From a virus: DNA of 23,811 nt. The position numbers and the translations under genes were made by a program. The notes below the pieces were generated by a model. The model worked only from the letters and a program-made list of their open reading frames with translations. It was not told where the DNA came from and ran no database searches. Of the stretch, positions 1 through 23,811 are shown piece by piece; positions within the stretch are counted from its first letter, which is position 1; the number at the start of each line of letters is the position of its first letter. Location: IMG/VR virus record IMGVR_UViG_3300003691_000053, positions 1 through 23,811 of that record; one strand, given 5' to 3'.

Positions 1-146
1 ATGAATCCAACATGAAACATAAGAACTTCTATTATATTTAGCTTTTGTCATATGTCCCGATAATCTTTTTTTAAAGTTTGAATTGTTTTACCAATGTATC
101 TAACTTCTTTTGTATCAGGATGTAATAGTTTGTATATCTTTGTCAT
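1..146 (-). CDS. GIY-YIG homing endonuclease, partial and frameshifted
   Basis: The ATG at 146 opens a frame beginning MTKIYKLLHPDT and continuing through RYIGKT, which matches the two halves of the GIY-YIG nuclease core (IY, then YIG). It stops after 32 codons (TGA at 50-48). A -1 shift, or one extra A, in the seven-A run near 66-72 restores a natural reading: KKRLSGHMTKAKYNR, continuing open to the left edge. GIY-YIG enzymes of this kind (I-TevI-like) cut DNA to spread the intron that carries them, and this one lies inside the intron that splits the ATPase gene. The rest is outside the window. The frameshift could be a real inactivating mutation, a homopolymer error in the assembly, or slippage. 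Family call fairly sure; activity unknown. Confidence 0.72.
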
Positions 147-402
147 ATTATAAAATTAAAACAATAACAAAAATACTAAAAATGTTCACCGTTTCCAAAA
201 TTAAATGATTAATTTAATAATGTACTCTCCCACAACAGGAGATAGTCGTTGAACCTTACCCATATAATTAATACTTAGGGTCTTGGATGCTGATTGCCCA
301 ATCTGCATAATTTTTAAACATTCATAATGTGATTTCTCCATTATTGTAGTTTATGCAGCTCTAAGGGGTTTCCAGCAGTTAAATGAATAATGGCACAAAT
401 TT
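1..402 (-). ncRNA. Group I intron in the ATPase gene, 3' part outside window
   Basis: The 5' splice site is placed after the T at 403. Exon AATGGT (408-403) pairs with the internal guide GCCATT (394-389), giving the required U.G wobble at the junction. Next come a P element (ACTGCTGGAAACC, 378-366), a Q element (AATCAGCATCC, about 295-285) with P4 formed by TGCTG and CAGCA, and an R element (GGTTCAACGACTATC, 255-241). These resemble the conserved core of phage group I introns. A GIY-YIG ORF follows. The S element, the second half of P7 and the 3' splice site should lie left of the window. The order and spacing of the elements make this a confident call. The exact subgroup was not determined. 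Confidence 0.85.
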
Positions 403-935
403 ACCATTTTACCTACAGTCTTAAATCTGTAACTAATACCATCATTATTGTCAGATTTATATTCCTCATAATGAGCAAGAACAATAATGTTTTTATCTAT
501 TGGTACTAATTGTATCTGTTTGAAAATTTTACCCATAAAAAGTCCAATTTTCTTAAACACATCAAAACCAGTAGCTAATGCTTTCTCCATATAATGGTCT
601 TGCATTAAATAATTCATATCATCTATTACAATATTTGTAATATCTGGTCTTTTCATGTAAATTAATTGTAATATATTTGATACTGATGTTGGATTGTTTG
701 TTTGATAGTAGTTACCTGTTGGGGCAATATCAATAACAGTATCTTTATCACTACCAAATTCCACACCAACTCTTTTATATTTATTTCTCCATCCTTTGAA
801 TGGTAATGCTCTACTAGCACATGCAATAATAAAAGTGTGTTGTGGGTCTAAGCCTTTAATACCTAATTCTGGTATCTGACCTATAGATGTTGATTTACCT
901 GAACCCGATGGTCCAAGTATCATAATTTTTGACAT
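403..935 (-). CDS. AAA-type ATPase (AAA_24/Sak4-like), exon 1
   Basis: A P-loop ATPase with Walker A GPSGSGKST at residues 8-16 and a Walker B-like strand NIVIDDMNYL at 101-110. The small size and the C-terminal RFKTVGKMV segment suit the AAA_24 group of phage ATPases, whose Sak4-like members assist single-strand annealing recombination. Exact role is inferred. The open frame runs on to a stop at 351, but the last 16 codons read group I intron sequence, not protein. Exon 1 ends within the codon for Val178, after GT. Exon 2 should lie beyond the left edge. ATG at 935 has A/T-rich leader and no Shine-Dalgarno sequence. It is the promoter-distal end of the replication gene run. Confidence 0.8.
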
Positions 936-954
936 AAGCTATAAATTTTAAATA

Positions 955-1125
955 TTAAACTTTAGAAAGATCTTTTAGTTCTTTCAACTTTTTGTTGAAA
1001 ATAACACTTTCTCTATTTTTCCAAATATCAGTTAGAATAGAAGCTAATTCTATGTCACTATTAGTAGTAACACCATCTCTGATATCTAATACTTCACTTA
1101 TTGGTTTTATTAATTGACTATCCAT
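955..1125 (-). CDS. Small protein of unknown function (56 aa)
   Basis: A short ORF fills the gap between the DnaB-like helicase and the ATPase. It starts at an ATG 2 nt after the helicase stop (TGA at 1130-1128) and ends 19 nt before the ATPase start. It begins MDSQLIKPISEVLDIRDGV and ends KELKDLSKV, and is mostly polar and probably helical. No family was recognised. The tight fit between two solid genes, the shared strand and the ordinary composition argue that it is translated. Its place among replication proteins hints at an accessory role there, but nothing in the sequence shows it. Confidence 0.6.
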   Translation of the reverse strand: MDSQLIKPISEVLDIRDGVTTNSDIELASILTDIWKNRESVIFNKKLKELKDLSKV

Positions 1126-1127
1126 AA

Positions 1128-2258
1128 TCATAATTCAATAAAAGTTAATATTCCGGGATAAATTTTAGTCTGTATGTGTTGTGGTGCTTCACTATGTCTA
1201 CTTCTAACAAGATGTATACTTCTATAGTTAGGTATTTCTGATATATCAGTATTAAAATGAATATTAATACCATATCTATCATCAGTTGCATCAAACATTG
1301 TAAGTAAATAGTCAGCATCTTCGGCTAAATTACCACTATCTTTTAAATCATCATCGTTTGGAAACAAATATTGATTGTTAAATTTAATTCTAGTAATATC
1401 AGATATGTTTCTATTAAGATGTATAATATCAATAAATGAATAATTAAATAAATTCTTCATTTCAATTTGATATTCAGTTAATTTATCCATATTTTCTTTC
1501 ATCTTAAAACCCCTTTCTCTTTTTAAGGCTCTCATATGATCAATAATACAAATTAATTGTTCATCAGGATCACTTGGTACATAACCAGAAATTCTCTGTT
1601 TAATATCCATATTTGGTCCAGTTTTATACTCTTCATACATCAAAGTACCATGTTCTTTAGCATAAGAAAATAAAATATTTCTTATACCAGTAGGATTACT
1701 ATCATTTTTATCTTCAATAATATCAACAACACCACTTGTTAGTTTTTTACCTTTTTCATCATAAGTACCAAACATAGGATTAATCCTATTTTCAATAATC
1801 TGATCAACAATTGCTTGATGTTCTTCAGTAGGTATTATCATCTCACCATCTTCACCATCATATTTTAATTTTGTCATCAAATATGATGGACTCATTGATA
1901 TAAATGGTAAACCTTTATATGTCTTACCTTCTGGTAATCTAATACTTACAATACCATAATCATTTGAAAAGAAGAAAGCAATAGTACGAAATCTAACACT
2001 AATTTTATCCATTTCTAATGACCAATAGAAAATCTTTAATTTGACATTAGGGTTTTCTAAATAGTGTAAATAAGGATGAATCATAAAAGCTGTATCAACC
2101 AATGTAGATTTACCACTCTTTGGGGACCCACCAACACCAATTAAAACACCTCTTTGTATTCCATGCAATGCTTTATCTAATTTTGGTATTCCTGTTGGTA
2201 AACCTTGATTTCTACCTATAAGACCTTTTTTAAAAGCTAATTTTAAATCACCACTCAT
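1128..2258 (-). CDS. DnaB-like replicative helicase (SF4, RecA fold)
   Basis: A 376-aa protein with a RecA/DnaB-type ATPase core. Walker A is GGSPKSGKST at residues 43-52, FYWSLEMDKI at 77-86 resembles DnaB motif 1a (the SLEM element), and a hydrophobic strand QLICIIDHMRAL near 234-245 is the Walker B region. HLVRSRH near 348-354 is a plausible arginine finger. There is little sequence before the core, so the usual DnaB N-terminal primase-binding domain is missing or very reduced. It should unwind DNA at the phage fork. It is a ring helicase by family. The stop overlaps nothing downstream, while its start overlaps the stop of the upstream gene at 2258, indicating translational coupling. Confidence 0.8.
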   Translation of the reverse strand: MSGDLKLAFKKGLIGRNQGLPTGIPKLDKALHGIQRGVLIGVGGSPKSGKSTLVDTAFMIHPYLHYLENPNVKLKIFYWSLEMDKISVRFRTIAFFFSNDYGIVSIRLPEGKTYKGLPFISMSPSYLMTKLKYDGEDGEMIIPTEEHQAIVDQIIENRINPMFGTYDEKGKKLTSGVVDIIEDKNDSNPTGIRNILFSYAKEHGTLMYEEYKTGPNMDIKQRISGYVPSDPDEQLICIIDHMRALKRERGFKMKENMDKLTEYQIEMKNLFNYSFIDIIHLNRNISDITRIKFNNQYLFPNDDDLKDSGNLAEDADYLLTMFDATDDRYGINIHFNTDISEIPNYRSIHLVRSRHSEAPQHIQTKIYPGILTFIEL

Positions 2259-2836
2259 TATTGTAAACCTCTCATTAATGGTTGTTTTTTATCTTTTGAT
2301 AATTTTGATAGATCTATAATCTCTAAATATTGAGACAACCTTGATTCTACTGATTTACCACCTTCACCAACAACAGCTTTGCTAATAAAATAATCTGCTC
2401 TTTGCATAAATTTAGGATCATTAGTACCATTTGCAAATTCAAGTATATATAAACTTGCAGCTTCTAATATTTCATCTTTTCTAACACTTGGATGTTCTGA
2501 AAAATATTTCATCATTTTATTAATACAACTGGCTTTTGCTCCACCTGCTGTTTTCTTAACATCCATGAATAATTTTCTATATTCAGTATTAACCCAATCC
2601 CATTCTGTATTATCCATACTTTTTTTGATTTCAACATCAAACAAGGGAATATTCCATACTAAAGTATTAGTTTTATATTCCCTTGTTATAATGTTAAGTC
2701 TATTAGTTTGTTCTTTAATCAAATCTGGTATATAAGATGTACCAAAATTAAAATGTAAAGATAATAAGTAAACTATGATATCATTTTTATTGAAACCACT
2801 TTTTTCAATAATTTGTATAATTTTTTTATTTATCAT
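2258..2836 (-). CDS. Unknown protein in replication module (192 aa)
   Basis: No family was recognised. The protein has a helical N-terminal third, a central segment with WDWVNTEYRKLF, then a lysine-rich stretch and a C-terminal SKLSKDKKQPLMRGLQ tail. No membrane segment, Walker motif or cysteine cluster is visible. Its ends overlap both neighbours by a few bases (2833-2836 with the SF2 helicase, 2258 with the DnaB-like helicase), so the three are probably made from one message in similar amounts. A helicase loader or fork accessory protein would fit the position. That is a guess from context only. Confidence 0.65.
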   Translation of the reverse strand: MINKKIIQIIEKSGFNKNDIIVYLLSLHFNFGTSYIPDLIKEQTNRLNIITREYKTNTLVWNIPLFDVEIKKSMDNTEWDWVNTEYRKLFMDVKKTAGGAKASCINKMMKYFSEHPSVRKDEILEAASLYILEFANGTNDPKFMQRADYFISKAVVGEGGKSVESRLSQYLEIIDLSKLSKDKKQPLMRGLQ

Positions 2837-3966
2837 TTTATATTCACATTATAGTATTTAATATTAGATTTATCTACATTCTCTAAAGCATTTTTTAACC
2901 ATTCTTCATCAGCAGTACCTTTAGAACATACAATTAATATTTTAGCTAAGTGTCCGGGTCTGTATCTAACTGCTCTACCAATTCTTTGGATAATATGTCT
3001 TTCTTTACTTTTGATTTGATGTACAAGAATAAAATCAACTAATGGTATATCAGCACCTTCATTTAATGAATCAACTGCTGAAATACGATTTATATTACCA
3101 TTAACAAATTCTGTCAAATCTGAATCATTTGTTTTTGAATGATAAGTTCTAGGTTCTAGTTCCTCAGCAGTTTTTATACTACCAGTGAATATTATACCTT
3201 TCTTTTCAGGTGGTATAATATTTTTTAATAAGTACTTTGAAACCTGTAGTTTACTTCGTAGGTTATAAACTATTCTCATTCTTTCAAGAACTGTAAATTT
3301 ATAACTTCCTTGTATTTCACCATCTGTAATAGATTGTAATTTATTTGTTAAATAATCATATTTACTTTTCTCTGTAGATAAAAATCTTTTAGTTTTAGTT
3401 CCAGATGTTATATATTTAACTTTATTATCTAAGTTAACCATATAAATATCTATCATAAAAGGTGCTATTACACCTTTTTTAACGGCATCATCCATAGGTA
3501 AAGTATAAACAATCTTAATTTTTAAATTGTCTAATATTTCTTTCTTATCTATTTCTGTAGGTGGTGTAGCAGTAAGAGCAATAATTTTATCATATATATT
3601 ATTATCAAAGAACATAGAATTATTTTCAGTAATGTTATGTGCTTCATCTAATATAACAAGATCATAAACATTACCTTCTAGTTTGTTGATTGATACATAA
3701 CAGTATCTATCAATTCTATCATAAATACCATCACTCCATTCTGCAAATTCTTTTCTCCAATTAGAATCTCTCAGTCTAACTGTTGGTACAACCAATAAAA
3801 TCTTAATTTCTCTTTGCATCTCTTCCTCTAATGCTTTTATATAGTCAATGGCAATTTTTGATTTACCACCTCCTGTTGCAATAGCAAGTAAACCACCATT
3901 GTTTACAGTAAGTTGATGTAGAGCTTCAGATTGAATTAGATTTTTTGCTTCATTTATATGTAACAT
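2833..3966 (-). CDS. Superfamily 2 DEAH-box helicase
   Basis: A 377-aa SF2 helicase or translocase with motifs in order: motif I ATGGGKS (residues 30-36), motif II DEAH (107-110), motif III-like LTATPP (131-136), and motif VI IIQRIGRAVRYRPG (about 328-341). The length is near the minimum for two RecA-like domains, similar to phage UvsW-type repair and recombination helicases. The substrate (branched DNA, RNA-DNA hybrid) cannot be told from sequence. It is the first gene after the promoter-like motif at 3990-4023, whose core lies about 50 bp upstream of the ATG. It probably leads an operon running left through the DnaB-like helicase and the ATPase. Confidence 0.85.
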   Translation of the reverse strand: MLHINEAKNLIQSEALHQLTVNNGGLLAIATGGGKSKIAIDYIKALEEEMQREIKILLVVPTVRLRDSNWRKEFAEWSDGIYDRIDRYCYVSINKLEGNVYDLVILDEAHNITENNSMFFDNNIYDKIIALTATPPTEIDKKEILDNLKIKIVYTLPMDDAVKKGVIAPFMIDIYMVNLDNKVKYITSGTKTKRFLSTEKSKYDYLTNKLQSITDGEIQGSYKFTVLERMRIVYNLRSKLQVSKYLLKNIIPPEKKGIIFTGSIKTAEELEPRTYHSKTNDSDLTEFVNGNINRISAVDSLNEGADIPLVDFILVHQIKSKERHIIQRIGRAVRYRPGHLAKILIVCSKGTADEEWLKNALENVDKSNIKYYNVNIK

Positions 3967-3989
3967 ATATTAAGATTTTAATTTTTGTA

Positions 3990-4023
3990 ATTAATATAAG
4001 GTACTAATTGTTTCGTTGACGAA
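3990..4023 (-). promoter_or_regulatory. Promoter-like motif, copy 1
   Basis: Minus-strand sequence CGTCAACGAAACAA, three to four bases, then GTACC and a TTATATTAAT tract. It lies in the gap between the PurA-like gene and the SF2 helicase gene, about 50 bp before the helicase start. Two further copies occur at 12111-12146 and 19868-19902. It does not match the Bacteroidota housekeeping promoter (TTTG near -33, TAnnTTTG near -7), so a phage-specific promoter or a regulator site is inferred. Confidence 0.55.
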
Positions 4024-4033
4024 TACTATAACA

Positions 4034-5149
4034 TTAATACTTAAATGATGGAGTATTGCAAGGTAATACAATCATATCAAGACCTATACTTAATACACTC
4101 ATATCAAAACTTGTTAGTTCATCATCCAATATAACCATCAACTTACCATCTGTTATTTGATCCATACAAGTAACAATCAACTCATAATCATTAGATTTAT
4201 TAATACGTTTATCACATGCTATTGCATATTCTAAAGCTCTAACATCTAAGAAATCTGTTCTAAATGATCCTTGTATTGATGTGTCCGGATTTGTTTTCTC
4301 AATATGATTTTGCAAATATTCATTAAATTCTTTAGAATAATTAATTTTACTTTCAATCATTGGACCATTACCATGTCTTGTTTGATAAGCTCTGATTACA
4401 TAGTGAGTTTTTACGTAATCTACATCTAATTGATCAATAATTTCAAATGCATTGAGAGAAGAGGTGTTTGATCTGGTCACATTTGGGAAAAACCCAATAT
4501 TTTTATCAAGTAATAATCCTTGCGCACCTTCAAAAACATAATGGTTAAAATCTAAATCTTTAATGGAATTTGGAATTTTACATACATTAAGCATCTGAGT
4601 TAGAGATTTATACCATAAAGCTTCATCTAACTTATCATGTGTAAATAATTCACCTAAAATATCATAATAATAATCTTTTACCTTACTATATTTTATATCA
4701 AATACCTTTCTAAATAAAGCATTCATAACAGTTAAAGAGTAATTATTTTCATTTCTCTCAATTGTTTTACCAAATCCAACACCAACAGTACCATGACCAC
4801 TAACATTATATTTATTTGATGCAATATCATATAATGTTGTCAACATTACTTCAGGATCTAAATATATAATAGGAACTATACCTTCAGCAAGTAATTTTGA
4901 ATACTCGTTCATGAATGATATTGGGTCTATAGTACAGAATTTACTAATATATGTAGCTGCACCTTTTAATGTTCCAGAACCAATAGAGCTAAATACATGT
5001 TGTATATTATTATATTCAACATTATGAGCTGCTTGATGTCCACCATTAAACCTTACAATTAAGGATTTTTTTGTTGTTAATGCATTTGTAATGTTTCCTT
5101 TTCCTTCATCACCAAATCCTGCACCCAATACTATATCTACTTTCTTCAT
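4034..5149 (-). CDS. purA: Adenylosuccinate synthetase-like protein (PurA/PurZ family)
   Basis: PurA joins aspartate to IMP using GTP, the first step to AMP. PurZ relatives use dGMP to make 2-aminoadenine DNA. The protein shows the family P-loop GDEGKG (residues 13-18) with catalytic Asp14, GGHQAAH (36-42) with the catalytic His, FEGAQGLLLD (206-215), FPNVTRSNT (221-229) and a guanine-binding TCMD (327-330, for TKLD). At 371 residues it is about 60 shorter than E. coli PurA (about 430). The usual aspartate loop (TTGRRRR) is replaced by GSFRTDFLD (294-302), so substrate choice may differ. Keeping Asp14 argues against a standard PurZ, in which that residue is changed. It leads a run of nucleotide genes (DUF1599, ThyX, MazG-like). 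Confidence 0.85.
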   Translation of the reverse strand: MKKVDIVLGAGFGDEGKGNITNALTTKKSLIVRFNGGHQAAHNVEYNNIQHVFSSIGSGTLKGAATYISKFCTIDPISFMNEYSKLLAEGIVPIIYLDPEVMLTTLYDIASNKYNVSGHGTVGVGFGKTIERNENNYSLTVMNALFRKVFDIKYSKVKDYYYDILGELFTHDKLDEALWYKSLTQMLNVCKIPNSIKDLDFNHYVFEGAQGLLLDKNIGFFPNVTRSNTSSLNAFEIIDQLDVDYVKTHYVIRAYQTRHGNGPMIESKINYSKEFNEYLQNHIEKTNPDTSIQGSFRTDFLDVRALEYAIACDKRINKSNDYELIVTCMDQITDGKLMVILDDELTSFDMSVLSIGLDMIVLPCNTPSFKY

Positions 5150-5169
5150 TTCTTATTATTTAAAAATTT

Positions 5170-5508
5170 TTATTTATCTCTACTTTCTTCTTTTAATCCT
5201 TCTTTATGTTTCTCAAACAAAATTGCACCTAACAATATGGAATAATTTGCTAAATCAACAAGTGTATCTTCAATTGATTCATTTTTAGGTAGTTTATTAG
5301 GAGTATTCAATAAATTACCTAATCTTACTACTTTTGTAGAAATCAAATTTAAAGCTGACATTTCAGATGTTAATTTAATTGCTGAACCTGCTAATTTAAA
5401 ATTTGATAACATGTCTTCATTAGCATAATCACTACCTTTTGTAATTAGTAATGCTTTTTGTCTTTCTTGGAATTTTTTTACAAATTCATTAAATTCTTCT
5501 TGGATCAT
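5170..5508 (-). CDS. DUF1599 / Nmad1-like protein
   Basis: A 112-aa protein with the features I associate with DUF1599, also called nucleotide-modification-associated domain 1: KGSDYANEDMLSNFK (residues 24-38), a central TKVVRLGNLL (57-66), and NESIEDTLVDLANYSILL (75-92). The last motif recalls the acidic helices of MazG-type all-alpha NTP pyrophosphatases. Family members are found in phages and near DNA-modification genes, and a role in base modification or nucleotide supply is proposed rather than shown. It overlaps the zinc-ribbon gene by 4 nt (5505-5508), and sits between ThyX and PurA-like genes, which supports a nucleotide role. Confidence 0.7.
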   Translation of the reverse strand: MIQEEFNEFVKKFQERQKALLITKGSDYANEDMLSNFKLAGSAIKLTSEMSALNLISTKVVRLGNLLNTPNKLPKNESIEDTLVDLANYSILLGAILFEKHKEGLKEESRDK

Positions 5509-5699
5509 TGTTTTCCTTTTTTTCTTTTATACAAATGTTCACTAATGCTTGTTATATATTTTACACAATCATTACACCAATCATTTATCTCTTTTAATTT
5601 GAGATTTTTACCATTATAAGATTCATCTGTATTAAGATTAATCCATTGTTGAGTATAAACATTAGTTCCACCACATGTTGGACATACTATTTTAATCAT
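5505..5699 (-). CDS. Small zinc-ribbon protein (64 aa)
   Basis: Two cysteine pairs, CPTC (residues 6-9) and CNDC (42-45), separated by about 32 residues, form a typical zinc ribbon. The C-terminus is basic (YKRKKGKQ), so nucleic-acid or protein binding is plausible. No specific family was recognised. It overlaps both neighbours by one to four bases, so translation is coupled with the DUF1599-like protein and the 64-aa unknown. Many phages carry such short zinc-ribbon proteins with no known role. Confidence 0.7.
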   Translation of the reverse strand: MIKIVCPTCGGTNVYTQQWINLNTDESYNGKNLKLKEINDWCNDCVKYITSISEHLYKRKKGKQ

Positions 5700-5893
5700 T
5701 ATTTCTGTTTTTTTACAATATCTTCATAAGAACAGTGATTACTAAAAGACATACATAAATGAGAAAGTGAATATTTTCTACCACTTTTAGCAGTAATTGA
5801 ATCACCTTCTAAATCTAATACATCATTAATAGTAAATTCATTATCATATAAATAATTCCATGCTTCATGAATTTTAGTTATTATTACTTTCAT
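5699..5893 (-). CDS. Small protein of unknown function (64 aa)
   Basis: No family was recognised. It begins MKVIITKIHEAWNYLYD and carries a short basic patch (KSGRKYS) in the middle, followed by two cysteines and a charged tail. It is soluble by composition. The start overlaps the ThyX stop and its stop overlaps the zinc-ribbon start, each by about one base, so it is almost certainly translated as part of the nucleotide-metabolism operon. Function unknown. Confidence 0.6.
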   Translation of the reverse strand: MKVIITKIHEAWNYLYDNEFTINDVLDLEGDSITAKSGRKYSLSHLCMSFSNHCSYEDIVKKQK

Positions 5894-6948
5894 TATTTTT
5901 CAAATTGATTATTATCAATCATATATCTATACTGAATAAAACCTCTGAAATTATTACACCAACCTGCTGATCCATCTTCTATATCAATTTTAAGATATCC
6001 TATTTCATTTTCTTCTTCTGATTCAAGTAATTCTATTGTACCTCTAGTGTAAGTTATATACTCTTCATTAGTCATAGCTCTAGCACAATGTTCAAATGGT
6101 GAAGCATGTTTATTTTTCAAAAGCATATCATGTAATTGAATATCTTTTTCATAATCAATTTCACCATCAAAAGTCATATATGAAAGTCTTGCAGCTCTAG
6201 CTGTAGCAATTTTAAGTATTACATCTTCATATTTACCTAATTCAGATAATCTACCTTTATTGAACTTATCACTAAATGGAATATGCCATTCACCAGCTTT
6301 TAATTCATTAGGAGTACTTTCATTTCTAGCATCCCACATAGATTCAGCCAATGCTTGAATATGAATCTCAGCACCAGATCCACTAAATTTAATCCAATCT
6401 AATTCTGTATTAGTAGAACATTCAGGATAATTTTTTGTAGCATCTTTCCTACTTTTATATGTTATAACTTCTTTTTTAGAATCATCCCTGATATGATACT
6501 TTGGACATCTTAAATCAAAGAAATTTTCCATTTCAGTAACAGTAACAAGATTGGTATACCACATAAATGGTTCTAATAACCTGTTTGTAATTTGTTTAGT
6601 AACATCACCAATATTTAACTGTTCTGCCCATAATATGGCTGCATCTCTAGCAGCTAACCATAAAGCTCTTCTATTTCCAACAGCTTCACCTTGTAAATAT
6701 TCAGTTCCCTGCATACCTTTATGATCTTTTTGCCAAGCAATTGGTACAAATGGATCATCTTTAATAGACTTCAACATTTTTTTATGAGGTATTGCTCTTG
6801 AAGATGCAGCATTTCTACTGAACATTCTATGAGTCATTACTTCAGCATGTATAAATCTTGGATAAGTAAGAATAAATGTTGTTATTCTTTCACCTCTAGG
6901 ATTAACACTATCTGCTATTATTTCAGCATTTACTTTTCTTTTATTCAT
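5893..6948 (-). CDS. thyX: Flavin-dependent thymidylate synthase (ThyX family)
   Basis: ThyX makes dTMP from dUMP using methylene-tetrahydrofolate, FAD and NADPH. The signature HRMFSRNAASSR (residues 40-51) corresponds to the ThyX motif RHRxxSxNxxSxR, and C-terminal segments SPFEHCA and NNFRGFIQYR match other family landmarks. At 351 residues it is about 100 longer than ordinary ThyX (220-250), with an insertion of roughly residues 110-230 between the two halves; long forms of this kind occur in phages. The ATG overlaps the upstream 103-aa ORF by 8 nt. The neighbours (PurA-like, DUF1599-like, MazG-like) point to a phage dNTP supply block. Family call is firm. Confidence 0.88.
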   Translation of the reverse strand: MNKRKVNAEIIADSVNPRGERITTFILTYPRFIHAEVMTHRMFSRNAASSRAIPHKKMLKSIKDDPFVPIAWQKDHKGMQGTEYLQGEAVGNRRALWLAARDAAILWAEQLNIGDVTKQITNRLLEPFMWYTNLVTVTEMENFFDLRCPKYHIRDDSKKEVITYKSRKDATKNYPECSTNTELDWIKFSGSGAEIHIQALAESMWDARNESTPNELKAGEWHIPFSDKFNKGRLSELGKYEDVILKIATARAARLSYMTFDGEIDYEKDIQLHDMLLKNKHASPFEHCARAMTNEEYITYTRGTIELLESEEENEIGYLKIDIEDGSAGWCNNFRGFIQYRYMIDNNQFEK

Positions 6949-7252
6949 AGATCGTAGTTGTTATTTGTTTTGGAAATACTTGTTGTGCAGTATATTCACT
7001 TGAAATATTACATTCATTCCAACCCATTTCATCTTTTACAGAGTTAGAATAGTCAATAATGTAAAAGCAACCATTAGGATGTTTAAAAACTATATGATGA
7101 TACTCTTGATGTCTACCTGTATCATCATGTTCATTTTCAACAACCTCTACATTTATAAGATTGCTGTCAACTTCAAAATAACTTTCTTGACAAATACTCT
7201 CATGTTGTTCTGGTGTTAAAATTATTGTATCTCTTTTTCTTTTTTCTGCCAT
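6941..7252 (-). CDS. Unknown protein (103 aa)
   Basis: No family was recognised. It is a charged, soluble protein. It begins with a basic patch, MAEKRKRDT, has an acidic and histidine-rich middle (NEHDDTGRHQEYHH) and ends KQITTTIYE. It overlaps the ThyX start by 8 nt and begins 2 nt after the stop of the MazG-like gene, so it belongs to the same message. The histidine-rich stretch could bind a metal, which is only a suggestion. Confidence 0.6.
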   Translation of the reverse strand: MAEKRKRDTIILTPEQHESICQESYFEVDSNLINVEVVENEHDDTGRHQEYHHIVFKHPNGCFYIIDYSNSVKDEMGWNECNISSEYTAQQVFPKQITTTIYE

Positions 7253-7254
7253 AA

Positions 7255-7488
7255 TTATAAAGTTTTAAGCATTCTTACACACATTGCTGCTGTTTGAATT
7301 AATTCTTCAGCTATATGTGCTTTAGTATCTCTACCAATATCCCAATCAAGAACAGCTTTAGCTACTTCACCAGATTCTTCTTGCATTATAGCTAATTGTT
7401 TAAATCTATCATCTGTATAATTAGGATGAATTTTTTCAGCTCTAGCTAACTCAACTTTGATAGTTTTATAAATTTCAGGTGTTTTTAT
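7255..7488 (-). CDS. MazG-like NTP pyrophosphohydrolase, no standard start codon
   Basis: An open frame of about 77 codons reads naturally to TAA at 7257-7255. It contains EESGEVAKAVLDW and, about 20 residues later, EELIQTAAMCVRML. These are the paired acidic helices (EExxE ... ExxD-like) that bind Mg2+ in MazG-type enzymes, which split NTPs or dNTPs into NMP and pyrophosphate. No ATG, GTG or TTG lies in frame between the upstream stop and residue 1. ATA at 7488 or ATT at 7494 are the only near-cognate starts. The frame begins about 14 nt after the U-tract of the VWA gene terminator. Either a rare start is used or a base is missing in the A/T runs. PurZ partners (MazZ) belong to this superfamily, so the nearby PurA-like gene is notable. 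Confidence 0.62.
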   Translation of the reverse strand: MKTPEIYKTIKVELARAEKIHPNYTDDRFKQLAIMQEESGEVAKAVLDWDIGRDTKAHIAEELIQTAAMCVRMLKTL

Positions 7489-7501
7489 AAGAATTAAAAA
7501 T

Positions 7502-7529
7502 TAAAAAAAAACAATCTATTACAGACTGT
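7502..7529 (-). terminator. Rho-independent terminator of the VWA gene
   Basis: On the minus strand ACAGTCT, loop GTAAT, AGATTGT (7 bp with one G.U pair) is followed by nine Ts. It starts 9 nt after the VWA stop. The MazG-like frame begins just after the U-tract, so readthrough must occur or that gene has another source of message. Confidence 0.7.
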
Positions 7530-7537
7530 CTTTTTTA

Positions 7538-8443
7538 TTATAAAATTATTTTTGTTTTTTGTGTTTGACCACCATCAAAATCTTTTGGTTCAGGAGTTTT
7601 AACAACTGATTTAGTTTCAATAGGGTCAGTATTATGTTTAGGTACATTATTAAACATTGAAACAGATGATACAATTAACTTAGACATTTCAATACCTAAA
7701 GTTTTATGATCATCAACAACAATAGCACGTTCACCTAATAATTTTGACCAATCTTTAACTATTTCTTTTCCATAAGAACCAGCTGTGTTATAATTACCAT
7801 CATTTGCATGGATATGAAATACATCCCATTTATCAAGTATATTATCCAATGCTGTTTTAGTAGTAACAGGTTCACCTTTATTAAAAATATGAAATGGGTT
7901 AAATGAAGGATGTGTTTTTTCATCACCAATTGTGATAATAATACCTTTTTGTTTTCTTTTTTCCCAAGCATCAGTAACAACATGATGATCAGCCAAATGA
8001 TAAACAAGACTGTAACTCTCACCACCATTTCCACCACCTCTTTTTTCAAGGAAGATTCTACTTAGCCACATAGCTAATTCATTATCACCTGATTCAAATT
8101 GACCAACTTGTAAAGGTACTCTATCAGTAATATGATCACCAACAGCAACAAACATTATAGCAGGATCAGGAATACCTGCAGCTATTGTTTTTTCAACAAT
8201 ATCTGTAAGACTATTCTTAATAATATGTTCAGGAATATGCCCCATACTAGCAGTTACATCAACTGCAATGATAATTGGAACACTATTTGGATGAGCTTCA
8301 CTATCTCTAGCTTCTCTTACTGTTAAATTTTTAGGAGACATTAAAGGATCTAAATCATTACTGAAAATGTCTTCTTGTGTCTGCTCTCTCAAATTATCAG
8401 TAGTTATACCTCTCGAATGAGATGAATAAGTTGTACCTCCCAT
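7538..8443 (-). CDS. von Willebrand factor A (VWA) domain protein
   Basis: A 301-aa protein with a VWA fold. DVTASMG at residues 62-68 is the MIDAS metal site (DxSxS type, with Thr in place of the first Ser), preceded by the strand PIIIAV. GDNELAMWLS and IIITIGDEKTH are consistent with the later MIDAS strands. The N-terminus is glycine and serine rich; the C-terminus (after about 265) is low-complexity and basic. VWA domains bind protein partners through Mg2+. In phages their targets are mostly unknown. Its ATG overlaps the stop of the upstream charged protein as TAATG, so the two are coupled. A terminator follows at 7502-7529. Confidence 0.78.
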   Translation of the reverse strand: MGGTTYSSHSRGITTDNLREQTQEDIFSNDLDPLMSPKNLTVREARDSEAHPNSVPIIIAVDVTASMGHIPEHIIKNSLTDIVEKTIAAGIPDPAIMFVAVGDHITDRVPLQVGQFESGDNELAMWLSRIFLEKRGGGNGGESYSLVYHLADHHVVTDAWEKRKQKGIIITIGDEKTHPSFNPFHIFNKGEPVTTKTALDNILDKWDVFHIHANDGNYNTAGSYGKEIVKDWSKLLGERAIVVDDHKTLGIEMSKLIVSSVSMFNNVPKHNTDPIETKSVVKTPEPKDFDGGQTQKTKIIL

Positions 8444-8789
8444 TATAATTCCTCCCCAAATAAAGTTGTGTATCTTTCTTTTGCTATTTCAAGTTTGATA
8501 TCCAACTCTCTAATTTCTAAAGATATAGTCATGTCTTTAGCAACATATTCTTTAGCATCGAAATCACTTGCTAATGTTAAAGATAAAGCTGTGGTAGGAG
8601 ACAAATCTAACATACTATCTCTATCTCTAACTTTTTTTCTACGAGCTAAATCCAAATCTTGAACTTCTCTTTGATACAGTGTTTGAGCATCTTCTATAAT
8701 AGATTCAGCTCTATCTTTTCTGATTTCTTTATTATTCCTTACCAAGGAATCTTCAAAAGCTCCTTTTTTTCTTCTTCTGGTACAGCCAT
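8443..8789 (-). CDS. Charged coiled-coil-like protein, -1 frameshift at an A7 run
   Basis: The ATG at 8789 opens MAVPEEEKK, then meets GAA AAA AAG, and without a shift stops at TGG TAA after 16 codons. A -1 shift on A_AAA_AAG joins it to GAFEDSLVRNNKEIRKDRAE and on to the end at 8443. The downstream frame alone has only a TTG at 8745 and no ATG. A_AAA_AAG is a classical bacterial -1 slip site, but one missing A in the assembly would look the same. The full product (about 114 aa) is helical and highly charged (LARRKKVRDRDS). It has no recognised family and is coupled to the VWA gene by a TAATG overlap, so the two may act together. Confidence 0.65.
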
Positions 8790-8810
8790 TGTATATAGTA
8801 TTTAATTATT

Positions 8811-8836
8811 AAAAAATGGGGCTGCTACTACACCCC
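8811..8836 (-). terminator. Likely terminator before the frameshifted gene
   Basis: Minus-strand GGGG, eight-base loop, CCCC, then A and six Ts (8816-8811). The stem is short but GC-only in a very AT-rich sequence. It lies 45 nt after the stop of the 81-aa gene and about 20 nt before the ATG at 8789. An AT hairpin (CAATTA/TAATTG) lies just upstream. Confidence 0.55.
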
Positions 8837-8880
8837 TTGTCAAAATCACAATTAATCAAAAATTATAATTGTTGCAGCAT

Positions 8881-9126
8881 TTAATTTTTTATATTCTCAT
8901 ATCCTAATTCTTTTAATTTATCAGGTAGTATAAGAACATCACACTCTAATTCTTGTTTTTCACATTGAGTAACAAAAATATGATCAGATTTTGGTATAAT
9001 TTTAAGTTTTTCAGCTTTTAAATAAGCTAAACTTTTATCAGATTCTTCTATTATGCAATAACCTTGATTCTTACCTTTATATGAAAAAGATATCCAAAAA
9101 TAAACCATACTTATTCTTTTATTCAT
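8881..9126 (-). CDS. Unknown protein (81 aa)
   Basis: No family was recognised. It begins MNKRISMVYFWISFSYKG and ends KELGYENIKN. The start is aromatic and could be a beta-strand, and the pattern of a short N-terminal strand followed by a helix and then VLILPDKLKELGY resembles small phage proteins that act on host partners. The gene stands alone between two hairpin terminators (9141-9172 and 8811-8836), so it may have its own expression level. Confidence 0.55.
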   Translation of the reverse strand: MNKRISMVYFWISFSYKGKNQGYCIIEESDKSLAYLKAEKLKIIPKSDHIFVTQCEKQELECDVLILPDKLKELGYENIKN

Positions 9127-9140
9127 TATTGCAATATTTA

Positions 9141-9172
9141 AAAAAGAATAGGAGATGTAAAGACACCTCCTA
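9141..9172 (-). terminator. Terminator after the 135-aa gene
   Basis: Minus-strand TAGGAG, one mismatch, TGT / ACA, CTCCTA stem with an AAAG-type loop, followed by TTCTTTTTT. It lies about 40 nt downstream of the stop at 9215. Confidence 0.65.
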
Positions 9173-9214
9173 CATAATATAATTATTATTTATTAATTAT
9201 CTAATGAACATTAT

Positions 9215-9622
9215 TTACTGTTTGTCTTCTTCAGATTCAAGAAGAAATTCAGTAATCTTATAATCCTTTGTTACAGGATTTTTACTTTTCCCAAGAGTCA
9301 TTAGTTCTCTTTTGACATAACTATGTGCTAAATTCCACATAATATCATCATTCATTTTATTATGATATATCATTTTTGAAATGATAAATCTATTTTTTGG
9401 ATTACCACCAAGAGAAAGTACTTGTATTTTGTGTAATCTACCTTTTAACATTAAGGTTTCTTTTTTGAGATCAAATTCGTCATTATGAAATCCATTTGTT
9501 ACAGCAGTTGCATAATTAAAACGAAAAAACTCATCTTGGTGTTTTGATTTGAATTTATCAATACTAACACTTAATATTCTGGTTGTTCCATTGGACTCAA
9601 CATTAAATCTTTTTACTATCAT
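9215..9622 (-). CDS. Unknown protein (135 aa)
   Basis: No family was recognised. It begins MIVKRFNVESNGTTRIL and has alternating strands in the N-terminal two thirds, then a helix (WNLAHSYVKREL) and an acidic C-terminal tail (LLESEEDKQ). An acidic C-terminus is common in phage single-strand-binding proteins, but the rest does not look like an OB fold I can confirm. It follows the 153-aa gene after 13 nt and ends before a terminator, so it is the last gene of the polymerase operon. Confidence 0.6.
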   Translation of the reverse strand: MIVKRFNVESNGTTRILSVSIDKFKSKHQDEFFRFNYATAVTNGFHNDEFDLKKETLMLKGRLHKIQVLSLGGNPKNRFIISKMIYHNKMNDDIMWNLAHSYVKRELMTLGKSKNPVTKDYKITEFLLESEEDKQ

Positions 9623-9635
9623 TTTTAAGATTTTA

Positions 9636-10097
9636 TTATTTAATTTTTATGAACTCAGGTCTACCCTTCAACGTTCTTGAATTCTTATTATAATGCATTT
9701 CTGCATGCATACATACTTCAGATAATACCTCATGTAGTTCTAATTTAGATCTTTCAATATTAATTTTCACATCTAAAGCATTATCACCTTTAATCCCTAG
9801 TGTTTTACTATTAAGTATAGGAAGGTTCATTACAGCATCTCTAAAACTATCAGCTGTGTGTTTTTTTCTATGTATCTTATGATAATGAGCATCAGAAAAC
9901 ATCATTACAGGATTAACAGTTACAGGTACTCTTTTATCTTGATACCCAACAACAAAACCATCACCGGGTATGTACTGAATTGTAATTGTTATATTATTGT
10001 TATGTATGTATTCTGCTTTTTGTGGTACAACAGGATAAGAAAATAGTTCATTTAAAAATGAACTAATGTTATGTCTTTTATTTACTATATTACTCAT
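9636..10097 (-). CDS. Unknown protein downstream of DNA polymerase (153 aa)
   Basis: No family was recognised. The sequence has a central beta-rich section (NITITIQYIPGDGFVVGYQ) and a C-terminal helix with several histidines (LHEVLSEVCMHAEMHYNK). It begins 10 nt after the polymerase stop and is followed after 13 nt by the 135-aa gene, so all three probably share the transcript from the promoter-like motif at 12111-12146. A processivity or DNA-binding role is possible from position only. Confidence 0.6.
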   Translation of the reverse strand: MSNIVNKRHNISSFLNELFSYPVVPQKAEYIHNNNITITIQYIPGDGFVVGYQDKRVPVTVNPVMMFSDAHYHKIHRKKHTADSFRDAVMNLPILNSKTLGIKGDNALDVKINIERSKLELHEVLSEVCMHAEMHYNKNSRTLKGRPEFIKIK

Positions 10098-10107
10098 ACT
10101 TTAATTT

Positions 10108-12090
10108 TTAAACATCATCAACCAGAACAAATGTGTAATCTTTTGGATCAATCCATTCTTCAATTTTATCAATATCTTGTTGTATTTTATCAATGTAATA
10201 ATCGTAATCAAGTGATTGTCTCATGTATCTCAACTTATCATCTGTTATCTTATTCATTTCAATACATTTGTAACCAGATTCAACTGCAAATTCTCTATCT
10301 TCAGTTTTACCTTTTAATGGTTTCATTATCTTTATGAAATCATCACCTGTCTTTGATATATAATATCTTGTTACATTTTGTAATTGATAATCACCTTCAC
10401 TTGTTCTAACAATTAATTTAGTAAGTTTATTATATTTTGTTCTTTTAAAGAAATCATGATATTCTTTATGATTCATTACAAAATCTCTTGGTTTAATACC
10501 TTTTACAAAATAAGCTTCTAACCCTTTTGCTACAATTAACATACTAAAATTCTTATGCCATTCACCATTTTCTGCATATTGATAATCAAATGCTCCTTTG
10601 TATTTAAAAGTACCATCAGTAAACCTACCTAGATAATTATTACCATCTCTTTGTACAATTAAATCAAATAAATCGTAATCTAATTTTAATTTGGTCAATT
10701 TCATCCATTCTTTAGCTATTTCATCCAATTGCGCCTTCTTCTCTAATGGACATTTAACCAGTACACCATCAGTATTAACTTGTATTAACTCAATACCAAG
10801 ATTTATAATATCTTCTGCTAGTTTCACAAGTAATAATTGCCCATTGAGACAAATGGACATCATAAATTGAGGATCATACATAAATGAATATTCACTATTA
10901 CTATTACCATATAAATAACCATTAAGTGATAATTTGATACTCTTAACCATTTGTTTATCACCTTTTTCTCTTGCATTCATTCTTTGATTATAAAGCATCA
11001 GAATAACAGCTATAAATATATCTTTTGGTATATGATCAGGATGAAAACCATTTTTTGCTGCTAAATTAGGATAATAACTACTAACATCTAACAGTATTAA
11101 ATCACCTTTTGCATCTGATTTCCAGACTCCTGAATGTGAATAACCATGTAATCCACCTGTACCAAAATCAAATTGAAATCCATCAATTAGGATATTAAGA
11201 GTTTTCAATTTACCTTTTGTTAATTCATTATTACAATATGGCAATAATGGTTCTACATCAGTTGATTGTAAACTACTAAATTGACCTTTAGTTTCATAAA
11301 TGGTTTTTTCTTTCCACCATTCTAAGAATATTTGCATTTGTGGACTATTAAAACTAATATATGGTAATATAATATCAGATATTTTCATGCTATCTCTAAA
11401 AGTTCTCATCTTAGAAATATCATACTCAGAAATACCTAAATGGTTAGACAATGCTTGTAATAATACTGCACCACCAATTTTAACATCATTAAAATTTATC
11501 AAATTTTGTTTGTAAATTTTAGACATTCTATTTCTGAAAGAAATATTGTCAATATTCTTTAAATAAAACTTATAAGTTGCATTAACATCATTATAACAAT
11601 ATATTACAGTTTTAGCAATCTCTTCATGTGTTAAAAATTTATCATATGGATATGGTAATGTTTCAACATTATTCATTTCCATATTAAATTCTAAAATTTT
11701 AAGACTTGTAGCTTTTGCAAAATTATCATAATGATTAATAAAGAATAAATCAATTTGTGGTATTAATGGATATTTTACAATAACTTTCCATTTGTTAGCT
11801 GTATGAATAATTTCTTGACCTTTGTTATACAAAGCAGTAACTAAATCTTTACCATTTAAGTTTCTTTTATATAACTTTATAAAAGAATCTAATATAGGAT
11901 AATCAAATGCAAGATTATTAAAACCTATCATATTACCTACAATTTTTAGAAATGATATAAATTCATCTCTCTCATCCCTTCTAGGACTTATTTCAAATTT
12001 GTAATATTTCAATGTTTCAACATCTAATCCAACAAATAAAAACAAATTTGGATTTAATTCAGTATCATAAACAATAGTTGGTTTCATCAT
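10108..12090 (-). CDS. Family B DNA polymerase with 3'-5' exonuclease
   Basis: A 660-aa replicative polymerase. Exonuclease motifs: Exo I DTE (Asp9, Glu11), Exo II FNNLAFD (Asp63), Exo III YCYND (Asp168). Polymerase motifs: A LLDVSSYYP (333-341; DxxSxYP), B KLSLNGYLYG (386-395; Kx3NxxYG type), C VNTDG (438-442), where the first Asp of the usual DTD is Asn and the second catalytic Asp441 is kept. It is short for family B (often 800-1000), with a small N-terminal domain. Forms like this occur in phages of Bacteroidota. Two ATGs start the frame; either could be used. The promoter-like motif lies about 50 bp upstream. PurZ phages typically use a family A enzyme (DpoZ), which weakens a Z-genome reading. 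Confidence 0.88.
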   Translation of the reverse strand: MMKPTIVYDTELNPNLFLFVGLDVETLKYYKFEISPRRDERDEFISFLKIVGNMIGFNNLAFDYPILDSFIKLYKRNLNGKDLVTALYNKGQEIIHTANKWKVIVKYPLIPQIDLFFINHYDNFAKATSLKILEFNMEMNNVETLPYPYDKFLTHEEIAKTVIYCYNDVNATYKFYLKNIDNISFRNRMSKIYKQNLINFNDVKIGGAVLLQALSNHLGISEYDISKMRTFRDSMKISDIILPYISFNSPQMQIFLEWWKEKTIYETKGQFSSLQSTDVEPLLPYCNNELTKGKLKTLNILIDGFQFDFGTGGLHGYSHSGVWKSDAKGDLILLDVSSYYPNLAAKNGFHPDHIPKDIFIAVILMLYNQRMNAREKGDKQMVKSIKLSLNGYLYGNSNSEYSFMYDPQFMMSICLNGQLLLVKLAEDIINLGIELIQVNTDGVLVKCPLEKKAQLDEIAKEWMKLTKLKLDYDLFDLIVQRDGNNYLGRFTDGTFKYKGAFDYQYAENGEWHKNFSMLIVAKGLEAYFVKGIKPRDFVMNHKEYHDFFKRTKYNKLTKLIVRTSEGDYQLQNVTRYYISKTGDDFIKIMKPLKGKTEDREFAVESGYKCIEMNKITDDKLRYMRQSLDYDYYIDKIQQDIDKIEEWIDPKDYTFVLVDDV

Positions 12091-12110
12091 AATTTAAAAT
12101 ATTTATGTGA

Positions 12111-12146
12111 TATTAATATTGGGTACAATTTGTTTTTGTTGACGAG
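12111..12146 (-). promoter_or_regulatory. Promoter-like motif, copy 2
   Basis: Minus-strand CGTCAACAAAAACAA, then ATT, GTACCC and AATATTAATA. It lies about 50 bp before the DNA polymerase ATG, the same offset as copy 1 before the SF2 helicase. It is identical to copy 3 (19868-19902) over CGTCAACAAAAACAA. Confidence 0.6.
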
Positions 12147-12159
12147 TAATAAAGTAAAT

Positions 12160-12224
12160 AAGTAAAGCAAGATAACTATCTGGGGTAGTTTTACATTCTA
12201 TGCCGAAAAAAACTTGCATTACTT
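12160..12224 (-). ncRNA. Structured RNA element or complex 3' hairpin (E4)
   Basis: Just after the HNH stop, AAGTAATGCAAG (12224-12213) pairs with CTTGCTTTACTT (12171-12160), 11 of 12 bases. The interior holds TTTCGGCATAGAATGTA and a hairpin AACTA/TAGTT. The interior motif resembles the conserved block in elements at 14032-14123 and 13775-13861 (TTTCGACATGG..GTATTACAGCC). There is no clean U-tract, so it is not a simple terminator. Confidence 0.45.
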
Positions 12225-12225
12225 A

Positions 12226-12807
12226 TTACTTATATTTAAACACACTAGCTACAGATATATCTAGTAATTCAGCAATTTCTCTCATAGTTTTATTTCCTTC
12301 TGAGTATGAAATTTTTATGTTAGATATAAGTTCATCTGGTAATCTTAATCTACCATATTTTTTATAAAAACCTGATTCAATATTTCTATCCCTTAAACCA
12401 TTCCTTAATTCCGGGTATGTCTCCATATTCCTTATTTGAAGTTCAGAATGTGTTATCCAATATAAATTTTCAACTGAATTATCAGAATAATCACCATTTT
12501 TATGACTAACATATGCTTTATTTTCAGGATTAGGTATAAAAGCAATTGCTACTGCTTTGTGAACATAAATTGTACTTTTTTGTAGTCCATCATAGACAGG
12601 TGAGTAATAAGTAGTATCAGCAAACAAATGAGGTTGTTTATTATTTGTCCTCAATGTTGTAATTCTTCCTTGTACTTTCCTAACTCCTTTGCCAGCAGCT
12701 ACAAATCTTGTCAATGTTCTAATATGTCCTAAATTAGATACTTCATAAATTAAGTATGTTATACCATTATATACTAACTGTTTCCAAATTTCTTTTTTCA
12801 TAATCAA
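12226..12807 (-). CDS. HNH homing endonuclease with NUMOD4-like domain
   Basis: A free-standing homing endonuclease. The N-terminus (WKQLVYNGITYLIYEVSNLG and RTL, residues 8-32) matches the NUMOD4 DNA-binding motif. The HNH block follows (HKAVAIAFIPNPENK, then VSHKNGDYSDNSVENLYW, about 84-119). The C-terminus (about 155-193) has a helix-turn-helix repeat, MREIAELLDISVASVFK. Such enzymes nick or cut DNA at a site in a phage-lacking allele and copy themselves in. It is complete (193 aa) and placed between the 275-aa gene and the polymerase, separated by a terminator on its 5' side, a common intergenic site for these elements. No intron core was seen around it. Confidence 0.85.
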   Translation of the reverse strand: MIMKKEIWKQLVYNGITYLIYEVSNLGHIRTLTRFVAAGKGVRKVQGRITTLRTNNKQPHLFADTTYYSPVYDGLQKSTIYVHKAVAIAFIPNPENKAYVSHKNGDYSDNSVENLYWITHSELQIRNMETYPELRNGLRDRNIESGFYKKYGRLRLPDELISNIKISYSEGNKTMREIAELLDISVASVFKYK

Positions 12808-12817
12808 TTTTATAAAT

Positions 12818-12853
12818 TAAAAAAAACAACCTACCCTAATTAGAATAGGTTGT
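12818..12853 (-). terminator. Rho-independent terminator of the 275-aa gene
   Basis: Minus-strand ACAACCTA, loop, TAGGTTGT (8-bp perfect stem), followed by eight Ts (12825-12818). It lies about 25 nt after the stop at 12878. Confidence 0.85.
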
Positions 12854-12877
12854 AAAAATAGTAGTAAAAAAAGTAAA

Positions 12878-13705
12878 TTATTGCGTGTTACTTAGATAAT
12901 CAAATATATCACTATATCCAATTATATCAACAGCTTGTTTAGCTAGTTTTTCTGATTTAAAATAAATTAAATCATATATAACAGTAGCATGAGTAGTATA
13001 TTTTATGAATCTGCTTTTGTCAGTACTATTTATACCTAAATGTATAAAAACTGCTTTATTATGTGAATCAATACTTGGTTCCCAATCACCATTTAATTCT
13101 TTAGCAACCAATCTTAGTTTTTTTCTAGTAAGATCACTTTTAGCAGTTCCTAATGAATAATTAAGGTTTTCTTCAAGTTCCACAGCTGTTTCAGGTGATA
13201 AATTTCTTATTTCTTCACCATCATAAATGAAACCTTCATTTTTTGAAACCATAAAGAAATTATAAAGAATATCATTATACTTAAGAGGTGTTCTTTTTAC
13301 TAATTTAGGAAATCGATTTCTTTTTTCATCCCTATCTCTTCTAAACTTAATAAGTGCTTGGGCAAGAGTAGTTTTAGAATTTGCTTCAAATAAGTCATGT
13401 ATCTTACTTTCAGAAAGAGATTGTTCAGGTGAACAATTTTTACAATCACCATCACAACCAATTAATTCAGTATAAGCTTTGGATGGACCATCATCACTTT
13501 TCATTCTCATTAAAGCATCTAAAATATCAACATTAGGTCTACTTATTTCTTTTAAGAACTCAGAAAGATCTTTGAATCCTTTAGGTTGTTCATCTTCTTT
13601 TTCTATTGGTTTTAATATAATTTCACCTGATTTAAAATCTGATTGTTCTACATCAATTTCAAAACCTTCTGGTAAATTTAATTTACCTTTTTTAATGCTT
13701 GTCAT
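12878..13705 (-). CDS. Unknown protein with short cysteine cluster (275 aa)
   Basis: No named family was recognised. Residues 1-60 are acidic and lysine rich. A cysteine cluster CDGDCKNC lies near residues 84-91, then come basic helices (FRRDRDEKRNRFPKLVKR). The C-terminal third (NGDWEPSIDSHNK ... YFKSEKLAKQAVDIIG) recalls a segment often seen in phage and prophage proteins of Bacteroidota, where it marks no known activity. The gene stands alone between the structured RNA region and a strong terminator. The cysteine cluster could bind zinc. Function unknown. Confidence 0.65.
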   Translation of the reverse strand: MTSIKKGKLNLPEGFEIDVEQSDFKSGEIILKPIEKEDEQPKGFKDLSEFLKEISRPNVDILDALMRMKSDDGPSKAYTELIGCDGDCKNCSPEQSLSESKIHDLFEANSKTTLAQALIKFRRDRDEKRNRFPKLVKRTPLKYNDILYNFFMVSKNEGFIYDGEEIRNLSPETAVELEENLNYSLGTAKSDLTRKKLRLVAKELNGDWEPSIDSHNKAVFIHLGINSTDKSRFIKYTTHATVIYDLIYFKSEKLAKQAVDIIGYSDIFDYLSNTQ

Positions 13706-13770
13706 AATTTGTTTTTTTTACTAATTTACTAATTTATTTTTACTAATCAATTCTTTACTATTTTATTTTT

Positions 13771-13861
13771 AAAAAGAGTAAGAACGGCTGTATCTCCACC
13801 ATTTGAAAAATTAAACATGGGTATTGTTTAAAACTTTTAATAACACATTTCTTCTTACTCT
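13771..13861 (-). ncRNA. Structured RNA element E1
   Basis: AGAGTAAGAA (13861-13852) pairs perfectly with TTCTTACTCT (13784-13775), and Ts follow, so the outer stem doubles as a terminator. Inside are AAATGTGTTATTA, a hairpin TTAAAC/GTTTAA and ATGGTGGAGATACAGCC. The order and the last block match E2 at 14032-14123 although the outer stems differ in sequence, which supports a conserved RNA fold. TGTGT and ATACA inside can pair. No known class was recognised. Confidence 0.55.
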
Positions 13862-13884
13862 CTTAACCAAAATTTCTTTTTTAT

Positions 13885-13944
13885 AACAACTCTTAATAAA
13901 TCCTCTTTTTGGCATTAGAGGATTCATCAGAAATTAGAGTTGTT
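13885..13944 (-). ncRNA. Nested hairpin in tmRNA downstream region (F)
   Basis: AACAACTCT/AGAGTTGTT (9 bp) encloses ATCCTCT/AGAGGAT (7 bp) with an asymmetric internal loop containing CTGATGA on the minus strand. A run of six As follows rather than Ts, so it is not a typical terminator. The function is unknown; it is a well-formed RNA or DNA secondary structure between E1 and G. Confidence 0.45.
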
Positions 13945-13954
13945 ACGCATTAAA

Positions 13955-14023
13955 CACATATAAACAAATATTCTGTATCACTACAGATGGAAATATTGAG
14001 TAAATATGAAAAACTCAATATGT
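13955..14023 (-). ncRNA. Three-way-junction-like structure (G)
   Basis: ACATAT/ATATGT closes a region with two hairpins: CTGTA/TACAG with a 4-nt loop (13973-13986) and ATTGAGT/ACTCAAT with an 11-nt loop (13995-14019). AT-rich stems of this size can arise by chance, so it is less secure than E1 and E2. Confidence 0.35.
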
Positions 14024-14031
14024 TTTAAAAA

Positions 14032-14123
14032 AAGTAAGTCCAAGGCTGTAATACACCATGTCGAAAGAAGTATACATCAATCCTGATGATTAATGTTATA
14101 ATATACATTTATTGAACTTACTT
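14032..14123 (-). ncRNA. Structured RNA element E2
   Basis: AAGTAAGTTCAA (14123-14112) pairs with TTGGACTTACTT (14043-14032), 12 pairs with one G.U, followed by seven Ts, so it can also terminate transcription. Inside, GTATA/TATAC and CATTAATC/GATTGATG form a long hairpin with loop ATCAG, then TTTCGACATGGTGTATTACAGCC leads into the closing stem. E1 has the same plan with different stem sequence, as expected for homologous RNAs under structural selection. It starts 27 nt after the tmRNA 3' end. Function unknown. Confidence 0.58.
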
Positions 14124-14124
14124 A

Positions 14125-14145
14125 AAATCCCATAATCACTATGAG
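14125..14145 (-). terminator. Possible weak terminator after tmRNA
   Basis: Six nucleotides after the CCA of the tmRNA, CTCATA pairs with TATGGG (two of six pairs G.U or equivalent), followed by ATTTT. It is weak and could instead serve as a 3' trailer for processing. Confidence 0.35.
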
Positions 14146-14171
14146 ACAATTGGTGGAGCATAGGGGAATCG

Positions 14172-14832
14172 CATTATTTATATTTAAAAAACTCTATTCC
14201 TAACTCATTCCTATACTGTTTTTCTAATTCAGTATATTTTCCATTTCTTTTAGTAGCTGCTTGTATTTTTTTATATACAGCAATCCTATGTTTTTTCTTT
14301 GGATGAAATGATTTAAGTTTTAATGATACTTGATATCCTTGATTGTAAAGATATTTCAAATCATAACTTATTTTATGAGTTTCTTTTTTTGGAGGTTTCT
14401 TACTAATATGTCCTTTTATACCTAATTCTTTATAAATAAAGTATTGTATTCCAATTAATAATTCCATTTCTGTATTATGAAATGATACTTGTATAGTTTT
14501 ATTTTTACTACTACTTGCGGATGTAAAAGTTATTGACCCATCAGCATCAAAAAAACCTGATATATATTTCCAATTCATTTTACAAACATAGGTAATATCT
14601 ATACCACCTCCAAATTAAATATTCTATAATTTCTTATAGGATCGGACTATATCATCATCTGTTCAAGATGTTGCTTCCTGTAGGCTTGCCATAGCATCCT
14701 TAGTCTCTGAACCTGCTCACTTCTTCCAGTGAGATTGGCTGCTGATTGTCATAGGTTTCCACACCCTTAGAGTTCCAGCAATTCAAGCAATTTTTAATTA
14801 TATATCCCTATATAATGGGTCCGTATTCCTTA
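14172..14832 (-). ncRNA. Group I intron in the tmRNA T-loop
   Basis: All core helices can be drawn. P1: exon GGGTT (14837-14833) with guide GACCC (14821-14817), U.G at the splice site. P2: TTATATA GGGA TATATAA. P3: GCTTG (14788-14784) with CAAGC (14688-14684). P4: GCTG with CAGC (14779-14776, 14744-14741). R: GTTCAGAGACTA; S: GATATAGTCC; P7 GACTA/TAGTC. P8: CATCT/AGATG. P9: CTATAA GAAA TTATAG. The intron ends with G at 14172, directly before CGATTCCCC, and carries a LAGLIDADG ORF after P9. Group I introns at the tmRNA T-loop are known from some bacteria as I recall. Splicing should be self-catalysed. Confidence 0.93.
14174..14578 (-). CDS. LAGLIDADG homing endonuclease (intron-encoded)
   Basis: A 134-aa single-motif LAGLIDADG protein. 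YISGFFDADGSI (residues 5-16) is the signature helix with the catalytic Asp, and the rest (ISKKPPKKETHKISYDL, then the basic end AVYKKIQAATKR) fits the DNA-binding saddle. A single motif means it works as a homodimer on a near-palindromic site. Here the target is presumably the intronless tmRNA T-arm, which is itself palindromic-like. The ORF lies after P9 and its TAA ends 1 nt before the terminal G of the intron, so stop codon and 3' splice site are nearly fused. Some such proteins also help splicing. Confidence 0.88.
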   Translation of the reverse strand: MNWKYISGFFDADGSITFTSASSSKNKTIQVSFHNTEMELLIGIQYFIYKELGIKGHISKKPPKKETHKISYDLKYLYNQGYQVSLKLKSFHPKKKHRIAVYKKIQAATKRNGKYTELEKQYRNELGIEFFKYK

Positions 14833-15002
14833 AACCCCTGTCCAAAATATCTTACTAAATAAATCTTTTTACACACTTAGGTTTTGAATAGATTTCCTTC
14901 TATGGAGTTGACCACCATGCAGTTTTGTGTTCTGCAAAACAAAATTCCAAAAAAATAAATGATTAATGATTCTGTTTCCAAGCTCATTAATAAGCTCAGT
15001 TC

Positions 15003-15053
15003 TTAAATTGCTATTGCAAGTTGAGAGAACATTGGTATAACGTTAGTTTTGCC
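15003..15053 (-). other. tmRNA tag reading frame (16 codons)
   Basis: After AAAACA TAATT the resume codon is GGC (15053-15051), matching E. coli AAAAAA TAGTC GCA with the key A at -4 kept. The frame reads GKTNVIPMFSQLAIAI then TAA. Bacteroidota tags commonly start with Gly (for example GETNYALAA as I recall), so the start fits. The tag is longer than usual and ends LAIAI instead of the LAA-type end read by ClpXP. The alternative frame from GCA would give AKLTLYQCSLNLQ, judged less likely from the -5 to -1 context. Confidence 0.75.
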
Positions 15054-15241
15054 AATTATGTTTTAGTACAAGGCTCTACAGCACAGTGTGTGAATTTAAA
15101 TCATCTAATACCTGTCAAATCCAGTATGCCCCTTTTAAAAAATCACCTATCTATAAGGTATATGAGTCAATCTAACCTAAAAAATTAACTTTATATAGAA
15201 ATATGAGTTTCAAATTCATACTTTCAGTGATTGGTTATTTT

Positions 15242-16285
15242 TTATCTACCAACTATACTTGATAATTGATATCCTAATTGGACAGCCCAATCATAATCAT
15301 ATGCTTTACCTACAACAAATGTGATAAATATAGCATATAAGATTATTAATATAAAACCAGTCCATTTTGTCATTTTCTTATTAAATAAGAAGATCATTAT
15401 TGTAATAAATGTCAATATTAATAACCAAACTCTTAGCTCTACACTATTAGTTGTAGTTGAAAAAGTCATTATAACATCACCATAAATTAAAGTATACAAA
15501 CCTAATGGTAAACCATGAGCAATACATATATCAAAAATATTACTACCTATAGCATTTGATACAGCATCATTGTAATTACCTTTTTTAGCATCTCTCATTG
15601 ATATAAAAGTATCAGGTATACTAGAAGCAGCAGAAGCTAAAATAATAGACACAAACATCAGATGTATACCTAATGAATCACCTATGTAGACAACTCCTTC
15701 AACCAATATATATGATCCAATGACCATTATAATAATTGATACAATCAATAATAATATTGATTTACCTGTTTGACCACCATGAGGTTTCCAATATGGTTCT
15801 GGTTCTTTTTTTGTCATTGTACCAAACATATAAATAAGATATACAATATACAAAGCCACTAAAATCCAACCATCATAAATACCAATGACATTAGTGTTTA
15901 TAATACCTATTAACATTAATTCAGCTACTAATAAGAAAAAACTATCTCTTATTATAACTTTTCTTGATACACTTATAGATTTAATTGTACCAAACAATGT
16001 AACTGTTAATATAACCAATGAAGGTATTAATAGAGAATTAAATACTGCACTTCCAGCAGTTGTTCCAATAGTTCCTGAATATCCATCACTGCCATGAACA
16101 AAGAATAAGAATATAAATCCAGTTAATAATTCAGGCATTGAAGATGCTATTGCATTAATAGAAGCTCCTTTAACACCATCACTTAGGTTTCTACCTAAAT
16201 AATCTGAAGCATCTTCAAATAGACCTGAACCATACCAAATTAGTATTCCTGATACCAAGATTGCTAATAAAGCTAAGAAAATCAT
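15242..16285 (-). CDS. Na+/Ca2+ exchanger family (CaCA) membrane protein
   Basis: A 347-aa protein with about ten membrane segments and the two alpha-repeats of cation/Ca2+ exchangers. Repeat 1 is GASINAIASSMPELLTG (residues 40-56) plus GSAVFN (78-83). Repeat 2 is ILASAASSIPDTFISM (215-230) plus GSNIFD (247-252). The acidic residues Glu52 and Asp225 correspond to ion-binding positions, the second being Asp rather than Glu. It should move Ca2+ (or another divalent ion) against Na+ or H+ across the host inner membrane; the ion is inferred. It directly follows the EF-hand/TerB-like gene with no gap, inside a Ter-like operon. Such an exchanger is unusual on a phage. Confidence 0.85.
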   Translation of the reverse strand: MIFLALLAILVSGILIWYGSGLFEDASDYLGRNLSDGVKGASINAIASSMPELLTGFIFLFFVHGSDGYSGTIGTTAGSAVFNSLLIPSLVILTVTLFGTIKSISVSRKVIIRDSFFLLVAELMLIGIINTNVIGIYDGWILVALYIVYLIYMFGTMTKKEPEPYWKPHGGQTGKSILLLIVSIIIMVIGSYILVEGVVYIGDSLGIHLMFVSIILASAASSIPDTFISMRDAKKGNYNDAVSNAIGSNIFDICIAHGLPLGLYTLIYGDVIMTFSTTTNSVELRVWLLILTFITIMIFLFNKKMTKWTGFILIILYAIFITFVVGKAYDYDWAVQLGYQLSSIVGR

Positions 16286-16681
16286 TTACTTAGCTAATTC
16301 AATTAACTTTTCTAATTCTGGATATTCAATAGAATTAGCTTTGTCATCAATCTCGATTAATAGACGTTTTTCTAAATCATCTATTTCACCATCACCTTGA
16401 ATCTTGGCAACTAACCATTTACCTTCATCTTCATCAATATCACCCGGAGATTCTTCATCTTCAAGTACATGAGCTGCAATACTTTCCACAAATAAATCAC
16501 CCCATGAAGGATCATTTTGTGTGTTTCCAGAAACAGCATCATTCATTTCAAATAAGATATTAGCTTCATCTCTGTCAATGACACCATCAGCTAATACTTC
16601 ATCTTTAACTTCTTTTACTTGTGCTGCAGTGATGAAAGTTGCAACAATTACAGCGGCTAAAATTTCTTTTAGTTTGTTCAT
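16286..16681 (-). CDS. TerB/EF-hand-like protein with N-terminal membrane segment
   Basis: A 131-aa acidic protein. Residues 6-20 (EILAAVIVATFITAA) form a hydrophobic segment, a signal peptide or anchor. Two repeats, LADGVIDRDEANILFEM (about 31-47) and QGDGEIDDLEKRLLIEI (about 95-111), have the DGxIDxxE pattern seen in TerB-like and EF-hand-like proteins. Loop positions 1 and 3 are poorly conserved, so calcium binding is possible but not certain. The stop abuts the exchanger ATG. The context (TerD, TerF-type VWA, Ca2+ exchanger) supports a metal-linked role at the membrane or in the periplasm. Confidence 0.6.
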   Translation of the reverse strand: MNKLKEILAAVIVATFITAAQVKEVKDEVLADGVIDRDEANILFEMNDAVSGNTQNDPSWGDLFVESIAAHVLEDEESPGDIDEDEGKWLVAKIQGDGEIDDLEKRLLIEIDDKANSIEYPELEKLIELAK

Positions 16682-16683
16682 TT

Positions 16684-16815
16684 TTACTGTTGTTTTAATT
16701 TATTGTTTAATGATCTTAGTAGCCCTCGTAACCAATTGGTTACTGCAATTTTTGATTTGCTGGGTAGGGCTAAACCAACAACAAACCCTGTAAATAACAT
16801 GAATAAAGTCCGCAT
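16684..16815 (-). CDS. Small membrane-anchored protein (43 aa)
   Basis: An ATG at 16815, 2 nt after the stop of the VWA gene, opens MRTLFMLFTGFVVGLALPS, a single hydrophobic segment, then a basic tail ending LLRSLNNKLKQQ. It ends 2 nt before the start of the TerB-like gene, so it fills the gap exactly. One membrane segment with a positively charged cytoplasmic tail is likely. No family was recognised. It may be a small partner of the exchanger or of the TerB-like protein. Confidence 0.6.
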   Translation of the reverse strand: MRTLFMLFTGFVVGLALPSKSKIAVTNWLRGLLRSLNNKLKQQ

Positions 16816-16817
16816 AG

Positions 16818-17519
16818 TTATATAATATTAAGAATTTTTGCTTCTCTTAACCAATCAGGAAACTCATCCATCATCTTGTTATATAGATCATCATCAGTCA
16901 TTTTATTGATGTCAACAACTTTAAAAAAGTTAGCATTATCAACTCTACGACCAGACATGTTATCTAATTTTTCAAGAAAACCAAAGCTTGCTCTACCAAT
17001 TCCAATGAATTGAAAGAATATTCCATGATTAGCTGCATTTGTTATAGCTCTTTCTGCATGAAATGAATCACTACAGTCTCCATCAGCTAAAAACATTACA
17101 TAGGCTGGATCACCTTTTTCACTAGTATATTTTTCTTGGATCATTTCAATGATAGGAGTATAAGAAGTACCACCCATTCCATATTTATCCATAATTTCAC
17201 GTTTTACAACATTGTCAAAATGAGCAGGTGAAATTTCACCTAAATCATATGCTTTGTTATGAAATATAAATAAATCAATAGCTTGATTATCATCAAATGT
17301 AACACCAACAGGTAACAATCTTTCAACTACTTGTTGTACTGTACCATTTTGGTATAAACTATCCATAGAACCTGAATAATCAAGTACTAAAGCAACTCTG
17401 GCTTTTTGTTCACCAATACCTTTTGCAGTGGTGATTTTTTTAACGAGATCAACTCGTTGTTTAATAAGATCCACCTTATTAATAGGTGGAGCCTTATCTT
17501 TTTTACCAAATCCAAACAT
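16818..17519 (-). CDS. TerF-type VWA domain protein
   Basis: A 233-aa VWA protein of the type found at the C-terminus of TerF. The MIDAS is LVLDYSGSM (residues 45-52) and the segment SLYQNGTVQQVVERLLPVG (54-72) is close to the TerF pattern. GGTSYTP and MFLADGDCSD supply the further metal-site residues. The first 40 residues are lysine rich and lack a TerD domain, so this is the stand-alone form. In Ter systems such VWA proteins are thought to scaffold TerD-family proteins at the membrane. It overlaps the TerD stop as TAATG, so the two are coupled. Confidence 0.8.
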   Translation of the reverse strand: MFGFGKKDKAPPINKVDLIKQRVDLVKKITTAKGIGEQKARVALVLDYSGSMDSLYQNGTVQQVVERLLPVGVTFDDNQAIDLFIFHNKAYDLGEISPAHFDNVVKREIMDKYGMGGTSYTPIIEMIQEKYTSEKGDPAYVMFLADGDCSDSFHAERAITNAANHGIFFQFIGIGRASFGFLEKLDNMSGRRVDNANFFKVVDINKMTDDDLYNKMMDEFPDWLREAKILNII

Positions 17520-18103
17520 TAGATTCCGTATTCAGTATTTAATGCTTCTAAACCACCTGAAAATTCTACTTGATCAGCAGAAAATGCCCAAGTATCACCT
17601 TTTCTAAAGATAGTAGCAAACTTAACACCTGTTGCTGTAGAAGCATCAAAGTTTAAGTCAAAATGAATAGCTTCTTTCTCACCACCTGTCATATCAAGTA
17701 ATCTAACAAAGCTATTCTCAACCATACCAAAGTTCTGACCTCTACTGTCAGCTTCAAAGATATTAACTACAACAACCAATTTATCAATGTCAGCAGGTAC
17801 TTTGCTCAAATCAATTTTGATTTGTTCATCATCGCCATCACCATCACCAGTAAGATTATCACCAGTATGCTCAACAGAACCACAAGGAGATTTTAAGTTG
17901 TTAAAGAAAACAAAATTTGTCACAGGACTAACTCTACCATCTTTGTTTACCATATAAACAGAAGCATCTAAATCAAACTCAGCACCATTAGCACCAGTTT
18001 GTTTAGCATCCCAACCTAAACCAACCATGATAGCTGTCAAAGCAGTTACACCATCATCTTTGGTAAGTTTAACCTTACCACCTTTTACTAAATTTACACT
18101 CAT
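17519..18103 (-). CDS. terD: TerD-family tellurium/stress resistance protein
   Basis: A 194-aa TerD-family protein: GLGWDAK (residues 28-34), EFDLDASVYMVN (42-53), EHTGDNLTGDGDGDDEQI (78-95), the VVVNIFEADSRGQNFGMVENSFVRL stretch (from about residue 111) and a C-terminal RKGDTWAF. The acidic DGDGDDE block is the conserved Ca2+-binding part of the family. The length is typical. TerD proteins occur in tellurite, colicin and phage resistance operons; their biochemical role is unresolved. Here it heads a four-gene series with TerF-type VWA, TerB-like and Ca2+ exchanger. Whether it gives host resistance or protects infection is not known. Confidence 0.9.
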   Translation of the reverse strand: MSVNLVKGGKVKLTKDDGVTALTAIMVGLGWDAKQTGANGAEFDLDASVYMVNKDGRVSPVTNFVFFNNLKSPCGSVEHTGDNLTGDGDGDDEQIKIDLSKVPADIDKLVVVVNIFEADSRGQNFGMVENSFVRLLDMTGGEKEAIHFDLNFDASTATGVKFATIFRKGDTWAFSADQVEFSGGLEALNTEYGI

Positions 18104-18144
18104 TTTTATGAATTTTTATTATTAATACTAGGCTTTGTAGCCGT

Positions 18145-18657
18145 TTATTCTTTTTCTTTTATCATTTGGATTAATTCATCTTTTGATAAATCTGTTAATT
18201 TCTTTTTTGTTTCACCCTTCATAGCTTCAAGTAATGCAGAACTACCTTCTTCTATTGTAGCATTCAATATTTCTGTTCTAAGAAACATTGTAATATCAGC
18301 GGGTAATGCTTGTGCATTAGTATCTGAAACAATAAATTCACCAACTGCTCCACCAACAACAACCATTAACATTTGCTTTTTATTTGGAATAACCACATAA
18401 AATACCCATGAAAAAAACATTATAAACATAAATGATTTAAACCAAAATATAAAATGAGGATAATAGTTCCACTTTCCTTTTTTGAATTTTTCATCAATTT
18501 CTGAATCTTCTCTTGTTTCAGCATCTTTAATTCTATGAAATAACCAAATTATAAAAAACAAAACAAAAAACCCTGTTGATAATCCAGCAAACCAACCAAA
18601 TAATATTTTTAGTGAGTCAGCAATACTAAATAAATAAAAAATTATATACCAATTCAT
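18145..18657 (-). CDS. Multi-pass membrane protein, unknown (170 aa)
   Basis: Hydrophobic segments at residues about 4-18, 20-42 and 70-92 suggest three membrane spans, with a short charged loop between (RIKDAETREDSEIDEKFKK). The C-terminal 75 residues are soluble and end in a lysine and glutamate rich stretch (KKKLTDLSKDELIQMIKEKE). The layout is similar to some phage holins or membrane anchors, but no family was recognised. It starts just after the tRNA-cluster terminator and is the first gene of the Ter-like run, so it may work with TerD and the exchanger. Confidence 0.6.
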   Translation of the reverse strand: MNWYIIFYLFSIADSLKILFGWFAGLSTGFFVLFFIIWLFHRIKDAETREDSEIDEKFKKGKWNYYPHFIFWFKSFMFIMFFSWVFYVVIPNKKQMLMVVVGGAVGEFIVSDTNAQALPADITMFLRTEILNATIEEGSSALLEAMKGETKKKLTDLSKDELIQMIKEKE

Positions 18658-18695
18658 AATTACAATTTTATATGTTTATACTAAATTAATTAGGT

Positions 18696-18732
18696 AAAAA
18701 AAAGAGCAACTGAAATAAATCAGTCACTCTTT
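18696..18732 (-). terminator. Terminator of the tRNA cluster
   Basis: Minus-strand AAAGAGTGACTGA / TCAGTTGCTCTTT (one mismatch or G.U), six-base loop, then eight Ts. It closes the tRNA and structured-RNA transcript before the membrane protein gene. Confidence 0.85.
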
Positions 18733-18736
18733 GTGT

Positions 18737-18869
18737 TATAGAAAGGAATAGTTTACTATGTGTCATTATGTAAATACAGGAATTGAACCTGTTACCTTAA
18801 AATTAAGAGTTTCATGCTCTACCAACTGAGCTAAAATACGAAGTAACATAATAATTTACCATTTCTATA
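18737..18869 (-). ncRNA. tRNA scaffold cassette C1 (holds tRNA-Lys)
   Basis: Outer stem TATAGAAA (18869-18862) with TTTCTATA (18744-18737). The 5' core is TGGTAAA, TTATTATG, TTACTTCGTA (18861-18837). The 3' core is TAATGACA, CATAGTAA, ACTATTCC (18768-18745). TTATTATG pairs with CATAGTAA (8 bp, one G.U), and GG with CC. The same plan occurs in C2 and C3 with different stem sequence and the same single-stranded blocks, so the pairings are supported by covariation. It looks like an RNA scaffold with a tRNA body inserted in its loop. Confidence 0.75.
18769..18840 (-). tRNA. tRNA-Lys (CUU) body, weak acceptor
   Basis: D-arm GCTC AGTTGGTA GAGC, anticodon arm TGAAA CTCTTAA TTTTA (anticodon CUU), T-arm ACAGG TTCAATT CCTGT are all canonical. 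The acceptor is poor: CGTATTT against ATTTACA pairs at only four of seven positions, because the 5' strand is the conserved scaffold sequence TTCGTATTT shared with the Gln copy. Upstream GTAAAT could pair with ATTTAC instead, leaving a 20-nt insert before position 8. CCA is not encoded. It may be a functional tRNA after unusual processing, or a decoy. Confidence 0.6.
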
Positions 18870-18870
18870 G

Positions 18871-18945
18871 AGATTGATATAGGATTTGAACCTATGACCT
18901 TCTGATTAACAGTCAGATGCTCTAGCCAAGCTGAGCTAATCAATC
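18871..18945 (-). tRNA. tRNA-Asn (GUU)
   Basis: Acceptor GATTGAT/ATCAATC (7 bp), D-arm GCTC AGCTTGGCTA GAGC, anticodon arm TCTGA CTGTTAA TCAGA (anticodon GUU), variable AGGTC, T-arm ATAGG TTCAAAT CCTAT. A normal tRNA lying between cassettes C2 and C1, with no scaffold around it. CCA is not encoded and the discriminator base appears to be U, unusual for Asn. Confidence 0.9.
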
Positions 18946-18953
18946 TTAAAATA

Positions 18954-19086
18954 AACAAGAGGAATACTTATAAATGTGTCATTAATGTATGTGTTGGAGT
19001 TGAACCAACGACCTCAAAAACCAAAATTTTGCGTTCTAACCATCTGAACTAAAATACGAAGTAACATTTACATTTACCATCTTGTT
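18954..19086 (-). ncRNA. tRNA scaffold cassette C2 (holds tRNA-Gln)
   Basis: Outer stem AACAAGA (19086-19080) with TCTTGTT (18960-18954). The 5' core is TGGTAAA, TGTAAATG, TTACTTCGTA (19079-19055). The 3' core is TAATGACA, CATTTATA, AGTATTCC (18984-18961). TGTAAATG pairs with CATTTATA (8 bp, one G.U). The core blocks equal those of C1 while both stems differ in sequence yet still pair. The insert is a tRNA body in normal order. Confidence 0.75.
18986..19058 (-). tRNA. tRNA-Gln (UUG) body, weak acceptor
   Basis: D-arm GTTC AGATGGTTA GAAC, anticodon arm CAAAA TTTTGGT TTTTG (anticodon UUG), variable AGGTC, T-arm GTTGG TTCAACT CCAAC. The acceptor CGTATTT/ACATACA pairs at five of seven positions; the 5' strand is identical to that of the Lys copy because it is part of the scaffold. 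CCA is not encoded. The body is sound, so the unusual ends are likely to matter. Confidence 0.62.
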
Positions 19087-19092
19087 GTGTTG

Positions 19093-19131
19093 TTCCTCTG
19101 TACTGATATACCAGATGTAGCTCCAGAGAAA
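19093..19131 (-). repeat. Hairpin between cassettes C3 and C2
   Basis: TTTCTCTG (19131-19124) pairs with CAGAGGAA (19100-19093), 8 pairs with one G.U. The loop holds GAGCTACATCTGGTATATCAGTA, within which CTG/CAG can pair. It may be a spacer or processing site in the cluster transcript. No T-run follows, so it is not a terminator. Confidence 0.4.
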
Positions 19132-19159
19132 AAGTTTTATCTACTTTGTTTATATTTTT

Positions 19160-19309
19160 AAAAAATTAAGGAATACTAATAAAAGTGTATTATCTAAAAA
19201 TTTGAGTTTAAATCAAACGTGTTAACCAATTACACCATACTCTTTTGCAAGAATAATAGGACTCGAACCTATACTACGAAGTAACTTTTATTTTTACCAT
19301 TAATTTTTT
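19160..19309 (-). ncRNA. tRNA scaffold cassette C3 (holds permuted tRNA)
   Basis: Outer stem AAAAAATTAA (19309-19300) with TTAATTTTTT (19169-19160), 10 bp. The 5' core is TGGTAAA, AATAAAAG, TTACTTCGTA (19299-19275). The 3' core is TAATACA, CTTTTATT, AGTATTCC (19192-19170). AATAAAAG pairs perfectly with CTTTTATT. The single-stranded blocks match C1 and C2 while both stems covary. Here the insert is a tRNA in permuted order, so the scaffold joins the tRNA at the variable loop rather than at the acceptor. Confidence 0.75.
19201..19272 (-). tRNA. Circularly permuted tRNA (anticodon UAA)
   Basis: In transcript order: T-arm ATAGG TTCGAGT CCTAT (19272-19256), acceptor 3' strand TATTCTT (19255-19249), loop GCAA, acceptor 5' strand AAGAGTA (19244-19238), D-arm GTGT AATTGGTTA ACAC, anticodon arm TTTGA TTTAAAC TCAAA (to 19201). 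The acceptor pairs at 7 of 7 positions with one G.U. Every tRNA arm is present, but the 3' half comes first, as in the permuted tRNA genes of some algae and archaea. The break is in the variable loop. Anticodon UAA would read UUA (Leu). The G after the acceptor and the same GCAAAA as in tRNA-Asp are odd for Leu. Use as a tRNA would need cutting and ligation. Confidence 0.7.
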
Positions 19310-19317
19310 GGGTTGGT

Positions 19318-19391
19318 TAGGATAATTTAAAGTGTTGCACTAGCTGAGAAACTATTTTAACGATTATTCAGCAACAAATTTTGTTATCCTA
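19318..19391 (-). ncRNA. Large hairpin upstream of cassette C3
   Basis: TAGGATAA (19391-19384) pairs with TTATCCTA (19325-19318), and inside it TGTTGC pairs with GCAACA and TGA with TCA. At about 74 nt it has tRNA size, but no T-arm (GGTTC) or anticodon arm can be drawn, so it is not called a tRNA. Role unknown. Confidence 0.45.
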
Positions 19392-19443
19392 TTCAGATGT
19401 TATCTCCATTATTACATCTTACCAGATCTTAAAGAACTTTTTG

Positions 19444-19517
19444 CAGTGCATACGGGATTTGAACCCGTAATCTCTTCCGTGACAGGAAAGCAACATACGC
19501 TAATATGATGATGCACT
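19444..19517 (-). tRNA. tRNA-Asp (GUC)
   Basis: Acceptor AGTGCAT/ATGCACT (7 bp), D-stem CATA/TATG, anticodon arm CTTTC CTGTCAC GGAAG (anticodon GUC, one G.U), T-arm ACGGG TTCAAAT CCCGT, discriminator G as expected for Asp. It is the first tRNA of the cluster transcript. CCA is not encoded; GCAAAA follows. Confidence 0.85.
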
Positions 19518-19599
19518 AAATAATATTGTGATGCAAATATATAAATATTAATTTGAAAATGAACTAATATTTATATAAATGTTTAATTTTTTATTAAAA

Positions 19600-19634
19600 T
19601 AAGAGATGGTATACAGCTTCTCCACCATCTCTTA
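19600..19634 (-). terminator. Strong hairpin ahead of tRNA-Asp, possible attenuator
   Basis: TAAGAGATGGT/ACCATCTCTTA, an 11-bp perfect stem with a 13-nt loop, followed by TTTTAAT. It lies between the promoter-like motif at 19868-19902 and the tRNAs, so it could attenuate transcription of the cluster. Confidence 0.55.
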
Positions 19635-19680
19635 TTAATCTGAAGTTGTTCAATTAGATCAATATACCTATCATAAATTC

Positions 19681-19815
19681 ACTTGCTGTATATTATGGAA
19701 CAATAGGAAGAAAAGAATAGTTTTTACAGGAGGTATGAAAAACATATCAAAAAATACAGTTACTTACAAGTTTTGAATGTCTATAAGCAACTTAGAATTA
19801 GACATATATAGACAT
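19681..19815 (-). ncRNA. Structured leader of the tRNA cluster
   Basis: This gene-free stretch contains a 9-bp hairpin ATGTCTATA/TATAGACAT (19815-19777). Next is a larger structure closed by ACTTG/CAAGT (19771-19767, 19685-19681), with CTGTAT/ATACAG inside and a C/T-rich loop. No ORF of useful size was found. It may be a regulatory leader or an independent small RNA. Confidence 0.4.
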
Positions 19816-19867
19816 GAAGAAAATTAACATAAAGTTTTTACACCTTATTTTAATAATATGTATCTGT

Positions 19868-19902
19868 AATAAATATAGGGTATTCTTGTTTTTGTTGACG
19901 AT
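19868..19902 (-). promoter_or_regulatory. Promoter-like motif, copy 3
   Basis: Minus-strand CGTCAACAAAAACAA, then GAATACCC and TATATTTATTA. It sits just downstream of the stop of the 166-aa membrane protein gene and ahead of the structured leader and tRNAs. The first 15 bases equal copy 2 at 12111-12146. Confidence 0.58.
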
Positions 19903-19950
19903 TAAATAACAAAAAAGATAAACATAATAATTTACATCTATCTTTTTTGT

Positions 19951-20451
19951 TTATCCTTTGGCTCTATCCAAACACTTTTCTTCCTCTTTAGATAATATAC
20001 AATCTTTTGTTTTACATCTTGTTTTGAAATCAAATATCTGGTTCTTTCTAATATACAACCAATCATCTTTATCCATATCAGGATTACCTGTAATTAATAA
20101 CTTCATTGCATATATTACCATCAAATGTTGAATTGGAAGCATTACAACAAGCCAAATCATATCCAATTCCAATTTAAATGAATATGATAGAATAAAGAAT
20201 GTATAGTACCCAAAATGAAATGAACTACAATAAATACATCTTCCTAAAGGATATGCTATAAATCTGAGTATTTTATGCCCAATGTGAGAAGTAGGCATAC
20301 ATCCATCATCAACAAATTTATCAAGTAATCTACCAAAAAATCTAAATATCCCACCTCTGGAATATATACAAGTCCTCCAAAATATAGATATACCAACACT
20401 AATAATTGCAATCACCATCACAATTATAAAATTCAATAATAATTTTTCCAT
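19951..20451 (-). CDS. Membrane protein with CxxC motif, unknown (166 aa)
   Basis: Hydrophobic segments at residues about 5-25, 90-110 and 112-132 suggest two to three membrane spans. GRCIYCSSFHFGYY (about 70-83) contains a CxxC pair at the membrane border, a pattern known from DUF1360-like and other phage membrane proteins. The C-terminal 40 residues are charged and hold two more cysteines (RCKTKDC). No firm family. It lies between two hairpin terminators, and copy 3 of the promoter-like motif follows it, so it is a separate unit. Confidence 0.6.
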   Translation of the reverse strand: MEKLLLNFIIVMVIAIISVGISIFWRTCIYSRGGIFRFFGRLLDKFVDDGCMPTSHIGHKILRFIAYPLGRCIYCSSFHFGYYTFFILSYSFKLELDMIWLVVMLPIQHLMVIYAMKLLITGNPDMDKDDWLYIRKNQIFDFKTRCKTKDCILSKEEEKCLDRAKG

Positions 20452-20477
20452 AAGTCCAGTTTTTATTTTTAAAAATG

Positions 20478-20508
20478 AAAGGTCTCCCTAGGACAAAGGA
20501 GACCTTTT
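20478..20508 (-). terminator. Terminator after MYG1-family gene
   Basis: AAAGGTCTCC/GGAGACCTTT (10 bp) on the minus strand, then CATTTTTAAAAA. It separates the MYG1-family gene from the 166-aa membrane protein. Confidence 0.75.
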
Positions 20509-20518
20509 CAACACTTAC

Positions 20519-20552
20519 AACAAACTGATTAAAAAGTAGAAATCAGTTTGTT
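20519..20552 (-). repeat. Second hairpin after MYG1-family gene
   Basis: AACAAACTGAT/ATCAGTTTGTT (11 bp perfect) lies only a few bases after the MYG1-family stop and before the terminator at 20478-20508. It has no T-run. It may protect the 3' end of the message. Confidence 0.6.
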
Positions 20553-20557
20553 ATAAA

Positions 20558-21391
20558 TTAATCTTTTGTAAGGTATCTTTCTTTAACATATGCATCAATA
20601 ACTTCAATAGCTGATTCTTTTTTGTTAAATTTAGCAATAAATAAACCTGTATGTTGAAATATTAAGTCATTATGTACTATTACAGGTAATGGATGAATAT
20701 TAGATTCATATGATGTTAGTACCCATGCATCTTTTTCATCTTGGAAAATAGCAAATGGGTATTCTTTTCTACTTTTCCAAATCCTAGACCAACCACTTAA
20801 TAATATTGTTTTATGATTTACAATAATAAGATTTTCATAGATAGATAACTCATTAATTAATTCCATACCATATACTATTTCATTTGCAATAATATAAGTA
20901 CTAAATATCATTGCATGATAGAATTGTTCATCTTGTGTTGTTTTAGCACCTTTAGACCTATTATAATTGTTAAAACCATTAATGATTGTTGGTAAATTTC
21001 TATGAACACCTTGTTTATTGTATTCATCCCAATCATTATGAGTATTATTTACATTTCTATCCCAATTAGAAATACCTCTCATAAATGCTATTAAACTTCC
21101 ATAAATTTCTTTAGTAATAACATTTGTAGTCATCAGATATTCAAGTATTAACATGTTTGATGAACTAAGATCTTTATCCTGATGATGATCAAAGTTTTTA
21201 ACATGTGGTTTAAATTCACCACCAACATCAATAACAAATATTGCTGGATTAGCTAAAGCAGCTTTTATTTTTTCTTCATCTCTTGTTCTAATAACTTCAA
21301 CATTATAGTCAAGAAAATGCATCAATAATGCTATGGCAAATATTTCATCTGCATGAAATGTACCATCATGTGTGTATACTTTTGTTTTCAT
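20558..21391 (-). CDS. MYG1-family metal-dependent hydrolase
   Basis: A 277-aa protein of the MYG1 (UPF0160) family, related to DHH-type phosphoesterases. THDGTFHADE (residues 7-16) and a later FVIDVGGEF followed by NFDHHQDK are the metal-binding motifs of the family. MYG1 in eukaryotes is a 3'-5' RNA exonuclease; the substrate of phage forms is unknown. The frame is open upstream to 21463, but that part would read through the structured leader and starts with low-complexity sequence. ATG at 21391 places the HDGTFHADE motif at the usual distance from the start. A pseudoknot-like element lies 30 nt upstream, and two hairpins follow the stop. Confidence 0.85.
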   Translation of the reverse strand: MKTKVYTHDGTFHADEIFAIALLMHFLDYNVEVIRTRDEEKIKAALANPAIFVIDVGGEFKPHVKNFDHHQDKDLSSSNMLILEYLMTTNVITKEIYGSLIAFMRGISNWDRNVNNTHNDWDEYNKQGVHRNLPTIINGFNNYNRSKGAKTTQDEQFYHAMIFSTYIIANEIVYGMELINELSIYENLIIVNHKTILLSGWSRIWKSRKEYPFAIFQDEKDAWVLTSYESNIHPLPVIVHNDLIFQHTGLFIAKFNKKESAIEVIDAYVKERYLTKD

Positions 21392-21420
21392 TATTATAAT
21401 TTTTGTTGTAATTGAATTTA

Positions 21421-21498
21421 AAAAATAATCTGGTAGGTTGTCTATTATTACATGACCTGACAACCAAGGTCTTCATTCATTTTTTTAATACCAGATTA
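21421..21498 (-). promoter_or_regulatory. Leader with nested stem and H-type pseudoknot
   Basis: TAATCTGGTA/TACCAGATTA (10 bp) is followed by six Ts, like a terminator. Inside it, GACCT (21472-21468) pairs with AGGTC (21459-21455), and GGTTGTC in that loop (21466-21460) pairs with GACAACC (21443-21437), a classical H-type pseudoknot. It lies 30 nt before the MYG1-family ATG. It could be the terminator of the AAA+ gene or a regulated leader. No known riboswitch class was recognised. The stretch 21499-21599 holds no gene. Confidence 0.5.
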
Positions 21499-21599
21499 CT
21501 GAACCCATTTAAGTCTAGGTAAAACTGAATTGCTAGTTGAAAGAGTACTAATTATATCCACAATGTGTCATAATTGTCTCCATGAAGGTCGCAATATCT

Positions 21600-22433
21600 T
21601 TAAGTAATTTCAAGAGTTAATGTCTTTTGAAAAGTTAATTTCTTTGATTCTTCTTTTGGTAAACCACCTTTGATAAAATATTGACTAATTAAAGTATTAA
21701 TCATTCTAGCACCAAGGGTATTTTTATCATAGTTTTCAGATAAATATACTTTGATAACTTCAATAACAGCTTTTCTTTCTACATCTTTAAATAATTCTAA
21801 GTATGTAGTAAGAAGTGGTGATTCATCAAATATCTTATAGAGAGTATCGAGTGATAAAGGTAAGGCATTATAAACTAAACCAACCCTACCAAGGAATTCA
21901 GTCTTGATACCAAATGATCTAAGTCTATCTAATGTGATATCTTCTTCACCATTAAATGCACCAGCAAATACAAACAATACTTTCTTTGTTGACACAGTAA
22001 TATACTTACCATAATCACCAAACACAGATGCTTCATTACCTTCTAATACTTTTAAAAATTCATTTTGAACACCATTTGTACTCTCATGGGATAATTGTGT
22101 ATTTGAATTACCACTGATAAATAATTTATCAAACTCATCAACAAATACAACAGTTAAACCATGTTGTTTTTGTGCCAAGGGTGATAAAGCTTTTGATAAG
22201 CTATTACCACTTGTTCCCTCTTTAGTTAACTGAGCTGCATTAATTTCAAAGTAACTAATATCAAGTTCTTCAGCTAATGTACTTATTATAAATGTCTTAC
22301 CTGATCCTGATGGACCAGTTAATATGAAATTAGGTTTTATTACACCATCACTGGCTTTAAAAATGTCAAAAATCTTTGATACTTCTTTTTTCAAAGCATC
22401 TTGTCCATGGATACTACTTTTTTTTGTTGTCAT
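21600..22433 (-). CDS. ClpX-like AAA+ ATPase
   Basis: A 277-aa AAA+ protein with Walker A GPSGSGKT (residues 40-47), Walker B VVFVDEFDK (95-103), then FLKVLEG, a FAGAFNG strand and EFLGRVGLVY (about 179-188), close to the ClpX/HslU arrangement (sensor 1 and the box VII Arg in GR). NTLGARMINTLI near the C-terminus is the sensor 2 region of ClpX-type enzymes (GAR). The N-terminal zinc domain of ClpX is absent. It may remodel protein complexes. A peptidase partner is not in the window. It begins 23 nt after the 100-aa gene stop. Confidence 0.8.
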   Translation of the reverse strand: MTTKKSSIHGQDALKKEVSKIFDIFKASDGVIKPNFILTGPSGSGKTFIISTLAEELDISYFEINAAQLTKEGTSGNSLSKALSPLAQKQHGLTVVFVDEFDKLFISGNSNTQLSHESTNGVQNEFLKVLEGNEASVFGDYGKYITVSTKKVLFVFAGAFNGEEDITLDRLRSFGIKTEFLGRVGLVYNALPLSLDTLYKIFDESPLLTTYLELFKDVERKAVIEVIKVYLSENYDKNTLGARMINTLISQYFIKGGLPKEESKKLTFQKTLTLEIT

Positions 22434-22456
22434 AATATGTTATTTGTAAATGATTA

Positions 22457-22759
22457 CTACTTTCTTTTGTGTAAATATTTAGGATTAGGATAATGTCCTT
22501 TACCTTTCCTTTTTTCTCTTTCTTTATTACTTGGTTTTTCTATAAGTTCAAATAATGTATCTGAATACATTGCTGAATCTTTAAGTATTAAAAGTTCTTT
22601 TTCAAATCTATCAATAGATTTTCCTTCCATTCGATTTATTGTCCCACCACCTTCATCTTTATTAATTACTATGATATCTGCATGACTTCTAATAATACTG
22701 ATCGTTCTAACTAATTCATTTAGTCTATCAGTATTATCACCTATTATTATTATTTTCAT
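22457..22759 (-). CDS. Unknown protein with Rossmann-like start (100 aa)
   Basis: No family was recognised. MKIIIIGDNTDRLNELVRTI at the start has the beta-strand, loop, helix rhythm of a Rossmann-like fold, and ADIIVINKDEGG gives a second strand. The C-terminus is strongly basic (NKEREKRKGKGHYP, then HKRK), suggesting nucleic-acid contact. It ends with TAG. It lies between the 50-aa membrane protein and the AAA+ gene and may be co-transcribed with both. Confidence 0.6.
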   Translation of the reverse strand: MKIIIIGDNTDRLNELVRTISIIRSHADIIVINKDEGGGTINRMEGKSIDRFEKELLILKDSAMYSDTLFELIEKPSNKEREKRKGKGHYPNPKYLHKRK

Positions 22760-22771
22760 AATTATTTAATT

Positions 22772-22924
22772 TTATGGACCCCCACTTACTTTAGAAGTCC
22801 AAGTAAGAAATTTGAAAAATAAATATAATCCTCCTACAAAAATTGTAACAGCAATTATAACACAACCTATGAAATGTATAAACTCCATGACTGTAATTGA
22901 ATGTATTATACTATTGAGTAACAT
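22772..22924 (-). CDS. Small single-pass membrane protein (50 aa)
   Basis: ATG at 22924 overlaps the end of the 122-aa gene by 14 nt in another frame. The product starts MLLNSIIHSITVMEF, followed by a hydrophobic segment of about 22 residues (HFIGCVIIAVTIFVGGLYLF) and a short tail ending SKVSGGP. A second ATG at codon 13 is possible. No family was recognised. The gap would otherwise be empty on the coding strand, and the size and layout are typical of small phage membrane proteins. Confidence 0.55.
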   Translation of the reverse strand: MLLNSIIHSITVMEFIHFIGCVIIAVTIFVGGLYLFFKFLTWTSKVSGGP

Positions 22925-23279
22925 AATATTTTCTTTTTTCTGAGTTGGTTTTTAGAAAGTTAAGTACTGTATCTAATGAAACATTAGCACCAGTAATCAT
23001 ATATTCTAATCTAGCTTTTGATGATTTATTTGCAAGATCACAATACTCCCAAAGTGCCATCAATTTAATATTTATATCAATTTTATTTATAACTCTGACT
23101 AATATTCTATCAACATTAGCAAACTTAAACCTCATTGTAAAATCAACCAAGGTTGAGTTTGGTAAGAATACATGTGTTTTAGCACCTTTTCCAACTTTCA
23201 TCTTCACCATTATCTTTCTATTTAGATATTCATGATGTGATGTAAACCAAGTACCATCTATATGTTTTTCTTGTCCCAT
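22911..23279 (-). CDS. Unknown protein (122 aa)
   Basis: No family was recognised. It begins MGQEKHIDGTWFTSHHEYL, has a basic strand-rich centre (KIMVKMKVGKGAKTHVFLP; MRFKFANVDRILVRVINK) and a helical C-terminal third that ends KRKYYVTQ. It is soluble by composition. It begins 2 nt after the stop of the 128-aa gene, and its end overlaps the 50-aa membrane protein, so the series 23811-22772 is one operon. Confidence 0.6.
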   Translation of the reverse strand: MGQEKHIDGTWFTSHHEYLNRKIMVKMKVGKGAKTHVFLPNSTLVDFTMRFKFANVDRILVRVINKIDINIKLMALWEYCDLANKSSKARLEYMITGANVSLDTVLNFLKTNSEKRKYYVTQ

Positions 23280-23281
23280 AA

Positions 23282-23668
23282 TTAATGTTCTCTTTCTTTT
23301 ATTGCTTTTACAGTTTCTAACAGTGCTGAACCTAAAGCTAATTCATAAGTATCAGCTGCACCACCTATTGGTGAAAGTCCAGTAACAGAATTATATATTT
23401 TATATCTAAAATATAATATTCCATGGTCAGAATATGCAATTTCATATATAAAATGAAATTTATACTCTTCTCTTAGCCATTTTTGAAATAATGATTGAGT
23501 TGGTGCTGAACAGTTATCTTCTGAATGGGCATGAGCTAATCTATTCTTATTATTTGCTCTAACTATGCCTTTTCCGTTATTATAATAATAGAAAAAAGTT
23601 TCTTCATTAAATCCTATTTCTTTAGCTAACTTAGCTAATTCAAATGTTATTAATTCATCTTTCATCAT
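23282..23668 (-). CDS. Phage protein of unknown function, CSAPTQ family (128 aa)
   Basis: The pattern ELITFELAKLAKEIGF (residues 5-20), CSAPTQSLFQKWLREEY (53-69), and a C-terminal TYELALGSALLETVKAI (107-123) matches a family common in phages and prophages of Bacteroidota, whose function I do not know. The gene starts ATGATG at 23668, overlapping the stop of the partial gene at the right edge, and that gene ends with a related sequence. The two are probably tandem paralogues. Confidence 0.65.
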   Translation of the reverse strand: MMKDELITFELAKLAKEIGFNEETFFYYYNNGKGIVRANNKNRLAHAHSEDNCSAPTQSLFQKWLREEYKFHFIYEIAYSDHGILYFRYKIYNSVTGLSPIGGAADTYELALGSALLETVKAIKEREH

Positions 23669-23811
23669 GGTATAAGTTTTAATGCTTTGAATAAACCAAT
23701 ATCTAATGCTTCTTCATAGGTTTCTTCCCATACTCCAATCTTTGATATTTTTATTTCTTTTAATAGTTTATTTATTGGTTTTTCAAATATAGTAACTGAA
23801 AATATACAACC
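23665..23811 (-). CDS. Partial paralogue of the 128-aa gene
   Basis: Open from the right edge to TGA at 23667-23665, giving 48 residues. The end VWEETYEEALDIGLFKALKLI resembles the ending of the next gene (DTYELALGSALLETVKAI), and is closer to the common form of that family. The start lies outside the window. The stop overlaps the next ATG, so both are translated together. Confidence 0.6.
   Translation of the reverse strand, partial: GCIFSVTIFEKPINKLLKEIKISKIGVWEETYEEALDIGLFKALKLIP

Follow-up and report, generated by a model that had tools for sequence, protein, structure and literature searches.

A tmRNA gene of a phage divided in its T-loop by a group I intron with a LAGLIDADG homing endonuclease ORF

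Introduction

We describe a tmRNA gene that is divided within its T-loop by a group I intron containing a LAGLIDADG homing endonuclease ORF. The gene lies in a 23,811-base IMG/VR viral record, the whole of which is called the window here. We consider it very probable that this is a phage tmRNA gene whose T-loop is cut by a self-splicing mobile intron that homes into intronless phage tmRNA genes. This reading is based on the sequence, the fold, covariation, relatives with and without the intron, and the association of tmRNA genes with the homing endonuclease gene (HEG) family.

Introns in the tmRNA T-loop and tmRNAs of phages are each already known, but an intron-split tmRNA borne by a phage is apparently unreported. 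The bacterial T-loop introns mentioned in the original prediction from this sequence are indeed in print (PMC11915505). According to the excerpts of that survey, it holds 883 unique tmRNA intron sequences, with HEGs in 36 of the 883 and none above 700 bp; position 3 of the T-loop is reported only from class Bacteroidia, the HEG follows P9 in 4 of 23 HEG-bearing founding sequences, and 79 phage tmRNAs were included. Phage-encoded tmRNAs were counted in 402 of 18,146 phages in the excerpts of PMC9004378. We found no published case of a phage tmRNA intron in the open-licence PMC literature; PMC11915505 covered RefSeq viruses and may contain some.

Results

A tmRNA gene that is complete only when spliced

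14833..15132, minus strand: tmRNA exon 1, 300 nt, with acceptor 5' strand GGGGCAT, resume region, tag reading frame, T-stem AGGGG and T-loop TT (ARAGORN on the spliced sequence; Rfam tmRNA match 15125-14836)
15003..15053, minus strand: tag reading frame GKTNVIPMFSQLAIAI*, positions 80-130 of the mature tmRNA (ARAGORN)
14172..14832, minus strand: group I intron, 661 nt, T-loop position 3, last base G (Rfam and covariation among 18 sequences)
14817..14837, minus strand: P1, exon GGGUU (14837-14833) with guide GACCC (14821-14817), U.G at the 5' splice site
14797..14816, minus strand: P2, with changes on both sides in 7 of 8 pairs
14645..14790, minus strand: ribozyme core P3-P8, plus an extra P7.1-type stretch between P7 and P3'
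14624..14639, minus strand: P9, with changes on both sides in 7 of 7 pairs; the ORF comes after it
14174..14578, minus strand, sense: LAGLIDADG homing endonuclease ORF, 134 aa, between P9 and the 3' splice site
14151..14171, minus strand: tmRNA exon 2, 21 nt, with T-loop CGATT, T-stem CCCCT, acceptor ATGCTCC and ACCA

The tmRNA starts with GGGGCAT at 15132, and exon 2 ends in an encoded CCA. Joining 15132-14833 to 14171-14151 gave 321 nt in which ARAGORN recognised one full-length tmRNA, with a resume codon and a tag frame closed by a stop. None of 2000 dinucleotide shuffles of this spliced sequence was called a tmRNA, and ARAGORN made no call in the unspliced window or in the unspliced gene. 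After splicing, the tRNA-like domain has a 7-bp acceptor (GGGGCAT/ATGCTCC, 7 of 7 paired) with a G3.U pair, a T-arm AGGGG-TTCGATT-CCCCT with 5 of 5 stem pairs, and CCA. A G3.U acceptor pair is a mark of alanine acceptors. The original prediction had proposed a split tmRNA at these positions, with a T-loop TTCGATT that exists only after splicing; the ARAGORN calls and the exon ends, TT and CGATT, uphold both.

The Rfam check that accompanied the prediction came out in part. On 14000-15300 the Intron_gpI model scored 82.8 bits at 14843-14623 (gathering 50, E 3.1e-21), whereas the tmRNA model (RF00023) gave 23.4 bits on the unspliced region, below its gathering value of 47 (E 3.4e-7), with the T-arm missing. 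Rfam scans of the whole window did not list the intron, so the gene would escape standard annotation. The window exons showed no close relative among 63 phage tmRNAs compared, the best being 83% over 64 nt.

The window tag ends in AIAI, instead of the usual ALAA, which makes tagging for proteolysis doubtful and degradation of tagged proteins uncertain. Tags that lack an AA end were also called by ARAGORN in 10 of 28 standard-form phage tmRNAs from a listing of at least 120 records (L246, L251, L265, L267, L289, L300, L311, L314, L330, and L350), many of them ending in TVA. Such tags may not be degrons, and some are perhaps miscalled frames.

Position and fold of the intron

The intron divides the T-loop as TT^CGATT and has the features of a group I intron, namely a P3-P9 core, a -1U.G at the 5' splice site and a terminal G. 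ARAGORN accepted 36 of 625 shifted junctions and thus places the site only roughly, not to the base; the exact splice sites follow from the P1 U.G pair (GGGUU/GACCC), the terminal G, the reconstitution of the T-loop, and the relatives. As we read it, the insertion subsite is position 3 in the numbering given in the excerpts of PMC11915505.

We examined covariation in 18 non-redundant introns, all of which fold alike. RNAalifold recovered P1-P6, P8 and P9 unaided; one further helix that it proposed was dropped as spurious. With P7 added, 98.8% of 913 cells were paired, and 31 of 51 pairs were changed on both sides. None of 500 shuffles reached the observed value on any of five measures, and pairing fell to 33-42% when partners were slid by 1-3 columns. 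Within the core, P3, P4, P5, P6 and P8 covary, and P7 (14705-14701 with 14649-14645) is invariant in 18 of 18. P1 is invariant in this set because the search pattern fixes it. In two introns found by another route (L660 and L663), the exon reads GAGTT (GAGUU), the guide GACTC (GACUC) and the 3' exon CTC: one exon base is altered jointly with its partner in P1 and its partner in the T-stem, a compensatory change. The predicted fold is thus strongly supported by covariation, and the group I intron with helices P1-P9 that had been proposed is confirmed by this and by the Rfam score.

The LAGLIDADG ORF and its family

The proposed LAGLIDADG ORF matched Pfam LAGLIDADG_3 at 34.5 bits (cut-off 22.5), as predicted. 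Its stop codon is followed by a T and then by the last G of the intron, two bases from the intron end. The motif D-x-DGS, with acidic residues D11 and D13, is invariant in seven sequences. The best Foldseek match of the ORF model was I-OnuI (E 6e-4); in the AlphaFold model, residues 1-12, where most of the motif lies, have pLDDT below 50.

Searching viral contigs with the single window protein returned no HEG relatives, and a search with aligned LAGLIDADG proteins returned 34 viral loci. Near-full-length relatives at 39% identity or more were found at 23 of the 34, and every one of these 23 is located in a phage tmRNA gene or next to one (13 resolved by script and 10 by eye, with no 5' end found for L658, L666 and L679). 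Eighteen are inside T-loop introns, 17 antisense and one sense; three are just downstream of an intron-bearing tmRNA (L651, L653, and L656), and two just downstream of an intronless one (L654 and L655). The script found no tmRNA at the other 11 loci, which are 24-41% identical (the 41% of L678 extends over 58 residues only). The window HEG is in the sense orientation, in contrast to the 17 of 18 intron-borne copies in other phages. By our reading, the HEG-linked introns occupy subsites 2 (L653), 3, 7 (L657 and L679) and 8 (L666). As judged from sequence, one HEG family is linked to one RNA gene across many phages.

The same arrangement in other viral records

At least 120 viral records have a tmRNA 5' end, and ARAGORN called 56 tmRNAs in these, 28 standard and 28 permuted. 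The group I intron model matched in five of the 64 records that lack an ARAGORN call, and in four of the five (L270, L293, L325, and L333) the intron is in the T-loop. That of L333 (IMGVR_UViG_3300028378_000032) was read as lying at T-loop position 8 and has an antisense HNH ORF; position 8 is in print for Saprospiraceae only, according to the excerpts of PMC11915505.

A scan for the 5' junction and guide gave, as a complete listing, 32 viral records with the same subsite, a count biased by a scan pattern that fixes GGGTTT...GGACCCAT. A terminal G and a paired T-stem were found in 28 of the 32; in three (L560, L621, and L629) the intron ends in A, not G, and in one (L620) the contig ended with no 3' end found. 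Once the window, L465 and L510 are counted in, the catalogue script resolved 31 of 35; it set minimum values of 4 of 5 for T-stem pairs and, in records with a 5' end, of 6 of 7 for acceptor pairs. Intron lengths were 220-228 nt without an ORF (23 introns) and 639-703 nt with a LAGLIDADG ORF (8 introns), and the contigs reach 281 kb. The original prediction held that such an intron in a phage would be notable; the window is not a singleton but one instance of a recurrent phage arrangement.

Two named phage genomes have the same subsite. The crAss-like phage cr128_1 (NC_055885.1), whose record does not annotate the tmRNA, has a tmRNA gene at 7824-9140 with an 869-nt intron and an antisense endonuclease gene. 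A 735-kb uncultured huge phage (LR756501.1, L371; record without annotation) has a 229-nt intron that ends in A. G is the near-universal last base of a group I intron, and the A-ending tmRNA introns (L560, L621, L629, and L371) may be inactive or may use another route. With so many phages sharing the arrangement, selfish DNA seems to have targeted the phage tmRNA gene repeatedly.

A second nuclease family beside the introns

A second ORF family, of 176-194 aa, matched PHROG 3322 ('endonuclease') and also endonuclease VII models. An ORF of this Endo VII-like family lies within 160 nt of the tmRNA in 15 of 31 intron-bearing phage records, and none lies within 3 kb of 32 intronless phage tmRNAs, several of whose loci are short; some of the 15 positive records also supplied the sequences for the search model. 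A homologue is located in the cr128_1 intron.

Intronless alleles and relationships of the introns

The intronless mature tmRNA of L350 is 96.6% identical over 415 nt to the spliced tmRNA of L614, and the T-stems differ. Intronless tmRNAs were also found in Flavobacterium phage FpV4 and in Cellulophaga phages Calle_1, phi40:1 and phi14:2, the last scoring 46.0 bits against a gathering value of 47. In most of 18 chosen pairs the introns are more alike than the exons (100% against 84% for L270/L614, 96% against 77% for L270/L611, 93% against 78% for L325/L619); exceptions with equal identity are L612/L618 (98% for both) and L325/L617 (89% for both). The comparison of tmRNA exons omitted records without a 5' end, and in it the 5' ends of L605, L609, L622, L623 and L628 were set by hand. 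Higher intron than exon identity could be due in part to constraint on the ribozyme.

In an IQ-TREE analysis of 39 intron cores, a branch of 3.03 with support of 100 (the root split) separates four Clostridia tmRNA introns from the viral ones, and the former probably represent a separate invasion. The window intron groups with those of L325, L617, L619, L628, L623 and L620, which bear ORFs (support 97), and an intron beside polA of a Vibrio phage and an intron of phage ZC08 are placed, weakly supported, among the tmRNA introns of viruses. From this placement, the intron pool looks phage-wide.

Four apparent bacterial position-3 introns suggested by a 3'-end pattern (L151, L240, L242, and L415) were rejected: each is an intact tmRNA followed by a second copy of its 3' end, a probable attachment site of an island. 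In 395 Bacteroidia genomes we found 19 group I introns, none recognised as a tmRNA intron.

Phage T-loops with another sequence

Ten viral records have a T-loop AGTCGGAG of 8 nt in place of TTCRANN, with a paired T-stem (L654, L655, L291, L298, L313, L317, L321, L326, L328, and L340), and the acceptor partner was found in 9 of the 10. In L654 and L655 a free-standing LAGLIDADG gene of the window ORF's family is just downstream of the intronless tmRNA. This would fit a new loop that shields the gene from its own nuclease.

The phage and its host

The window encodes a phage DNA polymerase, a helicase, a ThyX-type match, an adenylosuccinate-synthetase-like protein, and others. Megablast of the window against 50,697 phage records gave no match. 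The DNA polymerase is 37-39% identical to its best phage matches, including Flavobacterium psychrophilum phages; no convincing tmRNA was found in the records of these relatives, one of six having only an 18-base match, and they do not fix the host. GGAG or GAGG precedes only 3 of 30 window genes, and scarcity of these motifs is expected of Bacteroidota hosts. The phage cr128_1 has the architecture of the window and the same acceptor pair. The Bacteroidota host suggested by the original prediction is therefore plausible, given the few GGAG/GAGG motifs, the likeness to cr128_1 and the position-3 introns of Bacteroidia in the excerpts of PMC11915505, but it is not proven.

We found no SmpB in 25 phage records, the window included, with a search that gave a match in 10 of 14 control genomes; host SmpB would thus be needed. 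Other observations on the window concern its remaining genes. The adenylosuccinate-synthetase-like gene (4034-5149) matches PHROG 1211 (2-aminooxy adenylosuccinate synthetase), and the phage may have a modified base. A tRNA cluster (Lys, Asn, Gln, and Asp) at 18768-19517 includes a tRNA-like match at 19182-19244 that lacks a normal T-arm. Just upstream of the tmRNA are a sodium/calcium exchanger gene and a TerF-like vWA gene (15242-16285 and 16818-17519).

Discussion

We infer splicing, charging, tagging, cleavage and homing as follows. In the precursor, exon GGGUU would pair with the intron guide GACCC to form P1. Two transesterifications would release the intron and ligate TT to CGATT. The T-arm would arise only through this step, and the tRNA-like domain could not form without it. 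The host alanyl-tRNA synthetase would charge the mature tmRNA, with its G3.U acceptor, and the tmRNA would act with SmpB from the host to free stalled ribosomes. Intronless tmRNA genes of co-infecting phages, and possibly those of hosts, would be cleaved near the T-arm by the LAGLIDADG protein, and repair would insert a copy of the intron.

Other explanations deserve consideration. The intron could be dead or a poor splicer, and the tmRNA a decaying relic or a decoy that titrates SmpB. A tag without an ALAA end is compatible with this, as are the A-ending introns of three relatives and of LR756501.1; in the excerpts of PMC4131195, a form from phage DS6A that comprises little beyond the tRNA-like domain is described as resembling a tmRNA inhibitor, which perhaps acts through titration of SmpB. 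We nevertheless think a relic or decoy unlikely, since the core helices are all kept, most with compensatory changes, the window acceptor and T-stem pair throughout (7/7 and 5/5), and the window intron has a terminal G and an uninterrupted ORF. A bacterial or prophage-border origin of the record, with a tmRNA that is the host's and not the phage's, is barely credible. While tmRNA genes often serve as integration sites, second copies of the 3' end follow intact tmRNAs of bacteria, and the excerpts of PMC11915505 give the same subsite from Bacteroidia genomes, the tmRNA is flanked by a phage DNA polymerase, a helicase and other phage-type genes. Moreover, no integrase was found among 10 flanking proteins searched, 295 Bacteroidia genomes match the tmRNA in short pieces only, and the arrangement recurs in named phage genomes.

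The original prediction had also suggested that splicing times the supply of tmRNA during infection. An intron retained for such regulation would have a built-in delay, since splicing must precede function, but we find the idea unsupported and very unlikely. Close relatives have intronless alleles, as in the L350/L614 pair, the distribution is patchy, and the nuclease linkage points to mobility; nearly identical tmRNA genes with and without the intron are expected of a mobile element, not of a needed switch. A self-splicing mobile intron in a phage tmRNA gene remains our preferred reading.

This intron resembles the bacterial T-loop introns described in the excerpts of PMC11915505 in its gene, loop, position 3 (TT^C), P1 U.G, terminal G and HEG placement after P9, and differs in being in a phage, the position-3 cases published there all being from class Bacteroidia. 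As in the phage tmRNAs covered by the excerpts of PMC9004378 and in Cellulophaga phage Calle_1, the tmRNA gene is complete; the former are one-piece or two-piece genes called by ARAGORN, and intron forms escape that program. Among the matches listed, phage introns at protein genes, such as that beside polA in Vibrio phage 424E50-1, match the core at 68-83% over parts, but here the interrupted gene is a tmRNA. The LAGLIDADG type of the HEG contrasts with the GIY-YIG, HNH and related types usual in phage introns in the excerpts of PMC3984707.

The Endo VII-like genes recall collaborative homing, in which a free-standing nuclease acts with an ORF-less intron, as known from phages in the excerpts of PMC3984707 and, for F-CphI, of PMC6083498. 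Here too ORF-less introns adjoin a free-standing nuclease gene, in 15 of 31 records; unlike in those systems, the gene is a tmRNA and the cleavage is putative. As a tentative and rather doubtful extension, the phage T-loop may be an arena of conflict, in which the LAGLIDADG and Endo VII-like families spread introns and phages recode the loop to AGTCGGAG. Introns would enter the T-loops of rival phages at several subsites, with nuclease genes inside, antisense to, or beside the intron.

ARAGORN, a common means of counting phage tmRNAs, misses the intron forms, so ribosome-rescue genes of phages are undercounted. Phage introns are a possible source of the position-3 introns of Bacteroidia. The arrangement opens three questions to testing: the reason for having tmRNA genes in phages at all, a possible contest over them between competing phages, and the role of altered T-loops, which could be resistance alleles still functional with SmpB and the ribosome.

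Follow-up and report, generated by a model that had tools for sequence, protein, structure and literature searches.

A putative small intron-like RNA in phages that would circularise permuted precursor tRNAs

Background

The tRNA array of a linear 23.8-kb virus record, called the window below since the whole of it was analysed, carries on its minus strand, between positions 18737 and 19309, three copies (C1, C2 and C3) of an RNA scaffold built around tRNA-like bodies, and it raises the question of what such a scaffold does to the tRNA that it encloses. A first-pass annotation regarded the copies as an unfamiliar covarying fold with a tRNA in each loop, and offered a special processing signal, tRNA circularisation or decoys against anticodon nucleases as possible roles. 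Permuted tRNA genes, in which the 3' half precedes the 5' half, have been reviewed only in archaea and algae, with none in bacteria (PMC4033280, PMC3978253), and bacterial tRNA genes have been called uniform apart from their group I and group II introns (PMC4033280). The available part of a survey of crAss-like phages describes suppressor tRNAs and group I introns and contains no permuted tRNAs (PMC7886860). A search of the open-access literature, which takes in almost no preprints, found no permuted phage tRNA, and an unseen report is possible.

Results and discussion

The scaffold in the window

All three copies share the layout P1 - UGGUAAA - P2 - UUACUUC/GUA - insert - P2' - AnUAUUCC - P1' (Table 1). 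As had been claimed, the common blocks and stems can be located in each copy on the minus strand, the stems diverge in sequence and yet always pair (outer stems of 8, 7 and 10 bp, inner stems of 8 bp in each copy), and the neighbouring tRNA-Asn (18870-18945) and tRNA-Asp (19443-19517) are without a scaffold. The pattern TGGTAAA-N5..12-GTTACTTCGTA has three matches in the window and none in 100 dinucleotide shuffles. The spacer between C2 and C3 contains a CTCTG...CAGAG inverted repeat (19096-19128).

What did not stand was the notion of a normal tRNA in every loop. Judged by its sequence, the insert of C3 is a circularly permuted tRNA, with T-arm and 3' acceptor strand placed before the 5' acceptor strand, D-arm and anticodon arm (UAA), and this decisive feature had been missed. 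The T-arm (AUAGG-UUCGAGU-CCUAU) and the 3' acceptor UAUUCUU-G are followed, after a spacer of 3 nt, by the 5' acceptor AAGAGUA; the two acceptor strands pair over 7 bp, and the anticodon arm reads UUUGA-UUUAAAC-UCAAA. Because the halves stand in permuted order, ARAGORN does not call C3 and the Rfam tRNA model yields two separate truncated matches only, one of them below the cut-off; one spans 19182-19244. ARAGORN finds a tRNA-Leu(taa) there only after the ends of the insert have been joined.

Table 1. Scaffold copies, their inserts and related elements (positions are those of the window unless a locus or record is named)
Feature	Location	Strand	Details
Scaffold C1	18737..18869	-	P1 18862-18869/18737-18744; P2 18847-18854/18753-18760
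C1 blocks		-	UGGUAAA 18855-18861; UUACUUC 18840-18846; UAUUCC 18745-18750
C1 insert, tRNA-Lys(CUU), putative 1|2 split	18765..18839	-	position 1 = U18765; putative cuts 18840/18839, 18765/18764
Scaffold C2	18954..19086	-	P1 19080-19086/18954-18960; P2 19065-19072/18969-18976
C2 blocks		-	UGGUAAA 19073-19079; UUACUUC 19058-19064; UAUUCC 18961-18966
C2 insert, tRNA-Gln(UUG), putative 1|2 split	18981..19057	-	position 1 = U18981; putative cuts 19058/19057, 18981/18980
Scaffold C3	19160..19309	-	P1 19300-19309/19160-19169; P2 19285-19292/19178-19185
C3 blocks		-	UGGUAAA 19293-19299; UUACUUC 19278-19284; UAUUCC 19170-19175
C3 insert, first part (tRNA 3' half, placed upstream)	19249..19277	-	exon start G19277; T-arm 19256-19272; 3' acceptor strand UAUUCUU 19249-19255
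C3 insert, second part	19201..19244	-	5' acceptor AAGAGUA 19238-19244; D-arm 19219-19235; anticodon arm 19201-19217
C3 anticodon UAA	19208-19210	-	5' half ends at or shortly after 19201
(a) Permuted tRNA halves	window, G001, G002, G003, G005, G006, G009, G010		window C3; Phe-like, Tyr (G001); Asn(GUU), Cys(GCA) (G002); Lys(UUU) (G003); Ile(UAU) (G005, G006); Thr(UGU), Leu-like (G009); Leu-like (G010)
(b) tRNAs split within the 5' acceptor strand	G001, G010		Val (G001); Thr (G010)
(c) Whole-looking tRNAs			Lys, Gln, Gly, Glu-like, one with anticodon UCA
(d) Scaffolds with 15-35-nt inserts, no tRNA	L395 4738, 6018; L403 2531, 4825; L397 2719, 3498; L398 3132; L423 1852-1923		
(d) continued	L396 3628; L402 9480, 9567	-	
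Second-in-array scaffolds with different bodies	L108 (499); L395 (5867); L403 (4659)		
Second-in-array scaffolds, continued	L396 (3485); L402 (9318)	-	
Ordinary-order elements	L401 16108-16159; L398 3017-3068; L399 3618-3669; L395 1911-1961		43.2 bits; 39.9 bits, all pairs standard; 36.9 bits; 23.2 bits
Ordinary-order elements, continued	L402 8921-8973	-	32.4 bits

Recurrence in other phages

The scaffold extends beyond this one phage: about 40 copies occur in ten other phage-type records and two more in a named phage. A relaxed two-arm pattern gave 93 stretches, of which stem scoring and the presence of a tRNA left one, in a 434-kb phage (G001); five copies, among them two that are clearly permuted, lie in the tRNA array of this phage. 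Consensus-based scans with stem scoring then yielded copies in nine further records: G002-G009, which belong to the viral collection, and the 104.6-kb MAG contig G010, labelled 'uncultured bacterium'; among the matches in genome_contigs, one of 18 was supported (MAG contig CALMEO010000055.1). The named carrier, found with a short query, is the crAss-like phage cr111_1 (MT774387.1, Crassvirales, Steigviridae), in which one copy surrounds an annotated tRNA-Gln and the other has a small insert. The hosts of Crassvirales are given as Bacteroidetes in the available text of PMC10136315. The first 100 kb of crAss001 gave no copy with the detector used here. The copies are not independent, because several of the carrier records are closely related (G001, G007 and G008, and likewise G004, G005 and G006); most records are fragments.

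Strict patterns that included GUA or AAUGACAC returned chance matches in coding sequence or nothing, because these letters are particular to the window phage, and BLAST matches in Flavobacterium phage immuto and Vibrio phage D497 proved to be upstream sequence and an ordinary tRNA. A variant block, GUACUUCG, was seen in scaffold-like stretches at L174 7120, L195 7562, L157 8828 (minus), L402 1152-1209 (minus) and L395 7942-7997; those of L174, L195 and L157 also have a second stem and a 3' block, with inserts of about 90 nt, and no tRNA was called on the joined inserts of L174 and L195.

The RNA fold

For the alignment of 37 distinct copies, pairing in P1 and P2 had served as a selection criterion. 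Conserved across phages is UUAC(U/A)UCG, together with U(G/A)GUnA and nUUC(C/U); invariant in the 37 copies are U11, G13, U14 and A16 of the 5' block, the U, C, UC and G of the UUACUUCG block and the UUC of the 3' block. The first-pass annotation had described its blocks correctly for the window, and one of them, UAAUGACAC, turned out to be particular to the window phage and is not conserved across phages. In the two-helix structure 75% of cells pair, compared with 57% in shuffles, and 143 cells are changed on both sides, compared with 55.6 in shuffles (0 of 500 reach 143), while the covariation score is 0.511 as against 0.14-0.21 with the partners slid, all of these P1/P2 numbers being inflated because the same pairing was used to select the copies. 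Independent of that selection, which let column 12 be G or A and column 54 be C or U in any combination, is the pair formed by these two columns, intact in 37/37 copies (GC in 26, AU in 11, broken in none). RNAalifold recovers the same two-helix fold unaided. Both stems thus covary strongly in the 37 aligned copies, which bears out the covarying fold first proposed from three. A complementarity between GUAA and UUAC across P2 was considered and dropped because it shows no covariation.

The element had also been taken to belong to no familiar class, and indeed no Rfam family matches it: covariance models of families other than tRNA gave no match to it in the window, L041 or the arrays, and group I and group II introns had no match over the gathering score in the window, L041 or any array.

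Inserts: permuted, split and absent tRNAs

Most inserts across the phages are permuted or split tRNAs, and some scaffolds enclose 15-35 nt and no tRNA, so that the idea of an intact tRNA simply sitting in the loop does not hold. Permuted genes occur in window C3 and in G001-G003 and G005-G010, and the permuted order of T-arm, acceptor, D-arm and anticodon arm is found in ten or more copies. In several copies CCA is encoded next to the acceptor, at inner 3' ends, which makes sense only if that end is matured. Apparently orthologous scaffolds, with the same P1 and the same array position, carry Phe-like, Asn, Lys or Leu-like bodies, which suggests that tRNA bodies have been swapped inside a fixed scaffold. 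One tRNA-less insert type, GAAAUCUAUU...AAUUGAAACUUCAAAA, is common to G002, G003 and G010. Scaffold tRNAs with anticodons UCA (G009, L402 minus ~3059-3133) and UUA (G007, L400 minus ~2656) are possible stop-codon suppressors.

The whole-looking tRNAs are a special case. ARAGORN calls a tRNA-Lys(CUU) in C1, with C18840 as its position 1, and a tRNA-Gln(UUG) in C2, and in both, as in the other whole-looking scaffold tRNAs that start with C, position 1 as previously read is the C of the conserved UUACUUC block and cannot pair with position 72. The 1-72 pair is missing in 10 of 16 whole-looking scaffold tRNAs, compared with 5 of 146 ordinary tRNAs in the same records. Should the insert start with the G that follows UUACUUC, the 3' side has to supply position 1. 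Most copies do have a base complementary to position 72 on that side, which is weak evidence because the choice of base is free, and two copies of this type (the UCA tRNA of G009 and the Gln of cr111_1) have no base able to pair with position 72. For the seemingly whole tRNAs of C1 and C2 the best interpretation is a split between positions 1 and 2; C1 has a weak acceptor stem, with two U-U mismatches.

Joining the insert ends

With the cut on the P2' side left free, ARAGORN found a junction-spanning tRNA in all 13 permuted or split copies after joining, in 1/13 when unjoined and in 1/1300 shuffled inserts; the anticodons on the joined inserts include taa (window C3), gtt, gca, ttt, tat, gta, cac and tgt. 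A first ARAGORN scan over cut positions did not discriminate the exact cut, and stem restoration was therefore used to place it. In copies split in the anticodon stem, fixing the cut in the UUAC(U/A)UCG block leaves nothing free to choose, and placing it at UUAC(U/A)UC^G restores 18.5 of 20 anticodon-stem pairs (5/5 each in Asn, Lys and the Leu-like copy of G009, 3.5 in Thr), with lower values at every other position. The predicted junctions are GAGCACG|GCUCUGUUAA for Asn of G002, GAGCACU|GCUCUUUUAA for Lys of G003 and UCAAA or UCAAAU|GUAGUAUAGG for window C3. Several observations tell against so simple a picture: a cut 1-3 nt further upstream suits Val (G001) and both Thr copies better, the P2'-side cut lies at no fixed distance from P2', and the Phe-like copy and the Leu-like copy of G010 have enlarged anticodon loops after joining.

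Copies in ordinary order

When the arms were arranged in intron order, a covariance model built from them (R1) revealed five elements outside its training set (Table 1), each inside the D-loop of a tRNA-like gene with a 7-bp acceptor stem and a T-arm. The downstream exon starts with GG in four of the five, as expected for G18 G19. Predicted removal of the element restores the D-stem in L398 and L399; in the other three (L401, L402 and L395) restoration is not clear, which counts against an intron. The acceptor stems and T-arms of these last three genes are perfect, and the L402 gene, with anticodon UGA and a short variable loop, is perhaps a D-armless tRNA. Most other R1 matches combined the 3' arm of a scaffold with the 5' arm of the following one, and these were discarded because P2 was unpaired. 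The element thus also lies between two parts of one gene in ordinary order, as an intron does, its removal being a prediction, and the permuted form would therefore be an intron turned inside out.

A model for the scaffold and its alternatives

The reading that we prefer, with a probability of roughly 0.7, takes the scaffold for a small intron-like RNA of a new kind, which in phages turns permuted pre-tRNAs into circles. P1 and P2 would bring both ends of the insert together; cutting would take place at UUAC(U/A)UC^G on the 5' side and, on the 3' side, about 0-15 nt before P2'; the ends would be joined into a circular pre-tRNA with the split tRNA stem restored; and RNase P and 3' processing would open the circle at the linker, in the way suggested for the permuted tRNAs of algae (PMC3978253). 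Further points against this reading are the scaffolds whose 15-35-nt inserts contain no tRNA, the two copies in which position 72 finds no partner and the weak acceptor stem of C1. Among the roles offered at the outset the evidence favours tRNA circularisation, and no finding favours the anticodon-nuclease decoy. If the reading is true, these would be the first permuted tRNA genes on the bacterial side, with a different RNA motif. Standard tRNA finders miss permuted genes, and phage tRNA inventories, with the arguments built on them, may therefore be incomplete.

As to the chemistry, we lean slightly towards self-splicing over proteins, because conserved unpaired blocks flank P2 and some lie far from the cut sites. 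In a more tentative form, which we hold possible at distinctly less than even odds, the element would be a new class of very small self-splicing intron, with about 60-75 nt between the splice sites and perhaps the smallest natural splicing ribozyme, which phages would use as an ordinary tRNA intron and also, turned inside out, to make circles from permuted tRNA genes. Self-splicing, if true, would mean a new ribozyme class and a compact natural route to circular RNA. Alternatively, a phage or host endonuclease may recognise and cut the P1-P2 scaffold and an RNA ligase seal the products, the scaffold being a substrate and not a ribozyme, a proposal that concerns the chemistry only and not the permuted-tRNA reading, and whose chance we put just short of even. 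ATP-dependent RNA ligases are encoded in G001, G002, G004 and G008 (the two that were checked belong to the DRB0094 type, one scoring over the curated cut-off and the other under it), G001 and G008 have in addition a T4 Rnl1-type ligase, and the variable P2'-side cuts would suit an enzyme guided by the tRNA fold. However, large phages commonly encode ligases, and five of the nine records searched, mostly fragments, yielded none; the tRNA-splicing endonuclease PF01974 and RtcB were found in no record; and conserved unpaired blocks so far from the cuts would be unusual for a mere substrate. The search for PF01974 (EndA family) covered the phage side, nine records that are mostly fragments, and the family was absent from these and present in four archaeal controls.

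Unlikely, though as an account of origin compatible with the intron-like reading, is a small selfish element: it would insert into tRNA genes and leave permuted copies through tandem duplication and loss, and its splicing would do no more than keep it harmless. Its presence at many tRNA positions (0|1, 1|2, D-loop, anticodon stem, variable loop), the empty scaffolds and the different bodies in orthologous scaffolds would fit such an origin; the element has, however, no open reading frame or mobility feature, and array positions are kept between phages. That the scaffold is never spliced, the inserts being tRNA-like decoys for anticodon nucleases or the scaffold a processing or stability signal, with permutation tolerated as charging is unneeded, appears more improbable still: tRNA-less scaffolds and bodies with odd anticodon loops exist, but joining exactly restores the stems that permutation breaks, many of the anticodon loops have the canonical form, inner 3' ends carry an encoded CCA and there are copies in ordinary order. 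Descent by reduction from group I or group II introns would be in line with the homing endonuclease genes of the window, which are of intron-associated types, but is very improbable given an element of only about 60-75 nt between the putative cut sites and the absence of any match over the gathering score in window or arrays.

Comparison with known systems

The permuted tRNA genes of Cyanidioschyzon merolae, prasinophyte algae, the Bigelowiella natans nucleomorph and Thermofilum pendens likewise have the 3' half upstream of the 5' half (PMC3978253, PMC3218864, PMC4033280). Shared with them are a short intervening sequence at the acceptor and pairable termini; their likely circular intermediate, which RNase P and 3' processing would open, probably has a counterpart in the phages. 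The algal and archaeal termini, however, form a bulge-helix-bulge that the tRNA-splicing endonuclease cuts at 20/21, 37/38, 50/51 or 59/60, whereas the phage copies have the P1-P2 scaffold with its conserved blocks and putative joints at about 0/1 and 1/2 and in the anticodon stem and variable loop, and no EndA was found in the nine records searched. Inspection of the 37 aligned copies found no bulge-helix-bulge (3-nt bulge, 4-bp helix, 3-nt bulge); the putative UUAC(U/A)UC^G cut lies 7 nt from P2 and the other putative cut 0-15 nt from P2'.

Group I and group II introns of bacteria and phages also interrupt tRNA genes, but they measure hundreds of nucleotides as against about 60-75 here, insert at other sites and have other conserved blocks, and the present element has no Rfam match. 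Natural permuted group II introns exist, and permuted introns can make RNA circles. The self-cleaving ribozymes of Rfam (hammerhead, twister, pistol, hatchet and others) are likewise small, with two stems flanking conserved internal loops, and in the window region none gave a match at the gathering score or at the family level at E up to 10. The permuted two-piece tmRNA (RF04321), whose pieces are not known to be rejoined, is another permuted tRNA-like RNA, but lacks the P1-P2 scaffold. Near the tRNA arrays a tmRNA of the permuted type was seen in G009 (L402 7570-7728 minus) and of the standard type in G005 and G006 (L398 195-578; L399 2049-2432).

Genomic context of the window

Near relatives of the window were found neither in the phage collection nor by a protein search for close relatives, and megablast against named phages gave no match of use. 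Its DNA polymerase shares about 38% identity with the enzymes of Flavobacterium phages, a level similar to that with the polymerases of other phages. Upstream of the tRNA array, at 16818-18103, are adjacent genes for a TerF-like vWA protein and a TerD protein, and elsewhere the window encodes a viral adenylosuccinate synthetase (4034-5149), a ThyX-like protein (5893-6948), a MYG1-family protein (20558-21463) and two homing endonucleases, HNH_3/NUMOD4 at 12226-12807 and LAGLIDADG at 14174-14578.

Follow-up and report, generated by a model that had tools for sequence, protein, structure and literature searches.

Y RNAs are ligands of Ro60 proteins. In the bacterial YrlA RNAs, as described in the accessible part of one study, the basal stem tethers Rsr/Ro60 and a domain resembles the D, T and acceptor arms of tRNA (PMC8394870), and the bacterial Y RNA structure 6CU1 (Salmonella YrlA) superposes on tRNA by means of a circular permutation, according to the accessible part of another (PMC11472068). 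According to excerpts from two further papers, phages too can encode Y RNAs (PMC7765460, which cites Sim and Wolin 2018), and jumbo phages are known to have TROVE proteins (PMC7824862).

Here we analyse a stretch of viral DNA of 23,811 nucleotides (the window). What looks there like a tRNA gene in scrambled order is in all likelihood a phage Y RNA, and many other phages have RNAs of this design with different anticodons.

Results

An earlier note on the window had described a circularly permuted tRNA at 19201-19272. The complete cloverleaf could be recovered arm by arm on the minus strand at exactly these coordinates, in the 5' to 3' order T arm, 3' acceptor strand, GCAA, 5' acceptor strand, D arm and anticodon arm, with the chain ends at the variable loop (Table 1). 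As claimed, the acceptor stem is closed across GCAA by seven of seven pairs, the loops are canonical throughout, and the flanking scaffold is attached at the variable loop, where leader and trailer form a basal stem. This leader-trailer pairing consists of S1 (8 bp), a GGUAAA/UAUUCC loop, S2 (9 bp) and the motif UUACUUCG opposite AAUACA. Two features sought in a Y RNA, a basal stem built from the 5' and 3' ends and T, acceptor and D arms in permuted order, are thus both present in the window RNA. ARAGORN called no tRNA at the permuted cloverleaf in its scan of the window, and the Rfam tRNA model matched only the 5' half of it (19182-19244, 35.8 bits), both as would be expected of a permuted order. 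The thermodynamic fold of this A+T-rich RNA, computed on the single sequence, was of unremarkable stability (z -0.55).

The tRNA-like features of the window are all confined to the minus strand of 18700-19520, where ARAGORN called Asp, Gln, Asn and Lys tRNAs. The tRNA-Gln(UUG) (18985-19058) and the tRNA-Lys(CUU) (18768-18840) are ordinary-order cores of cassettes that have the basal-stem arrangement of the permuted RNA with other stem sequences, and their acceptor stems contain two and three mismatches, respectively; these window 'tRNAs' are further Y RNAs. The sequence GTTACTTCGTA, an 11-base part of the motif, occurs in exactly three copies in the window (18837, 19055 and 19275), one per cassette, and the S2 sequence varies from cassette to cassette. 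The tRNA-Asn and tRNA-Asp are without the basal-stem and motif arrangement, and no Y RNA is claimed at 19366-19506, which scored just 19.2 bits (rough E-value 0.026) under the covariance model R1 described below. The tRNA-Asp (19443-19517, minus strand) has an abnormal D arm that lacks the usual G18G19. A lone terminator-like hairpin follows the cluster, and a single transcript is therefore plausible. Genes for a TerF-like vWA protein and TerD adjoin the RNA cluster (16818-18103, minus strand).

Table 1. Predicted RNA features of the window and the evidence for each.
Feature	Position	Strand	Remarks
Y RNA 1, whole putative permuted tRNA-mimic RNA	19162-19308	-	R1 91.3 bits, E 7.5e-18 (filters off, E-value rough)
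Outer basal stem S1, 5' strand	19300-19307	-	pairs with 19162-19169; covaries across phages
Outer basal stem S1, 3' strand	19162-19169	-	8 bp with 19300-19307
Basal stem S2, 5' strand, AAUAAAAGU	19284-19292	-	9 bp with 19178-19186
Basal stem S2, 3' strand	19178-19186	-	pairs with 19284-19292
UUACUUCG internal-loop motif	19277-19284	-	invariant in 16/16 rows of A1
T arm	19256-19272	-	5/5 pairs, loop TTCGAGT
3' acceptor strand	19249-19255	-	7/7 pairs with 19238-19244, one G-U
GCAA loop capping acceptor stem	19245-19248	-	position 73 would be G
5' acceptor strand	19238-19244	-	partner of 19249-19255; then U8/G9
D arm	19219-19235	-	GUGU/ACAC; A14, G18G19 and A21 present
Anticodon arm	19201-19217	-	5/5 pairs, loop UUUAAAC, U33, A37
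Anticodon UAA	19208-19210	-	within anticodon arm
Y RNA 2	18953-19088	-	R2 106.6 bits, E 3e-20; ARAGORN
Y RNA 3	18737-18870	-	R2 100.1 bits, E 6.8e-19; ARAGORN
Terminator-like hairpin with T tail	18701-18732	-	3' of cluster; 1 found vs 0.3 expected in shuffles

Elsewhere in the window, a phage tmRNA (14151-15131, minus strand) has a T loop that is apparently interrupted by a group I intron (14623-14843, 82.8 bits) with a LAGLIDADG open reading frame (14174-14578). Its 5' part reached 23.4 bits in Rfam, under the cut-off, and its 3' exon CGATTCCCC...CCA ends at 14151.

Protein searches with two upstream genes revealed no related loci, a megablast comparison of the full window with phages gave no match, and no close relative sharing its gene order was found. 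A first leader pattern yielded 24 loci, none with an adjoining tRNA, which were taken as chance matches, and a close-copy pattern yielded three loci, all ordinary tandem tRNAs; both were abandoned. A pattern combining the motif with a tRNA D arm detected one phage contig, L028, which carries a second permuted tRNA, a tRNA-Arg in a Y stem, a motif hairpin without tRNA and a TROVE/Ro60 gene (Pfam TROVE, E 7.6e-15). L028 alone among the related records also showed a strong match to the window DNA polymerase (33-39% identity), which was absent from csAssE-Sib, cr111_1 and LR745206 (0/3) in a search run without a positive control. The combination of motif, T arm and D loop retrieved 62 loci; inspection by eye assigned 38 of them to the Y RNAs and took the other 24 for ordinary tRNA 3' ends or comparable chance hits. 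With a stricter pattern, 10 loci, four of them with R1 hits, were retrieved from 84,980 genomes of bacteria and archaea; the hits in one of the ten, L110, are identical to those of virus record L054. In L033, L035, L046, L058, L069 and L078, the mimics are accompanied by short hairpin Y RNAs that carry the UUACUUCG motif but have no tRNA module. Among the Y RNA phage contigs, tmRNA matches were noted in L034 (5724-6218), L041 (312-712) and L046 (2427-2793), and a GOLLD RNA in L085 (451-938, minus strand).

The earlier note had proposed a search for the same permuted layout in related phages, and across phages the layout does recur. Sixteen permuted phage loci, with the window left out, were aligned (A1) and used to build the covariance model R1, under which the window RNA scored 91.3 bits; the best score in 40 control loci was 40.8 bits. 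The alignment has six helices (S1, S2, T, acceptor, D and anticodon). Two-sided changes were found at 29 of its 33 pairs, and 88.4% of cells pair, a percentage biased upward by a structure drawn from one row and based on cell counts inflated by the mutual relatedness of the sequences. Covariation was 0.652, as against 0.206 (sd 0.019) in shuffled and at most 0.204 in slid alignments, and both S1 and S2 covary, S2 being partly misaligned. In 48 related loci, 137 hits of R1 reached E<=0.01, a total that includes partial matches to ordinary tRNAs. Judging by the R1 score and the recurrence across phages, the permuted layout is beyond chance.

A second alignment (A2) comprised 21 ordinary-order RNAs outside the window, each a tRNA within a Y stem, and the derived model R2 likewise left the window out. 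In S1, 87.3% of cells pair, with two-sided changes at all six pairs, and in S2, partly misaligned here as well, 62.3% pair. The 7-bp acceptor region is kept in 13 of the 21 RNAs and missing in the other eight, which therefore cannot be working tRNAs. R2 gave 24 hits of at least 88.4 bits, 21 of them model members, the next hit having 73.7 bits; its best score in the control loci, which include many ordinary tRNAs, was 54.8 bits. Two topologies thus occur, a permuted one with the stem at the variable-loop side and an ordinary one with the stem at the acceptor end.

The anticodons were surveyed in 22 permuted RNAs (the window RNA, the 16 of A1 and five others), all chosen for having the arm. The anticodon stem has five of five pairs in 21 of them and four of five in one, U33 is present in 20 and a purine at position 37 in all 22, and 14 different anticodons are represented. 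Y RNAs without an anticodon arm occur in the same loci (for example L034 at 11225, L063 at 3139 and L078 at 4581). An N-CCA sequence at the start of the acceptor loop in eight of the 22 suggests descent from tRNAs with an encoded CCA.

A TROVE gene was detected (E<=1e-3) in 31 of the 32 virus records other than the window with such RNAs, with 29 above the curated cut-off, and in none of 40 control records, a contrast somewhat favoured by the shorter average length of the controls. The exception was L089, a Y-RNA-like record without TROVE, and two further records fell under the curated cut-off. The controls were the 24 set-aside loci, set aside before the TROVE test, together with 16 of the 27 loci from the first-leader and close-copy patterns; of the 38 Y RNA loci, L050, L056, L066, L069, L071 and L080 were left out of the count as near-duplicates or parts of the same record. 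The nine loci other than L110 from bacterial and archaeal genomes were tested likewise, and TROVE was present in all three with an R1 hit and in none of the six without. The 23.8-kb window, a genome fragment, contains no TROVE/Ro60 gene; one would be expected in the missing part of its phage genome.

Identity to the L028 Ro60 protein is 47% for both the Ro sixty-related protein of csAssE-Sib and a cr111_1 (Crassvirales) protein annotated as hypothetical. The name csAssE-Sib suggests a crAss-like phage, and the taxonomy of its record is just Caudoviricetes. In csAssE-Sib (OR575929.1, L100), one permuted and two ordinary-order Y RNAs lie directly upstream of the Ro60 gene; the permuted one scored 57.0 bits with R1 and seemingly has no anticodon arm, and the ordinary-order ones, both model members, scored 90.7 and 98.1 bits with R2. 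The latter two are annotated as tRNA-Tyr and tRNA-Lys (5666-5738 and 5811-5884), and both annotated tRNAs sit inside Y RNA stems. In cr111_1, a Y RNA with an ordinary-order tRNA-Gln core lies close to the Ro60 gene and scored 99.5 bits with R2 from outside the model.

The Rfam YrlA model (RF02553) matched four of eight related loci with 30.9-35.3 bits, under its gathering score of 69, and the match in L041 overlaps an ordinary tRNA. In the window the gathering score of 69 bits was not reached: the permuted RNA gave no match at E<=10, and 16.3 bits were obtained elsewhere. The permuted tmRNA model (RF04321) had no match up to E 10 at 19162-19308, and the RNA is not identified as a tmRNA by it.

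Discussion

The observations as a whole are best explained, and very probably correctly, by a Y RNA of the YrlA kind with a Ro60-binding stem and an unspliced tRNA mimic, the Gln and Lys cassettes likewise being Y RNAs. The 5' and 3' ends of the window RNA pair through S1, an internal loop, S2 and the UUACUUCG internal loop, and the resulting basal stem would most likely bind the Ro60/TROVE ring protein, with the UUACUUCG motif as part of the predicted binding region. The far end displays the complete permuted cloverleaf with its GCAA-closed acceptor stem and the anticodon UAA. This tRNA part may act as a mimic that docks or occupies tRNA-recognising proteins on the Ro60 particle; it would stay unspliced, and charging would not be expected. 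In the Gln and Lys Y RNAs the stem extends or replaces the acceptor end. The earlier note had named an uncharged tRNA mimic as an alternative to its permuted tRNA gene, and this alternative we judge to be right, with the lack of charging as a prediction.

Its other proposal, a permuted tRNA gene whose transcript must be cut and rejoined, is not supported, as the same leader-trailer stem also encloses tRNAs in ordinary order and plain hairpins, for which no rejoining is required. For the same reason the scaffold is not a splicing signal, and the idea of such a signal or a ribozyme was dropped after L028 had shown the stem around a tRNA in ordinary order as well as around a short hairpin in the vicinity of a TROVE gene. 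That leader and trailer are cut off, the circle ligated and then opened at GCAA into a working tRNA-Leu(UAA) is accordingly very improbable, even though the cloverleaf is complete, its loops are canonical and leader and trailer pair. An RtcB ligase, which could speak for such a gene, was found in five of the 33 records of the related set and not in the other 28, the window among them, and its link to Y RNA records is weak. The tRNA-Leu of bacteria is marked by A73 and a long variable arm; in the window RNA, position 73 is G.

Without any ligation, RNase P and a 3' nuclease might open the acceptor loop while the basal stem holds the two halves together, much as the halves of a two-piece tmRNA are kept together, to give a chargeable, Ro60-tethered tRNA. 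Seven of seven acceptor pairs in 19 of the 22 permuted RNAs and an N73-CCA kept at the start of the acceptor loop in eight of them would agree with such a two-piece tRNA. The window loop, however, is just GCAA and has no CCA, and eight of the 21 ordinary-order relatives lack any 7-bp acceptor stem, which means that the family, taken together, is not designed for charging; we regard this possibility as very improbable. The position in a tRNA cluster could also point to rearrangement debris, that is, two broken tRNAs abutting by accident, but the seven of seven acceptor pairs, the conserved stem, the R1 score, the covariation and the recurrence in many loci refute it and leave it almost no likelihood.

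In phages that carry Ro60, genes annotated as tRNAs are probably Y RNAs, those for tRNA-Tyr and tRNA-Lys in csAssE-Sib included, and a decoding role should be credited to them only on proof. Full mimics with varied anticodons that are tied to Ro60 offer a handle on the role of the phage Ro60 particle, for instance in protection from anticodon nucleases. Such protection has already been proposed for bacterial YrlA; in the accessible part of that report, an anticodon nuclease did not accept the tRNA-like domain of Salmonella YrlA as a substrate, and competitive inhibition by this domain was put forward as a possibility (PMC7790460). The real anticodon loops in the phage panel would fit a decoy role. 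It is conceivable, though rather doubtful, that Ro60 phages carry an isoacceptor-specific panel of mimics, held by Ro60 as decoys or traps for anticodon nucleases and other tRNA enzymes. In the literature covered, excerpts from papers other than the original Y RNA reports, neither Y RNAs with an anticodon nor ones of ordinary order are mentioned.

Comparison with known systems

In permuted (two-piece) tmRNA the acceptor half is encoded first and closed by a loop, and the window RNA resembles the RF04321 family in this respect. With the permuted tRNA genes of Cyanidioschyzon and some archaea it shares the 3' half placed before the 5' half and the junction at the acceptor end; it differs in that its ends form a conserved stem common to non-permuted cassettes, and excision and ligation are without support. 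The likeness to YrlA (RF02553) extends to the two-part basal stem formed from both ends, the order T arm, capped acceptor stem and D arm, and, in the related records, the association with Ro60/TROVE genes. The phage RNAs differ from YrlA in their stem motifs (UUACUUCG and GGUAAA/UAUUCC) and in scores under the Rfam cut-off. They also have a complete anticodon arm, for which the Rfam consensus has no counterpart, and occur in an ordinary-order version as well, and these last two features, in which they depart from the Rfam YrlA model, we provisionally consider new.
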